Positions 1 to 64,000 of a stretch of DNA of 64,000 bases are shown in pieces; within the stretch, counting starts at the first letter, position 1; the number at the start of each line of letters is the position of its first letter. A program made the translations under genes and the position numbers. Location of the stretch: positions 1-64,000 of the forward strand of contig NZ_RZUF01000012.1 of the NCBI RefSeq assembly GCF_004005375.1. The letters are read 5' to 3'. This DNA is from Rheinheimera sediminis. Lineage in GTDB: Bacteria; Pseudomonadota; Gammaproteobacteria; Enterobacterales; Alteromonadaceae. The notes beneath the pieces were generated by a model, which was not told the origin of the DNA, searched no databases, and saw nothing but the letters and a program-made list of their open reading frames with translations.

Positions 1-2
1 AG

Positions 3-22
3 CCACCTTCTTCAGAAGGTGG
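3..22. terminator. Hairpin, probable terminator of the gene upstream of the window
   Basis: An 8-bp perfect stem CCACCTTC / GAAGGTGG closes a TTCA loop and is followed by a short T-rich run. It lies just ahead of the AraC gene and probably ends an unseen upstream gene. The T tract is poor, so termination is uncertain. Confidence 0.4.
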
Positions 23-63
23 ATTCTTTACACTGCGTTTACAAATCGTCAGAGGAGTGAAGT

Positions 64-966
64 GTGAGTAATTTAATCGAGCAGCAACTTGAGCAGTTAA
101 AAGCGCAGCTTATGCCTCATATGCCAGCCTATGGCGCTATGGAAAGTATTATTCCGGATCTGTGTCTGTATCGCACTGAAGTGACCACTGAGATCACTGC
201 TGTGGTGTATGAGCCTTCGCTATGTATTATGTTGCAGGGCGAAAAAGAGGTTTATCTTAGCAATGACCGCATTGTGTATGACCCTTTAAGTTATCTGCTG
301 GTGCCTGTGACAGTGCCGGCCAGCGGTAAAGTGACGAAAGCCAGTGCAAAAACGCCTTATCTAGGACTTCGATTAACCATAGATTTAAAAGAACTGGCTG
401 ATTTAGTTATTGATGTAGGTGGCAGGGTAGAACGTAGCAAAGAGCAGGTAAAAGCTATATCGGTCGGGCGGGTGGATGAAGGATTGTTGTCCGCTATAGC
501 TCGTCTGCTGCAGCTGCTGGATAAGCCATCTGATATCCCAGTGCTTTACCCACTACTAAAACGCGAAATTTTATACCGCTTATTGTTAGGTGATTTAGGC
601 AGCCAGTTACGTGACTTTATGCTGCTGGACAGTCAGGGCCATCGCATCAGTAAAGTAATTGAAATACTGCGGAAAAAATTCAATGAACCGCTACGGATTA
701 AAGATCTGGCCGACGAAGTGCATTTAAGTGAGTCGGCTTTGTTTCAGGCGTTTAAGGCCGTAACCGGCATGTCACCTTTGCAGTATCAGAAGAAACTACG
801 CCTGAACGAAGCGCGGCGTATTATGCTGCATGAAGGCATCGAAGCCGCTACCGCCAGCTATAAAGTAGGCTACGAAAGCCCGTCACAATTTAGCCGTGAA
901 TACAGCCGTTTATTTGGCGCACCACCTAAAACCGATATAGAAAGAGTGCGTTTGCAAGGCCAGTAA
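64..966 (+). CDS. AraC-family transcriptional regulator (AraC_N type)
   Basis: A 300-residue DNA-binding regulator. Residues about 25-170 match the AraC N-terminal type I sensing domain (motifs such as LCIMLQGEKEV and a beta-rich cupin-like stretch). Residues about 200-296 hold two helix-turn-helix units typical of AraC, with SPLQYQKKLRLNEARR and the late VGYESPSQFSREYSRLFG motif. The start is GTG, supported by an AGAGGAG ribosome binding site five bases upstream; no ATG is available nearby. Regulators of this subgroup often control an adjacent oxidoreductase, but here the next gene is a chemoreceptor, so its target is unknown. The effector cannot be predicted from sequence. Confidence 0.88.
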   Translation: MSNLIEQQLEQLKAQLMPHMPAYGAMESIIPDLCLYRTEVTTEITAVVYEPSLCIMLQGEKEVYLSNDRIVYDPLSYLLVPVTVPASGKVTKASAKTPYLGLRLTIDLKELADLVIDVGGRVERSKEQVKAISVGRVDEGLLSAIARLLQLLDKPSDIPVLYPLLKREILYRLLLGDLGSQLRDFMLLDSQGHRISKVIEILRKKFNEPLRIKDLADEVHLSESALFQAFKAVTGMSPLQYQKKLRLNEARRIMLHEGIEAATASYKVGYESPSQFSREYSRLFGAPPKTDIERVRLQGQ

Positions 967-1153
967 TGAACATAGGTTCTGCCGTCAATTTTATGGATGA
1001 ATAAATCTCATATATATATTTGCGAATTCACACCATTGAGGGCAGTGAAATTGAACAATGCCATGTAATAATCTCGCCATAAAAAGCTCAAGTCAGCTTT
1101 AGACCTGTGTTCAGGCACAGCCCTATCATTTTTGCATCAGGTAGTAAGTATTC

Positions 1154-2794
1154 ATGTTTAAATCTAAAACTATCAGCCTCAGGCTGATTCTGGCGTTTTC
1201 AGTGCCACTGCTACTATTAGTTATATTAGGCAGTCAGAGCTATTTTTCTGTCCGGGCTATGCATCAGCATATTGATACTTTATACGACAAGCGGATTAAA
1301 CCTTTGACTGAACTCAAGTTGATTGCTGATGCTTACGCTGTGAATGTGGTAGATGCAGTAAACAAAGCCAACGCAGGTTTCTTTACAGCCGAGCAGACTG
1401 TACAGGAATTACAAAAAGCCCAGCAGATCATCAAAGAACAGTGGTCTTTGTATCAGGCTCATCCTATGCAGACGGATGAAAAAGAATTAATCCGACAAAC
1501 CCAGCAATTGTTCAGCGCAGCTGACCAACAAATTATTGCAGCCATTGAGCTGCTATCCTCGAAACAAGGTTCAGTCATGCGACAGCTGGATAGCATGGAT
1601 GGTCCTTTGTACCAAACCATAGATCCGATCAGTAATCAGATTTCTGCCTTAATCCAATATCAATTGGATCAATCTGCACTGATTGATCAGCAAGCTACCC
1701 TTTTATACGATAGCGAAGTCTGGTGGATCTGGGGTATTACTCTGCTTGCTTTTGCAGGTAGTGCAGTTGCTGGCTATGTTGTGACTCAGCGTATTTTACG
1801 CCAACTGGGCGCTGAGCCTATGCAGGTCGTAGCTTTGGTCAAGGAAATTGCAGCTGGACGTTTGGACCTGAACATCAATCTCGACAAAGCACAACCTCAG
1901 AGTTTACTGTTTGCTTTGAAGCAGATGGTTGATCAACTCATCGGCGTATTAAAACAAGTACGTCAAGTTGGCGACCTGGTGAATCAAAATTCACTCACTC
2001 TGGAGCAAAATAGTCATCAGGCCTCTGCTCAACTGACTCAGCAAAAAAATGAAGTGATGTCTGCCAGCGCTGCGATGAACGAAATGACCACTACTGTGGT
2101 CTCTGTCGCTCACAGTGCCCGTCAGGCTTCGTTAAAGGCTGAATTTGCCAGCCAGGAAAGCGTGAGTAGCGCTAAAGTGATGGACCAGACACTGCATGCA
2201 ATGCAGCAGTTGCAGCAAAATATTTTGTATTCAACCCGGGCTGTACAAAGCCTTTCCGCTGAAAGTGAACAAATTAGCCAAGTGATTGAAGTGATCCGAG
2301 GCATCGCTGACCAAACTAATTTACTGGCACTGAATGCGGCTATTGAAGCGGCCAGAGCTGGTGAGCAGGGCCGCGGTTTTGCTGTAGTAGCGGATGAGGT
2401 CCGTACCCTGGCAAGCCGCACTCAGCAATCGACCCAGGCGATACAACAAATTATCGGTACTTTGTTAAGTGGTGTGGATCTATCTCTGCAATCCATGGAG
2501 AAAAGTACAGAGGAAGTGCAGCAGGTAGTGGAGCTGGTGAATCAATCCGGCAGCAGGTTGCAACAAATTAATCAAAGTGCCCAACTGGTCTGGGACATGA
2601 GCTCTGAAATTGCCAGCGCAGCAGAGCAGCAAAGTGTGGTGGCTGAGGATATCAATAAAAATGTCAGCTTTATCCACCAAGGGGCAGAGCAAAGCTCAGT
2701 TGCTGCCGCTACTGTGTTGCTATCAGCGGAACAGTTACAACAGTTGTCTGAGCAACTAAAACAGCAAATTGCTTATTTCCGTTTACCGGCCTGA
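1154..2794 (+). CDS. Methyl-accepting chemotaxis protein with 4-helix-bundle sensor
   Basis: A 546-residue transmembrane chemoreceptor. A first membrane helix lies at residues about 9-31, a periplasmic helical region of about 155 residues (4HB_MCP-like, with a KRIKPLTEL segment) follows, then a second membrane helix at about 189-211, a HAMP-like stretch, and a cytoplasmic signalling domain. The hairpin tip, with QTNLLALNAAIEAARAGEQG and FAVVADEVRTLA, is at about residues 385-418. It relays ligand binding to CheA/CheW. There is no C-terminal CheR-tethering pentapeptide. The gene stands alone, with no che genes nearby except the REC-CheC protein at 47.7 kb. The ligand is unknown. Confidence 0.95.
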   Translation: MFKSKTISLRLILAFSVPLLLLVILGSQSYFSVRAMHQHIDTLYDKRIKPLTELKLIADAYAVNVVDAVNKANAGFFTAEQTVQELQKAQQIIKEQWSLYQAHPMQTDEKELIRQTQQLFSAADQQIIAAIELLSSKQGSVMRQLDSMDGPLYQTIDPISNQISALIQYQLDQSALIDQQATLLYDSEVWWIWGITLLAFAGSAVAGYVVTQRILRQLGAEPMQVVALVKEIAAGRLDLNINLDKAQPQSLLFALKQMVDQLIGVLKQVRQVGDLVNQNSLTLEQNSHQASAQLTQQKNEVMSASAAMNEMTTTVVSVAHSARQASLKAEFASQESVSSAKVMDQTLHAMQQLQQNILYSTRAVQSLSAESEQISQVIEVIRGIADQTNLLALNAAIEAARAGEQGRGFAVVADEVRTLASRTQQSTQAIQQIIGTLLSGVDLSLQSMEKSTEEVQQVVELVNQSGSRLQQINQSAQLVWDMSSEIASAAEQQSVVAEDINKNVSFIHQGAEQSSVAAATVLLSAEQLQQLSEQLKQQIAYFRLPA

Positions 2795-2814
2795 GTGAAG
2801 TATCGAATCAGATT

Positions 2815-3921
2815 TTAATCAGAAGGTGCTAAACGCCATTGTTCGAGCCAGCTCCAGACCTGCTCTTGCTGTTGCTGGTTAAATTCGTGGCGAGCTTCAG
2901 TCCAGATCTCAGTGCGAAGCGCTGAGTCTGCGTCAAAAGCCTGCCAGACTTTTTTCAATTGGCTCTGACCTTGTATCACCCCTTGCACCGGCATCAGTGG
3001 GTCTTGTCCGCCATTGATTAAATACAAAGCTTTAGGCGCTACTAAACTAACCTGATCCACTATATCCAGCTTGCGGGCTAAGCCGGGGTGCAGCAGATAA
3101 AAAGACGACTGGCCTTTGGTCAGGTTTTGTCCTGGCTGCACTAAATGCCGATAAGTATTAAACCAGCAAATAGCCGCTGCAGCTTGAATATGCTCTGACA
3201 AAGCCGCCACCTGCCAGGCCCGGTAAGCCCCCATTGAAAAGCCGATAGCAGCAACTTTGCCTTTGGGCACATGGGGTCTTTGTGCTAAAAATTGAGCTAA
3301 CTGCATATCTTCATAAGCCGACAAACCTGCAAGCGAATGCCCTGTCGCCAGCAAATTAGCGGCCAATTGCTGTTGCTGTTCGTACAGCACTGGCCCACGT
3401 TCACCAAAACCTAAGGTATCGGCGGCCAGTACCAGATAACCTTGTTCCGCCAGTTCATCGCCAATAAAACGGCTGCCGTAATGTTTGTCTACCCAGTGTT
3501 GCGCTTCTGTTTTGACGCTGGAACCGGCAAAAGGCCGGATCATTTTTTCTTTACCTATAACAAAATAAGCACCGTGGTCATGCAGCAATAAAATAGCAGC
3601 TTTAATCGGCTGGCTTTTAGGTGTGAGCAGCAAGGCTTTGCTATGACTGATACTGCTTAACGGAATTTGCCATAGTTCTGCCTGATAACGGCCTCTGTCT
3701 TCCTGTTGCAGCATTTGTGCCTCAGCCAGAGGGTATTTCGCAGGCGCAAGCAAAGCATCCAGATAAAACTGACGTTGCTGCTGTTGCCATTGCTGCACAG
3801 GCATTGGGGTTTGCCAGCTTCCCGGATAAGTGGCGGCAGGACTTACCGGCACTGTACTATCAGCATTGACACAAAAAACAGCTAGACCCAGCCAAAGCGC
3901 AGCACTTAATCTGAACATCAT
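2815..3921 (-). CDS. Secreted alpha/beta hydrolase, dienelactone-hydrolase-like
   Basis: An alpha/beta hydrolase of 368 residues when started at the ATG pair at 3916-3921, where a hydrophobic signal peptide (RLSAALWLGLAVFCVNA) begins and a GGTGGGA site lies upstream. The frame stays open upstream to 4101, but that extension has no signal-peptide logic and runs into the promoter region of the divergent peptidase gene. The nucleophile elbow is GFSMG (Ser nucleophile), an HDHGAY stretch resembles an oxyanion region, and a late EARHEF supplies the likely catalytic His. It is probably an exported esterase or peptidase-like hydrolase. It is convergent with the chemoreceptor gene, with 20 bp between stops. 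The substrate is unknown. Confidence 0.8.
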   Translation of the reverse strand: MMFRLSAALWLGLAVFCVNADSTVPVSPAATYPGSWQTPMPVQQWQQQQRQFYLDALLAPAKYPLAEAQMLQQEDRGRYQAELWQIPLSSISHSKALLLTPKSQPIKAAILLLHDHGAYFVIGKEKMIRPFAGSSVKTEAQHWVDKHYGSRFIGDELAEQGYLVLAADTLGFGERGPVLYEQQQQLAANLLATGHSLAGLSAYEDMQLAQFLAQRPHVPKGKVAAIGFSMGAYRAWQVAALSEHIQAAAAICWFNTYRHLVQPGQNLTKGQSSFYLLHPGLARKLDIVDQVSLVAPKALYLINGGQDPLMPVQGVIQGQSQLKKVWQAFDADSALRTEIWTEARHEFNQQQQEQVWSWLEQWRLAPSD

Positions 3922-4167
3922 GTAATCCCACCAATCTTTTATGCAGCATAAAACAAAGCTGAACAACAAGCCGATATTCTGTCGATTTATTCCATAAACC
4001 GCACAGCTCTGGTGATTAGTCGCGTCTTTTGACAGCCTTGGTTCAAACAGGTGCTTTGAGCTGGCAGTTTTGTTATGCTCGGTATCGAATTTTAGTAACA
4101 CTCACCCATTCGTCAGTGAAGCACCGGCTTCCACTGCGGAGGGTATAACATCCGGGGAACAGGATAG

Positions 4168-6333
4168 ATGAGATACGCATTAAGCGCAGTGGCATTGGCT
4201 TTGTTAACAGCCTGTGGCCAACCAAGTGACACCACAAAAACACAAGAAACAGTTATGACAGAAACTCAGGCCGCTCACCCTTTTACTTACCCTGTCACCG
4301 CTAAAGGTGACGTAGTAGACAGCTATTTTGAAGAAAAAGTGGCAGACCCGTACCGCTGGCTGGAAGATGACCGCAGCAGCGAGACAGGCAACTGGGTCAA
4401 AGAGCAAAACAAAGTGACTTTTGCTTACCTGGACCAGATCGCTTACCGCGACCAAATTAAACAACGTTTAGAAGCGCTATGGAACTATGAAAAAGTAGGC
4501 GCGCCTTTTATTGAAGGTGAATACACCTACTTCTTTAAAAACGACGGTTTACAAAACCAGTCTGTGCTTTACCGTAAAAAAGGCGATGGCGAAGCTGAAG
4601 TCTTTTTAGACCCAAATACCTTCAGCACTGATGCGACTACCTCTTTGGCTGATGTGTCTTTTTCTGACGACGGTAAAACTCTGGCGTACTCCATCTCTGA
4701 AGGGGGCAGTGACTGGCGCAAAATTATTATCATCGATGTTGAGACGAAACAACCCATTGAAGAGACCTTGGTAGACGTCAAGTTCAGCGGTGTATCGTGG
4801 AAAGGCAACGAAGGTTTTTATTACTCCAGCTATGACAAGCCAGAAGGCAGTGAGCTGTCTGCAAAAACCGATCAGCACAAGCTGTATTACCACAAGTTAG
4901 GCACTGCACAAAAAGACGACCCTGTGGTGTTTGGTGCTGTTGATGCTGAAAAACATCGTTATGTTGGTGGTGGTGTAACGGATGACGGCAAATACCTGAT
5001 TGTTTCTGCCGCCAACGCGACCTCTGGTAACAAAGTTTTCCTGAAAGACTTAACCAAAGCCGATAGCGCTTTTGTCACTTTATATGCTGAAGGCAATGCC
5101 GATTTTGAATTTGTGGATAGCCGTGGTGATGCGCTGTATTTTGTCACCAACTTAAATGCACCGAATAAAAAGCTGATCAAAATTGATGCGACTGCACCTC
5201 AAGCTGATAAGTGGACAGAAGTGATCCCGGAAACTGCCAATGTGCTGGACGTGAATAAAGGGGCAGGGTTCTTATTCGCCAATTACATGGTGGATGCGAT
5301 TTCTCAGATTAAACAATATGACTATGATGGTAAGTTAGTACGTGATGTCACATTGCCTGGCCTGGGCACTGTGTCTGGCTTTGGTGGTAAAACCAAAGAC
5401 ACGACTTTGTACTACAGCTTCACGAACTACAACACCGCACCTAGCACTTTTGCGTTTGAGCCAAAATCTGGCGAAACCAGTACTTATTACAAAGCTGCTG
5501 TGAAGTTTAATAGTGACGATTATGAGTCGAAGCAGGTGTTTTATACCTCTAAAGACGGTACTAAAGTGCCGATGATGATCACCCACAAAAAAGGCATCAA
5601 ACTGGATGGGTCTAACCCAACCATGTTGTACGGTTATGGCGGTTTTAACGTCAGCCTTACTCCAGCCTTCAGCGTAGCCAACCTGGTATGGATGGAAATG
5701 GGCGGAGTGTATGCTGTGCCTAACCTGCGTGGTGGTGGTGAATACGGCAAAGCCTGGCATAACGCCGGTATTCAGCTGAAAAAACAAAATGTGTTTGATG
5801 ACTTTATTGCTGCAGGTGAATACCTGATCGCAGAAAAGTACACGTCCAGCAATAAACTGGCTATTCGTGGTGGCTCTAACGGTGGTTTGTTAGTTGGTGC
5901 TGTGATGACACAACGGCCTGATCTGGTGAAAGTTGCTATTCCTCAGGTGGGTGTACTGGATATGCTGCGTTACCACACTTTCACCGCTGGTGCGGGTTGG
6001 GCCTACGACTACGGTACTTCTGAGCAAAGCAAAGAGATGTACGATTACATCAAAGGCTACTCGCCAGTGCATAACGTTAAAGAAGGTGTGGTTTATCCTG
6101 CAACTCTTGTAACGACAGGCGATCACGATGACCGTGTAGTACCAGCCCATTCCTTTAAGTTTGCTGCTGAACTGCAAGCTAAAGCCACTGGTCCTAACCC
6201 ACAGATGATTCGCATTGAAACCAATGCTGGTCACGGTGCCGGTGTGCCGGTATCCAAGCAAATCGAGTTAGCTGCGGATATCTTTGGTTTTACTTTGTTT
6301 AATATGGGTGTGAAAGAGCTGCCTAAGCAGTAA
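4168..6333 (+). CDS. Prolyl oligopeptidase (S9A) with a lipoprotein signal
   Basis: A post-proline-cleaving serine peptidase of 721 residues. The N-terminus has a short hydrophobic run followed by a lipobox LLTAC, so Cys16 is the probable lipidated residue and the enzyme is likely membrane-anchored in the envelope. Residues about 35-430 form the seven-bladed propeller that filters small peptides ([11 protein letters not shown] near the start), and the C-terminal hydrolase domain carries GGSNGG (Ser570), DHDDRVVP (Asp654, with substrate-binding Arg656) and GHGAG (His689). Length and all catalytic elements are complete. It is followed by a clear terminator. With the tricorn-like protease at 8.7 kb it suggests peptide scavenging, which is inference. 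Confidence 0.95.
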
Positions 6334-6376
6334 GTACTTTTAGCACTATTACTTGAGATAGCAGCTTAACCCTGAT

Positions 6377-6411
6377 AAAAAACCAGAGCTTTTAAAACTC
6401 TGGTTTTTTTT
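6377..6411 (+). terminator. Rho-independent terminator after the prolyl oligopeptidase gene
   Basis: Stem AACCAGAG / CTCTGGTT with a short AT-rich loop, flanked by A and T runs and ending in about eight Ts. It sits 45 bases after the stop codon. Confidence 0.85.
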
Positions 6412-6444
6412 ACTCTTTAAAATCTTAATAAACAGAGGGAATGC

Positions 6445-7515
6445 ATGACAGACTTTCGCAGTGACACAGTGACTCAACCCAGCGAAGCAATGAAGGCCGC
6501 TATGCTGGCAGCCCCTTTGGGTGATGACGTATTTCAGGATGACCCGACAGTAAACGAGTTGCAGCGTTATGCGGCAGAGCTATTAGGTTTTGAAGCAGCT
6601 TTATTTGCGCCAAGTGGTACTCAAACCAACTTAATAGCCCTGATGGCGCATTGCCAGCGTGGTGATGAAGCTATAGTTGGGCAACAGTGGCATACCTATA
6701 GATGGGAAGGTGGTGGTATGGCCGTACTCGGTTCTATTCAGCCACAACCTCTTGAGCATCAGCCTGATGGCACTTTAGCCTTGGAACATATAAGAGCTGC
6801 GGTAAAACCTGATGATCCACATTTTGCCCGCACTAAATTGATTGTGATGGAAAACACCACAGGCGGCAAAGTACTGCCACTGGATTATATGAATTCAGTG
6901 GCGACTTTGGCCAAAGAGCTTGGATTAAAGTGCCACATAGACGGTGCCCGTTTGATGAATGCTGCTGTGGCTTTAGCGACTGCTGATGATTCAGATCCAA
7001 TTCAAAAAGCCAGACAACTCTGCGCTGGTTTTGACTCAGTGTCTTTATGTTTATCCAAAGGTTTAGGCGCACCTATTGGCTCTTTGCTGCTGGGCAGTCA
7101 TGCTTTTATACAGCAGGCAAGACGACTTCGGAAAATGCTGGGCGGTGGCATGCGTCAGGCTGGTGTGTTAGCGGCTGCCGGTTTATATGCATTGCAGCAT
7201 AACATTCAGCGTCTGGCAGAGGATCATCAAAATGCACAACAACTGGCAGAAGGTTTACAACGTATCGCTATTGAACATCCACGACTTAAAGGCAAGCTGG
7301 AGTTGGTGTCTGTTCATACCAATATTTTGTTCACAGATATAGCCGCAGATGTAGCGGATGATGTATTGGAGCATTTGGCTGAACAGGGTATCCGGTTAAC
7401 TAGCAGTAATTGCAGCAAGGCGGATCAAGACTATAAGAGAGTTCGCTGGGTCACACATCTGGATATTCAACCTGAGCACATTCAGCAAGCTATTGATTCT
7501 TTGCGAGTGTTTTAG
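6445..7515 (+). CDS. ltaE: Low-specificity L-threonine aldolase
   Basis: A PLP-dependent enzyme of 356 residues that splits L-threonine or L-allo-threonine into glycine and acetaldehyde. The family start DFRSDTVTQPS is present, as are the HIDGARLMNAA motif (PLP-ring Asp and Arg) and LSKGLGAPIGS, with the Schiff-base Lys at about residue 205. The ATG at 6445 has an AGAGGGA site nearby. The gene is flanked by terminators and appears monocistronic. Strict L-allo specificity cannot be excluded. Confidence 0.93.
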   Translation: MTDFRSDTVTQPSEAMKAAMLAAPLGDDVFQDDPTVNELQRYAAELLGFEAALFAPSGTQTNLIALMAHCQRGDEAIVGQQWHTYRWEGGGMAVLGSIQPQPLEHQPDGTLALEHIRAAVKPDDPHFARTKLIVMENTTGGKVLPLDYMNSVATLAKELGLKCHIDGARLMNAAVALATADDSDPIQKARQLCAGFDSVSLCLSKGLGAPIGSLLLGSHAFIQQARRLRKMLGGGMRQAGVLAAAGLYALQHNIQRLAEDHQNAQQLAEGLQRIAIEHPRLKGKLELVSVHTNILFTDIAADVADDVLEHLAEQGIRLTSSNCSKADQDYKRVRWVTHLDIQPEHIQQAIDSLRVF

Positions 7516-7913
7516 AGCTGCCAGAAAGTGCTGTAAGAGGCACTTTTTAACCCTGCTTGTCATAGCCTGGATAACCTGAGTTGGGCATCAGGCGTGACAC
7601 TTAAAATGCCCTTTTGTGCCTCTAAGCGTTATTTTGTCTAGCCATAGCAGACTATGGCATGTCACAAAACGCCTTCAGATCGGTAAAAATTTGCGAATTC
7701 AATCAGTGAAGAAGTAAGCTTAGGGCAAGAATTAGTTTATCTATATGATTGATATAGTTAAATGCAGTGTGCTCCGACACTGATTGTCCTGCACACAGCT
7801 TTAATAGGTATTTATATAACGAAAATATCAGAAATATATAAAGTTGATATCGCTTCCTACTCCTATAGTCTGCTGGCCCACTATCGGGCACATAACAGAT
7901 ATGGAGAACTGAA
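7516..7913. other. 398-bp gap with a terminator and a long palindrome
   Basis: The gap holds the ltaE terminator (7525-7548) and a nested inverted repeat at 7632-7669: GCCATAG / CTATGGC around a CAGA loop, with outer arms TTTTGT / ACAAAA. The rest is AT-rich and should contain the promoter of the downstream repeat-protein gene. I see no convincing coding frame. Confidence 0.5.
7525..7548 (+). terminator. Terminator after ltaE
   Basis: Stem AAAGTGC / GCACTTT around an eight-base loop, followed by a run of five Ts, 10 bases after the stop codon. Confidence 0.65.
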
Positions 7914-8423
7914 ATGGAACAACAATCTTTAGTCTGGTCTTTACCTCCGCAAAATCTGAGCGCTTGCCATAGTACTATTCAAGGCTTGAAGGATTACCAA
8001 AGCCGTTTTTGGGCTATAGGTTTAAATGGCGACACTCTGCAACCTGATAGCTTTCTGAAATTTTTTGAAGATCGCAGCCTGCCTTTTGCATATTTTGTGC
8101 GTAGTCAGGGTGTATCCGCAGGAAATGAGTCTGCTTATGAGGTGAATGTCAGTACCCTACAAAGTTATATCAATCAACAAGTAACAGCTGAAACACAGCT
8201 GGTAAATGCTATTGTTACTCAGCTCAAAGACTACCAGGCTCGTAACTGGGCCATTGGTTTAAATGGTGATACGCTGCAACCTGATGGTTTTGTTGCATTT
8301 TTTGGCCAGCGTCAATTACCTTTTGATTATTATGTTCGTAGTCAGGGTTTGTCTTTAGGTGAACCAACAGCCTACAACAACAATATTCAAACTCTACAGA
8401 AGTACCTACAGACGGTGAAATAA
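7914..8423 (+). CDS. Unrecognised protein made of two tandem ~62-residue repeats
   Basis: A 169-residue soluble protein with no signal peptide or membrane segment. I do not recognise the family. Its two halves (residues about 24-85 and 105-166) align without gaps, and 41 of 62 positions are identical. Shared cores are WAIGLNGDTLQPD, a Phe-Phe pair, LPF, VRSQG and TLQ-x-Y. Each repeat begins LKDYQ, and a linker of about 19 residues separates them. The ATG follows ATATGGAGAACTGAA, which holds a GGAG site. It is monocistronic, with a strong terminator directly after it. The high identity between halves suggests a recent duplication or selection for a two-site, symmetric fold. The Trp/Phe/Tyr-rich repeat could bind a carbohydrate or nucleotide, but nothing in the sequence proves it. 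Confidence 0.85.
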   Translation: MEQQSLVWSLPPQNLSACHSTIQGLKDYQSRFWAIGLNGDTLQPDSFLKFFEDRSLPFAYFVRSQGVSAGNESAYEVNVSTLQSYINQQVTAETQLVNAIVTQLKDYQARNWAIGLNGDTLQPDGFVAFFGQRQLPFDYYVRSQGLSLGEPTAYNNNIQTLQKYLQTVK

Positions 8424-8430
8424 CTGTTCC

Positions 8431-8451
8431 AGGGGGCGAGAGCCCCCTTTT
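8431..8451 (+). terminator. Strong GC-rich terminator after the tandem-repeat protein gene
   Basis: Stem GGGGGC / GCCCCC with a GAGA tetraloop followed by TTTT, eight bases after the stop codon. Confidence 0.85.
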
Positions 8452-8714
8452 ATTGAATAACCTGAGCCCGGCATAAGCCGCAGCACTGAATAGCCATCTT
8501 TTCGTGCTTCCTTGTATGCCCGGTCTGGACATAGCAACTGATACTTAAGCAAAACAGCGTAAGCACAGTGCCCCTTCCATGTCACACTTGATGTAGGGTT
8601 CGAATTATTCAGACTAGGCTGGGATTAACGACCTGATTTCTGAGGTGGTACCCTCTGTTTTTCTTTGTTGAAGCTGATAAGGTAAAAGCAGAACAAAATA
8701 CTTTCAGGACCACT

Positions 8715-11700
8715 ATGAAACTTAGTTTAGCTGCTTGCCTTTTGGCAGCACTTTTTACCAGTGCTTATGCAGATGCAGCCTATTATCGTTCACCCTCGAT
8801 ACAGCAAAACCAACTGGTTTTCACCGCGGAGGGAGATTTATGGCTCAGTGACATCAATGCTGAAGATGCCAAACGTTTGACCACTCACCCTGCAGAGGAA
8901 ACTCAGGCTTTGTTCACGCCAGATGGCCAGGCTGTGGTCTATGTGGCAGCTTATGACGACACCCCGGATATCTATTATTTATCTTTAAAGGGGGGCTCAC
9001 CGAAACGGCTTACTGCACACAATGCCAAAGTAAAGCTGCAAGGCTGGAGCCTGGATGGCAAATTGCTGTACAGCACTGATGCCACGACGGGACCAGTCAA
9101 CACTTGGGTGTTGAAACTGATGGATATAGACACTCAACAAACTGAAACTTTGCCGCTATTAGATGCGGTAGAAGCTGTATTGGATCAGCAAAATGGCTAT
9201 GTTTATTTTATCCGTTACGGTTTGCAACTGACAGGCGATAACGCCAGGCAGTATCAGGGCGGTGCCAAAGGCCAGTTATGGCGCTGGAAGCTGGGTTCAG
9301 TGCTCGAAGCTGAACGCTTGTTGGCAGATCATCAGGGCTCTTTACGCAATCCTATGCTTTGGCAAGGCCAGCTGGTGTTGGTTAGTGATGCGGGTGGCAA
9401 TGCCAATTTATGGTCTTACGATCCTGTTTCTAAACAGCTAAAAGAGCTGACTACACATCAGGATTTTGCCGTACGTTCTGCCCGTCTTGAGCAAGGTAAA
9501 GTGGTTTATCAGTTAGGTGCAGACATTAAACTGCTGGATTTAAGCTCGGGTCAAAGCAGCACTTTAGCTCCTGCTTTGGTGACAGACTCTCCGCAGCAAC
9601 GTCAGCGAGTATTAACAGAACCTCTAAAGTATTTAACCTCCAGCTCTGTCGGTTTTGCCAAAGAGAAATTAGTACTGACGCTGCGCAGCAAAGTACAAGT
9701 CTTGTCCCGTTCGCCACAACGTATTGTTGAGCTGGCTGTACCTGAAACAGCCCGGGCCCGCGGGGCTGTGGTCAGCGAGGATGGCAAATGGGTCTATCTG
9801 ATTTCGGATCAATCCGGTGAACCTGAAATTTGGCAATATGCAGCCGATGGTTCAGGTAAAGGCAGGCAACTGACCAATGACGGCCGGGGTTTTCGCTGGA
9901 ATTTAGCTTTATCGCCGGATGGCCGTTATCTGGCGCATGATGATAAACAAGGCCAGCTTTGGGTGTTCGATTTAAAGACCGGTAGCAATCAGCTGGCCCA
10001 TAAAAGTGGCTTTGGTTTAAGCCCATACGGCGATATGGTCTGGAATAAATTCAGTAATATATTGGCTTTTACCGCCGAAAAAGATGGCACCGGCCGTCAG
10101 CAAATTGGCTTGTATTCCATCAAAGAGCAGCAGGCAAAACTGCTGACTACAGATAAATACAATTCCTACAGCCCGGCTTTTCATCCGGATGGCGACTGGT
10201 TGTACTTTTTATCCGAGCGCGAGTTAAAACTAACCCCAGGTTCACCTTGGGGAGATAGAAATATGGGGCCTGCTTTTGATAAAAGAGCTCAGGTATTTGC
10301 TTATGCGTTAACCAGCTCGGCGCAGTTTCCCTTTGATGCAGAAACTGAATTAACCGCCGGGCTTGAAGACCAGGGTAAAGCTGTTTCAGTGAAAGACTTG
10401 CCAGGGCAGTTGTGGCAAGTACCGGCAGCAGCGGGGAATTATCAGAAACTGCAGGTTGGTGCTGATTATTTATATCTGCATGAGTTTGAATACAGCGGCG
10501 TTGCTGGGCCGGTACGGGCTTTAAAAATTGAGCCTGAAAATAAAAAGCTGCTGAGTTTTGCTGGTAAAGTGAGAGCACTACAAACTAGTGCAGATGGTAA
10601 CTCGCTGTTTCTGCAGTACGAAACAGAGCCGGGTGAGTATAGATTTTTCTTAGGCTCTGCCGCGGCGAAGGCACCAGAGGGTGAAGAAGCTGAACCTTGG
10701 GCTATAGACAAAATTAGCCTGGCAATAAAGCCTAAAGCGGAGTGGCAACAAATGTTCCATGATGCCTGGCTGATGCACAGAGAATTCTTATTTGACCCAG
10801 CCATGCGAGGTGTGGACTGGGGCACCACCAAAAGACGCTATCAGCCTTTACTTGAAAGGGTGACAGACAGATTTGAGCTGGATGATTTACTGACACAGCT
10901 GATTGGCGAATTGTCTGTCTTGCACTCGCAGGTGCGGGGCGGTGATTATGCCAAGGCTAGTGAAAGCAGCAAAGCGGCCAGTCTGGGAGGTGAATTTGTC
11001 AGCCGCGATGGCAAATTAATACTACAGACTATTTACCAGACCGACCCTGATTTACCTGCTATTGCCAGTCCGCTGAACAAAGCCGGAGTGGAACTGAAAA
11101 CTGGCGATCACTTGCTGGCGGTGAATGGTAAAGCTGTGACTTCAGTATTGGATTTACATCAGGTTTTACAGCAACAGCTAGGTCAGCAGGTATTGCTGCA
11201 GCTGCAGCGAAATGACAAAACACTGAAGAAGGTCGTAGTACCTGTCAGCTCGCAACAAGAGCAAATGTTGCGTTATCAGCATTGGGTACAGCAGAAAAAA
11301 CAACAGGTGGAACAGCAAGGCAAACAGCAACTGGGTTATTTGCATTTATACGCCATGACAGCCAACGACATCAGCAACTTTGCCCGTGAGTTTTATGCCA
11401 ACGTGGATAAACCAGGCTTGATCATTGATGTGCGCCGCAACAGAGGTGGCAATATCGACAGTTGGGTGATTGAAAAGCTGTTACGACGGGTGTGGGCCTT
11501 CTGGCAACCGACTCAGGGCAATGCTTATGGCAATATGCAGCAAAGCTTCCGTGGCCAGTTGGTGGTACTGACCGACCCACTGACGTACTCAGATGGTGAA
11601 ACTTTTGCAGCAGGTATCAAGAGTTTAGGTCTAGGCCCTGTGATTGGGCAACAAACTGCAGGGGCAGGGGTGTGGTTGTCAGGTCGTAATTTATTAGCTG

Positions 11701-11954
11701 ATATGGGCGTGGCTCGTGTGGCAGAAACCGCACAGTTTGATAAGGATGGCCGCTGGATTATCGAAGGCAGAGGCGTGAGCCCGGATGTAATGGTTGATAA
11801 TTTACCTTACGCCAGCTTCAGTGGTCAGGACGCGCAGTTGTCCTATGCCATCAGCTTGCTGCAAAAACAACTGCAGGAAAAGGCTGTGCCTGAATTAAAA
11901 GCAGAACCTGTAACGCCTGGTATGGCCAAAGACGCACAAAAGCTGAACTGGTAA
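8715..11954 (+). CDS. Tricorn-like S41 protease with propeller and PDZ domains
   Basis: A large peptidase of 1079 residues with an N-terminal signal peptide (cleavage near AYADA). Residues about 25-640 form WD40/TolB-like propeller blades with repeated SPDG and HPDG signatures. A tricorn C1-like helical region (EWQQMFHDAWLMHREF) follows, then a PDZ domain at about 790-850, and a C-terminal S41 catalytic core with IDVRRNRGG and LTYSDGETFAAG, whose Ser959 is the predicted nucleophile. Tricorn family members degrade oligopeptides. The signal peptide places this one in the periplasm. It is full length and monocistronic. It probably works on peptides alongside the prolyl oligopeptidase at 4.2 kb (inference). 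Confidence 0.92.
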   Translation: MKLSLAACLLAALFTSAYADAAYYRSPSIQQNQLVFTAEGDLWLSDINAEDAKRLTTHPAEETQALFTPDGQAVVYVAAYDDTPDIYYLSLKGGSPKRLTAHNAKVKLQGWSLDGKLLYSTDATTGPVNTWVLKLMDIDTQQTETLPLLDAVEAVLDQQNGYVYFIRYGLQLTGDNARQYQGGAKGQLWRWKLGSVLEAERLLADHQGSLRNPMLWQGQLVLVSDAGGNANLWSYDPVSKQLKELTTHQDFAVRSARLEQGKVVYQLGADIKLLDLSSGQSSTLAPALVTDSPQQRQRVLTEPLKYLTSSSVGFAKEKLVLTLRSKVQVLSRSPQRIVELAVPETARARGAVVSEDGKWVYLISDQSGEPEIWQYAADGSGKGRQLTNDGRGFRWNLALSPDGRYLAHDDKQGQLWVFDLKTGSNQLAHKSGFGLSPYGDMVWNKFSNILAFTAEKDGTGRQQIGLYSIKEQQAKLLTTDKYNSYSPAFHPDGDWLYFLSERELKLTPGSPWGDRNMGPAFDKRAQVFAYALTSSAQFPFDAETELTAGLEDQGKAVSVKDLPGQLWQVPAAAGNYQKLQVGADYLYLHEFEYSGVAGPVRALKIEPENKKLLSFAGKVRALQTSADGNSLFLQYETEPGEYRFFLGSAAAKAPEGEEAEPWAIDKISLAIKPKAEWQQMFHDAWLMHREFLFDPAMRGVDWGTTKRRYQPLLERVTDRFELDDLLTQLIGELSVLHSQVRGGDYAKASESSKAASLGGEFVSRDGKLILQTIYQTDPDLPAIASPLNKAGVELKTGDHLLAVNGKAVTSVLDLHQVLQQQLGQQVLLQLQRNDKTLKKVVVPVSSQQEQMLRYQHWVQQKKQQVEQQGKQQLGYLHLYAMTANDISNFAREFYANVDKPGLIIDVRRNRGGNIDSWVIEKLLRRVWAFWQPTQGNAYGNMQQSFRGQLVVLTDPLTYSDGETFAAGIKSLGLGPVIGQQTAGAGVWLSGRNLLADMGVARVAETAQFDKDGRWIIEGRGVSPDVMVDNLPYASFSGQDAQLSYAISLLQKQLQEKAVPELKAEPVTPGMAKDAQKLNW

Positions 11955-11962
11955 TTAACTAA

Positions 11963-12014
11963 AATTGGGGTCAGGACATCTTGTTAATAGTGAACAATCT
12001 GTTCTGCCCCCAAT
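11963..12014. repeat. Long GGGG...CCCC intergenic palindrome, copy 1
   Basis: Outer arms AATTGGGG (11963-11970) and CCCCAATT (12007-12014), with inner TCAG and CTG pairs, directly after the tricorn-like gene. Two related palindromes lie at 49741-49788 and 55920-55976, sharing GGGG and TCTGCCCCC-like ends with variable centres. Such elements resemble the GGGGTCAG-type inverted repeats often found beside REP-associated tyrosine transposases. That parallel is from memory, and no transposase is in this window. It may act as a terminator here. Confidence 0.7.
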
Positions 12015-12119
12015 TACTAAAAAACGTAACAGCCTTTGCTTCATTCGGATTATGTAAGCGCTTTACATCTGAGAGCTAAACTGGTATCCAATTGAAATCA
12101 TTCACTATTGGATAAAGCT

Positions 12120-12992
12120 ATGAAACTTAAATTCCTCTGTTGTTCGATCCTCTTGTGCAGTTATTCAGTTGCAGCTGCTGACTGGCAACCCTTACTGGAT
12201 AAAAACCTGAGTCAGTGGGATACCTATTTAAGCTATAAGCATAAAGAGTCTTATGATGGTTCAGTGCCTAAAGATGAGCATGGAAATCCTATAGCTCCTA
12301 TAGGTTTAAATACCGGCAACGAGGTACATAAAGTTTTTACTGTGCAGGAAGAAAACAGCGAGCCAGTGCTTAGAGTCAGTGGTGAAATTTATGGCGCTGT
12401 GACCAGTAAAAAATCCTATAAAAATTATCATTTAAAACTGCAATTTCGTTGGGGTGAGAAAAAGTGGCCACCTCGTCTGAATAAACTCAAAGACAGTGGC
12501 ATTTTGTATCATGCAACAGGTGAGCATGGTCAAGAGTACTTCCGCTCCTGGATGTTGTCGCAGGAGTTTCAAATCATGGAAGGTCATAACGGCGATTATT
12601 GGCAACAAGCCACATCGGCTATTGATATCCGCGCTTATCAACCCGAATTTATTATGAATGCAGTAGCTGATGAGACTCAGCCCTTTATAAAAGTGGGCAA
12701 AGGTGAAGAGCTGCAGGGTTTTGTATTGCGGAAAGAAAACCATGAAAAACCTGCAGGGCAGTGGAACACGCTGGAGCTTATTGCTTTTGAAGGGCAAAGC
12801 TTGCATATAGTGAATGGTCATGTGGTGATGGTGTTGCGTAATTCCAGATATGTTACGCCAGAAGGCAAAATTGAGCCTTTAATTGAAGGAAAAATTCAGT
12901 TGCAAAGTGAAGCCGCAGAACTGTTCTACAAAGGCATACTCATTAAACCTTTAGAGCAAATGCCGGCAGAATACAGCAAGCTGTTTTTATAA
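12120..12992 (+). CDS. Secreted DUF1080 (3-keto-disaccharide hydrolase-like) protein
   Basis: A protein of 290 residues from the ATG at 12120, where a signal peptide (LKFLCCSILLCSYSVAAA) begins; a TTG at 12108 in the same frame is less likely. The mature part is a single jelly-roll DUF1080 domain: WQPLLDKNLSQW at the start, a YKNYHLKLQFRWG strand, DSGILYH and EFQIMEGHNGDYW. DUF1080 relatives hydrolyse 3-keto-glycosides or bind glycans. The enzymatic activity of this one is inferred only from the family. It is followed by a long hairpin shared with the convergent gene. Confidence 0.85.
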   Translation: MKLKFLCCSILLCSYSVAAADWQPLLDKNLSQWDTYLSYKHKESYDGSVPKDEHGNPIAPIGLNTGNEVHKVFTVQEENSEPVLRVSGEIYGAVTSKKSYKNYHLKLQFRWGEKKWPPRLNKLKDSGILYHATGEHGQEYFRSWMLSQEFQIMEGHNGDYWQQATSAIDIRAYQPEFIMNAVADETQPFIKVGKGEELQGFVLRKENHEKPAGQWNTLELIAFEGQSLHIVNGHVVMVLRNSRYVTPEGKIEPLIEGKIQLQSEAAELFYKGILIKPLEQMPAEYSKLFL

Positions 12993-13003
12993 TTCTACTG
13001 CAG

Positions 13004-13029
13004 TGAAGGCAGCCAAATGGCTGCCTTCA
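13004..13029. terminator. Bidirectional hairpin between convergent genes
   Basis: An 11-bp perfect stem TGAAGGCAGCC / GGCTGCCTTCA closes an AAAT loop. It lies between the converging stops at 12992 and 13057. It lacks a T tract, so it may act as an mRNA-end-protecting hairpin as much as a terminator. Confidence 0.6.
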
Positions 13030-13056
13030 GTTCAGTGCGCTAGTTGAACAAGAACG

Positions 13057-13485
13057 TCAGAATTTATAGCCAGCGTTAAAGACGGCAACAGTTCTGCTGT
13101 CGCCATCACGACGGCCAGCATCGTAATCTGCTGTGCCTAAACCACCACCTAAAGTCCAGCCACGACCGCTAAAACCACTGAAGTGGTAATCATAAGTGGC
13201 CAGTAACAAAGCTTTGCTATCAAACACATCAGAGCCTGATGCATAGTGAGCACCAAATACGTGCTGACTACCGGCAGATGGCGCTATATGAAAACCCAAA
13301 GCTGCACCGCCTACACCCACACCGACGTAAACAGCCATATTGTCTTCGCGGTACATAAATTTACCGCCTAAGTCGCCGTATTGAGAGCCAAAACCTGCGG
13401 CTGGTACAAATTCACCTGCCTGAGCAACGCCTGTTGCGAATACTGTTACGACTACTAAAGTGGCCAGAGTTAATTTAATTTTCAT
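13057..13485 (-). CDS. Small exported protein, probable outer-membrane beta-barrel
   Basis: A 142-residue protein with a clear signal peptide (cleavage near AQAGE). The mature part alternates glycine-rich and hydrophobic/aromatic stretches (VYVGVGVGGAALGFHI, ATYDYHFSGF, WTLGGGLGTADYDAG) and ends in Phe (NAGYKF), the pattern of a small outer-membrane barrel. No enzymatic motif is visible and I do not recognise a named family. An AGAGGGA site precedes the ATG. It is convergent with the DUF1080 gene. Confidence 0.75.
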   Translation of the reverse strand: MKIKLTLATLVVVTVFATGVAQAGEFVPAAGFGSQYGDLGGKFMYREDNMAVYVGVGVGGAALGFHIAPSAGSQHVFGAHYASGSDVFDSKALLLATYDYHFSGFSGRGWTLGGGLGTADYDAGRRDGDSRTVAVFNAGYKF

Positions 13486-13790
13486 TGTTATGATCCCTCT
13501 TTAAAACACATACCGGATCTTGCCCGGTTCACATGGAGCGGCAGTGTACCTTGGTTAACTAAACGGCCGCTTACTGCTGTTGAAGCTGGTTTCGCAGAAG
13601 GATTTGGCTAAAAAATTAGGGATAATGTCTGGTTGAAAAACGAGCATTCAGTTCAGCTTAGGCTCATCTTTACAGGCGCAAACTAAAAATCCATCTGCCA
13701 GTGGGCTCTGTAATGAAGTGTAGATTTTAGCCCCTGGCAGTCTCAATACCACAAGGTATTAGCTTAAGTATAAACACAGGAGTGCATCTT
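13486..13790. other. 305-bp gap, nothing specific seen
   Basis: It separates the barrel-protein start (minus) from a small plus-strand gene, so it must hold divergent promoters. I found no convincing hairpin, operator or coding frame. Confidence 0.4.
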
Positions 13791-13979
13791 ATGAGTGCAA
13801 TCAAACAACAGAAAAGTGCGCAGCCCTTTACCTTTGATGCCAGCAAGGACAATACAGATTTAACTCAGCAAGAGCGCCGGGCTTTAAGTTTAGTCTGGAG
13901 TGATGCTGAGTCAGAGGTAGTGAAAGCCAAAAACCCTGACTTCATTACAGATCACTGTGCTGAGCTTGGTTATAACTAA
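13791..13979 (+). CDS. Small acidic protein of unknown function (62 residues)
   Basis: The start at ATG 13791 fits an ACAGGAG site eight bases upstream; a GTG three codons earlier overlaps that site. The product is soluble and acidic, with FTFDASKDNTDLTQQERRALSLVWSDAE and a C-terminal ITDHCAELGYN containing its only Cys. I do not recognise the family. It has no close partner on the same strand. The clean ribosome binding site and ordinary codon use argue that it is real. Confidence 0.6.
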   Translation: MSAIKQQKSAQPFTFDASKDNTDLTQQERRALSLVWSDAESEVVKAKNPDFITDHCAELGYN

Positions 13980-14092
13980 GCTGCAGTGCGGCCACTCATC
14001 TGTAGCTCTGGTTTTAGTCAGTACTCAGGCAAGGTAGTCGCTGGTTTTATACTGAGCCCGCAACCATCTTCTGCTTTGCTTGTTTTTCGCTG

Positions 14093-14689
14093 TCAGTTGC
14101 TTTGATACAAAGCCAGTTGTTGCATCAGTTGCCAGACGCTTTGAGGTTGTTCCGTCGCCTGTAAATAGTCTCCGACTTTTTGCCGCTGTTCTGCTGATTT
14201 ATTCTGCGAGAGTTTCATTTTCCCAACAATGCTGCTGATCTCTATCCGCACCCCACAAATGCCGTTGACCAGCTTTTGCTGATAATCCGCAGCTTGCAGC
14301 ATGCCGGGTGCGGAAAAACTTTCCTGCCTTCGTACTAAAGCCAGAGTTTGTGCTGTATCTAAAGCAAAAGCTGTACCTTTGAGTTCAACCAGGCTGTAGT
14401 TCCAGGTTGAAACTGCTTGCTCATCACCATAACAGTCTGCTGCGACAAAAGCATGAGGGCCCATAATCACAATTTGTACCTGCTGTTCATTGAGCTGCTT
14501 TAACTGTGGATTATTGCGCGCCAGATGACAAAATACAGTCAGATGATCCTCCTGCCAGTCCATTAAAAATGGCAAAGGGCTGTAATACAAATCCGGGCTG
14601 TTACTCAGCAGCAAACCAAAATAATGCTGTTGTAAAAAAGAGCGGATCTGATCTAAATCTTCGCTCTGAAAGTGGTTAGGTAAATACAT
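14093..14689 (-). CDS. FMN-binding PaiB-family protein
   Basis: A 198-residue member of the PaiB/FMN-binding split-barrel family: MYLPNHFQSED at the start, GLLLSNSPDLYYSPLPF, FCHLARNNPQ, a central MGPHAFVAADCYG, and TWNYSLVELKGTA. Bacillus PaiB is described as a negative regulator acting with the acetyltransferase PaiA, and the fold resembles pyridoxamine-phosphate oxidase. Here it is six bases downstream of a GNAT acetyltransferase gene, so the pair recalls paiA/paiB, and both are divergent from a PLP-type MocR regulator. Flavin binding and function are inferred from the family. Confidence 0.85.
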   Translation of the reverse strand: MYLPNHFQSEDLDQIRSFLQQHYFGLLLSNSPDLYYSPLPFLMDWQEDHLTVFCHLARNNPQLKQLNEQQVQIVIMGPHAFVAADCYGDEQAVSTWNYSLVELKGTAFALDTAQTLALVRRQESFSAPGMLQAADYQQKLVNGICGVRIEISSIVGKMKLSQNKSAEQRQKVGDYLQATEQPQSVWQLMQQLALYQSN

Positions 14690-14695
14690 AGTGTT

Positions 14696-15091
14696 TTAGC
14701 TTTCCCTTCTGACGACAAAAGCATTGTGGCATAACTGATAACCCACTTTGGGGTAATAACTCATAGCACTTTCGGCGCTGTGCAATAACTGCTGCACTTG
14801 TGGTCCTGTCACTACTTGCACCTGACGTAACAACTCTTTACCTATGCCTTGCTGTTGTAGGCTTTTATCAACTAATAAATCGCAGATATAGACTACCCAT
14901 GCTTTGTCTGTCATGCAGCGCGCTAAGCCCACCAGCTTGCCGTCTTGTCGCGCTGTCAGCAGTAAATTCGCGCTGGAAAGCAGGGTTGCCATACGGCTTT
15001 TATCCTCTGTGGGTCTGTTAATGCCAGAGGCTTTATACAAAGTCAGCATTTCTTCTAAATCAAAACTGGATTCCACCTGATAACTCAGCAT
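14696..15091 (-). CDS. GNAT-family N-acetyltransferase
   Basis: A 131-residue acetyltransferase, small but complete for a GNAT. The acetyl-CoA pyrophosphate loop appears as QQQGIGKELL, after the beta-4 strand VVYICDLLVDKS. The start is taken at ATG 15091, six bases after an ACAGGA site; an ATG two codons upstream would abut that site. It forms an operon with the PaiB-family gene. The acceptor (polyamine, amino acid or small molecule) cannot be told from sequence. Confidence 0.82.
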   Translation of the reverse strand: MLSYQVESSFDLEEMLTLYKASGINRPTEDKSRMATLLSSANLLLTARQDGKLVGLARCMTDKAWVVYICDLLVDKSLQQQGIGKELLRQVQVVTGPQVQQLLHSAESAMSYYPKVGYQLCHNAFVVRRES

Positions 15092-15132
15092 ATACATTCC
15101 TGTTCGCTTGTAGAAGACGCTGTTTTATCGCT

Positions 15133-15160
15133 AAACTGGTTCTATAGAAAGTGCCAGTTT
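15133..15160. promoter_or_regulatory. Candidate MocR operator in the divergent promoter region
   Basis: Between the divergent GNAT and MocR genes lies an inverted repeat AAACTGG (15133-15139) / CCAGTTT (15154-15160) enclosing the perfect 10-bp palindrome TTCTATAGAA (15140-15149). Its position in an 84- to 90-bp divergent gap next to a MocR gene is typical of autoregulated operators. Confidence 0.55.
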
Positions 15161-15181
15161 TGTTAAAGTGAGAGATCCAGT

Positions 15182-16621
15182 TTGCGTATAGAACTTGGAA
15201 ATTTTTTTCTGAGCGGTGAAGGCAGTTTGCAGCAGCAGTTGTATCAGGCATTACGCGAAAAGCTGCTGACAGCGCAGTGGCCTGCAGAGGCCTTATTGCC
15301 TTCCAGCAGGCAATTGGCTGTGGATTTAAAGTTAAGCCGCAATACGGTCAATCAGGTGTTGCAACAGCTGGTGGCCGAAGGTTATTTGTTGGGCCAACCA
15401 GGCCGGGGTTATCAGGTGCTTGCTGTGGCTCCGGATCAATTTTTTCAGGCAAGCGGGCATGCTCAAGTAACGCAGGCACCAGCTCAAATCACAGTGTTTG
15501 ACTATGGCGTCACAGCCAAAACCGGGCCAGCTTCAGGTTTACTGCAAACCGGAGTACCTGACTTGTCAGCCTTTCCTTTTGCCTTGTGGCAAAAGTTAAC
15601 TCAGCGACATAGTGGCAGAAGTGCTTTAGCCGGTATGGCTGATGCTATGGGGTTTTTGCCACTGCGTCAGGCGCTGAACCATTATTTACGCCAGTCCCGT
15701 CAGGTGCTTTGTGATGAAGACTGTATTTTGATCACACCGGGCGCTCAGGCAGCTTTGTTTATTGCCACTAAGCTGGTGAGTCAGGCAGGGGATAAAGTGG
15801 CGATGGAATCCCCTGGTTATCCCCGTTTACGGCAGGCATTGCAGTTATCCGAAGCCGATATTCATTATATCGATGCCAGTTCAGACAGCGGGCTTGCCAC
15901 TGCAGATCTCTCTCGCTTGAACGGCTGTAAAGCCTTGTTTGTGACTCCGGCTCACCAATACCCCATGGGCGGCATTATGCCGCTGTCAGAGCGATTGCAT
16001 TTACTGGAATGGGCCAGGCAGCAGCACTGTGTTTTGGTTGAAGATGATTACGACAGCGAGTTTCAGTTTAAACACCGGCCTATTGCCAGTTTGCAGGGGC
16101 TGGCGCAAGGTCAAGGGGTGATATATATCGGCTCCTTTAGTAAAACTTTATTTCCTGCTTTGCGTTTAGGTTATCTGGTATTACCCAAACAATGGGTCGC
16201 GAAAGCTGCTGCTTTATTACAGGCTTTGTATGGCGATGTCGCTTTATTGCCTCAGGCTGTGACGGCAGATTTTATGCTTGAAGGGCATTTTGGCCGGCAT
16301 TTGCGAAAAATGCGCCAGCTGTACCAGCATAAACAACAGTTTTGTCAGCAACTTATTGCCAGGTTTCTGCCAGAGGCAAAGCTACACGCCCGTTATGCCG
16401 GTTTACATATCAGCCTTGAGTTTCCCTATGAAGTGGCAGATCAGCAGCTAACGGCCGAATTGTTAAAAGCAGGCTACAGAGTGCAGCCTTTGAGCCGTTA
16501 TGTATTTGCAGGTGCTGCGCGTACTGGTCTGGTGATAGGTTTAGCCAACAGTTCAGAGCAGCAACTGTTATCTGGTGTACAGTTTATTGCTCACTTGCTG
16601 CCTTTGTATAAAAAAGTTTGA
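15182..16621 (+). CDS. MocR/PdxR-like GntR regulator fused to an aminotransferase domain
   Basis: A 479-residue fusion regulator. Residues about 15-75 are a GntR winged helix (LLPSSRQLAVDLKLSRNTVNQVLQQL). Residues about 110-470 are a fold-type-I aminotransferase-like domain with PGAQAALF, HQYPMGGIM, VEDDYDSEF and the PLP-lysine site SFSKTLFPALRLGY. Such proteins bind PLP or its adducts and switch nearby promoters. The start is TTG with an AGAGA site a few bases upstream; no in-frame ATG precedes the HTH. It is divergent from GNAT-PaiB, which it probably controls along with itself. Confidence 0.9.
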   Translation: MRIELGNFFLSGEGSLQQQLYQALREKLLTAQWPAEALLPSSRQLAVDLKLSRNTVNQVLQQLVAEGYLLGQPGRGYQVLAVAPDQFFQASGHAQVTQAPAQITVFDYGVTAKTGPASGLLQTGVPDLSAFPFALWQKLTQRHSGRSALAGMADAMGFLPLRQALNHYLRQSRQVLCDEDCILITPGAQAALFIATKLVSQAGDKVAMESPGYPRLRQALQLSEADIHYIDASSDSGLATADLSRLNGCKALFVTPAHQYPMGGIMPLSERLHLLEWARQQHCVLVEDDYDSEFQFKHRPIASLQGLAQGQGVIYIGSFSKTLFPALRLGYLVLPKQWVAKAAALLQALYGDVALLPQAVTADFMLEGHFGRHLRKMRQLYQHKQQFCQQLIARFLPEAKLHARYAGLHISLEFPYEVADQQLTAELLKAGYRVQPLSRYVFAGAARTGLVIGLANSSEQQLLSGVQFIAHLLPLYKKV

Positions 16622-16634
16622 AACGCATAAATTA

Positions 16635-16667
16635 TTGCCTAAATTGCAAATGGGAATTATTATCATC
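16635..16667 (+). promoter_or_regulatory. Fur-box-overlapped promoter
   Basis: A -35 TTGCCT (16635-16640) and a -10 TATTAT (16658-16663) are spaced by 17 bases. The 19-bp stretch 16649-16667 (AATGGGAATTATTATCATC) is very close to the classical gammaproteobacterial Fur box and covers the -10. It points at the 43-residue membrane peptide gene. Confidence 0.6.
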
Positions 16668-16698
16668 TGAGTTGTTTTTACTGAAGCCAATACACCTG

Positions 16699-16830
16699 AT
16701 GACAGAACCCAAGCCACAAAACACATCCCCTAAACTGATCAAAACTATAAGGCAATGGCTTGGATTTGCCGTTGTGCTAACTGGTGGCCTGATTTTACTG
16801 CTTGAAAGCCTTGCAGTGATCTCAGGTTGA
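16699..16830 (+). CDS. Putative 43-residue single-span membrane peptide
   Basis: A short frame starting at ATG 16699: a basic, proline-rich N-terminus (TEPKPQNTSPKLIKTIRQW) and one transmembrane helix (about residues 21-41, LGFAVVLTGGLILLLESLAV). I know no family for it. The ribosome binding site is weak. The support is its position 31 bases after a predicted Fur-regulated promoter and the clean charged-then-hydrophobic layout. The frame can be opened upstream to a TTG overlapping the regulator stop, which is less plausible. Confidence 0.45.
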   Translation: MTEPKPQNTSPKLIKTIRQWLGFAVVLTGGLILLLESLAVISG

Positions 16831-16964
16831 TGCTTTGATTCTGCTTACAGATCTTCGGACCAGGCGGCAGTGTTATCATCTGCAGGCGATAAAATCCTGA
16901 TCTTGTTGTTCTTCTGCACACTGATTACAATCGCTGCCATTTCCGCTGTTTGTATGGAGTTCTG

Positions 16965-17678
16965 ATGAATAAAAGTCTTTTAACCAATCTGTTGTCTTTA
17001 GTACTGATGGCTGCTGGCTGGTTGTTCGCCTTACCTTGGTTATGGGCTATCGGCTTGTTTGCCTTTTCCGGTGCTGTCACCAACTGGCTGGCTATTCATA
17101 TGTTGTTTGAAAAGGTGCCCTTGTTATATGGTTCAGGCGTGATACCGGCTCGTTTTTCTGAATTCAAACAAGGTATTTATGATCTGATCATGGGGCAGTT
17201 TTTCAGCAAAGAAAATCTGCAGCGTTTGCTTGCCGAGCAACATGAGCAAGACGCAGTCAGCTTAAAACTGGCACCTGTGATTGAAGCCATCGACCTATCA
17301 CCCGCTTTTGATGCCTTACTGGAGACAGTCCAAAAATCTTCTTTAGGTGGCATGCTGGCGATGTTTGGTGGTGCTCAGATGTTAGTGCCGTTAAAAGAGC
17401 CTTTTATCGAAAACCTGAGCCGTTCGTTAATCGAGCTGGCAGACAGCCCGGAAGTACAACAACAACTTAAAAATCAGTTGCACCAAGGCGATACTATTGA
17501 TTTGTTGCAACCTAAAATTGCCGCTGTAGTCGAAGCTCGTTTAGCTGAGCTGACACCTGAAATGGTGAAAGACATAGTGCAACAGATGATCCGTCAGCAT
17601 TTAGGTTGGTTGGTAGTCTGGGGCGGTGTCTTTGGTGGCCTGATAGGTTTATTAAGCAGCTTTATTCAGGTGATGTGA
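16965..17678 (+). CDS. DUF445-family membrane protein
   Basis: A 237-residue protein with an N-terminal membrane hairpin, the family motif FSGAVTNWLAIHMLFEKVPLLYGSGVIPARF, a long helical middle and a C-terminal membrane helix (WLVVWGGVFGGLIGLLSSFIQ). DUF445/YheB-type proteins are of unknown function. The ATG at 16965 follows an ATGGAG site; the TTG five codons earlier lacks one. It appears monocistronic. Confidence 0.85.
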   Translation: MNKSLLTNLLSLVLMAAGWLFALPWLWAIGLFAFSGAVTNWLAIHMLFEKVPLLYGSGVIPARFSEFKQGIYDLIMGQFFSKENLQRLLAEQHEQDAVSLKLAPVIEAIDLSPAFDALLETVQKSSLGGMLAMFGGAQMLVPLKEPFIENLSRSLIELADSPEVQQQLKNQLHQGDTIDLLQPKIAAVVEARLAELTPEMVKDIVQQMIRQHLGWLVVWGGVFGGLIGLLSSFIQVM

Positions 17679-17692
17679 TTTTAAAACAATAG

Positions 17693-17716
17693 TAAGGGCA
17701 GAGTTTTCTGCCCTTA
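17693..17716. terminator. Bidirectional terminator between DUF445 and phzF-like genes
   Basis: A 9-bp stem TAAGGGCAG / CTGCCCTTA with a six-base AGTTTT loop lies between converging stops. Confidence 0.65.
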
Positions 17717-17731
17717 GAATCAAGATAATAG

Positions 17732-18520
17732 TTAAGCTAAAAAAATCTCACCTTGCAAATAGAGTTTTGCCTGCCCCGAAACCAGCACTCTTTCACCTGC
17801 CAATTCACAGCGCAATACACCACCTCGTGCCGATGCCTGACAGGCCATTAACTGAGTTTTTCCAAGCTGTTCTGCCCAATAGGGAACTAAACCGGCATGA
17901 ATTGAACCTGTCACCGGATCTTCATCGCCGCCATTGGCAGGCCAGAAATAACGTGAAACAAAGTCATACTCTGTGCCAGGCGCTGTGGCCACCACATCAT
18001 AAGGCGCCAATTTTTTCAGTTCATGGCTGTTGGTTACTAGCTGCTTTACCTGCTCTTCATCGGTATAAATCGCAAAATAAGCCTGTGCACTTTGCAACAC
18101 CAAAGCCGGAGCTATAGATAATCCTGCCATCAGGGCATCTGGCGCTGTGACCGGGCTGGCAAGGCGCTGAGGGAAATCCATTTGGATCCAGCCATCAGTT
18201 TGTTGGCTCACCACTAAGTCACCTACCTTCAGGGTGCTGAAGCGAAGGGTGGTACTGTTGCTTTGAGCAAATAATACAAAAGCTGCAGCTAAGGTGGCAT
18301 GACCACAAAAATCAATTTCGGTGACAGGCGAAAACCAGCGGATCTGATAATGATCGTTCGCCAAAGGTAATACAAAGGCGGTTTCAGACAAGTTGTTTTC
18401 AGTGGCAATTTGCTGCATCAGTTCATCAGTTATAGTCTGCTGTAAAGGCACAACGGCGGCATAATTGCCTTTAAATAGCTGATCGGTAAAAGCATCTACC
18501 TGATAAATTGGAAGTTTCAT
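17732..18520 (-). CDS. PhzF-family isomerase/epimerase-like protein
   Basis: A protein of 262 residues from ATG 18520, which gives the family start IYQVDAFTDQLFKGNYAAV. A 75-codon open extension upstream overlaps the cytochrome b562 gene on the other strand and is rejected. The two-lobed DapF-like fold is indicated by FVLPLANDHYQIRWFSPVTEIDFCGHATLAAAF, in which the TEIDFCGHAT stretch carries the usual catalytic Glu region. Another conserved region is DEDPVTGSIHAGLVPYW. The physiological substrate is unknown; phenazine synthesis is not implied because no phz genes are nearby. Confidence 0.88.
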   Translation of the reverse strand: MKLPIYQVDAFTDQLFKGNYAAVVPLQQTITDELMQQIATENNLSETAFVLPLANDHYQIRWFSPVTEIDFCGHATLAAAFVLFAQSNSTTLRFSTLKVGDLVVSQQTDGWIQMDFPQRLASPVTAPDALMAGLSIAPALVLQSAQAYFAIYTDEEQVKQLVTNSHELKKLAPYDVVATAPGTEYDFVSRYFWPANGGDEDPVTGSIHAGLVPYWAEQLGKTQLMACQASARGGVLRCELAGERVLVSGQAKLYLQGEIFLA

Positions 18521-18626
18521 CGTTATAAGCTCAGTATCTTGTGGTAAGTGGCAGCATATCAGATCAGAAAAACCCGCTAGCAGGATATTTTGCTTATAAT
18601 ACCGCAGTATTTTTTGAGGATTTTTG

Positions 18627-19016
18627 ATGAAAGTAATAATTTCTGTAGTGATAACAGCTGTGTTGTTTTGTGGCTTTGCTTTTGCGAATGATGTGGATAT
18701 GGAAAAAACTATGAAGCAAATGGCGCTGAACTTTAAACAAGCCAAAGAAGCGCAGTCAGTGGAGCAGATGAGGCTGGCATTAGCCAGTTTTGAAACTCAA
18801 TTGCAGCAAGCGCAGCAAGGTAAATTTCAGGCAGACAAAGCAGAACTGTATCAGCAAGGTTTAAAAGAACTGGCTATTGAAGTGGACCAGGCTCAACTGT
18901 TGTTAGAACAGCAGAATTTGGACGGGGCGAAGCAGCACCTGGTGAAAATAGATGAGCTGCGGAAAAAGTATCATAAACATCGTAAACCCAGCTTCTGGCA
19001 ACTGATTTTTGGCTAA
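18627..19016 (+). CDS. Cytochrome b562-family periplasmic protein
   Basis: A 129-residue protein with a signal peptide cut near AFA-NDV. The mature part is a four-helix bundle that aligns without gaps at the N-terminus to E. coli cytochrome b562. Met29 (MKQM) and His116 (KKYHKHR) fall at the two haem-ligand positions. A GAGGA site lies seven bases before the ATG. It is divergent from the phzF-like gene. It probably carries electrons or buffers haem in the periplasm. The C-terminal tail (KPSFWQLIFG) is an extra over the E. coli protein. Confidence 0.75.
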   Translation: MKVIISVVITAVLFCGFAFANDVDMEKTMKQMALNFKQAKEAQSVEQMRLALASFETQLQQAQQGKFQADKAELYQQGLKELAIEVDQAQLLLEQQNLDGAKQHLVKIDELRKKYHKHRKPSFWQLIFG

Positions 19017-19049
19017 GTTCTTAAGCTCGATTTCATCGTAGAACTGGAG

Positions 19050-19071
19050 TATATTGCACACAATTCAATTG
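19050..19071 (+). promoter_or_regulatory. Candidate OhrR promoter and operator
   Basis: A -10-like TATATT (19050-19055) is followed by the palindrome CAATT-C-AATTG (19061-19071), 15 bases before the ohrR-like start. OhrR operators are typically ACAATT/AATTGT palindromes, so this fits autoregulation. Confidence 0.45.
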
Positions 19072-19085
19072 AGTCTGGCCATCTG

Positions 19086-19529
19086 ATGACGACAGAAAAC
19101 GACGATTATTTAGTACTGGAAAAACAGCTATGTTTTTCACTCTACAGCGCCAGCCACCGACTGGTGCGCAGTTACCGCTTATTGCTGGACCCTTTGGATC
19201 TGACCTATCCGCAGTATCTGGCCATGCTGGTGTTGTGGCAGCAACCTGAACTCAATGTCAAAGATTTAGGTGAAAAACTGCATCTGGACTCAGGCACTTT
19301 AACTCCTTTGTTAAAACGGCTGGAAAACAAAGGCTTCGTTAGCCGGAACCGTAGTCAGCAGGATGAACGTGTAGTGCATATTCGCCTGACTGAGCAGGGA
19401 CAGTTGTTAAAGGCTCAGGCCAGTCATATTCCAAAAACTATTTTTCAGCAATCTGGTTTAGCTTTAGAGCAGTTGCAGCAGTTGAAACAGAGTTGCGATC
19501 TATTATTTCAGCAACTCGAAGCCTTGTAA
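19086..19529 (+). CDS. ohrR: OhrR-type MarR-family regulator
   Basis: A 147-residue winged-helix repressor. The redox-sensing Cys sits at the canonical place near the N-terminus (EKQLCFSLYSASHRL), with LTYPQYLAMLVLW and the DNA-reading LGEKLHLDSGTLTPLLKRLE and DERVVHIRLTEQG wing. Organic hydroperoxides oxidise this Cys and release the DNA. The usual partner gene ohr is not adjacent; the next gene is a DUF1993 protein 72 bases on. Confidence 0.85.
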   Translation: MTTENDDYLVLEKQLCFSLYSASHRLVRSYRLLLDPLDLTYPQYLAMLVLWQQPELNVKDLGEKLHLDSGTLTPLLKRLENKGFVSRNRSQQDERVVHIRLTEQGQLLKAQASHIPKTIFQQSGLALEQLQQLKQSCDLLFQQLEAL

Positions 19530-19601
19530 TAGGTTTTCGCATCCCCATTTCAATCCTCAGATCCTTGCAAAGGGCAGGATGGTTTGAATGAGGCAAAAAG
19601 C

Positions 19602-20111
19602 ATGAGTTTATCTTTCTACAGCGCGTCAGTTCCGGTCTTTAAGCAGTTCCTCACCAGTTTAAAAGATTTATTGGCTAAAGCTGAAAAATTCAGCCAGCAA
19701 AAAGAGCTGGCCGATGCGGTATTGCTACAATCGCGTTTATACCCTGATATGTTTCCGCTGCTGCGTCAGGTACAAATTGCCGCTGATTTTGCTAAAAGTG
19801 TACCGGCCCGGTTAGCTGGCGTTGAAGTGCCTGCTTATGAAGACAGCGAGCAGACTTTTGCTGAGCTGCAGCAACGTCTGGATAAAACTCTGGCTTTTCT
19901 TGATACTTTAAGTGCAGAGCAATTTGCCAATGCTGCAGAAAAAGAAATTGTATTGCGCGCTGGTACACCCAAAGAAAAACGTTTTACCGGTACCCAGTAT
20001 TTAGCTCAATACGGTTTGCCACAGTTTTATTTCCACGTCACCACCAGTTACGCTTTATTGCGTCACAATGGTGTTGAAGTAGGTAAAAAAGACTATATGG
20101 GTCAAATTTAG
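19602..20111 (+). CDS. DUF1993-family protein
   Basis: A 169-residue helical protein from ATG 19602 (GAGG site eight bases upstream; a TTG six codons earlier is an alternative). Family features are the N-terminal SLSFYSASVPVFKQFLTSL, SRLYPDMFPLLRQVQIAADFAK, and the C-terminal YLAQYGLPQFYFHVTTSYALLRHNGV. It belongs to a DinB-like superfamily whose members bind metal or thiols in some cases. The role is unknown. The position after ohrR hints at oxidative-stress control, which is inference. Confidence 0.8.
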   Translation: MSLSFYSASVPVFKQFLTSLKDLLAKAEKFSQQKELADAVLLQSRLYPDMFPLLRQVQIAADFAKSVPARLAGVEVPAYEDSEQTFAELQQRLDKTLAFLDTLSAEQFANAAEKEIVLRAGTPKEKRFTGTQYLAQYGLPQFYFHVTTSYALLRHNGVEVGKKDYMGQI

Positions 20112-20121
20112 GCGATGCGGT

Positions 20122-20140
20122 GGCGGGTCTAGTGCCCGCC
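20122..20140. repeat. REP-like GC hairpin after the DUF1993 gene
   Basis: Stem GGCGGG / CCCGCC with a TCTAGTG loop, followed by CGTTTT. It is the single-hairpin form of the family seen at 23757-23839 and 38966-38989, and may also end transcription. Confidence 0.55.
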
Positions 20141-20215
20141 CGTTTTGCGTTCAATACTGCTGAAGCTGAAGGTTTGAAGCGAACAAAGTTGAAGTTTAAA
20201 TACGACCAGTAGTGA

Positions 20216-21001
20216 TCATTCGAATTTTAAAATACCCTCTACAGCTTGTGTATTGATGTTGTGATACTGTTTTAAAATCATCTGCCATTTTTCAGCAATA
20301 AAGTGCTGCTGACCGCTTAGACGGAATCTTTCGGCAGCAGCTTTCCATTTCTGCATCAGTTTTGGATCTGTGCCTGGCTTTGACATCAGCAAATAAACCT
20401 CAGATGTTTTGAGTGAATAGACTGTTTTTATGTCGTCATATTGCAGACCTTCTTCCCACAATAAATGCTGAATACCCTGACTTTCGTAGACTATTAAATC
20501 CAGTCGACCTGACTGTAATCGACGAATATTCTGCTGATGATTAACGGAGGGATGCAAATTGTCAAAGTTCTGCTCTGTTAACCATTCTTCCCTGATATCC
20601 CCTCTGACCACACCTATAGAGTTTACCAAACGCAATTGGTCCAGGGTTTCAATATGCATTGAGCTTGAACGCATAGCGTATGCAGACCAGGTTTTTTCAA
20701 TGAGTTTGTTAATCCAGTAAAACTCAGTTTCTCTTTTATCTGTTCTTGAGAAGCTGAAGAGCAACACATTAGGTTCAGTGCGGGCAATATGAATTGCACG
20801 AGCTTCCGGCATGACCTCTATTTTAGTTTTGTCATTCAGACTGGCCTGAATTGCCTTAACTACGTCCACAGAAAAACCAGTCAATTGGCCATGGCTATCC
20901 AGATAACTGGCCGGCGGCTCTATGATAGTGATGATGCGCAAGCCCTGAGATTGAGCCGAGAAACTGAGAAGAATAAAAAGAACTCCGGCAATAAACTGCA
21001 T
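20216..21001 (-). CDS. Periplasmic solute-binding protein, family 3
   Basis: A 261-residue exported protein with a signal peptide (cleavage near SAQSQ) and the amino-acid-binding-protein fold: LRIITIIEPPASYLDSHGQLTGFSVDVVKAI at the start, a central VVRGDIREEWL and C-terminal ISKPGTD-like region. No ABC permease or ATPase lies nearby, so it may be an orphan sensor-like binding protein, as is common in this lineage. The start is ATG 21001; a GTG two codons upstream is possible. The ligand is unknown. Confidence 0.82.
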   Translation of the reverse strand: MQFIAGVLFILLSFSAQSQGLRIITIIEPPASYLDSHGQLTGFSVDVVKAIQASLNDKTKIEVMPEARAIHIARTEPNVLLFSFSRTDKRETEFYWINKLIEKTWSAYAMRSSSMHIETLDQLRLVNSIGVVRGDIREEWLTEQNFDNLHPSVNHQQNIRRLQSGRLDLIVYESQGIQHLLWEEGLQYDDIKTVYSLKTSEVYLLMSKPGTDPKLMQKWKAAAERFRLSGQQHFIAEKWQMILKQYHNINTQAVEGILKFE

Positions 21002-21078
21002 AATCACTTTGCTCGAATCATAAAAAACTCGTCTAGGTATAGCTAGATTTCATTCACTTGACAACAGGCCAGGTCGGG

Positions 21079-21984
21079 TTATTTCAGCCTGAACATTAGT
21101 TTTAACTTCGTGGCTGGCAGTAAAATAACTAAATTTCCCAAAGCCACAATGCAAACACCAATAAGTGCAAACCAGCTCCAGTGATAGTTTTCAAAAACGG
21201 TCGATATGCACAATGCTACTATCGGAAAAAGCACCATAGTGTAGGCTGCTTTGGCTGGTCCAATACGTCCGACTAGCGTCAGATAAGCGCCAAAAGCCAA
21301 TACTGAGCCAAATAATGATAAATACAACAAGGACAGATTAAAACTGAGACTAGTTTCCAATACCGGCATAATGCCTTGTGTTAAAGCTAATAAGGCCATA
21401 ATGCCAGCGCCATAAGCCATACCAAAGACATTGCTTTGGACCACGGGCAGGTGCTGTTGTTGGTTTTTAGAGGACAACATATTGCCCAGTGAGGCGATGT
21501 AGGTACCTGCAATACTCAGGATCAGCCCCCAAAAAGCAGAGCTATTATTTTCTAGTCCTGCCAGTTCAGGCCAAAACACAAAAGTAATGCCAAGAACGCC
21601 TAATAGGGCTCCAAGTAAGGTTTTCACCTCAATAGCCCGACCAAAAAACAAGGCACCGTTGAGGATGTTCATCAGCACTATACTGGAAAACACTACTGCA
21701 ATAAGTCCGCTAGTGAGATTAGAGGTAGCGATATAGATCAGCAAATAATTCAGGCAAAATAGAAACAAACCTTGCAGTACCATCCAGCCGTGTTGGCGGA
21801 GAGTAAAACGCAGTGGTAATTTCCGCCACAAACACCAGAGCCAAAGCAGCAGAGCTGCCAGGCCAAAACGATAGGCGATAGACCATATCTCTGGTACATC
21901 GCCAAGCTGAAACTTAATAGCAAAAAAAGTTGAACCCCAGATCAGCACTGTAGCCAGATACAAGGTAATGGAATGGGTAAGCAT
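21079..21984 (-). CDS. EamA-family (DMT) transporter
   Basis: A 301-residue integral membrane protein with about ten hydrophobic helices in two EamA repeats. WGSTFFAIKFQLGDVP opens the first repeat and WGLILSIAGTYIASLGNML opens the second. Family members export amino acids or metabolites. The substrate is unknown. It stands alone, followed downstream by the solute-binding protein gene in the same direction. Confidence 0.9.
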   Translation of the reverse strand: MLTHSITLYLATVLIWGSTFFAIKFQLGDVPEIWSIAYRFGLAALLLWLWCLWRKLPLRFTLRQHGWMVLQGLFLFCLNYLLIYIATSNLTSGLIAVVFSSIVLMNILNGALFFGRAIEVKTLLGALLGVLGITFVFWPELAGLENNSSAFWGLILSIAGTYIASLGNMLSSKNQQQHLPVVQSNVFGMAYGAGIMALLALTQGIMPVLETSLSFNLSLLYLSLFGSVLAFGAYLTLVGRIGPAKAAYTMVLFPIVALCISTVFENYHWSWFALIGVCIVALGNLVILLPATKLKLMFRLK

Positions 21985-22022
21985 ACTGCCTCTACGATCA
22001 CTGCCTGGTGCAAAAAGATGGA

Positions 22023-22211
22023 TTAAAGTCTGTGCGTATCGGGCTCACCATCGCGTTGTGCTTTATTCTGAAAGTCACGCTGTACTATGGTGAGTGCGGA
22101 CAGCACAGTATTGACTGGCAGATCCTGTTGCTCAAGCAACAGGATCAGGTCCACAGCTAATTGCACCTCAAGCGCTGCTTCCGATAAAGCCGGTATCTCA
22201 GTTTTTGTCAC
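22023..22211 (-). CDS. rsmS: RsmS/YbaM-like small regulator (DUF2496)
   Basis: A 62-residue protein whose core EVQLAVDLILLLEQQDLPVN and AL-x-IVQRDF closely match E. coli YbaM, renamed RsmS for its role in Rsm-dependent control in enterobacteria. Its start overlaps the end of the ComFB-like gene by 14 bases, so the two are translationally coupled. In enterobacteria ybaM sits beside priC; here priC is 2.5 kb away. The role in this organism is inferred. Confidence 0.7.
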   Translation of the reverse strand: MTKTEIPALSEAALEVQLAVDLILLLEQQDLPVNTVLSALTIVQRDFQNKAQRDGEPDTHRL

Positions 22212-22467
22212 GTTGAGTGTCTAAGAAATCTTTGGCTTTTTTCACGGCTTCGCGCACTTTCATCAGCATTTCAAAACGCTCTGTTTGTGGCAGATAGAAT
22301 GCCATATCCACTTCATAACGAATGTATTTGGACGGCAACTGATTCAGAACTATGCAGCACAAGTCAGCCAGATATTCATTGTCGTGATTCTGGTCTAAAC
22401 GCAACTCAACTAAATGGTCCAACAGAAGTTTTTCATAATAGTTATGAATATCGTTATCTAACTTCAT
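22198..22467 (-). CDS. ComFB-family small protein
   Basis: An 89-residue soluble protein with the ComFB signature: NYYEKLLLDHLVELR, LADLCCIVLNQLPSKYI and VDMAFYLP. ComFB was named from the Bacillus late-competence operon; some cyanobacterial homologues bind cyclic di-nucleotides. The Cys pair in ADLCC is kept, though the four-Cys zinc site of other members is not obvious. It is the first gene of a two-gene operon with rsmS. The function here is unknown. Confidence 0.68.
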   Translation of the reverse strand: MKLDNDIHNYYEKLLLDHLVELRLDQNHDNEYLADLCCIVLNQLPSKYIRYEVDMAFYLPQTERFEMLMKVREAVKKAKDFLDTQRDKN

Positions 22468-22650
22468 CTGTTACTCCTTGTGTGCCTGAACTTTATGCTC
22501 CGGCCTTTTAATAGCGTACTAATAGCGCACTGATACTGAAGCTAAGCATAATCAGTTCGGTTATAAAACGCTACCAGCAGATGTTAACTTCAGGTCTGCC
22601 TGTTAGAATAGCGCGGTCAAAACAACAGGCTCAGGCCTAAGATTAAAAAA

Positions 22651-23754
22651 ATGCAAAAGAATACAACCCCTTGTTACTACGGTGACTATCTACAACTGGA
22701 CAAAATTTTAACAGCCCAGGCGCCTGAAAGCGCAAAGTATGCCAACGAAGCCCATGATGAAACCTTGTTTATCGTGGTGCATCAGGTCTATGAGTTATGG
22801 TTTAAACAAGTGCTGCATGAACTGAAAGCTGTGCTTGCTGTGTTTGCCGCAGATGAAGTCAAAGACCAGCAACTGACAGGTGTGGTACACAAACTCAAAC
22901 GGGTTATTACCATTCAGCAGCTGATGAACCAGCAAATAGGTGTGATGGAAACCATGACGCCTCAGGATTTTATGTCCTTTCGCGACTATCTGGTGCCAGC
23001 TTCCGGTTTTCAAAGTGTGCAATTTAAAATGCTGGAAATTGGGTTAGGGCTAAAGAGCGAATATCGCATCGATTTTGATAAAAACTCCTTTTACAGCAGG
23101 TTAAATGAAAAAGATCGGTTGTTTTTAGAAGCTTTGGAAACTCAGCCAAGTTTATTTGAGCAAGTGGAGAAATGGCTGGAACGTATGCCGTTTTTACAAT
23201 TTGGTGATTTCAGCTTCTGGCAGATGTACCAAAGCGCGACAGAAAACATGCTGGACGAAGACGAAAGCACTGTGGTGTCGATAGAGCAGATTGCAGAGCA
23301 TGAACGCGACATGCAACTGAAAGAAATCACCAATACCAGAGCTAAGTTTGCCGCTTTGCTGGATAAAGACAAATACGCTGAACTTCAACAACAAGGTAGT
23401 TTCCGCTTAAGTCAGCGCGCCATGCTGGCGGCCTTGTTTATTACCTTGTATCAGGAAGAGCCAGTATTTAACCTGCCATTTCAGGTATTAACCTGTCTGA
23501 CAGAAATCGATGAGAATATGACGATATGGCGCTATAAACACGCCATGATGGTGCAACGTATGCTGGGAACTAAAATTGGCACTGGTGGTTCCTCTGGCCA
23601 TGATTATTTAAAACGTACCACGGAAAAGAATCGTATTTTTACCGATTTATTCCATATGGCCACTTTTTTACTGCCAAAATCGGATTTACCTGAATTGCCT
23701 TTGGCCGTGCGTAAACAGCTGGGGTTTTATTTCGCAGGTGCTCAGCAAGTCTAA
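22651..23754 (+). CDS. kynA: Tryptophan 2,3-dioxygenase
   Basis: A haem enzyme of 367 residues that opens the indole ring of L-tryptophan to N-formylkynurenine. YYGDYLQLDKIL opens the domain, FIVVHQVYELWFKQ holds the distal His and substrate-contact residues, WRYKHAMMVQRMLG holds the probable axial haem His, and IGTGGSSGHDYLKRT is the substrate loop. No other kynurenine-pathway gene is adjacent. It is followed by a REPIN-like repeat rather than a normal terminator. Confidence 0.95.
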   Translation: MQKNTTPCYYGDYLQLDKILTAQAPESAKYANEAHDETLFIVVHQVYELWFKQVLHELKAVLAVFAADEVKDQQLTGVVHKLKRVITIQQLMNQQIGVMETMTPQDFMSFRDYLVPASGFQSVQFKMLEIGLGLKSEYRIDFDKNSFYSRLNEKDRLFLEALETQPSLFEQVEKWLERMPFLQFGDFSFWQMYQSATENMLDEDESTVVSIEQIAEHERDMQLKEITNTRAKFAALLDKDKYAELQQQGSFRLSQRAMLAALFITLYQEEPVFNLPFQVLTCLTEIDENMTIWRYKHAMMVQRMLGTKIGTGGSSGHDYLKRTTEKNRIFTDLFHMATFLLPKSDLPELPLAVRKQLGFYFAGAQQV

Positions 23755-23756
23755 AT

Positions 23757-23839
23757 TGTAGGGGCGGGTCTTGTACCCGCCCGTCAATGGATATCGCGGT
23801 GCCCTTTGGCGGGCCGGGACAAGCCGCGGCCCCTACAAC
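23757..23839. repeat. REPIN-like pair of inverted GTAGGGGCG hairpins
   Basis: The left half GTAGGGGCGGGT...ACCCGCCC (from 23758) and the right half, ending in GGCCCCTAC (to 23837), are the same module in opposite orientation, separated by about 25 bases. This is the layout of a REPIN. It lies between converging kynA and the HDAC-like gene. Confidence 0.7.
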
Positions 23840-23854
23840 CTGCCCTTCTCAAAT

Positions 23855-24814
23855 TCAAGTACGAAGGGCATGAAACCAGCTGTTTGTATTTGGTAATGAT
23901 ACACCGCTGATTTTAAAGGCTGCGTAAAACAGCTGCAGATGAATTTGTGTTAATGAATCAATATCACGCTGATAACCCCCGCCAATGACAGCCGCTACCG
24001 GAATACCGCGTTTGTGACATTCGCTTAATACATACCAATCCCGCTCTGCCACTCCTGCTGTGCTGATATGCAAAAGCCCCAAATTATCCTGTTGATGAAT
24101 ATCAATACCCGCATCATAAATCACTAAATCCGGCTGATGGATGCATAACAAATAATCCAGACTTTGTCTGACCGCTACCAGATACTCTTCATCTGTACAG
24201 GCTGTCGGTAAACCTAAATCCCAGCTGGACTGTTGTTTACGAGCCGGAAAATTTTTTTCGCCATGCAAAGAGGCGGTAACTACAGCGTGTTCATCAGTAA
24301 AAATAGCGGCTGTGCCATCGCCTTGATGCACATCACAATCAAAGATCAGCACCTTCTCCACACCTTGCGTGAGGGCATAGCGTGCTGCCACTGCTAAATC
24401 ATTAAATAAGCAAAAGCCACTGCCTTCACCTGCAAACGCATGGTGATAACCGCCACTTAAATGCAAAGCTAAACCTTGTTGTAACGCAAGCTGAACTGTT
24501 TGCACTGTACCACCTACCGAAGTTAAAGAACGGGTGACTAATTGCTCTGACCAGGGAAAACCTATACGACGCATAGCTTTGGCATCCAGTTGACCAGAGA
24601 TAAGCTGCTCTGCATAGAAAGTTTGATGTACTGATAATAACAGCTCTGTGCTGACGATTTCAGAGCATGTAAACTGATTAGCTGGCACACCCAGTTCCAA
24701 TAAAGCCTGATACAAAGCCTGATATTTACCTATGGGATATCGATGTTTAAAAGGCAGTTCAAGCTGGCTATAAATAGGGTGATAAATTAACCCCGGCGGT
24801 TTTGTTCGGACCAC
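23855..24814 (-). CDS. Histone-deacetylase-family hydrolase
   Basis: A zinc-dependent deacetylase-like protein of 319 residues from GTG 24814, which has an AGAGG site upstream and opens close to the family start GLIYHPIYSQLELP. The frame extends to a TTG at 24853. Metal and catalytic residues are visible: HLSGGYHHAF (His pair), GFCLFNDLAVAA, FDCDVHQGDGTA (Asp-x-His zinc ligands) and YDAGIDIH (second zinc Asp). Bacterial members act on acetylated small molecules, polyamines or proteins. It overlaps the priC gene end by 28 bases, giving a coupled operon. The substrate is unknown. Confidence 0.88.
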   Translation of the reverse strand: MVRTKPPGLIYHPIYSQLELPFKHRYPIGKYQALYQALLELGVPANQFTCSEIVSTELLLSVHQTFYAEQLISGQLDAKAMRRIGFPWSEQLVTRSLTSVGGTVQTVQLALQQGLALHLSGGYHHAFAGEGSGFCLFNDLAVAARYALTQGVEKVLIFDCDVHQGDGTAAIFTDEHAVVTASLHGEKNFPARKQQSSWDLGLPTACTDEEYLVAVRQSLDYLLCIHQPDLVIYDAGIDIHQQDNLGLLHISTAGVAERDWYVLSECHKRGIPVAAVIGGGYQRDIDSLTQIHLQLFYAAFKISGVSLPNTNSWFHALRT

Positions 24815-25377
24815 TGAATTTCTACCTCTAATTCGCTGATGGCTTTGCGACAACGGCCTAACCGGGCGTGAATGGCCAATACTCTGTCGGCACTGGTGTC
24901 CTTAGAACCGCCTGATAACTGACGTTGCTCAAGCTCCAGCATATCCAATAAACGCCTCTCAAAGCCCTGATATTCTGACAGCTGTTGATAGAGCTGCTGA
25001 GTTGAACGGCGCAATTGACCTACCATGGCCTGAGCTTGTTCTGAGGCATTTGCTGAAGCAGGACGTTTTTTTGTTTTACCAGGTAAATACCGCAAATCTT
25101 TAGTTTGAAAAGCCCGGCTTAACGCCTGGATCTGTTCGCTAAGCTTAGCTGCCAGCGCCTGGGCTGAGCTGGTACGCTGCTCTGTGCTTGCTTTGAGGCG
25201 TTTGAGCATCACCTCGGCTTCTAGGACATAATCGGTTAAAAAAGGTGAGTGAGACTGAAACAAGGCACTATCAAACCAGGCTTTTTGCTGCCAGCTGCTT
25301 TGTTTACCATCTATGGCTTTGGCTTGTTGAGTCAACTGTTTCAGTTGTTGTTCAAGCGCGGCCAATAAGTCTTTCAT
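24787..25377 (-). CDS. priC: Primosomal replication protein PriC
   Basis: A 196-residue helical protein from ATG 25377, which overlaps the tauE stop in an ATGA and has a GGAG site. Open codons upstream lie inside the tauE gene. The C-terminal part carries the recognisable QGFERRLLDMLE and ARLGRCRKAISELEVEIQ motifs of PriC, which loads DnaB onto stalled forks by a PriA-independent route. It is longer in the middle than the E. coli protein. It is part of the dinG-like/tauE/priC/HDAC minus-strand run. Confidence 0.75.
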   Translation of the reverse strand: MKDLLAALEQQLKQLTQQAKAIDGKQSSWQQKAWFDSALFQSHSPFLTDYVLEAEVMLKRLKASTEQRTSSAQALAAKLSEQIQALSRAFQTKDLRYLPGKTKKRPASANASEQAQAMVGQLRRSTQQLYQQLSEYQGFERRLLDMLELEQRQLSGGSKDTSADRVLAIHARLGRCRKAISELEVEIQWSEQNRRG

Positions 25378-26153
25378 CCGTTGCTCCAGGCTTGCCATAA
25401 CAAGCGGGCGGTAATAGCTAATACCATAGTTAAAAATAGTGGCCGGATAAACTTGCTGCCAAAACGAATGGCTGAACGGGCACCAAAATAGGATCCGAGC
25501 ATTAAACAAGCGCCCATAGCCAAACCCAGTGCCCAGTAAATATGACCCAACCAGGCAAAAGTCACCAGCGCAAAAACATTACTAACGCAGTTCATCGAAC
25601 GAGCCACGCCGCTGGTCAGCAGTAAGTTGATTTTATACAGTGCCATGGTCGACACCATCCAGAAGGAACCGGTCCCCGGGCCTGCTAAGCCATCATAAAA
25701 ACCTAAGCTAAAACCTTGTGTTCTTTGTAGCCAGAAATGCTTGGGAGTTTGCTTTGGTAAGGTCATATGATCGTCTGGCTGCATTTTGACCAGCAGGCTA
25801 TACAAAGCTGCGACCACAATAAAAAATGGGATAATACGTTCTAACCATTCTTTACTGATCAAATCCACCACTAAAGTGCCACATATAGCGCCAATAGCGG
25901 TGAATATAAGCGCAGTGCGCCAATAGGCGGGATCAAACAGTTTTCGTCTGTAATAGGTCACTGAAGCGGTAATGGAACCGAAAGTTGCGGCTAGTTTGTT
26001 AGTGCCTAACACCAGATGAGGCGGTAAACCAGCGGTTAAAAGTGCAGGTACAGTCAACAAGCCACCCCCTCCAGCTACTGCATCGATAAAACCAGCCACT
26101 AAAGCAACAGCACACAAAGCGGCGACTACCCAGAGGTCTAAAGCTAATTCCAT
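25374..26153 (-). CDS. TauE/SafE (TSUP) family membrane exporter
   Basis: A 259-residue membrane protein with seven to eight hydrophobic helices. The family start FIDAVAGGGGLLTVPALL is followed by LGTNKLAATFGS and a second half with GPGTGSFW. TSUP proteins export sulfite, sulfoacetate or other organic anions. The start is two bases after the helicase gene stop and its end overlaps priC, so the three genes are one operon. The substrate is unknown. Confidence 0.9.
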   Translation of the reverse strand: MELALDLWVVAALCAVALVAGFIDAVAGGGGLLTVPALLTAGLPPHLVLGTNKLAATFGSITASVTYYRRKLFDPAYWRTALIFTAIGAICGTLVVDLISKEWLERIIPFFIVVAALYSLLVKMQPDDHMTLPKQTPKHFWLQRTQGFSLGFYDGLAGPGTGSFWMVSTMALYKINLLLTSGVARSMNCVSNVFALVTFAWLGHIYWALGLAMGACLMLGSYFGARSAIRFGSKFIRPLFLTMVLAITARLLWQAWSNG

Positions 26154-26155
26154 CT

Positions 26156-28228
26156 TTACTCTTCAATAATTTGTGAAAAAGGTGGCAAGGCCTTAAGCAT
26201 GGCTTTGCCATAAGTTTTGGTGACTAAGCGTCTGTCTAAAATCACAATACGGCCATAATCTTGTTCCTGGCGCAGCAGTCTACCACAGGCCTGCACCAGT
26301 TTTCGTGCCGTAGCTGGCACTGTCATTTGTAAAAATGGATTACCTCCACGTTTGGTGATGGCTTCAGATAATGCTTCTTCCAATGGCGATGAAGGCACAG
26401 CAAAAGGCAATTTTGTGATCACCAGATTCGTCAGTAGAGCCCCGGGTAAATCCAAACCTTCTGAAAAGCTTTGGGTGCCACATAAAATACTGCCTTCTCC
26501 TGCTTTTACTTTCATGCTGTGAAGTTCCAATAAAGACTGACGCGACGCTTCGCCTTGCACTAAAAAGGACCAACCTTTAGCCCTTAAGGCCTCTGTAACT
26601 TTTTGCATTTGCCAATACGAAGCAAATAGCACCAGATTACCTGCTACTTTATCCATATATGTTGGTAATTTATCGATTAATTCGTCGGTAAATGCATCGC
26701 TGCTTGGGTCTGTCTGCATTTTTGGTAATAGCAATCGGGCTTTATTCCGATAATCAAAGGGGGAGTCTACTTTGAGTGTTTGTAAACCAGGATGTTGAGC
26801 AAGGCCGAGTTCTTGTTTGATATAGTCAAAGCTATTTAAAGTGGTCAAAGTTGCGGAGCAAAGCACAGTAGCGAAAGCCTGACTAAATAATAAGTCGTCT
26901 AGCAGGAAACTTACTGACAAAGGGCTGGCATAAGCACTGCTTTGCAGATTCTCTCTCTGTTTAGAGTCCCTATTCAGGTTGTCTGCACTTAGCCAACGCG
27001 CTTGATTCACATGCTTTTGTTGCGGTACCGAATAAAGCCGCCAAAGTTCAGACTGCTGCTCAAACCTGTGCTCTATAGCTGTGAGTTCGAATTGCAAAGG
27101 CAACACAAGTTTTGTCGCGACTTTATGTTCTGTGCCGGCCTCAGATAAAAATTGTTGTAATTTTTCTACACAAGCCAAGGCTTTACCACTCAACTCAGCC
27201 AGTTGATCGGCGTTGGAGGCAAAAGTTTCGGGCAAGACTGCATCAGCAAAACGGTAATGAGATTCTTTAGTAAACCAGCGGTGTTGATTGAGTTCTATCT
27301 GATGTTGTACAGGCTTTAATTGTTTTAAAAAGTCACTCGCCAACTCATCCAGTTTTAATACTTCGGTCATTGCGCCTTGTTGGGGCAGGATACCTGCGAG
27401 TTGCTGCGTAGTTTTCTTTAGTTTTTCCAGCCATTGTGCCGGGAAGCTCATAGGGGCATGTGCAGAAAAAAAATCACGGCCACTGTCTGGCAAGTGATGC
27501 GCTTCATCAATAACGTAAATGCAGTCCGCTGGCTCTGGCAATATTTGTGAGCCTGCGTCCAAGTCAGCCAATAACAAGGCATGATTGACCACTAAAACGG
27601 TGCTCCCTTCAATTTCTGCACGAGCCAAATGAAAAGGGCAGTGGTGATGCGCTGAATGTGCTTTGGTGCAATGGGCTGGATCTGAGGCAATGCCATACCA
27701 ATGCTCATCTGTTACAGGCTCTTTTAAGCTGTCTCTGTCACCTAACCACAACCGCTGCTGCCAATGGTTTAATAACTGTTGTAACAGGGGGGCAGGGGCA
27801 GTGCTTTGAAACAAAGGTAATAAGTCAGGCTGCAATAATTGTTGTTTGATTTTTTCGATGCAGGCATAGCGCTGCCTGCCTTTGACTAAACAGAATTCAA
27901 ACTTCAGGCCGCTGTGTTTTAGAAAAAAGGGCAAATCTTTTTGCACTAATTGCTCTTGTAAAGCCACTGTGGCCGTAGCAATAACCAAGGTTTTTTTCTG
28001 CTTCAGGGCGAAGGGAATAGCTGCCATCAAATAGGCCAGAGATTTACCTGTGCCAGTTCCTGCCTCAACCAGCAAAGTTCGATCATAGGTGTGATAGCTA
28101 CCAGCCAAGGTATTGGCAATTTCCGCGACCATTTTGTTTTGACCAGGCCGAGGTTGGTAGTTCGCCAGGTTGCTTTTCAGTTGCTGGTGAATTTGCCGGA
28201 TTTGGTTCTTTAAAGCATCGGTAAGCAT
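26156..28228 (-). CDS. DinG/YoaA-type ATP-dependent DNA helicase
   Basis: An XPD-like helicase of 690 residues from ATG 28228 (LTDALKNQIRQIHQQL). An open extension upstream to 28660 has no homology-like content and is rejected. The motifs are VEAGTGTGKSLAY (Walker A), VIDEAHHLPDSG (DEAH box), SATLTTLNSF, GTQSFSEGLDLPG and QACGRLLRQEQDYGR (motif VI). The iron-sulfur segment shows only three of the usual four cysteines: one in RYACIEK and two in a His-rich AHCTKAHSAHHHCPFH stretch. It probably unwinds damaged or structured DNA. It is the first gene of the run into tauE and priC. Confidence 0.88.
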   Translation of the reverse strand: MLTDALKNQIRQIHQQLKSNLANYQPRPGQNKMVAEIANTLAGSYHTYDRTLLVEAGTGTGKSLAYLMAAIPFALKQKKTLVIATATVALQEQLVQKDLPFFLKHSGLKFEFCLVKGRQRYACIEKIKQQLLQPDLLPLFQSTAPAPLLQQLLNHWQQRLWLGDRDSLKEPVTDEHWYGIASDPAHCTKAHSAHHHCPFHLARAEIEGSTVLVVNHALLLADLDAGSQILPEPADCIYVIDEAHHLPDSGRDFFSAHAPMSFPAQWLEKLKKTTQQLAGILPQQGAMTEVLKLDELASDFLKQLKPVQHQIELNQHRWFTKESHYRFADAVLPETFASNADQLAELSGKALACVEKLQQFLSEAGTEHKVATKLVLPLQFELTAIEHRFEQQSELWRLYSVPQQKHVNQARWLSADNLNRDSKQRENLQSSAYASPLSVSFLLDDLLFSQAFATVLCSATLTTLNSFDYIKQELGLAQHPGLQTLKVDSPFDYRNKARLLLPKMQTDPSSDAFTDELIDKLPTYMDKVAGNLVLFASYWQMQKVTEALRAKGWSFLVQGEASRQSLLELHSMKVKAGEGSILCGTQSFSEGLDLPGALLTNLVITKLPFAVPSSPLEEALSEAITKRGGNPFLQMTVPATARKLVQACGRLLRQEQDYGRIVILDRRLVTKTYGKAMLKALPPFSQIIEE

Positions 28229-28704
28229 TAAAACATCTGGATAAAAAAACAGGGGTTCATCATAAGTCAGCCTGCAAGCCGGCGCAATATGGATATTACC
28301 TTTGAAAAACAGCAGTTCAGACAGCGAATAAATGAAATAATTTGACTTACAAACCGTAAACTTAAAGTTACAGATTTTTAGGCAAAGTTCAATGGTAGCC
28401 TTGGTGTGGCTGAATTTTGTTCTATAAAAGCTTTTTATGTAGGCTAAATAGGTATGGGTGCTTAAAAAATACCCACCAAGTGGCAGGTCAAAGTGGTACA
28501 AGGCATGGACAATCGCACACGTTGACAACACCCAGAGAAATTTGTTCCATAAAAGCTGTTGACCGTGCTGAAAAATTACGTTTATTATCGAAGCGTTGTT
28601 GTCGGGGTCAACCTCGATTGCGAAAAGTTCGGAGTTCCAATCGCCGCAAAGGTTGGTCATCGTAAAAATATAGAATCACTAAATAGTGGTCCAGGGAGAA
28701 AAAC
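28229..28704. other. 476-bp divergent promoter region with a 20-bp direct repeat
   Basis: It lies between the divergent helicase and TonB-receptor genes. It contains two near-identical 20-mers (28413-28432 and 28538-28557; 18 of 20 match; shared core TTGTTC-x-ATAAAAGCT) and, just after the second, a promoter-like pair at 28559-28588. Several short frames run through it on both strands, but none has a good start or family look. Confidence 0.5.
28559..28588 (+). promoter_or_regulatory. Probable promoter of the TonB-dependent receptor gene
   Basis: A -35 TTGACC (28559-28564) and a -10 TATTAT (28583-28588) with an 18-base spacer leave a leader of about 110 bases. The second copy of the direct repeat abuts the -35, fitting an upstream regulator site. 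Confidence 0.5.
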
Positions 28705-31353
28705 ATGTTCACAAATAACAAATTATCAAAGGCAGTGCGCTTAGCTGTTGCTTTTGGTGCAGCTTCAGTTGCTTTTACCTCTGTAGCTCAGGAAGCCGCG
28801 GAAGAAGAAGCTACGGACGTTGAGCGTATCGAAGTAACTGGTTCACGTATCAAACGTACTGACCTTGAAGGTTCTTTACCTATCACTACTATAGACCGTG
28901 CTGCTATTGATATGTCTGGTCAATTGTCTGTGACTGACTTATTACGTAACACTACCTTCAACTCATTCGGTTCTGCCCGTACCACCTCAGGCAACTCTGC
29001 TCAGGGTACGTCTCAGATCAACTTACGTGGTTTAGGTGCCAACCGTACCTTGATTCTGATTGATGGTAAACGTGTTCCTAAGTCTCCTTTAACAGGTAGC
29101 TCTCAGGACTTAAACCAGTTGCCACTGGCTGCTGTTGAACGTATCGAAGTTCTGCAAGACGGCGCATCTGCTGTATACGGTTCAGACGCTATTGGTGGTG
29201 TTGTGAACATCATCACTCGTAAAGACTACGATGGTGCTGAAATTAAACTGGGCTCTTCACGTGTAAGCTTGCCTTCAGATGGCGGTGATCGTGAGGAAGG
29301 TAGTTTCCTGATCGGTTCTGCCAATGATAAAACCAACCTGATGGCTGGTTTTTCCTGGAACAACCGTGACATTATTTTTGAACGTGCTTTCCCATGGAAT
29401 GCGCCAAACCGTGGTATCTCTCCATACGGTAACAACTGGGCTCCGTTAACTTCAGCTGGCCGTGCTCCAGGTTCTACACAGGCTCGTGCATTAACTAAAG
29501 CTTGTGATTTTGAATTGTTCTACACTACTCAAAGCCCTTGGGTTCCTGCAAACCAACTGTGTAGCTATGACTTCCTGAAAACCAATGCCAACGATTCATC
29601 GACGGGCAACCAGTCTCTATTTGTTCGTGGTACTCACGAGTTTACAGACAACTGGAAAGTCTATGGTAATGCTAACGTTGCTAAAACCAAGTCATTCGGT
29701 CGTTATGCTGCTTCTCTGAACGATCCGGGCAGTATCATTTCTGCAACAAGCCCAAACAACCCAACGAACCCAAATAGCCCACTGTACGATGCTGCTATTG
29801 GTGGCGCTGCCCGTTCTGTTGCTGTGTTCCACCGTTTTGCGGCATTGGGAACTCGTGATACATCTGTTGATAACTATGCTAACGATGCAATGGTTGGTTT
29901 AGAAGGTAACGTCAACGATATCGATATTGACGTAGGTGTACGCAAAGCCAAAACGAAAGCTTACAACATAGGTACTGGTTACCTGTTACGTTCTGCGGCA
30001 AATATCGCCATGGAAAGTGGTGCTTACATGCTAAACGACCCGTTCGGTGAGCGTTTCACTACTGCTGAAGACCAGGCTGCTTACCGTGCCTTGTTAAACT
30101 CAATGAACGTGACTATTTCTCGCGTCAGCCAGTTTGACCAGGAAGAAGCATTTGCTTCTGCTGCTTTTGACGTGATGGAATTAGACGCAGGTGCTATTCA
30201 GGCGGTAGTAGGTGCCGAGTACCGTAAAGAGCAATACAACGACAAGTATGACTCACTGTCTGAAGCTGGTGTTGTAGGTGGTTCTGCTGGTTCTTCTGCT
30301 GGTGGTGGTCGTAATGTGAAAGCGGCGTACGCTGAGGCATTAGTGCCAGTAACAGAACAGTTTGAACTGAACTTTGCTGCCCGTTACGAGAAATACTCTG
30401 ACTACGGCAACGATTTGGCACCTAAAGTATCTGCCCGCTACGAGCCATTAGAAGGTTTAGTATTACGTGCTTCAGTAGGTAAAGGTTTTAACGCACCAAG
30501 CTTGGACATCCTGACACAACAACCGTCGTCTCGTAACGATACGGTACAGGATTTTGTATTGTGTGATTTCAACAATACTCCGGTCACGTCTTGTCCTTCT
30601 GGCCAGATCCGTTCAACGGATATTGCTAACCCTGCTCTGAAATCAGAACAATCAGATCAGCGTTCTTTTGGTATCGCATATCAGCCGACAGATTGGTTAA
30701 ACTTTGCTGTTGACTACTACAATATCGAAATTGAAGACTCAATCCGTTATATCGGCTTACAAACACTGATCAACCGTGATCGTGCTGGCGACCCAATCCC
30801 TGCTGGTTTAGGTTATGTTCGTGACCCGGTGAACAATGCTATCATCGAAGCCACAACTGGTTCTGCTAACGACGGTACGCAAGAAACTTCAGGTATAGAT
30901 TTAAACATAGCTACTAACTTTGACTTTGGTGATTTCGGTAAACTGAAATCAACATTCCAAGCCAGCCACGTGTTAGATTTCAGTCTGGACAGCGGCCGTA
31001 ACCTTGTGAAAGACCCAGGTCGTCCACAACAGCGTATGGCATTAAGCCACGCTTGGAGCATCAGTGATTTTGACGTGTCCTTCACTACTAACCTGATCGG
31101 TGATCAGTTTAACAACGTGACTACGGCAAATAATGTTACTACTCGCAGTGGCCATATTGCTTCATGGACTACGCATGACCTGCAAGTGGTTTACCACACT
31201 GGCTGGAATGCAGATATCACAGTGGGTGCTCAGAACTTGTTTGAAAAGTTCCCACAGATTGGTGTATCCAGTGCTGCTGGTCGTAACTTAGACTATACAC
31301 TGTATGATGCTTACGGCCGTATCAGCTACGTTCGTTACACTCAACGTTTCTGA
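28705..31353 (+). CDS. TonB-dependent outer-membrane receptor
   Basis: An 882-residue receptor with a signal peptide (cleavage near SVAQE). An acidic linker and a TonB-box-like ERIEVTGSRI at about residues 41-50 are followed by the plug domain (LPITTIDRAAID, LRGLGANRTLILIDGKRV, ASAVYGSDAIGGVVNIITRK). A C-terminal 22-strand barrel ends in RISYVRYTQRF, with terminal Phe. Codon choice is unusually uniform (many GGT and CGT), suggesting strong expression. The substrate is not evident; TonB receptors of this large size take up peptides, glycans or siderophores, and there is no Fur box visible at its promoter. Confidence 0.95.
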   Translation: MFTNNKLSKAVRLAVAFGAASVAFTSVAQEAAEEEATDVERIEVTGSRIKRTDLEGSLPITTIDRAAIDMSGQLSVTDLLRNTTFNSFGSARTTSGNSAQGTSQINLRGLGANRTLILIDGKRVPKSPLTGSSQDLNQLPLAAVERIEVLQDGASAVYGSDAIGGVVNIITRKDYDGAEIKLGSSRVSLPSDGGDREEGSFLIGSANDKTNLMAGFSWNNRDIIFERAFPWNAPNRGISPYGNNWAPLTSAGRAPGSTQARALTKACDFELFYTTQSPWVPANQLCSYDFLKTNANDSSTGNQSLFVRGTHEFTDNWKVYGNANVAKTKSFGRYAASLNDPGSIISATSPNNPTNPNSPLYDAAIGGAARSVAVFHRFAALGTRDTSVDNYANDAMVGLEGNVNDIDIDVGVRKAKTKAYNIGTGYLLRSAANIAMESGAYMLNDPFGERFTTAEDQAAYRALLNSMNVTISRVSQFDQEEAFASAAFDVMELDAGAIQAVVGAEYRKEQYNDKYDSLSEAGVVGGSAGSSAGGGRNVKAAYAEALVPVTEQFELNFAARYEKYSDYGNDLAPKVSARYEPLEGLVLRASVGKGFNAPSLDILTQQPSSRNDTVQDFVLCDFNNTPVTSCPSGQIRSTDIANPALKSEQSDQRSFGIAYQPTDWLNFAVDYYNIEIEDSIRYIGLQTLINRDRAGDPIPAGLGYVRDPVNNAIIEATTGSANDGTQETSGIDLNIATNFDFGDFGKLKSTFQASHVLDFSLDSGRNLVKDPGRPQQRMALSHAWSISDFDVSFTTNLIGDQFNNVTTANNVTTRSGHIASWTTHDLQVVYHTGWNADITVGAQNLFEKFPQIGVSSAAGRNLDYTLYDAYGRISYVRYTQRF

Positions 31354-31402
31354 TAAGCCTTTACTGCTAGGTTGTTATAACAACTGCAGTTTAAGCTGAC
31401 GT

Positions 31403-31430
31403 AAAACCCCACTTTGGTGGGGTTTTTTTT
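31403..31430 (+). terminator. Terminator after the TonB-dependent receptor gene
   Basis: Stem CCCCAC / GTGGGG with a TTTG loop, flanked by AAAA and about eight Ts. Confidence 0.9.
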
Positions 31431-31488
31431 TAATACAAAGCCGCTCTTTAACAATACTGCGGCTGATGATTTGGTAAAAGAGTTCATT

Positions 31489-32445
31489 ATGGATCACTGG
31501 AATAATCTTTGGGGTACTACAGAGGCGTTAAGTAGCTTTGCTGAAGGTGAAATGGCATTTGGTTATAAAGGCGCCGTAGCAGATTATTGGTCGTCAGTGT
31601 TCGAAGCTCAGACCCCGCAGGCTGTGGTTGCGGATTTATGTTGTGGTAATGGAGCTTTGCTTCTCGCTGCAGCTAGTTATTCGTGCTCAACAGACAAAGA
31701 TTTTATGTTGTATGGTATTGATGCTGCTCAGATTAATTTCTCTGCGGTAAAGCAGCAATTAGCAAAGCTGACTGCACCAGTACGAGCAGAGTTTCTTGGC
31801 GATACATCAATAGAGAAGTTACCTTTGGCCTCTCAATCTGTAGATTTAGCTATTTCTCAATTTGGTTTTGAGTATACAGATCTGGACATGTCTTTAACTG
31901 AGCTACACAGAGTATTGAAGTCTGGTACATCGCTGCATTTTATTGCGCACCATCCAGAGTCTTTTATTTCCACAGACTGCAGCTTAGGCGTCGCTATCCT
32001 GAGTGCATTAATGGATCAGTATTTGTATTTTGACTTAGCGATCTCCTTGATTGAGTTGACGCTTCAGCTCAAACAAAAGTCAATAGCGCCTGCTCAGGTT
32101 CCGGCCTTTGCTCAGGTGAATCAGGCCTTGTTGGCTATTATGCAGAAGTTTAATCAGAATTATCAGTCCGCTTATGAACAAGAATGGTATTCAGAGTTAT
32201 TCCGTCAGACTGCTCAAGCTGTTTTAGCATCAGACTTCGCCGCGCTGGAGCGAGTCAAAGCGTTAAAAGTTAATACAGGTTTTCATTTGCAACGTTTGGT
32301 GCAGCAGCAAGCAGTAGCGTTAACGCCCGAGCAATTGGATCAGAAGTTAGCAGCGCAGCCTGGACTTTTTGCTCCAGCGGTTTATACCGAGATCAAGAGC
32401 AATGAAGGGTTGATCGGATTGGCAGTGAAGCTGACAAAGATTTAA
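31489..32445 (+). CDS. Class I SAM-dependent methyltransferase-like protein
   Basis: A 318-residue protein from ATG 31489 (DHWNNLWGTTEAL); codons upstream lie inside the preceding terminator. A Rossmann SAM site is visible as VADLCCGNGALLLAAA (motif I), followed by an acidic LYGIDAAQ, then SVDLAISQFGFEYTD and a late ALTEL-like RVLKSGTSLHFIAHH (post-motif strand). The C-terminal half is helical and unrecognised. It lies upstream of the hvf operon on the same strand with a 170-base gap, so co-function is possible but unproven. The substrate is unknown. Confidence 0.78.
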   Translation: MDHWNNLWGTTEALSSFAEGEMAFGYKGAVADYWSSVFEAQTPQAVVADLCCGNGALLLAAASYSCSTDKDFMLYGIDAAQINFSAVKQQLAKLTAPVRAEFLGDTSIEKLPLASQSVDLAISQFGFEYTDLDMSLTELHRVLKSGTSLHFIAHHPESFISTDCSLGVAILSALMDQYLYFDLAISLIELTLQLKQKSIAPAQVPAFAQVNQALLAIMQKFNQNYQSAYEQEWYSELFRQTAQAVLASDFAALERVKALKVNTGFHLQRLVQQQAVALTPEQLDQKLAAQPGLFAPAVYTEIKSNEGLIGLAVKLTKI

Positions 32446-32500
32446 TTGCTCCATCTGTCTGAAAAGGTCAATCCGTAGATCAGTATTTTTTGATTATGAG

Positions 32501-32517
32501 CATAGAACTGGTCTATG
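32501..32517. promoter_or_regulatory. Inverted repeat upstream of hvfA, candidate operator
   Basis: A 6-bp perfect inverted repeat CATAGA / TCTATG with a five-base ACTGG spacer, 99 bases ahead of the hvfA start. It could be a regulator site or an upstream promoter element. I could not match it to the region upstream of the ECF sigma operon. Confidence 0.35.
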
Positions 32518-32615
32518 GTATCCGGTGTGCCGAATAATTTATGCTGTTGCGAAATTTTTTTTCTGTAGTACAGGTCTATTAAATGCAACTTAATGCAACT
32601 ACGAGGAACATCGAT

Positions 32616-32912
32616 ATGAAAACCAACAAAACGACAGCTGTTGCCATCAGTGCTTTAGTACTGGGCTCTTTATCCACGTTAAGCTTGAGCGCCAACGCGA
32701 ATCCGTTTTCAGCTGAGCAGTTAAATGCTGGTTACCAGCTGGCTTCAGCTGAAGCTTCTTGTGGCGCAGACAAAGCTAAAGAAGCTAAATGCGGCGAAGA
32801 CAAAGCCAAAGATAAAGAAGCCAAATGTGGTGGCGATAAAAAAGAAGGCAAAGACAAAGAAAAAGCCAAAGAAGCCAAGTGTGGTGAAGGCAAGTGCGGT
32901 GGCGCTGTATAA
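32616..32912 (+). CDS. hvfA: HvfA-like cysteine-rich RiPP metallophore precursor
   Basis: A 98-residue precursor from ATG 32616 (GAGGAA site seven bases before; an earlier in-frame ATG lacks one). The N-terminus is a signal peptide (ending near SANANP). The second half is made of Lys/Glu-rich repeats around five Cys: one SCG, three EAKCG and one EGKCG, ending CGGAV. Cys in E-x-KCG motifs is the known substrate of MNIO enzymes, which form oxazolone-thioamide groups that bind copper. hvfB and hvfC follow directly. Five Cys, only one in the exact EGKCG context, is a variation on the Haemophilus peptide. Modification is inferred from the neighbours. Confidence 0.82.
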   Translation: MKTNKTTAVAISALVLGSLSTLSLSANANPFSAEQLNAGYQLASAEASCGADKAKEAKCGEDKAKDKEAKCGGDKKEGKDKEKAKEAKCGEGKCGGAV

Positions 32913-32923
32913 CACCGAAGAAT

Positions 32924-32947
32924 GTCAGCCTGCGATCGCAGGCTGAC
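32924..32947 (+). terminator. Perfect 24-base palindrome between hvfA and hvfB, likely attenuator
   Basis: GTCAGCCTGCGA and its exact complement form a 12-bp hairpin with no T tract, 12 bases after the hvfA stop and just before the CAGGAG site of hvfB. It would protect the hvfA message end or partly stop transcription, giving more precursor than enzyme. Confidence 0.65.
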
Positions 32948-32964
32948 CGCTTTCAGGAGATCTT

Positions 32965-33813
32965 ATGTCTGATGTTCGTTTTGGTTTAAAAGCTGCAGAA
33001 GTCGGTTTGGGCTTACGTCGTGAAATGCTCAACTCTGTGTTGCAACAACCTCAAGCCGACATCGACTTTTTTGAAGTTGCGCCGGAAAACTGGTTGCCTT
33101 ATGGTGGTGCCTACCAAAAAAAATTCCGTCAGTTAACTGAACGCTATCACTTTATTTGCCATGGTTTGTCGTTGTCTTTAGGCAGTCCTGATGCTTTGGA
33201 TCTGGATTTTGTCCGCCAAATCAAAGCCTTTTTAAAAGAGCATCAGATCAAACTTTACAGCGAACATTTAAGTTATTGTTCTGCCGCAGGACATTTGTAT
33301 GATTTGCTGCCTATTCCTTTTACCGAAGAAGCTGCTGTTTATGTCGCAGATCGTATTCGTCTGGTACAAGATATTCTTGAACAGCAGTTGGTCATCGAAA
33401 ATGTCTCTTATTATGCAGCGCCTGGACAAGAGCTGACTGAACTTGAGTTTACCAACGCAGTGCTGGAGTTGGCCGACTGCAAGCTGCTATTAGATGTGAA
33501 TAACATCTACGTCAATTCAGTTAATCATAGCTATGATGCGCTGGCTTTTTTAAAAGGCCTGCCAACACAGCGTATTGCTTATGGTCATGTCGCTGGACAT
33601 TATCGCCAGCATGACAGCTTGCTGATTGATACTCATGGCGCTGATGTGTCTGATCCGGTCTGGGCCTTATTGTCCGACGCTTATTTGCATCACGGCCTGT
33701 TTCCGACTTTGCTGGAAAGGGATTTTAATATTCCTGATATGCAACAACTGCAACTGGAGCTGGCGCATATTCGTAGCTTGCAACAAGTTAAGCAAAATAA
33801 GGTAAGGGCCTGA
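32965..33813 (+). CDS. hvfB: HvfB-like MNIO (DUF692) RiPP maturase
   Basis: A 282-residue TIM-barrel multinuclear non-haem iron oxidase. Conserved DUF692 metal and active-site stretches are present: GLGLRREM, EVAPENW, ICHGLSLSLGS, YSEHLSY, IENVSYYAAPG, LLLDVNNIYVNS, YGHVAGHYR, DTHGADV and LLERDFNIP. The His/Glu/Asp/Asn ligands in these motifs are all kept. It should oxidise the Cys of the HvfA repeats. It has a CAGGAG site and is one base from hvfC, so the two are coupled. Confidence 0.92.
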   Translation: MSDVRFGLKAAEVGLGLRREMLNSVLQQPQADIDFFEVAPENWLPYGGAYQKKFRQLTERYHFICHGLSLSLGSPDALDLDFVRQIKAFLKEHQIKLYSEHLSYCSAAGHLYDLLPIPFTEEAAVYVADRIRLVQDILEQQLVIENVSYYAAPGQELTELEFTNAVLELADCKLLLDVNNIYVNSVNHSYDALAFLKGLPTQRIAYGHVAGHYRQHDSLLIDTHGADVSDPVWALLSDAYLHHGLFPTLLERDFNIPDMQQLQLELAHIRSLQQVKQNKVRA

Positions 33814-33814
33814 A

Positions 33815-34552
33815 ATGAAATTCCAACAGGTTCAACGGGACTTTGTTGCTTATTTGCGCTCGCCAGAGCAACACGAAAAACCTCTGGATATAGAGCAGGA
33901 ACGTCTGGATGTGTATCGGGAATTGTTGTTTAACAATGTGTCAGGTTTTATCAGCAGTGCTTTTCCTGTGCTGAAATCCTTGTACTCAGAGCAGACATGG
34001 CAGCAGCGTTTACAGCCTTTTTTTGCCGGCTATCGCTGCGAAAATCCATTCTTTTTATCCATAGCCCAGAGTTTTTTAGAGTTTTTACAGCACCAGTATC
34101 AACTACAGCCCGATGACCCTGTGTTTATGCTGGAATTGGCGCATTATGAATGGCTGGAATTAGAGCTGGCAACACGCAAAGCAGAAGCCGGACTTCCCAT
34201 ACGCGATCTGAAACAGCAGGCACTGCAGTTGTCCGATTTAGCATCAGTGCAGGCCTATCAATACCCAGTGCATAAAATTTGTCTGGAGTTTCAGCCAACA
34301 GAAACCGAAGCTAGTTTTTTACTTATTCATCGTAACTCTGACGACGAAGTAAAATTTATCGCGTTAAACCAGCTGACCACTTTATTGCTGCAAGTATTAG
34401 CGCAGCAGCCAGGTTTAACCTTGGCTGAACTGGTTAGCCAATTATCACCTTACGTGCCACAGTTGGATCCCTGTCAATTGTTGCCCGGTGCTGAGCAGAT
34501 ACTGGCAGATTTTGCCGAGAAAGGCATAGTACAAGCTTTTCAAGCGGGCTAA
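33815..34552 (+). CDS. hvfC: HvfC-like RiPP maturation partner (DUF2063)
   Basis: A 245-residue protein with the DUF2063 helical N-terminal domain (RLDVYRELLFNNVSGFISSAFPVLKSLY, FFLSIAQSFLEFLQ) and a C-terminal beta-rich part related to the RiPP recognition partner of DUF692 enzymes. It is older-annotated as a DNA-binding domain, but in RiPP clusters it binds the precursor leader and forms the active complex with the MNIO oxidase. The start is one base after the hvfB stop. Confidence 0.9.
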   Translation: MKFQQVQRDFVAYLRSPEQHEKPLDIEQERLDVYRELLFNNVSGFISSAFPVLKSLYSEQTWQQRLQPFFAGYRCENPFFLSIAQSFLEFLQHQYQLQPDDPVFMLELAHYEWLELELATRKAEAGLPIRDLKQQALQLSDLASVQAYQYPVHKICLEFQPTETEASFLLIHRNSDDEVKFIALNQLTTLLLQVLAQQPGLTLAELVSQLSPYVPQLDPCQLLPGAEQILADFAEKGIVQAFQAG

Positions 34553-34596
34553 AATTCATTACCATGTCCAACCTTTTTAGTGAATGAGCTCACATC

Positions 34597-34716
34597 ATGG
34601 CAGACGAGAATTTTAAAGAATCTTTTGGTATCGGCCAGTTAGTGCTGTTAGTCACAGCCTTTGTGGTTTTATTGTGTCTGGCACCCATCATCAGTTGGCT
34701 GCGGATCATCGCTTAA
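34597..34716 (+). CDS. 39-residue single-span membrane peptide at the hvf operon end
   Basis: An open frame of 39 residues: an acidic N-terminus ([12 protein letters not shown]), one membrane helix ([20 protein letters not shown]) with a Cys in the helix, and a short basic tail (WLRIIA). It lies 44 bases after hvfC and 14 bases before a strong terminator, so it is probably the last gene of the hvf operon. I recognise no family. A weak TGAG element nine bases upstream is the only ribosome binding site. The compact placement and charge-hydrophobic layout support it. Confidence 0.6.
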
Positions 34717-34730
34717 ATTGTTGCGAGCGA

Positions 34731-34758
34731 AAAAAACCGCCCTCAAGGCGGTTTTTTT
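34731..34758 (+). terminator. Terminator of the hvf operon
   Basis: Stem ACCGCC / GGCGGT with a CTCAA loop, flanked by an A run and seven Ts. Confidence 0.92.
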
Positions 34759-34820
34759 ATCTGTGGTATATCCAGCATTTTGTCGATATGCCGTTGTTGA
34801 ATTTTATAATCAGGATGGTG

Positions 34821-35372
34821 ATGATGAATCCACAATCTCTTTCCGCTTTATTAAGTCAGGTGATTAAAGCTGTGCCTGACTATCCAAAGCCAGGTATTTT
34901 ATTTCGTGACGTGACCAGTTTAATGCTGGATGCTGGTGCTTTCGCACAGGTGATTGATGCGTTTAAGCAGCAGTATCAGGGCAAAGGCTTTACCAAGATT
35001 GTCGGTACTGAATCCCGTGGTTTTATTTTTGGTGCCCCTTTGGCTTATGCCATGGGTTTACCTTTTGTACCAGTGCGTAAGCCAGGTAAATTACCGCGCG
35101 AACGTATTGCTCAGTCTTATCAACTGGAATACGGCGAAGACACGCTGGAAATTCATAAAGACGCAATAGTTGCCGGAGATAAGGTGCTGTTAGTGGATGA
35201 CTTATTGGCTACAGGTGGTACTATTGCTGCAACAACCAGTTTAGTCGAGCGCTTAGGTGGCAAAGCGACGGACGCCGCTTTTGTGGTGAATCTGCCGGAT
35301 TTGGGTGGACAAGCGCGTTTAGAGAAACTGGGGCTTAACCTCTACAGTCTGGTTGAATTTGCAGGCGATTAA
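34821..35372 (+). CDS. apt: Adenine phosphoribosyltransferase
   Basis: A 183-residue purine-salvage enzyme making AMP from adenine and PRPP. The start is at ATG 34821 or the next codon, behind an AGGA site; the open frame further upstream overlaps the terminator and the small membrane gene. [39 protein letters not shown] and the PRPP loop [13 protein letters not shown] are present. It opens the conserved apt-dnaX-ybaB-recR-htpG-adk block. Confidence 0.96.
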
Positions 35373-35398
35373 ATCTAATGTAGCCAAATTATTTGGAC

Positions 35399-35500
35399 TG
35401 GCAGCGCGGCGGCAAGCTAGCGAGGCCCCATGAACATAGTTTCCTATGTGATTGGGGGGAGCGCGCGTAGCCAACAAAGCTGTAGCTTCAAGTACAAAGG
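35399..35500 (+). repeat. Dispersed ~103-bp structured repeat, copy 1
   Basis: Sits between apt and dnaX. It begins TGGCAGCGCGG and ends GCTTCAAG-x-ACAAAGG. Its centre is a hairpin CCCCA / TGGGG enclosing CATAG / CTATG (35426-35457), and near its end is AAGC-TGTA-GCTT. Related copies are at 38777-38880 (minus) and 62218-62320 (plus). Confidence 0.75.
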
Positions 35501-35518
35501 CTAAAACAGGCAGGTGGC

Positions 35519-37732
35519 ATGAGTTATCAAGTACTGGCAAGAAAATGGCGACCGCAACATTTTGGTCAATTGGTCGGCCAGGATCATGTGAAAACAGCGT
35601 TGACCAATGCGCTGAATCACAACAGATTACATCATGCCTATTTGTTTACCGGCACCCGTGGTGTCGGTAAAACCACCATAGCCCGTATTTTTGCCAAAAG
35701 TTTAAACTGTGAAACTGGCGTAACCTCCACGCCTTGTGGGGTTTGTAGTGCCTGCGTTGAAATTGATCAGGGCTTTTTTGTTGATCTGTTAGAAATTGAT
35801 GCTGCATCCCGCACCAAAGTAGAAGACACCCGCGATTTACTCGACAACGTGCAATACGCGCCCAGCCGTGGCCGTTATAAAGTCTACTTAATAGACGAAG
35901 TGCATATGCTGTCTCGCCACAGCTTTAACGCACTGTTGAAGACTTTAGAAGAACCGCCACCGCACGTGAAGTTTTTGCTGGCCACTACTGATCCGCAAAA
36001 GCTGCCTGTGACCGTATTATCCCGTTGTTTGCAGTTCAGCTTAAAGGCGTTAAGCCCGGAACAGATTAAACATCATTTGTCATATGTATTGGCGCAGGAA
36101 GGCATTCCTGCTGCTGCAGATGCGCTGGCTTTATTAGCTCGTGCCGCCAAGGGCAGTTTACGCGATTCGTTAAGCTTAACTGACCAGGCAATAGCCCAGA
36201 GTAATTCCAATATTACAGTGCAGCTAGTGCGCGATATGCTGGGATATCTGGAGCAGCAGTGGGCTGAACTGTTATTAGCTGCTGTAATTAACCGGGATTT
36301 AGCTGCGCTGAAACAGCATCTGGATCAATTGGTACAGCAGCATAGTCATTTTGCCCATGTGCTGGATGATATGCTTGCCTTGTTGCATTTAGCTGCTCTA
36401 AGTCAGTTTAACTGGCAGGCTGCTGATTTGGTCACAGACCACAGCGCTTTTGTGCAGCAATTAGCAGAGCAGCAAAGCCCAGAGCAGTTACAGCTGTTTT
36501 ATCAGTTACTGATTTCCGGCAAAAAAGAATTGGCCTTTGCTCCAGAGCCACGTATTGGTTTGGAAATGGCGTTATTACGCGCTGTGGCTTTTGTGCCAGG
36601 AGCTGCTGATACTTCTTCTGCTATGCGAGCGTCGCTGCCTGTATCGCATGCCGCTGAACTCAAAGCCAAGTTTAATTTACCTGAAACTGCAGCTCCGGCT
36701 AAAGAGCCAGAACCTGAGCTATATATGACAGAGTCCTTGCAGTTAGAGTCTGAAGCTGTAGTTGAAATGCCTCCAGAACAGCATGTTGCAACAGAAGTTG
36801 TGGCTGCTGTTGCGCAACCCGCTGCTGCAGGTATTGCAGCTTCTATTTTGGCGCGCCGTGGTATTAAAGTTGATGCTGTTAGCCTTGATAGAGCTGTGGA
36901 GACTCAGAGCGAAAAAAAGTCTGAACCAACTCCGGCTGTAGCTAAGGCTACAGAGCCTTTTGCTATACAAAGAGCGCAAGCTGTTCCAGCCGAGGTTCAT
37001 CAGCCCGTTTTACAGCAACCCGTATCACAACGGCAACTACCGCAGCCATTAGCTTCGCAGCAAGCCAATACGCCTCTGCACTCTCCCGCTGTTATTCAGC
37101 ACAGTCCGGTTATGCTTGCTGTGGTGTCTGAACAGCAAGAACCGGCAATGTCCGCTTACCCTGATGAATCTGATCCTGCAGATGTGCCGCCTGAAGATGC
37201 CGATTTTGCCGCTGATTGGGCCTGGCAGGAGTTCCAACAGCAGTATCAATCTGAACCTATACCAGAACCGCAGCCAATTGCCGCGCCGGAAACGAAAGCG
37301 CAGTACCGTTTTGATGGGGTGATCACAGCCGAGAACTTTTCAGTGCGGCTTGCCGCTCAGGTGGATGAATGGGCAGCTTTAGTGGATAGTCTGAATTTAG
37401 GTGGGTTGTTGCGTTTGTATTTGTTACACAGCTGCATTAGTTGGGCAGGGAATACAGTGCAGTTGCAGGTCTGTCAAAGTCAGCAGCATCTGGATAAAGA
37501 AAAATTCCGTGCTGAAATTATTAAAGAACTAAGTCAGGCCTTTCATAAAACGGTTCAGCTGGACATTCAGTATCAACCTTGGGTGGAGACTTGCCCTGTG
37601 GCTATTCAGCAGCGTATTGAGCAGGAACGACTGGTTTATGTAGAGCAGTTGCTGCAACAGGATCCATGGGTGCTGCAGCTGCAAAAAGAGTTTGGGGCGG
37701 AAATAGTGGCCGATAGTATTATCGTCAACTAA
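35519..37732 (+). CDS. dnaX: DNA polymerase III subunits tau and gamma
   Basis: A 737-residue clamp-loader ATPase: Walker A GTRGVGKT (residues 45-52), zinc-binding Cys64, 73, 76 and 79, Walker B LIDEVHMLS, and sensor ATTDPQKLP. A long Pro/Ala/Gln-rich linker (about 390-590) precedes the C-terminal tau domain that binds DnaB and the polymerase. A -1 frameshift site at codons 466-467 predicts a shorter gamma form of about 468 residues. It is followed by ybaB and recR in the conserved order. Confidence 0.97.
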   Translation: MSYQVLARKWRPQHFGQLVGQDHVKTALTNALNHNRLHHAYLFTGTRGVGKTTIARIFAKSLNCETGVTSTPCGVCSACVEIDQGFFVDLLEIDAASRTKVEDTRDLLDNVQYAPSRGRYKVYLIDEVHMLSRHSFNALLKTLEEPPPHVKFLLATTDPQKLPVTVLSRCLQFSLKALSPEQIKHHLSYVLAQEGIPAAADALALLARAAKGSLRDSLSLTDQAIAQSNSNITVQLVRDMLGYLEQQWAELLLAAVINRDLAALKQHLDQLVQQHSHFAHVLDDMLALLHLAALSQFNWQAADLVTDHSAFVQQLAEQQSPEQLQLFYQLLISGKKELAFAPEPRIGLEMALLRAVAFVPGAADTSSAMRASLPVSHAAELKAKFNLPETAAPAKEPEPELYMTESLQLESEAVVEMPPEQHVATEVVAAVAQPAAAGIAASILARRGIKVDAVSLDRAVETQSEKKSEPTPAVAKATEPFAIQRAQAVPAEVHQPVLQQPVSQRQLPQPLASQQANTPLHSPAVIQHSPVMLAVVSEQQEPAMSAYPDESDPADVPPEDADFAADWAWQEFQQQYQSEPIPEPQPIAAPETKAQYRFDGVITAENFSVRLAAQVDEWAALVDSLNLGGLLRLYLLHSCISWAGNTVQLQVCQSQQHLDKEKFRAEIIKELSQAFHKTVQLDIQYQPWVETCPVAIQQRIEQERLVYVEQLLQQDPWVLQLQKEFGAEIVADSIIVN
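36898..36953 (+). promoter_or_regulatory. dnaX: dnaX programmed -1 ribosomal frameshift site
   Basis: Heptamer A AAA AAG at 36913-36919 is in the correct phase (codons GAA AAA AAG). An SD-like GGAG (36898-36901) lies 11 bases upstream, and a 7-bp stem CTGTAGC / GCTACAG (36936-36942 / 36947-36953) lies downstream. A -1 slip meets GTC then the stop TGA (36922-36924). The arrangement matches E. coli dnaX except for a longer slip-to-stem gap (about 14-16 bases). Confidence 0.85.
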
Positions 37733-37819
37733 TTCGTCTTGTTTTAATCTTGTAATTTGGGGCTCAAGTCATTATCTTGTCGCCAGTTTAATCGAGTCAT
37801 TTTTAAAGAGAGTACAGTT

Positions 37820-38155
37820 ATGTTCAAAGGTGGTGGTGGCGGTTTAGGCAATATCATGAAGCAGGCGCAAGCCATGCAGGATAAAATGCAAAAGGCCCAG
37901 CAGGAATTGGCTAATCTGGAAGTCACAGGCGAGTCGGGTGCAGGTCTGGTGAAAGTCACCATGACAGGCAACCACAATGTACGCCGTGTCAGCATCGACG
38001 ATAGTCTGATGCAGGATGACAAAGAAATGGTTGAAGATTTAGTTGCTGCAGCTATTAACGACGCGGTACGCCGTGTTGAAGAAACCAACAAAGCCAAAAT
38101 GGCTGCTGTAACAGGTGGTATGCAATTACCTCCTGGTTTTAAGATGCCGTTCTAA
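37820..38155 (+). CDS. ybaB: YbaB/EbfC-family nucleoid-associated protein
   Basis: A 111-residue dimeric DNA-binding protein from ATG 37820 with an AAGAGAG site upstream; the 21-codon extension before it lacks support. [19 protein letters not shown] is the family start, and [25 protein letters not shown] is the conserved helix. It lies between dnaX and recR as in most gammaproteobacteria. Confidence 0.94.
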
Positions 38156-38173
38156 GTTGTTGTTTGATTTAGT

Positions 38174-38776
38174 ATGAGCAAATTTAGCCCATTGTTGCAG
38201 CAGCTGATTGACGCCTTGCGCATATTGCCAGGGGTAGGTCCGAAGTCGGCACAACGTATTGCCCTGCAGTTGCTGGAACGCAACCGTTCCGGTGCTGTGC
38301 AGTTGTCGAAAGCTTTGGCTGTGGCTATGGAGAAAGTAGGGCATTGCCAACAGTGCCGTACTTTTTGCGAAACTGATTTATGTGCGATTTGCTCAGACCC
38401 GAAGCGCAGCGACAGTCAAAGCCTTTGTATTGTCGCTTCGTCTTCTGATCAGTTTGCGATAGAGCAAACAGGCCAGTTTAAAGGCCGTTATTTTGTCTTG
38501 CAGGGCCAATTGTCGCCACTTGATGGCATAGGTCCTTCAGAACTGGGTCTGGATTTACTGCAAAAGCAGCTCGGTACAGGTTCGGTGCAGGAAGTAATAT
38601 TGGCCACCAACCCGACCGTAGAAGGGGATGCCACAGCTTATTACATTGCCGAGCAGTGCAAAAAGTATCAGGTCACTGTATCCCGTATCGCCCATGGTGT
38701 GCCTGTGGGTGGGGATTTAGAGTATGTGGACGGGACTACCTTGTCGCACGCCTTTAGTGGCCGTAAACCTATCTGA
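38174..38776 (+). CDS. recR: Recombination mediator RecR
   Basis: A 200-residue ring-forming protein that acts with RecF/RecO to load RecA at gaps. It has an N-terminal HhH ([16 protein letters not shown]), a zinc finger with Cys58, 61, 70 and 73, and a TOPRIM region ([31 protein letters not shown]). It starts 18 bases after ybaB. Confidence 0.96.
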
Positions 38777-38880
38777 GCTTCGTCCTTGAAGCTATAGCTT
38801 TGTTGACTGCGCTACTCGCTCAAGTCACATAGGACTACTATGCTCCTTGGGTCTCGCTCGCTTGTCGTCGCGCTGCAACT
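38777..38880 (-). repeat. Dispersed ~103-bp structured repeat, copy 2 (inverted)
   Basis: Read on the minus strand it runs from AGTTGCAGCGCG to CTTCAAGGACGAAGC. The core hairpin here is CAAG / CTTG enclosing CATAG / CTATG, and the terminal one is AAGC-TATA-GCTT. It starts directly after recR. Confidence 0.78.
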
Positions 38881-38925
38881 CCAATGCCTTTGCTCAGGAC
38901 CTTCGTCCTTGAAGCTATAGCTTTG
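38879..38925. repeat. Partial structured-repeat copy B
   Basis: A 47-bp segment ending CTTGAAGCTATAGCTTTG. It is repeated with four differences at 39009-39055, 130 bp downstream. It keeps only the terminal AGCTATAGCT hairpin of the full element. Confidence 0.7.
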
Positions 38926-38965
38926 TTGGCTGCGCTCTTCGTGCCACTTGCTTAGAACTGCAAGC

Positions 38966-38989
38966 GGGCGTGGATAAACCACGCCCCTA
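38966..38989. repeat. REP-like hairpin between partial repeat copies
   Basis: GGGCGTGG / CCACGCCC with an ATAAA loop, then CTAC. It is the same family as 20122-20140 and 23757-23839. Confidence 0.6.
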
Positions 38990-39008
38990 CAATTTTGCTG
39001 TGCTCTGG

Positions 39009-39055
39009 CTCCAATACTTTTGCTCAAAACCTTCATCCTTGAAGCTATAGCTTTG
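39009..39055. repeat. Partial structured-repeat copy C
   Basis: A second 47-bp partial copy, matching 38879-38925 at 43 of 47 positions and ending in GAAGCTATAGCTTTG. Confidence 0.7.
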
Positions 39056-39117
39056 CTTATTCTTTCTCCAGTTGCCTGTTACTCTACTTTTGTTCTGACT
39101 TTTGCTTTTATTGCCCC

Positions 39118-39146
39118 CTTGATATTTGTGGCTATTAAACCCATAT
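39118..39146 (+). promoter_or_regulatory. Sigma-32 (heat-shock) promoter of htpG
   Basis: -35 CTTGATA (39118-39124) and -10 ACCCATAT (39139-39146) with a 14-base spacer; consensus is CTTGAAA and CCCCATnT. It lies 88 bases before the htpG start. Confidence 0.65.
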
Positions 39147-39233
39147 CCTTGCCAGCACAATTTGAAAGGCGCTATGCCCTTGCATAGGCGCCTTTGCATT
39201 TAAAGTCATTCCACGAAAGATAAGGAGCTGTAC

Positions 39234-41165
39234 ATGACTGAGACAGTACAAAAACAAAAGCACGGCTTTCAGGCCGAGGTCAAACAACTTCTGCAGCTGA
39301 TGATCCATTCGCTGTATTCCAATAAAGAAATCTTCCTGCGCGAGCTGGTCTCCAACGCCTCAGATGCGGCTGACAAACTGCGTTTTTTAGCCTTGTCAGA
39401 TAGTAGCCTGTACGACAATGATGGCGAATTGCGCGTTCGTATCAGTCTGGATGAAGCCGCGAAGACCATTACCATCAGCGACAATGGTATTGGTATGACG
39501 CAGGATGAAGTGATTAGTCATTTAGGTACTATCGCGAAATCCGGCACTAAAGAGTTTTTTGGTCAGCTGTCAGGTGATCAAACCAAAGACTCTCAGCTGA
39601 TTGGTCAGTTTGGTGTAGGTTTCTATTCTGCTTTTATCGTGGCCGACAAAGTAACAGTGAAAACCCGTAAAGCCGGTGCACCAGCTGATTCTGCCGTTGA
39701 GTGGGAATCGACAGGTGAGGGTGAATACACTATCACACCTATAGTCAAATCAGGTCGTGGTACAGAAATCATTCTGCATTTACGCGACGAAGAAACTGAA
39801 TTTTTAAGCCAGTGGAAAGTGGAGTCTATTGTCACCAAGTACTCTGACCATATCAGCATTCCGGTAGAAATGTATCAGGAAGGCACGCCAGAGCAGGACG
39901 GTGAAGATGGCGAAAAAATCCCTGCCACTGAAGGCTTCTGGAAAGCAGTCAACAAAGCCACAGCACTTTGGATGCGTGATAAGTCTGAAGTCACTGAAAA
40001 TGAATATCAGGAATTCTACAAGCATATATCGCACGACTGGAGCGAGCCATTAAGCTGGACTCACAACAAAGTCGAAGGCAATACCAACTACACCAGTTTA
40101 TTGTTTGTGCCGAAAAAAGCACCTTTTGATATGTGGAATCGTGAAGCCCGTCATGGCTTAAAACTCTATGTGCAGCGTGTATTTATTATGGATGACGCTG
40201 AACAGTTTATGCCAAGTTACCTGCGTTTTATCAAAGGTGTGTTGGATTCCAGCGATTTACCATTGAACGTATCGCGTGAAATTTTGCAGGATACGAAAGT
40301 GACGCAAAGCCTACGCAAAGGCTGTACTTCACGCGTGTTAAAAATGCTGGAGAAAATGGCCAAAGCTGAAGACCAAAGTGAGTACCAGACCTTCTGGAAC
40401 GAGTTTGGTCAGGTGATGAAAGAAGGCCCGGCTGAAGATATGGGCAATAAAGACAGCATAGCTAAGCTGCTGCGTTTTGCTTCGACTCATAACGACAATG
40501 CCGATCAGAATGTCAGCTTAGAGGCTTATGTCAGCCGGATGAAAGAGGGTCAGGACGAAATTTATTTTATCGTTGCTGATAGCTTCGAAGCGGCCAAACA
40601 CAGTCCCCATTTAGAAGTCTTGCGTAAAAAAGGCATCGAAGTATTGCTGCTGTCTGACCGTGTTGACGAGTGGTTAATGCAGCATCTGACTGACTTTGAA
40701 GGTAAAAAGCTGCGTTCTATCGCCAAAGGTAATCTGGACATCAGCAAGCTGGATGACGAAGAAACCAAAAAAGCTCAGGAAGAAACAGAAAAGCAATTTG
40801 CCGCTGTGACTGAACGCTTTAAAGCCGCTTTAGGTGATCAGGTCAAAGCGGTGAAAACCAGTCATCGCTTAACCGATAGCCCGGCTTGTATTGTCACTGA
40901 CGAGTTTGACATGAGCACGCAGATGATGAAACTGATGGAATCTGTTGGCCAGAAAGTGCCGGATGTGAAACCTATTTTTGAACTGAACCCTGATCACGCA
41001 CTGGTGAAACATATTGCCGATGTGCAGGACGAAACCCAGTTTAAACAATGGGCTGAAGTCTTGTTGGATCAGGCTTTATTGGCTGAGCGTGGCAGCCTGA
41101 AAAATCCTGCAACTTTTGTCAGCCGCTTAAACGCGCTGCTGCTGGATTTATCGAAAAAAGCATAA
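39234..41165 (+). CDS. htpG: Molecular chaperone HtpG (Hsp90)
   Basis: A 643-residue ATP-dependent chaperone. The GHKL ATPase domain has [43 protein letters not shown] and [15 protein letters not shown]. The middle domain has NVSREILQ with the catalytic-loop Arg. The C-terminal dimerisation domain is complete. An AAGGAG site precedes the ATG. It is regulated by the predicted heat-shock promoter. Confidence 0.97.
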
Positions 41166-41181
41166 GTTTTACTCTGAGTTT

Positions 41182-41212
41182 AAAAAGCCTCTGCAAACGC
41201 AGAGGCTTTTTT
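41182..41212 (+). terminator. Terminator of htpG
   Basis: Stem GCCTCTGC / GCAGAGGC with AAAC loop and flanking A5/T6 runs. The tandem array begins at its T tract. Confidence 0.92.
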
Positions 41213-41810
41213 ATTCGCAGAAATCCGTGGCGCTCACCCTTAGGGCCAACGCTTCGCGTTGTTAAAAATTGCTCCTGACAATTTTTTATTCGCAGCCATC
41301 CGTGGCGCTCACCCTTAGGGCCAACGCTTCGCGTTGTTAAAAATTGCTCCTGACAATTTTTTATTCGCAGCCATCCGTGGCGCTCACCCTTAGGGCCAAC
41401 GCTTCGCGTTGTTAAAAATTGCTCCTGACAATTTTTTATTCGCAGCCATCCGTGGCGCTCACCCTTAGGGCCAACGCTTCGCGTTGTTAAAAATTGCTCC
41501 TGACAATTTTTTATTCGCAGCCATCCGTGGCGCTCACCCTTAGGGCCAACGCTTCGCGTTGTTAAAAATTGCTCCTGACAATTTTTTATTCGCAGCCATC
41601 CGTGGCGCTCACCCTTAGGGCCAACGCTTCGCGTTGTTAAAAATTGCTCCTGACAATTTTTTATTCGCAGCCATCCGTGGCGCTCACCCTTAGGGCCAAC
41701 GCTTCGCGTTGTTAAAAATTGCTCCTGACAATTTTTTATTCGCAGCCATCCGTGGCGCTCACCCTTAGGGCCAACGCTTCGCGTTGTTAAAAATTGCTCC
41801 TGACAATTTT
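41211..41810. repeat. Eight 75-bp tandem repeats, multi-hairpin units
   Basis: Exactly eight units of 75 bp; units 2-8 are identical as read and unit 1 differs at two positions (AA for CC). Each holds four short inverted repeats: GCCA/TGGC, CCC/GGG, CAACGC/GCGTTG (TTC loop) and AAAAATTG/CAATTTTT. The last is terminator-like. The 75-base period keeps frame, but stops in every frame rule out coding. There is no variable spacer, so it is not a CRISPR array. Confidence 0.95.
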
Positions 41811-41882
41811 TTATCGATCAAGAGAAAGATTTGCCGCTATTTCCCTGTCTATGATCACAACAGCATAATGCGGAGCCTGATT

Positions 41883-42524
41883 GTGATACGACAAAGTATC
41901 CTCTTTTATCAAAAACTAGTGGGCCAACTACAGCAACTCGACTTTATTCCATTGTTATTGCTGCGGTTGTATTTAACTCCTGTGATGATGCAGGCGGGCT
42001 GGACTAAACTGCAAAACTTTGACAGCACCTTAAGCTGGTTTACCAACCCGGACTGGGGTTTAGGTTTACCTGCGCCTGCGCTGTTATTGTCTTTGGTGAT
42101 TTTGCTGGAGCTTGGCGGCGGTTTAGCACTGCTATTGGGTTTATTTACCCGACTGACAGCTTTTGGACTAAGTATAACGATGTTAGTCGCTATGCTAACA
42201 GTGCATGCGCAAAACGGCTGGCTGGCCATAGCGGATGCATCAAGCTGGTTGGCTGATGGCACTATTTTCCGCAATGAAGCTGTGATGGCCGTACCAGAGA
42301 AACTCGCCAAAGCGAATGAAGTTTTACAGCAACAAGCTGATTACAGCTGGCTGATCTCCAGTGGCAAATTGGTGGTACTCAATAACGGTATTGAATTTGC
42401 AGCCACTTACTTTTCTATGCTTTTTGTATTGGTAGTCTATGGCGCTGGACGCTGGTTGAGTCTGGATTACTTGTTAGCAAAAAAAGCAGCAAAAGTGACA
42501 ATAGCAAAGGAGGCGGTCGCTTGA
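41883..42524 (+). CDS. DoxX-family membrane protein, probable HvfX
   Basis: A 213-residue integral membrane protein of the DoxX/HvfX type. The start is GTG 41883 with a GGAG site seven bases upstream; the in-frame ATG at 41868 lacks one. Four membrane helices flank an RLYLTPVMMQAGWTKLQNF segment, a PDWGLGLPAPALL loop and LELGGGLALLLGLFTRLTAF. DoxX proteins of this type accompany hvfABC clusters as membrane partners of the copper-binding peptide. Here it is translationally coupled (TTGA) to an ECF sigma gene instead, about 7 kb from hvfC. The link is inferred. Confidence 0.78.
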   Translation: MIRQSILFYQKLVGQLQQLDFIPLLLLRLYLTPVMMQAGWTKLQNFDSTLSWFTNPDWGLGLPAPALLLSLVILLELGGGLALLLGLFTRLTAFGLSITMLVAMLTVHAQNGWLAIADASSWLADGTIFRNEAVMAVPEKLAKANEVLQQQADYSWLISSGKLVVLNNGIEFAATYFSMLFVLVVYGAGRWLSLDYLLAKKAAKVTIAKEAVA

Positions 42525-43165
42525 GTTTTCTCCGTTCTATGTCCTATAGTGAACAGCCAGAACCGCCGGAAATTGAGCGCTTAGCTACAAGGACAAAAAA
42601 ATTAATGTGGTGGTCTAGTCTAAAAGTTGTACCTAAAAGTTTGATGACGGATAAAGAACGGCGCCACTATAGTTATATGCAGTTGGTTCGTTTGTATCAT
42701 GCGGATTTATACCGCTACAGCTGCTGGCTTTGTCGTAGTGCTGACACTGCGCAAGATTTGGTGCAGGATACTTATTTGAGGGCCTGGAAAAGTATTGATT
42801 TGTTGCAAAGCGAGGCATCAGCCAAAGCTTGGTTGTTTACAATCTTGCGTAACGAAAATGCCAGACGATTTGAGCGAAAGCAGTTTCAGTATCAGGACGT
42901 TGAGCAGGACTTATTGCTGGATGAACACCAGGTTAGTCCAGAACAATTATATTCACAACAGCAGTTACTTAGACAAATTGAAAGCCTGGAGCCTGAATAC
43001 AGTGAGCCTTTAATTTTGCAAATTATTGGTGGTTTTAGTGGGGATGAGATAGCACAATTGCTCGCACTGAATCTCAATACAGTCAATACTCGTTTATTTC
43101 GCGCTCGTAAGCAATTACGGGATCTATTAAATAGTGACAATGTAAGGGAGCAACAAAATGGATGA
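42521..43165 (+). CDS. ECF-type sigma-70 factor
   Basis: A 214-residue sigma factor. The TTG start overlaps the doxX stop and has a perfect AAGGAGG site seven bases upstream, so coupling is strong; ATG 42644 would remove a 41-residue lead not typical of ECF proteins and is the alternative. Region 2 is LYRYSCWLCRSADTAQDLVQDTYLRAWK; region 4 is LQIIGGFSGDEIAQLLALNLNTVNTRLFRARKQL. It is followed with an 8-base overlap by a membrane protein, the usual sigma/anti-sigma layout. Confidence 0.9.
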   Translation: MSFLRSMSYSEQPEPPEIERLATRTKKLMWWSSLKVVPKSLMTDKERRHYSYMQLVRLYHADLYRYSCWLCRSADTAQDLVQDTYLRAWKSIDLLQSEASAKAWLFTILRNENARRFERKQFQYQDVEQDLLLDEHQVSPEQLYSQQQLLRQIESLEPEYSEPLILQIIGGFSGDEIAQLLALNLNTVNTRLFRARKQLRDLLNSDNVREQQNG

Positions 43166-43868
43166 GTTAGAAATTCGCCGTCGTTTGCTGACTGACCCCT
43201 ACAGACTAAAGGCTGAGCAACTAGAACAGTTACACAAAGATCCCGACAGCCAACAGTTTCATCAGGATGTACTAGCCTTAGATGTGAAGCTCAAACAGCT
43301 TTTAAGCCCACCTGTGCCAGAAGCACTGGAGAGTGCTTTGCTAATGCAACAACACAACTATAAGCAACAACAACAAAAACGTTTCTACCAGAATCTTGTT
43401 GCTTTCGCTGCCTCTGTGGCTTTTTTGGCAGGCTTTGCATTGAATTGGTCGGTATTTATGTATGGCTCACAAAGCCTGGGACAACATTCTCTCGCTCATG
43501 TCTATCATGAAGAGCCTTATATGCAACATATGACAACGGCTTTATCTTTGTCAGATGTTAATGCGAAGCTTGCTGAGTTTGATGCAAGTTTGAGTGAAAG
43601 CCAGCATGCCGTTGTGTACGCTAATTTTTGTAATTTCCGTGGTACTCGCTCTTTGCATCTGGTGGTTGAAACAGAACAGGGCCTGATGACTGTGTTTGTA
43701 GTTCCAAAAGAAAACTCACTGGATTTTGAAGCTGAGTTTCATGACGATAAGTATCAGGGGCGCAGTATTAATAGTGAAAAAGCTATTCTGGTGGTGGTGA
43801 GTGACAAACCTGATGCATTACTGCAGGGTGAACGGCAGTTGCTGAAAAGTCTTGAGTTTAAAGCCTGA
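43158..43868 (+). CDS. DUF3379 membrane protein, putative anti-sigma factor
   Basis: A 236-residue protein with a cytoplasmic helical N-terminus (about 1-75), one membrane helix (about 78-97, NLVAFAASVAFLAGFALNWS) and a C-terminal outer domain of beta character (HLVVETEQGLMTVFVVPKEN). It matches the DUF3379 layout. It overlaps the ECF gene by 8 bases, which supports an anti-sigma role by position only. Its stop lies in a weak AAGCCTG/CAGGCTT hairpin. Confidence 0.72.
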   Translation: MDELEIRRRLLTDPYRLKAEQLEQLHKDPDSQQFHQDVLALDVKLKQLLSPPVPEALESALLMQQHNYKQQQQKRFYQNLVAFAASVAFLAGFALNWSVFMYGSQSLGQHSLAHVYHEEPYMQHMTTALSLSDVNAKLAEFDASLSESQHAVVYANFCNFRGTRSLHLVVETEQGLMTVFVVPKENSLDFEAEFHDDKYQGRSINSEKAILVVVSDKPDALLQGERQLLKSLEFKA

Positions 43869-44966
<1,098 letters not shown>

Positions 44967-44982
44967 GTGTCTGTCGTTATAG

Positions 44983-45007
44983 AAAGCCCACCTTGAGTGG
45001 GCTTTTT
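44983..45007 (+). terminator. Terminator of adk
   Basis: Stem AAAGCCCAC / GTGGGCTTT with short CTTGA loop and a T run, 16 bases after the stop. Confidence 0.9.
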
Positions 45008-45164
45008 TGTGAAGGGTAAACAGAGCATCGGAAGATGTGAAGTCTGACGCTGCTCTCTAACTGCAACAGGAACTGGATGTTTAACCGCATGCCGCTGTCT
45101 GTGCTTGCCTTATTAATTTCCAAAGCGCAGCTTTAGAGTTGCAAGAACTGCAGGGAGTGTTTTT

Positions 45165-45545
45165 ATGACATTAGTTGTTACGTCTTTTTATACTGCTATT
45201 TTAGCGCTTTTTTACGTGCTACTGGCTGGCTTAGTGATCCGTCAGCGTTTTAAACACAGAATAGGTCTTGGCACGGGCGAACAGCCACAACTGCTGCAGA
45301 CTGTGCGAATGCATGGTAACTTTGCTGAATACGTGCCGTTTTTGTTGATACTGGTGGCCTTGCTTGAGATTCAGCAGAGCCCAGTCTGGCAAGTACATCT
45401 GGTAGCTGGCTTAACCCTGGCCGGACGTGTGCTGCATGCAATAGGCTTATGGCTTAGCAGTGGTACCTCTGTCCCACGCTTTTTTGGCATGATATCAACT
45501 TTTACAGCTCTCATGGTTGGCGCTGTGTTTTTGCTGACGAAGTAA
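45165..45545 (+). CDS. MAPEG-family membrane protein
   Basis: A 126-residue four-helix membrane protein of the MAPEG family: RQRFKHRIGLGTGEQPQL, VRMHGNFAEYVPF (conserved Asn/Glu/Pro motif) and AGRVLHAIGLW. Bacterial MAPEG proteins may act in glutathione-linked detoxification; the activity here is not known. The next gene starts four bases after its stop. Confidence 0.88.
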   Translation: MTLVVTSFYTAILALFYVLLAGLVIRQRFKHRIGLGTGEQPQLLQTVRMHGNFAEYVPFLLILVALLEIQQSPVWQVHLVAGLTLAGRVLHAIGLWLSSGTSVPRFFGMISTFTALMVGAVFLLTK

Positions 45546-45548
45546 CTG

Positions 45549-46289
45549 ATGCAGGATACGGTACTTATGTTGCATAGCTCGCTCTCGAGCGGGCGCCAAT
45601 GGCAAGGACTAAAACAGGCCTTAAAGGTTAATTTTCAAGTCTATAATCCTGATCTTCTCGGTTATGGCAGCAATACAAGCATTTACCCTCGTCCCATGCG
45701 TCTTGCGGACGAAGCGAGCCAGCTTTGGCCTCTGCTGAACGGAAAGCCTGCTGGATCAGTGATTAGTGTTGGGCACTCTTTTGGTGGTGCACTGGCTTTG
45801 CATATGGCCAGGGCCCGTCCAGAACTCTTTAAAGCTGTAGTACTGTTTGAGCCAGTGGCTTTTCATTTATTAAAAACAGCAGAGCCTGCTTTGTATCAAG
45901 AGGTACAGCAATTAAGCTCACAGATACACCGGCTGCAACCTGAAGATGCCGCCTCGCTTTTTATCGATTATTGGCAAGGCCAAGGTTACTTCGCTGGGCT
46001 ACCGCATGTGATGCAGCAAAAGTTGACACTACAAGTTGGCAAAGTGTCTGCCGACTTTGAGGCTTTAAGTGGTGAGCCTGCAACTCTTCACGATTACGCC
46101 GCCATTCAGTGCCCCGTGTTGCTTCTCAGCGGTGAACAGAGCCAGTTATCGGCCAAGCGTTTAGCGACACTGCTGGCTGAGGCTTTACCGCAGGTAAAGT
46201 TTCAGACAGTAAAAACGGGCCACATGGGGCCCGTTACCGATGCTGAGTTGGTAAACTCTATTCTGCTTGAATTTATTCAGCAGCTCTAG
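45549..46289 (+). CDS. Alpha/beta hydrolase
   Basis: A 246-residue cytosolic hydrolase with LHSSLSSGRQW near the oxyanion site, DLLGYGSN, nucleophile GHSFGG, an acidic LLSGEQSQ and the catalytic His in TGHMGPV. It lies three bases after the MAPEG gene and probably in the same operon. The substrate is not evident. Confidence 0.85.
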   Translation: MQDTVLMLHSSLSSGRQWQGLKQALKVNFQVYNPDLLGYGSNTSIYPRPMRLADEASQLWPLLNGKPAGSVISVGHSFGGALALHMARARPELFKAVVLFEPVAFHLLKTAEPALYQEVQQLSSQIHRLQPEDAASLFIDYWQGQGYFAGLPHVMQQKLTLQVGKVSADFEALSGEPATLHDYAAIQCPVLLLSGEQSQLSAKRLATLLAEALPQVKFQTVKTGHMGPVTDAELVNSILLEFIQQL

Positions 46290-46361
46290 GTTTTAAAATA
46301 CAAGCCATGTCTAGCTTAGGCATTGTTCATCTGAGCTAATGCTTGATTAAGCAGTTGAGGT

Positions 46362-46805
46362 TCAACTTTGATGGCTGATGGCTGATGGCTGATTAATGGC
46401 AATTTTGCGTGGCTTCAATGCTTCAGGCACTTCGCGTACCAACTCTATGTGCAGCAGACCATGGCTCATTTGCGCACCCGTAACCTTGATATAATCAGAC
46501 AGTTGAAATTTGCGTTCAAAATTACGCTCTGCTATACCCTGATGCAGGAAACGGCGACCTTCGGTTTTATCCGCTTTCTGGCCACGAACCAGCAAGGTGT
46601 TATGTTCGGTTTCAATCGACAGCTCGTTTTCATCAAAGCCAGCTATTGCCATTGTAATTCGGTACTGATCCTCACCTGTCACTTCAATATTATAAGGAGG
46701 ATAAGCAGGCTGCTTTTCGTTGCGTGCAGCGGCATCCATCAGGTTGGCTAAATGATCAAAACCAATAAATGAGCGGTAAAATGGGGTGAAATCTAACGTA
46801 TTCAT
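46362..46805 (-). CDS. ibpA: Hsp20/IbpA small heat-shock protein
   Basis: A 147-residue alpha-crystallin-domain holdase from ATG 46805, behind an AGAGGA site. FYRSFIGFDHLANLMD is the N-terminal arm, YNIEVTGEDQYRITMAIAGFDENEL starts the domain, GIAERNFERKFQLSDYI is conserved, and IAI in KIAIN is the C-terminal I-x-I. The tail after IAI is encoded partly by a 7-bp tandem repeat. A hairpin TGCTC / GAGCA around TTCAATTGAA (46837-46857) lies in the leader. Confidence 0.92.
   Translation of the reverse strand: MNTLDFTPFYRSFIGFDHLANLMDAAARNEKQPAYPPYNIEVTGEDQYRITMAIAGFDENELSIETEHNTLLVRGQKADKTEGRRFLHQGIAERNFERKFQLSDYIKVTGAQMSHGLLHIELVREVPEALKPRKIAINQPSAISHQS
46371..46391. repeat. Three tandem ATGGCTG heptamers at the ibpA 3' end
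   Basis: Three exact 7-bp copies encode part of the ibpA tail. Loss or gain of one copy would change the reading frame and the last few residues. Confidence 0.85.
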
Positions 46806-46913
46806 AATCAAATCCTCTAAGGCAAATAATCTTTTCTGCTCTTCAATTGAACGAGCAATTTTTTACAGTATTTCCTAAGTATTTGCAGCGGCAGAGCAAC
46901 TGCAAGTGCGGCG

Positions 46914-46944
46914 GAAAAAGCAGGTGCCATACGGCCACCTGCTT
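46914..46944 (-). terminator. Terminator of the tpx-like gene
   Basis: On the minus strand the hairpin AGCAGGTG / CACCTGCT is followed by TTTTT, about 50 bases after the tpx stop. Confidence 0.8.
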
Positions 46945-46993
46945 ACTTAATAAGTGCGCTTAGAGAATTTTCAATAGAGGGCTATACAAAAAT

Positions 46994-47602
46994 TTAAGAT
47001 TTTTTGCCGGTAATTTGTGCAAGAGCAGCCATGCTGTGCGCATAATCAGGTTCTTGTGCCAGCACAGGCACTAGTTGTTGATAAGCTAAATTGCCTTTAG
47101 AATCAATGATCAATACAGCGCGTGCCAGAATGCCCATATCTTTGATCAACAGGCCGTAGTTACTGCCAAAATCGCGCCAGACGGCGTCAGATAACACCAT
47201 CAACTGCTCAACTTTTTCCTGGGCACAGTAACGTTTTTGTGCGAAAGGTAAATCGGTAGAGATAGTCATCATTACTACCTGATCCGATACTTGACTGACT
47301 TCCTGATTAAACCTTTTCGTTTGCAAAGAGCAAATGCCCGTATCTACACTTGGCACTACACTGATCAATACTGTTTTACCTTTAAAATCACTCAGCTGAA
47401 TTGTCTTAAATTTATCGTCTACAACTTTGAAATCCGGGGCTTGTTGCTGCAATTGCACTGGATAGCCTAGTAACTCTATCGCTTTGTTACCTGCTTTTAC
47501 CTCTGATAACCGGCTGGGTAGTTGTGAATTTAAATCGACAGCCCAAGCGGCTTGACTGATGAATAGGCAACAAGTGAGTGTTTTTATCAAATTTAATGGC
47601 AT
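46994..47602 (-). CDS. tpx: Thiol peroxidase (Tpx) with a signal peptide
   Basis: A 202-residue atypical 2-Cys peroxiredoxin. Peroxidatic Cys91 (VPSVDTGICSLQT) and resolving Cys126 (KRYCAQE) are 35 apart, close to E. coli Tpx. Unlike that 168-residue cytosolic enzyme, this one starts with a signal peptide (LIKTLTCCLFISQAAWA), so it probably works in the periplasm. It reduces hydroperoxides with a thioredoxin-like donor that would have to be periplasmic. Confidence 0.88.
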   Translation of the reverse strand: MPLNLIKTLTCCLFISQAAWAVDLNSQLPSRLSEVKAGNKAIELLGYPVQLQQQAPDFKVVDDKFKTIQLSDFKGKTVLISVVPSVDTGICSLQTKRFNQEVSQVSDQVVMMTISTDLPFAQKRYCAQEKVEQLMVLSDAVWRDFGSNYGLLIKDMGILARAVLIIDSKGNLAYQQLVPVLAQEPDYAHSMAALAQITGKKS

Positions 47603-47747
47603 TCTAATGTCTCCCGGCCTGGTTGAACTGCTTAAAGTGAAAAAAACTGTAGGTGTTGTTTATTTTTTGTCAGATACTACACTTGGTTAGCGCAGAGCCG
47701 TATTTCTGGCTACACTGAAAATCAACAATACGTGAAGTGAGCCGTAA

Positions 47748-48779
47748 ATGGTAGCAGCAGTTTTGATATGTGACGATTCCAATCTTGCGCGTAAACAAAT
47801 GGCAAGATCTTTACCTGCAGAGTGGCAGCAAAATGTTAAATTTGCCGGTCATGGCGGGGAGGCCTTAGATATTTTGCAGCGCCAGTCTATCGATCTACTT
47901 TTTCTTGATTTGAATATGCCTATACTGGATGGCTATCAGGTACTTGCTGCTATCCAGCAACAGCAGTTGCCTGTGAAAACCATAGTTGTTTCTGGTGACA
48001 TTCAACCCGAAGCCCGCGAGAGGGTGTTATCTTACGGTGCTTTGGACTTTATTAAAAAACCTGTAGATCAGGAAAAGCTAAATCATGTGTTAGGTTTGGT
48101 TGAGCAAAAAACTATTCAGCAACAAGAAGAAGCCAAAAACGATCCCAAAAAGGCTGCAGTGAGAAGCCATAGCTCATTTACTCTCTCTAATGACTTACGT
48201 GATGTATTTCAAGAGCTGAGTAATGTGGCCATGGGGCAGGCTGGTGATTTGTTAGCCCGCCTCCTCAATGTCTTTGTCAAACTCCCTATCCCCAATGTAA
48301 ATGTGATTGAAGTCAGTGAATTGCATATGGCGATAGCATCCGTTGAGCAAAAAGAGAACACCTCAGCTATTTGTCAGGGCTTTATTGGTGGTGGCGTTGC
48401 TGGCGAAGCCTTGTTGATCTTAAACGATTCTAGTTTTAAAGACATCGCCAGATTGATGCAATATGACGGTGAGCTAACCACTAAGGTTGAACTGGAGCTT
48501 TTGATGGACATCTCCAACATTTTGATTGGTGCTGTGCTCAAAGGACTGGCTGAACAAATAGATATGACCTTCAGTCAGGGGCATCCCGTGGTTTTAGGGC
48601 AGCATGCTCCTGTAAGCGAACTGATTAAAGCCAACGCCAGACGTTGGCGTCGAACTTTGGCTATAGAAATTAGTTATGGTATTGAGAATTACAATATCAG
48701 CTGTGATTTGTTGCTGCTCTTTACGGAAGACAGTATTAAAACCCTGAATTATAAAGTCGAATTCCTGCTGGAAGATTAA
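47748..48779 (+). CDS. Response regulator with CheC-like phosphatase domain
   Basis: A 343-residue fusion. The receiver domain (about 1-120) has the acidic DD pair (9-10), phospho-acceptor Asp54 in FLDLNMP and Lys in IKKPVD. After a linker, residues about 150-340 form a CheC/CheX-like domain with the phosphatase motif DVFQELSN in its D-xxx-E-xx-N form and a second variant ELLMDISN. CheC proteins dephosphorylate CheY-P. The stop is followed at once by a GGDEF gene, so it may control c-di-GMP output. Confidence 0.88.
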   Translation: MVAAVLICDDSNLARKQMARSLPAEWQQNVKFAGHGGEALDILQRQSIDLLFLDLNMPILDGYQVLAAIQQQQLPVKTIVVSGDIQPEARERVLSYGALDFIKKPVDQEKLNHVLGLVEQKTIQQQEEAKNDPKKAAVRSHSSFTLSNDLRDVFQELSNVAMGQAGDLLARLLNVFVKLPIPNVNVIEVSELHMAIASVEQKENTSAICQGFIGGGVAGEALLILNDSSFKDIARLMQYDGELTTKVELELLMDISNILIGAVLKGLAEQIDMTFSQGHPVVLGQHAPVSELIKANARRWRRTLAIEISYGIENYNISCDLLLLFTEDSIKTLNYKVEFLLED

Positions 48780-49736
48780 ATGTCACAAAACAACGTAGAA
48801 GTATCCGAAATCCACTGGTTGATGGACATGTTCCAGACGGTTGACGTTGGCCTGGTGGTATTGTCAGCTGATTACCGCATTCAGGTGTGGAACGGCTTTA
48901 TGGAAAATCACAGTGGTCTGACACCACGCCAGGTCCGTGACAGATACCTGTTTGATTTATTCTCAGAAATTGACGAAGACTGGTTGCGACGCAAATGTGA
49001 CCCTGTCATTTTATTAAAAAACCGGGCATTTACGATTTGGGAGCAACGGCCTTATATTTTCAAGTTTCGCAATTACCGTCCTATTACAGGTTCAGCTGAG
49101 TATATGTATCAAAACAGTACTATATTTCCGCTGACCGATACTATGGGTAGAGTCACTCATCTCTGTCTTATCATTTACGACGTAACTGATGTAGCAGTAA
49201 GCAGAATAGAGCTTGAGTCGATGAATGGCCATTTGCGTACTTTATCGAAAACAGACTTCCTGACAGGGTTGAATAACAGAGGTTTCTGGGAAGAGGCGCT
49301 GATTAAAGAGTACAAGCGCATTCAGCGCAGCGGCAACCATAGTACCCTTTTAATGTGCGATATTGATCACTTTAAGCGTGTTAACGATACCTATGGCCAT
49401 TCGGCTGGTGATGCCGTGATCCAGCATGTTGCTGCCGCAGTGAAGAAAAATTTGCGCAGCACAGATGTGGCAGGCCGGTATGGTGGAGAAGAATTCTCTG
49501 TTTTGTTGCTGGATACTACTGTAGAGCAAGCGATGTTTTTTGCTGAACGTTTGCGGAAAAATGTTGAAGCTATGTCGGTGGAATATAACCAGCAAATTGT
49601 AAAAGTGACCGTCAGTATAGGTGTGTCTGAATACAATGAAACTATGACGGAGTATCGGGACTGGCTTGAAGCGGCGGATAAATCTTTATACCAATCCAAG
49701 GCTGCGGGGCGTAACCGCATTACCAAAGCTGAATGA
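48780..49736 (+). CDS. PAS-GGDEF diguanylate cyclase
   Basis: A 318-residue protein that makes cyclic di-GMP. A PAS domain at about 10-145 (LVVLSADYRIQVWNGFMENHSGL), a short coil, then the GGDEF domain from about 155: KTDFLTGLNNRGF, LLMCDIDHFKRVNDTYGH, and the active site GGEEF. A product-inhibition RxxD (RSTD) lies five residues before it. The ATG immediately follows the stop of the REC-CheC gene, so the two are coupled. Confidence 0.94.
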   Translation: MSQNNVEVSEIHWLMDMFQTVDVGLVVLSADYRIQVWNGFMENHSGLTPRQVRDRYLFDLFSEIDEDWLRRKCDPVILLKNRAFTIWEQRPYIFKFRNYRPITGSAEYMYQNSTIFPLTDTMGRVTHLCLIIYDVTDVAVSRIELESMNGHLRTLSKTDFLTGLNNRGFWEEALIKEYKRIQRSGNHSTLLMCDIDHFKRVNDTYGHSAGDAVIQHVAAAVKKNLRSTDVAGRYGGEEFSVLLLDTTVEQAMFFAERLRKNVEAMSVEYNQQIVKVTVSIGVSEYNETMTEYRDWLEAADKSLYQSKAAGRNRITKAE

Positions 49737-49740
49737 AAAA

Positions 49741-49788
49741 GGGGGTAAACACATTGTTCAGGTTAATTAATAATGTGTTTTGCCCCCC
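49741..49788. repeat. Long GGGG...CCCC palindrome, copy 2
   Basis: Arms GGGGG-x-AAACACATT / AATGTGTTTTGCCCCC around an AT-rich centre, between converging genes. It probably serves as a bidirectional terminator. Confidence 0.72.
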
Positions 49789-49796
49789 ATTCGAAT

Positions 49797-51299
49797 CTAT
49801 AGAGGACAGCTACCTAAGAACTTCACACTACCGTCTTCGTTAAGTTGCTCCAGTTGCACATTAAAACCCCATAACCTATGGACATGTTTCAACACTTGCT
49901 GGAAGTTGTCGGCCAGTGGAATGCGCTGATTCGGGATAAACCTTAAAGTTAAACTACGGTCACCTGTGATGTTCGCGCTGTACACCTGAATATTGGGTTC
50001 AATGTTGCTTAAATTATACTGGGCTGACAATGTCTGGCGGATTTGCTGGTAGCCTTCAGCATTATGAATAGCAGCTACTTCTAAAGTACTTTCTTTGTCA
50101 TCGTCTGTGATGGCGAATAAATGAAAGTCCCGGATAATTTTGGGCGATAAATACTGGCTGATAAAACTCTCGTCTTTAAAATTTTGCATCGCAAAATGCA
50201 AGGTATCTAACCAGTTTGAACCTGCAATATCCGGAAACCATTCTTTATCCTCTTCGGTTGGTTGTTCGCAAATGCGCCGTAAATCAGTAAACATGGCGTA
50301 ACCCAAAGCATAAGGATTAATACCCGAGTAATATTTACTGTGATACTCAGGCTGAAACACTACATTAGTATGGTTATGCAGCACTTCCAGAATAAACTTG
50401 TCCGTGACTAAGTTCTCCTGATACAGGTGCTGCAATATGGTGTAATGCCAGAAGGTTGCCCAGCCCTCATTCATCACTTGGGTTTGTTTTTGCGGGTAAA
50501 AATACTGCGAGATTTTTCGTACTATGCGTACTACTTCACGCTGCCAGGGCTTGAGCAGCGGCGCATTTTTTTCAATAAAATACAAAATATTTTCCTGAGG
50601 CTCTGATGGAAAACGGTATTCATGCTCTGCAGATAAATGGTTTTTGTTCGGAATGGTTTTCCATAGCTGATTGACCTGGGATTGCAGATAAGCTTCTCTG
50701 TCTTGCTGGCGTTTTTGTTCTTCATCCATCGATATTTTCTGTGGTCTTTTGTATCGGTCGACGCCGTAGTTCATCAGGGCATGACAGGAATCCAGCATGT
50801 CTTCCACCTCACTGATACCGTATTTTTCTTCACAGTGACTTAAGTACTGCTTGGCAAATACCAGATAATCGATAATGGATGATGCATCAGTCCAGCTGCG
50901 AAACAGGTAATTGTTTTTGAAAAAAGAATTGTGACCATAACAGGCATGCGCCATCACCAGCGCCTGCATGGTCACGGTGTTTTCTTCCATCAGATACGCA
51001 ATACAAGGATTGGAGTTAATCACAATCTCGTACGCCAGCCCCATAAAGCCACGTTTGTAGTTTTGTTCGGTTTGGATAAATTTTTTACCATAAGACCAGT
51101 GGTTATAGCCAATAGGCATGCCGACACTGGAATAGGCGTCCATCATTTGTTCGGCGGTAATCACTTCAATCTGATTGGGGTAGGTGTCCAGTTTATAAAG
51201 TTTGGCAACCCGTTCTATTTCGGCCTGATACTGCTCCAGTAACTCAAAGCTCCAGTCCGGGCCATCGGATAGTGGTTGTTTTTGTGCAACAGAAGACAT
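49797..51299 (-). CDS. SpoVR-family protein (YcgB-like)
   Basis: A 500-residue protein from ATG 51299 (GGGAG site). Family features are YHWSYGKKF-like NHWSYGKKF, LAYEIVINSNPCIAYL, HACYGHNSFFKNN, GWATFWHY and PYALGYAMF. SpoVR proteins in proteobacteria are stress-linked, of unknown biochemistry. It is the last gene of the prkA-yeaH-spoVR operon. Confidence 0.93.
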   Translation of the reverse strand: MSSVAQKQPLSDGPDWSFELLEQYQAEIERVAKLYKLDTYPNQIEVITAEQMMDAYSSVGMPIGYNHWSYGKKFIQTEQNYKRGFMGLAYEIVINSNPCIAYLMEENTVTMQALVMAHACYGHNSFFKNNYLFRSWTDASSIIDYLVFAKQYLSHCEEKYGISEVEDMLDSCHALMNYGVDRYKRPQKISMDEEQKRQQDREAYLQSQVNQLWKTIPNKNHLSAEHEYRFPSEPQENILYFIEKNAPLLKPWQREVVRIVRKISQYFYPQKQTQVMNEGWATFWHYTILQHLYQENLVTDKFILEVLHNHTNVVFQPEYHSKYYSGINPYALGYAMFTDLRRICEQPTEEDKEWFPDIAGSNWLDTLHFAMQNFKDESFISQYLSPKIIRDFHLFAITDDDKESTLEVAAIHNAEGYQQIRQTLSAQYNLSNIEPNIQVYSANITGDRSLTLRFIPNQRIPLADNFQQVLKHVHRLWGFNVQLEQLNEDGSVKFLGSCPL

Positions 51300-51322
51300 A
51301 AGCAACTCCCTGAAGTCAGTAG

Positions 51323-52591
51323 CTAAGCGGCCTGTTTTTTGAAGAGCTCACGAAATACAGGATAGATGTCCGCAACTTGCCGTATTGGCTGGATAGCAAA
51401 GTTATCAAAGCTCTGCTGAATTTTTTCGTATTCAAGCCATAAGCTTTGATGTGGCCTTGGAGTAATTTCAATGTAAGCGTAATAACGTACAAGGGGTAAA
51501 ATTTGTTGCGACAGTAAATCAGCACATAATGGGCTATCATCGGCCCAGTTGTCACCGTCCGAGGCTTGCGCGGCATAAATGTTCCATTCTGCTGGGTCAT
51601 ATCTGTCTTTGACAATATCGGCCATCATTTTTAGCGCGCTGGACACTATAGTGCCGCCTGTTTCTTGTGAGTAAAAAAACTCTTGTTCGTCCACTTCCTT
51701 TGCCTGGGTATGGTGGCGGATATACACCACTTCGACATTTTTATAGCTACGGCTTAAAAACATATACAGCAATATATAAAAACGTTTCGCCATATCCTTA
51801 GTTGGTTGATCCATAGAGCCTGACACATCCATCAGGCAAAACATCACCGCCTTACTGGTAGGTTCAGGTCTTTTTTGGAAATTACGAAAACGTAAATCAA
51901 AGCTGTCAATAAAAGGCACTGCGCCTATTCTTTTCTCCAACTGCGCGATTTGCTCCCGCAGTGCCATCAGTTGATACTGATCCGGTACAGGTTCTGCTTC
52001 AACCAAGCCTAATTTCGCCTCCAGTTCATGCAATTCTCGCTTTTTCCCTGCGGTCATAGCAACACGGCGGGCTAGTGATCCTTGTAGTGATCGCACTATA
52101 TCAATATTAGTGGGCACGCCTTCAGAGCGAAAACCAGCCCGCACATTTTTGTATTGCACCAGTTTATCCAACTGATTTTTTTTCAGATTGGGCAGTTCTA
52201 AATCTTCAAATAACAAATCCAGGTATTCGTCTTTGGATATCGAAAACACAAACTCGTCTTCGCCCTCACCATCTGCACTGGCGTCGCCCTGGCCTGAACC
52301 ACTGCCTTGCCCGCCTTGAGGCCGTTTGATTTTATCGCCAGGGCTGAACTGGTCATTGCCAGGGTGTACACGTTCTCTATGACCGCCCTGACCCTGATGG
52401 AAAAAAGGTTCAGTTATATCTTTGCCGGGAATAGAGACTTTCTCACCCTTGTTGATGTCAGTGACGCTGCGTTTGCTGATGGCATCAGACACAGCTTGTT
52501 TAATTTGCTGCTTATAACGGCGGATAAAGCGCTGTCTGTTGACAGCACTTTTGTTTTTTCCATTTAGACGGCGGTCGATAAAATGCGCCAT
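51323..52591 (-). CDS. yeaH: YeaH/YhbH-family DUF444 protein
   Basis: A 422-residue protein with a basic N-terminus ([21 protein letters not shown]), a Gly-rich linker and a C-terminal von Willebrand A-like domain with MIDAS motif DVSGSMD. It is typically co-expressed with the YeaG kinase in stress and nitrogen starvation. It starts 21 bases after the prkA gene. Confidence 0.94.
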
Positions 52592-52612
52592 ACAACCTCC
52601 AAGGCTCTGCCT

Positions 52613-54535
52613 CTACTGCGACTTGCGAACCCGTAAATACCATTCGCTCAGTAAGCGTACTTGTTTACGGGTGTAGCCTTTTTCCATCATACGGTCGACA
52701 AAATCATCATGTTTTTTCTGATCGTCGGTCGAGGTTTTGGCATTAAAGGAAATCACAGGCAGCAGCTCTTCGGTGCTGGAGAACATCTTTTTCTCTATCA
52801 CAGTGCGAAGTTTTTCATAGCTGGTCCAGGTTGGATTTTTACCATTATTCTTGGCTTTGGCCCTTAGTACAAAATTAACGATTTCATTGCGAAAATCTTT
52901 TGGATTACTAATGCCTGCCGGCTTTTCGATTTTTTCCAGCTCAGCGTTCAGTGCAGCTCTGTCAAACAACTGACCGGTTTCGGGGTCACGGTATTCCTGA
53001 TCCTGGATCCAGAAATCAGCATAAATGACATAGCGGTCAAAAATATTCTGGCCGTATTCAGAGTAGGATTCCAAATAAGCGGTTTGAATTTCTTTGCCGA
53101 TAAACTCTACGTATTTCGGAATTAAATAGCCTTTTAAGTGCTCCAGATAACGCTCTGACACGTCGGTCGGAAATTGTTCCCGCTCTATTTGCTGTTCCAG
53201 CACATAAAACAGATGCACAGGGTTGGCTGCCACTTCAGTGGAGTCAAAGTTAAAGACCCGGGATAGAATTTTAAAAGCAAAACGGGTGGATAAACCCGAC
53301 ATGCCTTCGTCTACGCCGGCGTAATCGCGGTATTCCTGATAGGACTTGGCTTTGGGGTCTGTGTCTTTTAAACTTTCGCCGTCATAGACCCGCATTTTGG
53401 AATACAGGCTGGAGTTTTCCGGCGCTTTTAAACGCGATAGCACGGCAAATTGAGCCAACGAGGTTAAGGTCGCAGGAGAGCAAGGTGCGATTTTTAACTC
53501 ACTGTGTTCCAATAGTTTTTCGTAAATTTTGACTTCTTCAGATACCCGCAGGCAATAAGGCACTTTGACAATATAAACCCTGTCTAAGAAGGCCTCGTTG
53601 TTTTTGTTATTGCGAAAGGTTTGCCATTCCGACTCGTTGCTGTGCGCCAGAATAATACCTTCAAAGGGCAGCGCAGCTAAACCTTCAGTACCATTGTAAT
53701 TACCCTCCTGTGTGGCAGTTAATAGTGGATGCAGCACTTTAATAGGCGCTTTAAACATCTCAACAAACTCCATCAGGCCTTGATTGGCACGGCATAAAGC
53801 GCCTGAATAAGCGTAGGCATCCGGATCGTTTTGGGAAAAATGCTCCAGCTGGCGTATATCTACTTTACCTACCAAAGACGCGATGTCCTGATTGTTTTCA
53901 TCGCCAGGCTCAGTTTTAGCAATACAAATTTGATCCAGAATGGAAGGGTATTTTTTGACTACTTTAAACTGACTGATATCACCATTAAATTCATGCAGAC
54001 GTTTACTGGCCCAGGGCGACATAATGGTTTTAAGGTAACGCTTGGGAATGCCGTATTCCTGCTCCAGAATAGTGCCATCTTCGTTGACATCAAACAGACA
54101 CAAAGGGCTGTCATAAACAGGTGAACCTTTAATGTAATACACAGGCACTTGCTGCATCAGCGATTTTAGCTTTTCAGCTAAGGATGATTTACCGCCACCT
54201 ACAGGGCCTAGCAGGTATAAAATTTGTTTGCGCTCTTCCAGTCCCTGAGCTGAGTGTTTCAGGTACGAGACAATTTGCTCTATCGCATCCTCCATGCCAT
54301 AAAACTCGGCAAAAGCCGGATAACGGCCAATAACGCGATTGGAAAACAGGCGGCTTAGTTTAGGGTCCTGTGCTGTGTCAATCAACTCAGGTTGACCTAT
54401 AGCCACTAAGAGGCGTTCAGCTGCGCTCGCATAACAACTTTTGTCTTTTTTACACAGCTCCAGATACTCCTGGATGCTGTATTCCTCTTCTTTGGCTGCT
54501 TCGTATCTGGATTTGTAGTGCTCAAAAATGCCCAT
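52613..54535 (-). CDS. yeaG: PrkA/YeaG-family serine protein kinase
   Basis: A 640-residue protein from ATG 54535, which has a GGAGGTG site and gives the length of E. coli YeaG (644). Upstream open codons are rejected. GIFEHYKSRYEAAKEEEYSI is the family start, LGPVGGGKSSLAEKL is the Walker A, and the C-terminal half carries the kinase-like part. It acts in stationary-phase and stress adaptation with YeaH and SpoVR. Confidence 0.94.
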   Translation of the reverse strand: MGIFEHYKSRYEAAKEEEYSIQEYLELCKKDKSCYASAAERLLVAIGQPELIDTAQDPKLSRLFSNRVIGRYPAFAEFYGMEDAIEQIVSYLKHSAQGLEERKQILYLLGPVGGGKSSLAEKLKSLMQQVPVYYIKGSPVYDSPLCLFDVNEDGTILEQEYGIPKRYLKTIMSPWASKRLHEFNGDISQFKVVKKYPSILDQICIAKTEPGDENNQDIASLVGKVDIRQLEHFSQNDPDAYAYSGALCRANQGLMEFVEMFKAPIKVLHPLLTATQEGNYNGTEGLAALPFEGIILAHSNESEWQTFRNNKNNEAFLDRVYIVKVPYCLRVSEEVKIYEKLLEHSELKIAPCSPATLTSLAQFAVLSRLKAPENSSLYSKMRVYDGESLKDTDPKAKSYQEYRDYAGVDEGMSGLSTRFAFKILSRVFNFDSTEVAANPVHLFYVLEQQIEREQFPTDVSERYLEHLKGYLIPKYVEFIGKEIQTAYLESYSEYGQNIFDRYVIYADFWIQDQEYRDPETGQLFDRAALNAELEKIEKPAGISNPKDFRNEIVNFVLRAKAKNNGKNPTWTSYEKLRTVIEKKMFSSTEELLPVISFNAKTSTDDQKKHDDFVDRMMEKGYTRKQVRLLSEWYLRVRKSQ

Positions 54536-54720
54536 AGTGCACCTCCGAAACTGGTCTGTGGGAACTGAATGCAAATAAAGCCACTGTTGTAAGGTTAGAC
54601 AGTAAAAAAGCGCTTCGCTCAACTAATTCACAGAAAAATATGAATTTTTTTGTAGCGATGAGTGAACAGAACAGTAAAGCTGTTGGGAGGTAGAGTGTGG
54701 ACTTGAATTAGGAACTGAAT

Positions 54721-54744
54721 AAAAAGCCCGGCGAACCGGGCTTT
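54721..54744 (-). terminator. Terminator of sodB
   Basis: On the minus strand AAAGCCCGG / CCGGGCTTT with a TTCG loop and a T run. Confidence 0.9.
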
Positions 54745-54765
54745 AATTTTTACAGCAACAGCAGA

Positions 54766-55350
54766 TTAAGCCGCGAAGTTTGCCGCAGCAAATTCCCAGT
54801 TGATCAATGCCCAGAATGCATTTAAGTAAGTTGGGCGCGCATTGCGGAAATCGATGTAGTAAGCGTGTTCCCACAGATCCACAGTCATCAGTGCAGTCAC
54901 TGAGCTGTCAGTCAGCGGTGTGCCAGCATTGCTGGTGTTGACGATATCCAAAGAACCGTCCGCTTTCTTCACTAACCAGGTCCAGCTTGAACCGAAGTTG
55001 TTGACGGCTTTGTCATTAAAAGCAGTCTGGAATGCAGAAAAAGAGCCCCACTGCGCGGTAATAGCATCAGCTAAAGCACCAGTAGGTTCGCCGCCACCAT
55101 TTGGTGATAAGCAGTTCCAGTAAAAAGTATGGTTCCAGATCTGAGCCGCGTTATTAAATACCGGACCTTGAGAAGTACGAATGATGTCTTCTAAAGATTT
55201 ACCTGCGAATTCAGTACCTTCAACCAGTGAATTTAATTTCACAACATAGGCGTTATGGTGCTTGCCATGGTGATAATCCAGAGTTTCAGGAGAGATATGA
55301 GGTAATAATGCGTCTTTTGCGAAAGGTAATGCTGGTAATTCGAAAGCCAT
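54766..55350 (-). CDS. sodB: Iron superoxide dismutase
   Basis: A 194-residue enzyme with metal ligands His27, His74 and the late DLWEHAYYIDF Asp/His pair. The Fe-type signature AAQIWNHTFYWNCLSPNGGG and NFGSSWTWL is present. It converts superoxide to peroxide and oxygen in the cytosol. Confidence 0.96.
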   Translation of the reverse strand: MAFELPALPFAKDALLPHISPETLDYHHGKHHNAYVVKLNSLVEGTEFAGKSLEDIIRTSQGPVFNNAAQIWNHTFYWNCLSPNGGGEPTGALADAITAQWGSFSAFQTAFNDKAVNNFGSSWTWLVKKADGSLDIVNTSNAGTPLTDSSVTALMTVDLWEHAYYIDFRNARPTYLNAFWALINWEFAAANFAA

Positions 55351-55574
55351 TGTCGTTCTCCGTAGGCGTTGTTTATGAGGTCTGCATCGCGTAGACTACA
55401 AAACCCGACTAAATTACTCAAGTTTTAGTCGTAAATTTCATAGTCTGAGTTTATTGCACTGCAAATGTCTGCTTCCCATGTTCTTGGGGCACATTGTAAG
55501 ATCTCAAGTGCTAAATGAACAAACTCAGCGTAAAATGAGACAATTTTTAAACCCAGTAGTGTCAGAGGCTGAAG

Positions 55575-55913
55575 ATGGAAACCATTGAGAAAATTAAACA
55601 ACAGTTGGTTGATAACCCAATCATTATTTACATGAAAGGTTCGCCAAAATTACCGAGTTGCGGTTTTTCAGCTCAGGCTTCTCAAGCCCTGATTGCATGT
55701 GGCCAACCTTTTGCGTTTGTCGACATTCTGCAAAATCCGGATATCCGTGCTGAATTACCAAAATATGCCAACTGGCCAACTTTCCCACAGTTATGGGTTG
55801 AGGGTGAACTGATTGGTGGTTGTGACATTATTCTGGAAATGTTCCAGCGCGGTGAATTGCAGCCAATAATTAACCAGACTGCAGCAAAGTACAACAGCGA
55901 AAGCGCAGAGTAG
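55575..55913 (+). CDS. grxD: Monothiol glutaredoxin 4
   Basis: A 112-residue CGFS glutaredoxin (Cys29 in LPSCGFS) with WPTFPQLWVEGELIGGCDII for glutathione binding. It binds and carries Fe-S clusters with BolA-type partners. It is divergent from sodB. Confidence 0.95.
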   Translation: METIEKIKQQLVDNPIIIYMKGSPKLPSCGFSAQASQALIACGQPFAFVDILQNPDIRAELPKYANWPTFPQLWVEGELIGGCDIILEMFQRGELQPIINQTAAKYNSESAE

Positions 55914-55919
55914 ATGCTG

Positions 55920-55976
55920 AAACTGGGGTCAGATCACATTAGTTATGCGTAACTAATGTGATCTGCCCCCAGTTTT
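55920..55976. repeat. Long GGGG...CCCC palindrome, copy 3
   Basis: Nearly perfect hairpin with arms of about 26 bases (AAACTGGGG...AGTTA and TAACT...CCCCCAGTTTT) around TGCG, between converging grxD and rnt. It is the longest stem of the family. Confidence 0.8.
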
Positions 55977-55977
55977 A

Positions 55978-56655
55978 TTATGCAGGATTGGATTCGCTGC
56001 TTTCCTCTGAATCGCAATCATCCATCAGCATAGGGGGCGGCCAGCCGCCGAGTTGATGCCAGCGGTTAACTATGTAGCAAAACAGCTCAGCCGTGCGTTC
56101 CGTGTCATACAAAGCGCTATGCGCTTCTTTATTGTCAAAATCAATACCAGCTTGTTTACATGCTTTTGCCAGAACGGTCTGACCCAAAGCCAATGCCGAC
56201 AAAGTCGTGGTATCAAAAGACACAAAAGCGTGAAAAGGCGAACGTTTTAATTTAATTCGATCAATAGCTGCATTTAAAAAGCCCTGATCAAAAGCTGCAT
56301 TATGAGCCACAACCACAGCACGTTGACAGTCAGCATCCTTCTGAGCCTTACGTACAGCTCGGCAAATTTCAGTCAGGGCTTCCCGTTCTGAAACTGCGCC
56401 GCGAAGCGGGTTGTAGGGGTCTATACCATTAAAAGCCAAGGAGCTTGCTTCCATATTGGCCCCCTCAAAAGGTTCAATATGAAAATGTAAAGTCTGGCTT
56501 GGAACAAGCATGCCTTTTTCGTCTATAGTCAACAAAGTTGCAGCGATTTCTAACAATGCATCTGTTTTTGCATTAAAGCCTGCGGTTTCTACGTCGATAA
56601 CAACAGGGAAGTAGCCACGAAAACGTTGTGCTAACGGATGTAAAGCTTGAGTCAT
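55978..56655 (-). CDS. rnt: Ribonuclease T
   Basis: A DEDD-family 3'-5' exonuclease of 225 residues from ATG 56655 ([25 protein letters not shown]), close to the E. coli length. The open frame upstream overlaps motY and is rejected. It trims tRNA and other RNA 3' ends. Motifs are [17 protein letters not shown] and [13 protein letters not shown]. It is divergent from motY, the arrangement seen in Vibrio. Confidence 0.95.
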
Positions 56656-56784
56656 AAGACCTGTGTCCTGATAAGATTGGCGGGTATTATGCCAAATAAA
56701 TTGCAAAGCGTCTTGTTTGAGTACCTTGTTTGTCCGGGTTGAAGTTGAAAAACAGCGGGTGTTGAGATGAAAAAAGGGAAACCT

Positions 56785-57648
56785 ATGCGATATAAGCTTG
56801 CGCTGGTTCTGCTGGGGCTCACTGCTCATGCTGAAGCAGGATTACGCCAGTATTCAGCTACTATCGATAAATCCAGTTGGTCTTTGGTGCAAAATTCGCC
56901 CTTGTTGTGCGAACTCAGTCATCCTATTCCACATTTTGGTGAAGCTTTTTTTCGAAGTGTCGCTGGCAAAGAACTCAATATGCAGTTCGAACTGAGTATG
57001 CTGCGTTTACCCGATCATTATGCATTGGCTGAGGTCTTGTCTGTTCCGCCTGTTTGGCGGCCTGGTGAACAGGCTAAAGCTATCACTAGTATGAAAATTT
57101 TAAAGCAGTTTGATGGTGATTTGGGTAAAGCTGAAAGTTGGATCATGCTGACAGAGCTGGAGCAGGGCTATAGCCCAACTTTTTATTTCTCTGATTGGTA
57201 TAGTCCGTATGACAGAGTTAGTGTGTCACTGAATCCTGTACATTTTATGACAGCCATGGATCAATTCAGCCTTTGTGTTAGCTCGTTGCTACCTTACACA
57301 TTTGATGATATTGCTTTTACTGTGTTGACTTATGAGTCCGGTGGTGATGAGCTGACCAAGGCCTCTAAAAAACGTTTGGACCAAATTGCTGAATATTTAA
57401 AGCATGATCAAAGTATCGAAAGTATCGATATCCAAGCTTACAGTGATTCCTTTGGAGGCCGTTGGATGAATGAACAGTTGTCTATCAAGCGTGCCGAGAC
57501 TATTAAGGCGCGCCTGATTAGCTTTGGTTTGGAAGAAAGTCGAATTCGCACTGAAGGCTTGGGTGAAAAACGTCACGTAGCCTCTAATGAAAGCTCGCTA
57601 GGCAGAGCTAAAAACCGTCGTGTTGTTATTCAGATGGAAAAGCCCTGA
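56785..57648 (+). CDS. motY: Sodium-driven flagellar motor protein MotY
   Basis: A 287-residue exported protein from ATG 56785 (AAGGGA site; ATG 56767 is the alternative) with a signal peptide ending near AEAGL. The N-terminal MotY domain has [25 protein letters not shown]-type sequence. The C-terminal OmpA-like domain binds peptidoglycan ([29 protein letters not shown]). It forms the T-ring that holds PomA/PomB around the motor, so the organism probably has a Na+-driven polar flagellum. Confidence 0.9.
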
Positions 57649-57661
57649 CACCAGGGCTTTT
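57638..57661 (+). terminator. Terminator overlapping the motY stop
   Basis: Stem AGCCCTG / CAGGGCT with flanking A and T runs. Confidence 0.75.
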
Positions 57662-57711
57662 GAAACGGGGGCTCTGTCATCGCTCTTTGTGCTATGCCCT
57701 GGGTAATGCGC

Positions 57712-59556
57712 TTATTCCTTCGGGGTATGATGAAGATAACGTTGTAAATCAATACTATCAAGCTGTTGTACCGTTAAAGGTAAGGGCTCTTTTGTGATGG
57801 CGCAAGCTAGAACTTCAGCCAGTAAAGGCGCCCAGGTTAAACCGCGAGCGCCTAAAGCTCCAAAGCGCCACAGTTGTTTTTGCTGACCAAGCACTGGCAT
57901 ATGATCAGGTACTGTCGCGCGTAAACCTGCTTTGGCGGACACCACTGCTGCGTCTTCAAACCACTCTGGTTGTCCCAATGTTTGATTGACCAAATCGAGA
58001 TTCTGTTGGTTGTCGGCGTCAAGCACCTCGCTGTGCCCACTGCTACGGTCAAAGGTTGCCCCTACACAATGCAGTTGCTGGTATGCAGGAGTGATGTAAC
58101 CCTGATGACAAACGACAGTTTTTAGTGGCGTCATCGTCTGGCTTTGCAGATGACTGACCTGCCCACGGATTTGCCGCAGTGGAAAAGATCCCTGATGATC
58201 CAGACTGTTTAAATCCGCGCCTGTTGCCAGCACTACTGTAGCGACTTGCAAAGTTCCGGCTGTGGTTTCCACAGTACAATGCCGTTCTTGTTGAGTGATT
58301 GCTTGCACTTGAGTGTTGTACTGAATGTCGATACCTCGGCTGCTAAGCCATAGAGCCATCTGCTGGCAATACTGTTGTGGGCATAACCAGCCTGCTGTGG
58401 GAAAAAATAAGCCGTCATAAGGCAGAGCCAGCCCTGCAATCTCACCAGCTTGCTCTTTGGTTACAGCTTTAAATAAGCCACTTGTGGCAAAGGGTTGTAG
58501 CTGGATTTTATGCTGGCGTTTAACAAGGTTGTCGTTACAGGCGAGCGTTAATACGCCACACCAGTCAGCTGCCACTGTCAGATTCTCCAGCCATGTTGCG
58601 TAAAACTGTCTTGCGTATAAGAAGCTCTGGCAACTTAAAGACGACATCAGATCGTAAGTTGCGTGCAAGTTAGGGTACACTGCACCTTGGCGATTGTGAG
58701 AAGCGCCCATGCCCGCTTCTGCGTCTGTACAGAGTAATTGGACTTTTAATCCTTTTTGCCATAACGCAAAAGCCGCATTAATGCCTGCTACACCCGCACC
58801 TATAACCATGACGTTGTCTGGTCGCTCTAGGTTCAATTCTGCAGCCCGTTCTGCACTTGCAATCAACATTTCACGCTTTTGACCATGGCCTTTGGTTTTA
58901 CTGGCAGAAAAACCGGCATCGTTTAAACCACGACGGACAAAACCAGCACAGGTAAAAGTAGAAGCCGTAGTACCGCTGTGGCTTAGTCTGAACATTTGGT
59001 TAAACAAATTTTGCTGCCACATATCCGGATTTTTACTTGGGGCAAAACCGTCCAAAAACCAGGCATCGACTTTGTTATGCTCTGGCACTTGCGGCAGTAG
59101 TTCATTAACATCTCCCAGCCACAAATCCAGCACCACAGAACCATCATCGAAGCTCATTCGATGCGGGCCTGGTAAAGCAACAGGGTAGCTCTCTACCAAC
59201 AAATTGGTTAGCTCAGCCAGTTGCGGCCAGGCCGCTAAAGCTTTGGTTAAGTCTGCTTTACTAAAAGGATATTTTTCAAAACTACTGAAGTACAGTCGTT
59301 GACAAGTCACAGCATCGGCTTTGTATTGTCGAAAACGTAGCCAGGTCAGCAGAAAGTTCAGGCCAGTACCAAATCCTGTTTCGGCGATATGAAAAAAAGC
59401 ACGTGGATGAGTAAACCAACGTTGAGGTAGCTGATTTTTATGTAAAAACACATAATCAGTCTCGTCCAGGCCACCATTGTCGGAAAAATATATATCGCCA
59501 AACAAGTCTGAAACCGGTGTACCAGCGTCGTTGTAGTGAACTTGAGCCTGTTGCAA
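57712..59556 (-). CDS. mnmC: Bifunctional tRNA mnm5s2U34 synthesis protein MnmC
   Basis: A 614-residue two-domain enzyme. The N-terminal methyltransferase has ETGFGTGLNFLLTW and DAWFLDGFAPSKNP. The C-terminal FAD oxidoreductase has VIGAGVAGINAAFAL and GASHNRQGAVYPNLH. It converts cmnm5U34 of tRNA to mnm5U34. It is divergent from fabB, a conserved arrangement. Confidence 0.95.
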   Translation of the reverse strand: MQQAQVHYNDAGTPVSDLFGDIYFSDNGGLDETDYVFLHKNQLPQRWFTHPRAFFHIAETGFGTGLNFLLTWLRFRQYKADAVTCQRLYFSSFEKYPFSKADLTKALAAWPQLAELTNLLVESYPVALPGPHRMSFDDGSVVLDLWLGDVNELLPQVPEHNKVDAWFLDGFAPSKNPDMWQQNLFNQMFRLSHSGTTASTFTCAGFVRRGLNDAGFSASKTKGHGQKREMLIASAERAAELNLERPDNVMVIGAGVAGINAAFALWQKGLKVQLLCTDAEAGMGASHNRQGAVYPNLHATYDLMSSLSCQSFLYARQFYATWLENLTVAADWCGVLTLACNDNLVKRQHKIQLQPFATSGLFKAVTKEQAGEIAGLALPYDGLFFPTAGWLCPQQYCQQMALWLSSRGIDIQYNTQVQAITQQERHCTVETTAGTLQVATVVLATGADLNSLDHQGSFPLRQIRGQVSHLQSQTMTPLKTVVCHQGYITPAYQQLHCVGATFDRSSGHSEVLDADNQQNLDLVNQTLGQPEWFEDAAVVSAKAGLRATVPDHMPVLGQQKQLWRFGALGARGLTWAPLLAEVLACAITKEPLPLTVQQLDSIDLQRYLHHTPKE

Positions 59557-59721
59557 GGAAGTAGAACCCTATCGAAAAAGAATAAGTTATTGTAACTTAG
59601 CCGCAATACAAATAGATAATAGTGTACAACTGTGCGCTGAAAGCGGACCAGTTTCGAAAAGAAACTCCGTACAATGTGGCGCAATTACTAAAAGACATCC
59701 GATTTTTTGTTTGGAGCAAGC

Positions 59722-60936
59722 ATGAAAAGAGCAGTGATCACAGGTTTAGGCATAGTATCCAGCATTGGTAACGATCAGCAGCAAGTGCTGGAATCGTTAA
59801 AAGCAGGACGCTCAGGCATTAAAGCGTCACAGGAATTTGCCGACATGGGCCTGAGATCACAGGTCTGGGGTCAGATTGAAATTGATACAGCCGCCTTAAT
59901 AGACCGCAAAGCCTTACGTTTTATGGGCGATGCAGCAGCTTATGCTTATATTTCTATGCAACAAGCTATTGAAGATGCCGCTTTAACACCAGAGCAAGTA
60001 TCGAACTTCCGCACTGGTTTAGTGGTAGGTTCTGGCGGTGCTTCATCTAAAACCCAGATTGAAGCCGCAGATATTTTACGTGAAAAAGGCGTAAAACGTG
60101 TAGGTCCTTATGCAGTGCCAAAAACCATGTCGAGCACTTGTTCGGCTTGTTTAGCCACTCCTTTTGAAATCAAAGGTGTGAACTATTCCATCAGTTCTGC
60201 CTGCGCTACCAGTGCACATTGTATTGGTCATGCGGTAGAGCTGATTCAGTTGGGCAAACAGGACATTATTTTTGCCGGTGGCGGTGAAGAAGTGCACTGG
60301 ACCTTAGCGATGGAATTTGACGCTATGGGCGCTTTATCGACTAAATACAATGAAACGCCAGAACTGGCGTCCCGTACTTATGATGCTGACCGTGATGGTT
60401 TTGTTATCAGCGGTGGTGGCGGTATTCTGGTGATTGAAGAGCTGGAACATGCACTGGCACGCGGCGCTAAAATTTATGCTGAAATCGTCGGTTATGGCGC
60501 TACTTCAGATGGTTACGATATGGTGGCGCCAAGTGGTGAAGGCGCAGTGCGTTGTATGGAAATGGCGATGAAAGATGTGAAAGGTCCAATCGACTACGTC
60601 AATACCCACGGTACCAGTACGCCAGTTGGTGATGTGAAAGAATTAGGTGCTATTCAACAAGTCTTCGGTGGTAAATCGCCAGCCATTAGCGCCACTAAAG
60701 CTATGACAGGTCATGCTTTAGGTGCTGCCGGTGTGCATGAAGCTATTTATTCATTGCTGATGATGGAGCATAACTTTATTGCTCCTTCAATCAACATCAA
60801 TACCCTGGATGAAGCGGCTGCTGGTTTAAATATTGTGACTAAAGCCACTGAAGCTAAACTGACCACAGTGATGTCAAATAGCTTCGGTTTTGGTGGTACC
60901 AACGCTACCTTAGTGATGCAAAAATATCAGGGCTAA
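59722..60936 (+). CDS. fabB: 3-oxoacyl-ACP synthase I
   Basis: A 404-residue condensing enzyme from ATG 59722 (GGAG site). Catalytic Cys161 in [10 protein letters not shown], with His in [11 protein letters not shown] and GHALGAAG. It elongates fatty acids and is needed for unsaturated ones. The neighbour gene is mnmC. Confidence 0.96.
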
Positions 60937-60960
60937 GTTGTCTTAGAAGTGAGCTTAGAA

Positions 60961-60988
60961 AGGTCAGACCAAAAGTCTGACCTTTTTT
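60961..60988 (+). terminator. Terminator of fabB
   Basis: AGGTCAGAC / GTCTGACCT with a CAAAA loop and six Ts. Confidence 0.92.
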
Positions 60989-61067
60989 GATCAACAACCA
61001 GAAATCCGATGGCTCAATGCAAACCCTGTCGTTACAATGTCGCTATTCCATCACCGGATTGATACAG

Positions 61068-62216
61068 ATGAAAATATACGCCGACGAAAATATGCCGTAC
61101 GTCAAAGACTTCTTTGCCGAATTAGGCGAGGTCAGGCTGGTCAATGGCCGTACTTTAACCGCGGATCAGATGAGTGATGCAGATGTGCTACTAGTGCGTT
61201 CTGTGACCAAGGTAAATCAGCAATTGTTATCAAAAAGCCCAAAACTGAAATTTGTAGGCACTGCCACTATTGGCACTGATCATGTCGATCAGCTTTATCT
61301 GCAGCAACGAGGCATAGGTTTTAGTAGTGCGCCTGGCTGCAACGCTCAGTCAGTGGTTGAGTATGTATTGAGTAGCATCTTTGTGCTGGCGGAAAAGTAC
61401 CAATGGAATTTGCAGCAAAAAACAGTCGGTGTAGTAGGAGTTGGTAATATAGGTCGAGTGCTGGTGAGTGCGCTTCAGGCCTTGTCCATCAAGGTGTTGT
61501 GCTGTGACCCACAAAGAGCAGTTACTGAGCCTGATTTTCCGCATATTCCGTTTGAAGAATTATTGCCTCAGCTCGATATCGTCAGTTTTCATGTGCCTTT
61601 GGTCAAAACAGGGCCAGATGCCACAGTGGACTTATTGAACAGCCGGACCTTAAAGCTGCTGAAAGCCGATTGCGCAGTGATCAATGCCTGCCGTGGTGAG
61701 GTGACCAATAACGACGCTTTATTGACGGATGCTCAATGTACAGAAGCTCAGTCTGGTCAGAAACGGCCGCTGGTGCTGGATGTCTGGGCCAATGAACCAG
61801 AACCTGATTTAAGGTTAATTCCCTTTACAGAGATAGCCACTGCGCACATTGCTGGACACAGTATTGAAGGTAAAGCCCGAGGTACAGAAATGCTGTATCA
61901 GGCACTTTGCCAACAGTTGGGGTTAAGTCCGGCAAAGACTCTGGCGCAAGTGCTACCAGAGCCTCAAGTTTCAGAGCTGAAAATAAATTCAAATTTTGGA
62001 CTTTTAGATGTCCAAAATTTAAGCCGGCTGTTATATGATGTGCGCCGGGACGATGCTTTGTTTCGTTTCTATATGACGCAAGACAATAAAACGCAAGGTT
62101 TTGACTGGCTTAGAAAGTCATATCCACCGCGGCGTGAATACAGCTCGGTGCGGCTGACAGGACAAGAAGTGCCTGAGTTTTTAACAACATTAGGTTTTAG
62201 TACCCAAATTAATTGA
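61068..62216 (+). CDS. pdxB: Erythronate-4-phosphate dehydrogenase
   Basis: A 382-residue NAD-dependent enzyme of pyridoxal-phosphate synthesis from ATG 61068, close to the E. coli length. KIYADENMPYV is the family start, VGVVGVGNIGRVL the NAD fold, and INACRGEVTNN and HIAGHSIEGKARG hold the active Arg/His. The extension before it overlaps the fabB terminator. Confidence 0.94.
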   Translation: MKIYADENMPYVKDFFAELGEVRLVNGRTLTADQMSDADVLLVRSVTKVNQQLLSKSPKLKFVGTATIGTDHVDQLYLQQRGIGFSSAPGCNAQSVVEYVLSSIFVLAEKYQWNLQQKTVGVVGVGNIGRVLVSALQALSIKVLCCDPQRAVTEPDFPHIPFEELLPQLDIVSFHVPLVKTGPDATVDLLNSRTLKLLKADCAVINACRGEVTNNDALLTDAQCTEAQSGQKRPLVLDVWANEPEPDLRLIPFTEIATAHIAGHSIEGKARGTEMLYQALCQQLGLSPAKTLAQVLPEPQVSELKINSNFGLLDVQNLSRLLYDVRRDDALFRFYMTQDNKTQGFDWLRKSYPPRREYSSVRLTGQEVPEFLTTLGFSTQIN

Positions 62217-62217
62217 C

Positions 62218-62320
62218 GTTGCAGCGCGGCTACAAGCGAGTGAGACCCCAGGAGCATAGAAGTCCTAAGTGACTGGGGCGAAGAGCGCAGTCAACAATGC
62301 GGCAGCGTCAAGTAAGAAGG
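62218..62320 (+). repeat. Dispersed ~103-bp structured repeat, copy 3
   Basis: Between pdxB and asd. It starts GTTGCAGCGCGG. The core stem is CCCCAG / CTGGGG around CATAG and CTAAG, and the terminal hairpin is ATGC-GGCA-GCGT, differing from copies 1 and 2 in a pairing-compatible way. Confidence 0.75.
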
Positions 62321-62354
62321 GTAAAGCAGCCAGTAACAGAAAAGGGGAATAACC

Positions 62355-63374
62355 ATGGCTCAGCAATACGACGTCGCTGTGTTAGGTGCTACAGGTTTAG
62401 TAGGCCAGCATTTAATTGAAATTCTAGAACAGCGCGATTTTCCGGTAAATAAACTTTATCCTTTAGCCAGCAGCCGCTCTGCCGGTGGCCATATCACCTT
62501 TAAGGGTAAACAAATTGAAGTACTGGATGCTGAAACCTTTGACTGGACTAAGGTACAGATTGGTTTATTTTCTGCGGGTGGCAGCGTGTCTGCAACTTAT
62601 GCTCCTCGTGCTGCAGACGCAGGTTGCGTCGTGATCGACAACACCTCGCATTTCCGCTACGAAGCTGATATTCCACTGGTGGTGCCAGAAGTGAATGCGC
62701 ACGCTATTGCTGAGTTCCGTAATCGCAATATTATCGCCAACCCAAACTGCTCCACTATTCAAATGCTGGTGGCCTTAAAGCCTATTCATGATGCCGTAGG
62801 GATCAGCCGTATCAACGTAGCAACCTATCAGTCAGTGGCTGGTGCTGGTCAGCAAGGTGTGGAAGCATTGGCAAAAGAGACGGCGCAGTTGCTAAACGGT
62901 CGTCCTCTGGAGGAAGGTAGTAAGTTTGCCCGTCAGATTGCCTTTAACTGTATTCCACAAATAGATGTATTTTTGGACAATGGTTACACCAAAGAAGAAA
63001 TGAAAATGCACTGGGAAACCCAAAAAATTATGGGCGATGCCAGCATTTCCGTTAACGCTACTGCTGTGCGTGTGCCGGTATTTTATGGTCATGCCGAAGC
63101 CGTGCATCTGGAAACCCGCATGCCCATCAGTGTTGAACAGGTCAAAGCGCTGTTAGCCAATGCACCTGGCGTAACATTAATGGAAGATAATGCAGATTAT
63201 CCAACTCAGGTCGGTAATGCTGCTGGTCAGGATGATGTGTTTGTTGGCCGTATTCGCCAAGACTTTTCGCATGAAAATGGCATTAACTTATGGCTTGTTG
63301 CCGACAATATCCGCAAAGGCGCTGCGACTAACAGTATTCAGATCGCTGAGCATTTAATACGAGATTATTTGTAA
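62355..63374 (+). CDS. asd: Aspartate-semialdehyde dehydrogenase
   Basis: A 339-residue enzyme making aspartate semialdehyde for lysine, threonine and diaminopimelate. GATGLVGQ is the NADP site, and Cys132 in NPNCSTIQM is the catalytic residue. GISRINVATYQSVAGAGQQG is conserved. A clear AAAGGGG site precedes it. Followed by fimV as in Pseudomonas and Vibrio. Confidence 0.95.
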   Translation: MAQQYDVAVLGATGLVGQHLIEILEQRDFPVNKLYPLASSRSAGGHITFKGKQIEVLDAETFDWTKVQIGLFSAGGSVSATYAPRAADAGCVVIDNTSHFRYEADIPLVVPEVNAHAIAEFRNRNIIANPNCSTIQMLVALKPIHDAVGISRINVATYQSVAGAGQQGVEALAKETAQLLNGRPLEEGSKFARQIAFNCIPQIDVFLDNGYTKEEMKMHWETQKIMGDASISVNATAVRVPVFYGHAEAVHLETRMPISVEQVKALLANAPGVTLMEDNADYPTQVGNAAGQDDVFVGRIRQDFSHENGINLWLVADNIRKGAATNSIQIAEHLIRDYL

Positions 63375-63394
63375 TAGCAGCTTCATAACCAGAT

Positions 63395-63419
63395 AAAGGC
63401 TCCCTCGGGAGCCTTTATT
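63395..63419 (+). terminator. Terminator of asd
   Basis: AAAGGCTCC / GGAGCCTTT around CTCG, followed by ATTG and a T-rich run. Confidence 0.8.
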
Positions 63420-63567
63420 GTTTGCTAAAGCAATTGAGTCAGCAGCCGATATGCAAATTGTGTTTAAGCGTAGCCACTGGCATGCATCTGGTTTACTATT
63501 CCAGTGTGGAACGATGTTTGCAGTGATTTAGTTTCAAAAAATATTCTCCGGCCTTAAAGGATTATCG

Positions 63568-64000
63568 ATGCGTTTAGTTGGGCTTCTTATTTTCAGTATT
63601 CTGTTGCAGATTTGTAGTGTTAACGCCACTGCAGAAACCACCGTGCGTCTGAAAGGGCCAAAAAGCAGTGAGAATCCTGACCGCAGCAGGGTGGGACCTT
63701 TAACCCCTAACGATACTTTATGGCGTATAGCTGAAGAAGTACGACCACACCCAGGGCTAAATATCTATCAGGTGATGTACGCCATCTACTTGAAAAATCC
63801 TCAATCTTTTCTTGATGATAACTTTAACCATCTGAATGTTGGCTCCTTTTTGGCTATCCCCAATGTCGACGAAATTTTGTCTGTCGATGCGAAAGATGCC
63901 CAGATGAAATCTGAGGAAGATGACCGCATCTGGGCCGACAGAGTGCGCGCTGCGGCGGCTGCCAAAGTAAAACAGGGTGTCAATACTGCGCAACAGAAAG
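63568..64000 (+). CDS. fimV: FimV/HubP-like protein, N-terminal part (runs off the window)
   Basis: The first 144 residues of a large polar-landmark protein. It opens with a signal peptide (LVGLLIFSILLQICSVNA), then a GPLTPNDTLWRIAEEVRP-type LysM-like segment and YQVMYAIYLKNPQSFLDDNFNHLNVGSFLAIP, the conserved FimV N-terminal region. A charged Ala-rich stretch (ADRVRAAAAAKVKQG) begins at the window end. FimV homologues organise polar flagella and type IV pili. It follows asd, the conserved position. The remainder is outside the window. Confidence 0.85.
   Translation, partial: MRLVGLLIFSILLQICSVNATAETTVRLKGPKSSENPDRSRVGPLTPNDTLWRIAEEVRPHPGLNIYQVMYAIYLKNPQSFLDDNFNHLNVGSFLAIPNVDEILSVDAKDAQMKSEEDDRIWADRVRAAAAAKVKQGVNTAQQK

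Follow-up and report, generated by a model that had tools for sequence, protein, structure and literature searches.

The central question raised by this locus of Rheinheimera sediminis is whether a 39-residue open reading frame that directly follows an hvfABC operon is a fourth gene of that operon or a gene in its own right. A preliminary description of the DNA had seen here a tight operon encoding a signal-peptide precursor with five Cys residues, an MNIO oxidase and its DUF2063 partner, followed by a single-span peptide lying before the terminator. The reading frames and family models confirm this composition of the operon, and the position of the small gene (hereafter sml) between hvfC and the hairpin is likewise confirmed (34597-34716 and 34730-34758, respectively). 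All four genes, hvfA, hvfB, hvfC and sml, lie on the forward strand of the window (the whole stretch of 64,000 nucleotides that was analysed), at positions agreeing with that description. The relevant features are as follows.

31489-32445, forward strand: gene for a SAM methyltransferase, upstream of hvfA.
32551-32578, forward strand: candidate ECF-sigma-like promoter, GAAAT-N18-GTCTA, 5' of hvfA and conserved in relatives.
32616-32912, forward strand: hvfA, a Sec-signal RiPP precursor of 98 amino acids with five Cys in E(A/G)xCG and the leader motif LNAGY.
32965-33813, forward strand: hvfB, an MNIO (DUF692) oxidase of 282 amino acids (PF05114, E 1.8e-103; NF003818; 3bww).
33815-34552, forward strand: hvfC, the DUF2063/RRE partner (PME1) of 245 amino acids (PF09836, PF22106; NF050145; 3dee).
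34536-34565, forward strand: candidate promoter-like element of sml, overlapping the hvfC stop codon.
34597-34716, forward strand: sml, a single-span membrane microprotein of 39 amino acids (family conservation, hydropathy, dN/dS).
34730-34758, no strand assigned: hairpin with a T run, a likely intrinsic terminator, 3' of sml.
34821-35372, forward strand: apt, adenine phosphoribosyltransferase (NF002632, 283.9 bits, cut-off 243).

The hvfA frame is part of a longer open reading frame (32583-32912), within which the ATG of the signal peptide is at 32616, and the PME1 (DUF2063) partner adjoins the MNIO enzyme, with hvfC starting 1 nt past the hvfB stop codon. The gene following apt is presumably dnaX, as named from its sequence, and a gene for a TonB-dependent receptor (28705-31353) is situated upstream of the methyltransferase gene and hvfA. 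Since sml starts 44 nt past hvfC and no terminator is seen in the gap between the two in the window, transcription probably runs on from hvfABC into sml to some extent. The hairpin downstream of sml (-16.9 kcal/mol for 34722-34766, z -3.2) is not among the candidates listed by a simple terminator scan of the window. The genome is near that of Rheinheimera sp. A13L, the sml proteins of the two being identical, and, at the search thresholds applied, has a single match each for HvfB, HvfC and the KCG precursor.

The identity of the three hvf genes can be stated with confidence. HvfB exceeds the curated cut-off of NF003818 (431.6 bits vs 360) and has 3bww as its nearest solved structure (E 6.8e-68); its Arg-Arg 18-19 and Asp-Phe 253-254 would, by motif in the unaligned sequences, correspond to Arg15/16 and Asp249/Phe250 of FonB. 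HvfC exceeds the cut-off of NF050145 (270.1 bits vs 142) and matches the structure 3dee (E 3e-12). HvfA combines a Sec signal, read from the sequence, with repeats of a Lys-Cys 5-mer; it scores above the cut-off of the KCG domain model NF050137 (30.8 bits vs 19.5) and below that of the HvfA equivalog NF050188 (29.7 vs 95 bits), so we place it in the KCG domain family and not in the HvfA equivalog. The operon is an ordinary one of the oxazolin/captophorin type, belonging to a described family and carrying a short repeat allele of the precursor.

Comparison with known systems, as presented in the available sections of the respective papers, points in the same direction. The hvfABC/oxazolin operon of Haemophilus influenzae likewise comprises a Sec-signal KCG-repeat precursor, the MNIO HvfB and the RRE partner HvfC; it further includes the DoxX-like HvfX, which was not found here, and its HvfA has three AEGKCGEGKCG motifs (PMC13419390), whereas the five Cys of the present protein stand mostly in EAKCG and the present operon is followed by an unrelated microprotein gene. 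The fontiphorin (fon) cluster of Fontimonas thermophila is a similarly minimal set of a precursor, an MNIO and PME1, with both EAKCG and EGKCG motifs; FonA is longer and bears seven 5-thiooxazoles (PMC13097082), whereas the product considered here is a predicted one. The Buf_EGKCG/oxazolin family shares the kind of precursor, the MNIO and the DUF2063 partner (Antoine et al. 2025, PMC12452194). The available sections of the latter paper name DoxX and no small membrane gene (the phrase 'small membrane' occurs 0 times in the paper), whereas the window has sml.

The Cys contexts of HvfA are, in order, EASCG, EAKCG, EAKCG, EAKCG and EGKCG, i.e. four of the five Cys are in KCG and EAKCG is the commonest context. 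The preliminary description was right in counting a single Cys in the exact EGKCG context, and had taken this as a sign that the product may differ from the known copper-binding peptide. We regard such a different product as extremely unlikely: the motif count and the missed NF050188 cut-off would fit it, as would the fact that EASCG has no tested Ser counterpart in the available text on fontiphorin, but the fontiphorin fragment FonA67-80 (SGEAKCGEGKCGEK) was modified at both of its Lys-Cys sites, EAKCG included, and Ala, Arg or Thr instead of Lys at position 3 of the motif was tolerated in double variants (PMC13097082, available sections). The number of Cys also varies, being 6-7 in HvfA of nine close relatives, which have the same EASCG start (compared with the one labelled L160, the allele in the window is short by one EGKCG unit), and five to eight in Microbulbifer precursors, according to the available part of PMC12538549. 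Given the modified EAKCG of fontiphorin and the tolerance at position 3, the four KCG sites of HvfA are likely substrates by analogy, and modification of the EASCG site is plausible.

In peptides of other species, the published chemistry of the family indicates that HvfB needs HvfC, that the signal peptide acts in a leader-like manner, that EGKCG-like Cys residues are converted to 5-thiooxazoles, and that the product binds copper (available sections of PMC13097082, PMC12452194 and PMC13419390). By analogy, HvfC would hold the leader of the HvfA precursor and HvfB with its iron cluster would convert the Cys residues of the E(A/G)KCG repeats to 5-thiooxazoles. Sec would then export the peptide, with cleavage predicted near the ANA/NPF junction, and the resulting captophorin, an oxazolin-type peptide, would bind copper in the periplasm or beyond.

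The region upstream of hvfA contains the sequences GAAATTT and GGTCTA, which are invariant in all ten aligned hvfA upstream sequences (that of the window and those of the relatives L160-L168), with flanks that barely align. We take this pair to be an element of the ECF-sigma promoter type, and the region thus looks like a candidate ECF-sigma promoter. The ECF-like pattern occurs in 22 of 66 precursors linked to hvfBC (0.23 expected from mononucleotide shuffles), in nine of 32 other precursors without adjacent hvfBC, and in none of 140 sml upstream regions; some genomes enter the sets of 66 and 140 twice, as an unnamed and a named copy. The upstream regions of hvfA and sml, then, carry different elements. 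Sigma-factor genes have been reported from Buf1 clusters. An inverted repeat of the 6-5-6 type at 32501-32517 was also considered as an operator of hvfA and rejected; it has one match in the window and is absent from nine aligned relatives.

Turning to sml itself, a profile built from ten members matches 180 of 196 Alteromonadaceae genomes, representing 49 of 52 genera, at E<=0.1, and 169 of them at E<=1e-3 (the remaining 11 matches having E values between 1e-3 and 0.1); the single sequence alone had given matches in 14 of 98 family genomes (E<=0.1). A second profile, run on 247 genomes sampled from the order, matches 93, including 19 from the window's own family; some of the 93 matches are near the 0.01 threshold and possibly due to chance. 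The members that were read have 37-45 amino acids, most of them showing FK[DE] close to the start and W close to the end, and the hydropathy maximum of sml (2.86 in a 19-residue window) marks a hydrophobic span. The median dN/dS is 0.098 (based on 125 pairs of usable divergence out of 741), which, together with the family-wide profile matches, makes sml more than a chance open reading frame: it is a genuine gene under purifying selection. Pfam and NCBIfam have no family for it, and no description of the family was found in the open literature searched. Names of known families were rejected for sml, since they came up as single-member matches only (Pfam, NCBIfam and PHROGs, best E 0.0048), and Pfam detects no DoxX domain in the 39 residues of sml or in 30 aligned members. 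The membrane-embedded Cys of sml proved to be no key feature of the family: at that column Cys is present in 17 of 78 members, and any Cys at all occurs in 65 of 140.

Does the presence of sml depend on the operon? HvfC scores over the cut-off in 93 of the 196 family genomes, and sml accompanies it in 85 of them, while occurring in 95 of the 103 genomes without hvfC (E<=0.1; Fisher p 1.0); with the threshold set to E<=1e-3 the respective counts are 74 of 93 and 95 of 103, i.e. sml is rather rarer in the company of hvfC. Adjacency was judged for 150 listed sml places (180 genomes being matched) and 150 listed apt places. Among the former, hvfC is directly upstream in 55, elsewhere in the genome in four, and in 91 the genome has no hvfC over the cut-off; the suggestion that the small frame would be kept next to hvfC in relatives was thus borne out, with the qualification that it is kept equally well where hvfC is missing. 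On a tree of dnaX sequences comprising 72 sml loci, the state of having hvfBC beside sml changes at least 12 times, eight of the changes being forced by well-supported branches; this is a quick tree that scores only hvfBC beside sml, and some loci scored as having none possess hvf elsewhere. The 72 tree loci, as well as the 42 named loci discussed below, were chosen by having sml and therefore cannot show loss of sml. The linkage of hvfC and sml is nevertheless old, hvfBC being directly upstream of sml in eight of 20 loci fetched from other families of the order, and several genomes lacking hvfBC keep an EGKCG precursor directly before sml.

The most obvious alternative to an autonomous gene is that sml is indeed a fourth hvf gene, one that docks HvfBC at the membrane, aids export or anchors the mature peptide in place of the DoxX-like HvfX. 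Its position 44 nt after hvfC and ahead of a shared terminator speaks for this, as does the recurrent linkage (55 of 150 listed family places, eight of 20 loci in other families and 29 of the 42 named loci). Against it stands the equal frequency of sml in genomes without hvfC. Genus g37 (seven genomes) presents the converse situation, the matches of hvfC and apt being separated by 80-129 nt, a distance too short for sml, though in two of the seven the sml profile matches weakly (E 0.012 and 0.035) outside the listed places. Furthermore, the available sections of PMC13097082 report that FonABC, HvfABC and NgoABC, expressed heterologously in the absence of sml, yield a modified peptide.

The named loci are particularly informative about this alternative. 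In the 13 of them without hvfBC upstream of sml (Alishewanella jeotgali, Rheinheimera sp. D18, eight Arsukibacterium and three Alkalimonas), a whole-genome search found HvfC over the cut-off in nine (the eight Arsukibacterium and A. jeotgali) and not in the other four, one of the latter, an Alkalimonas, giving a weak 63-bit match. These four genomes thus have sml and no hvfC over the cut-off. In all nine genomes with hvfC away from the apt site there is a single sml match, located on a different contig from hvfC, so hvfABC seems to have relocated, or to persist as an additional copy, with sml not accompanying it. The idea that all 13 loci represent loss of hvf was accordingly dropped: relocation or a kept copy applies to nine of 13, and absence to four only. 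As hvfC persists elsewhere in these nine genomes, which retain both elements as the fourth-gene alternative would have it, a link between hvf and sml in trans may exist there. The genomes with relocated hvf, from Arsukibacterium and Alishewanella jeotgali, are those labelled L184, L186, L189-L191 and L193-L196. In addition, hvfB and hvfC were found side by side at another place in three searched family genomes (G126, G146 and G185).

The vacated sites themselves preserve traces of the operon. At the site of Arsukibacterium perlucidum (L190), a 34-residue hvfB-like piece (E 8e-8) and a C-terminal piece of hvfC (E 0.002) lie approximately 230 to 60 nt upstream of sml, with a full-length HvfC match elsewhere in the genome; these decayed fragments are a footprint of a former hvfABC at the site. 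Moreover, all 13 hvf-less loci keep a stretch, starting 71-78 nt before the sml start codon, that resembles the hvfC 3' end of an hvf-bearing relative (R. pacifica serving as the reference for ten loci, an Alkalimonas for three). None of 500 mononucleotide shuffles was as good in 12 of the loci, and one of 500 in the remaining one. In the window the kept element corresponds to 34536-34565, with one match and 0 expected. Based on its conservation and position, the simplest reading is that this promoter-like stretch is the promoter of sml, retained when hvfABC left.

Other neighbours of sml come and go as well. In two other families of the order, sml precedes the same carA-like frame in all six loci fetched (the one checked has CarA domains). 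The notion of sml as an extra operon member is thus not supported, the gene being as common without hvfC, remaining in place when hvf is gone, and preceding carA elsewhere, and we consider the fourth-gene explanation quite unlikely. Instead, with a probability of roughly 0.85, we view hvfABC and sml as two independent things standing side by side, sml being an autonomous gene with its own promoter-like element. In this lineage sml would be the upstream neighbour of apt-dnaX, with hvfABC filling the site before sml unless moved or lost.

This arrangement could also be taken to mean that sml is functionally tied to apt-dnaX, for instance as a leader or regulator of apt, and thus not autonomous at all. 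Indeed, 119 of the listed sml places come from genomes with a listed apt, and in 113 of these apt is directly downstream. The six exceptions, however, all belong to genus g39, in which sml is away from apt in all six judged cases, and the occurrence of sml before the carA-like frame in two other families weighs against such a tie, too. In the four listed g39 loci the gene upstream of sml is of the TldD type in two (the TldD domain being checked for one) and AnmK-like in one. Even where apt follows, a receiver-domain gene often intervenes between it and sml (PF00072 in the one checked), and in the window a terminator separates the two. We therefore judge the dependence of sml on apt-dnaX to be very unlikely; the neighbours of sml change and the gene stays. 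The intervening gene encodes a stand-alone response-regulator receiver and is seen in many genera, e.g. in L085 (4649-5029).

The comparison of genomes also brought to light precursors that lack their enzymes. KCG precursors are present in 146 of the 196 family genomes and HvfB over the cut-off in 93; 55 genomes have a precursor and no hvfC over the cut-off, and 29 have a precursor and no match to the HvfB model at E<=1e-30, 25 of the 29 genomes being at least 90% complete. At E<=0.01 the MNIO family PF05114 has no match in 28 of the 29 genomes; the remaining one gives two partial matches. In total, EGKCG precursors with no MNIO enzyme detected in the genome occur in 28 of the 146 genomes that carry a precursor; one of the 29 yielded no frame for the precursor, and the 28 include the genome with the partial MNIO matches. 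This set represents 11 genera (L202-L223, L226, L227, L078, L084, L094 and L109), and its precursors have signal-like starts and 8-19 Cys, except one cut by a contig end. Precursors without MNIO are known already, Table 3 of Antoine et al. 2025 giving 67 of 2583 genomes in which a Buf_EGKCG precursor is unaccompanied by an MNIO (PMC12452194, available sections), but they are more frequent in this sample of one family.

These orphan precursors differ from those encoded beside hvfBC in a leader motif. The pattern [LM]xxGY, located past the signal peptide and ahead of the first Cys, is present in all 66 judged precursors beside hvfBC, and in none of 28 orphan precursors or of five precursors without adjacent hvfBC, one of these five coming from a genome already in the orphan set; the count skipped three hvfBC-linked precursors with a short or masked leader and, among 29 orphan rows, the one cut by the contig end. 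Of the precursors without adjacent hvfBC, 12 had a place on the dnaX tree, and all of these belong to one clade; the absence of the motif thus counts there as one evolutionary event, and the idea that the GY motif was lost independently many times was discarded.

As regards what sml may do, CydX and AcrZ are small single-pass membrane proteins, and sml is like them in its length and single hydrophobic span. Our reading is that sml would be an accessory or regulator of some general membrane complex, and our confidence in any particular partner is low. A broader reading, to which we would give even odds, is that sml represents an undescribed order-wide family of single-pass microproteins (with FK[DE], a P-rich span and W) that has its own promoter embedded in the end of the preceding gene, is kept through repeated changes of neighbours and would serve some core membrane complex as a general subunit or regulator; as a side reading of these data, HvfBC would need [LM]xxGY as part of the HvfA leader, and the MNIO-less clade, having lost this motif, would keep EGKCG proteins as unmodified metal binders.

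The tight spacing and the shared terminator make it tempting to place sml in the copper-peptide pathway, and it is the comparison across genomes that separates the two. The analysis thereby points to a conserved microprotein family outside Pfam and NCBIfam. For the copper peptides themselves, [LM]xxGY is a candidate recognition motif of hvf-type leaders, for which the precursors lacking both the motif and the enzymes constitute a natural contrast set.
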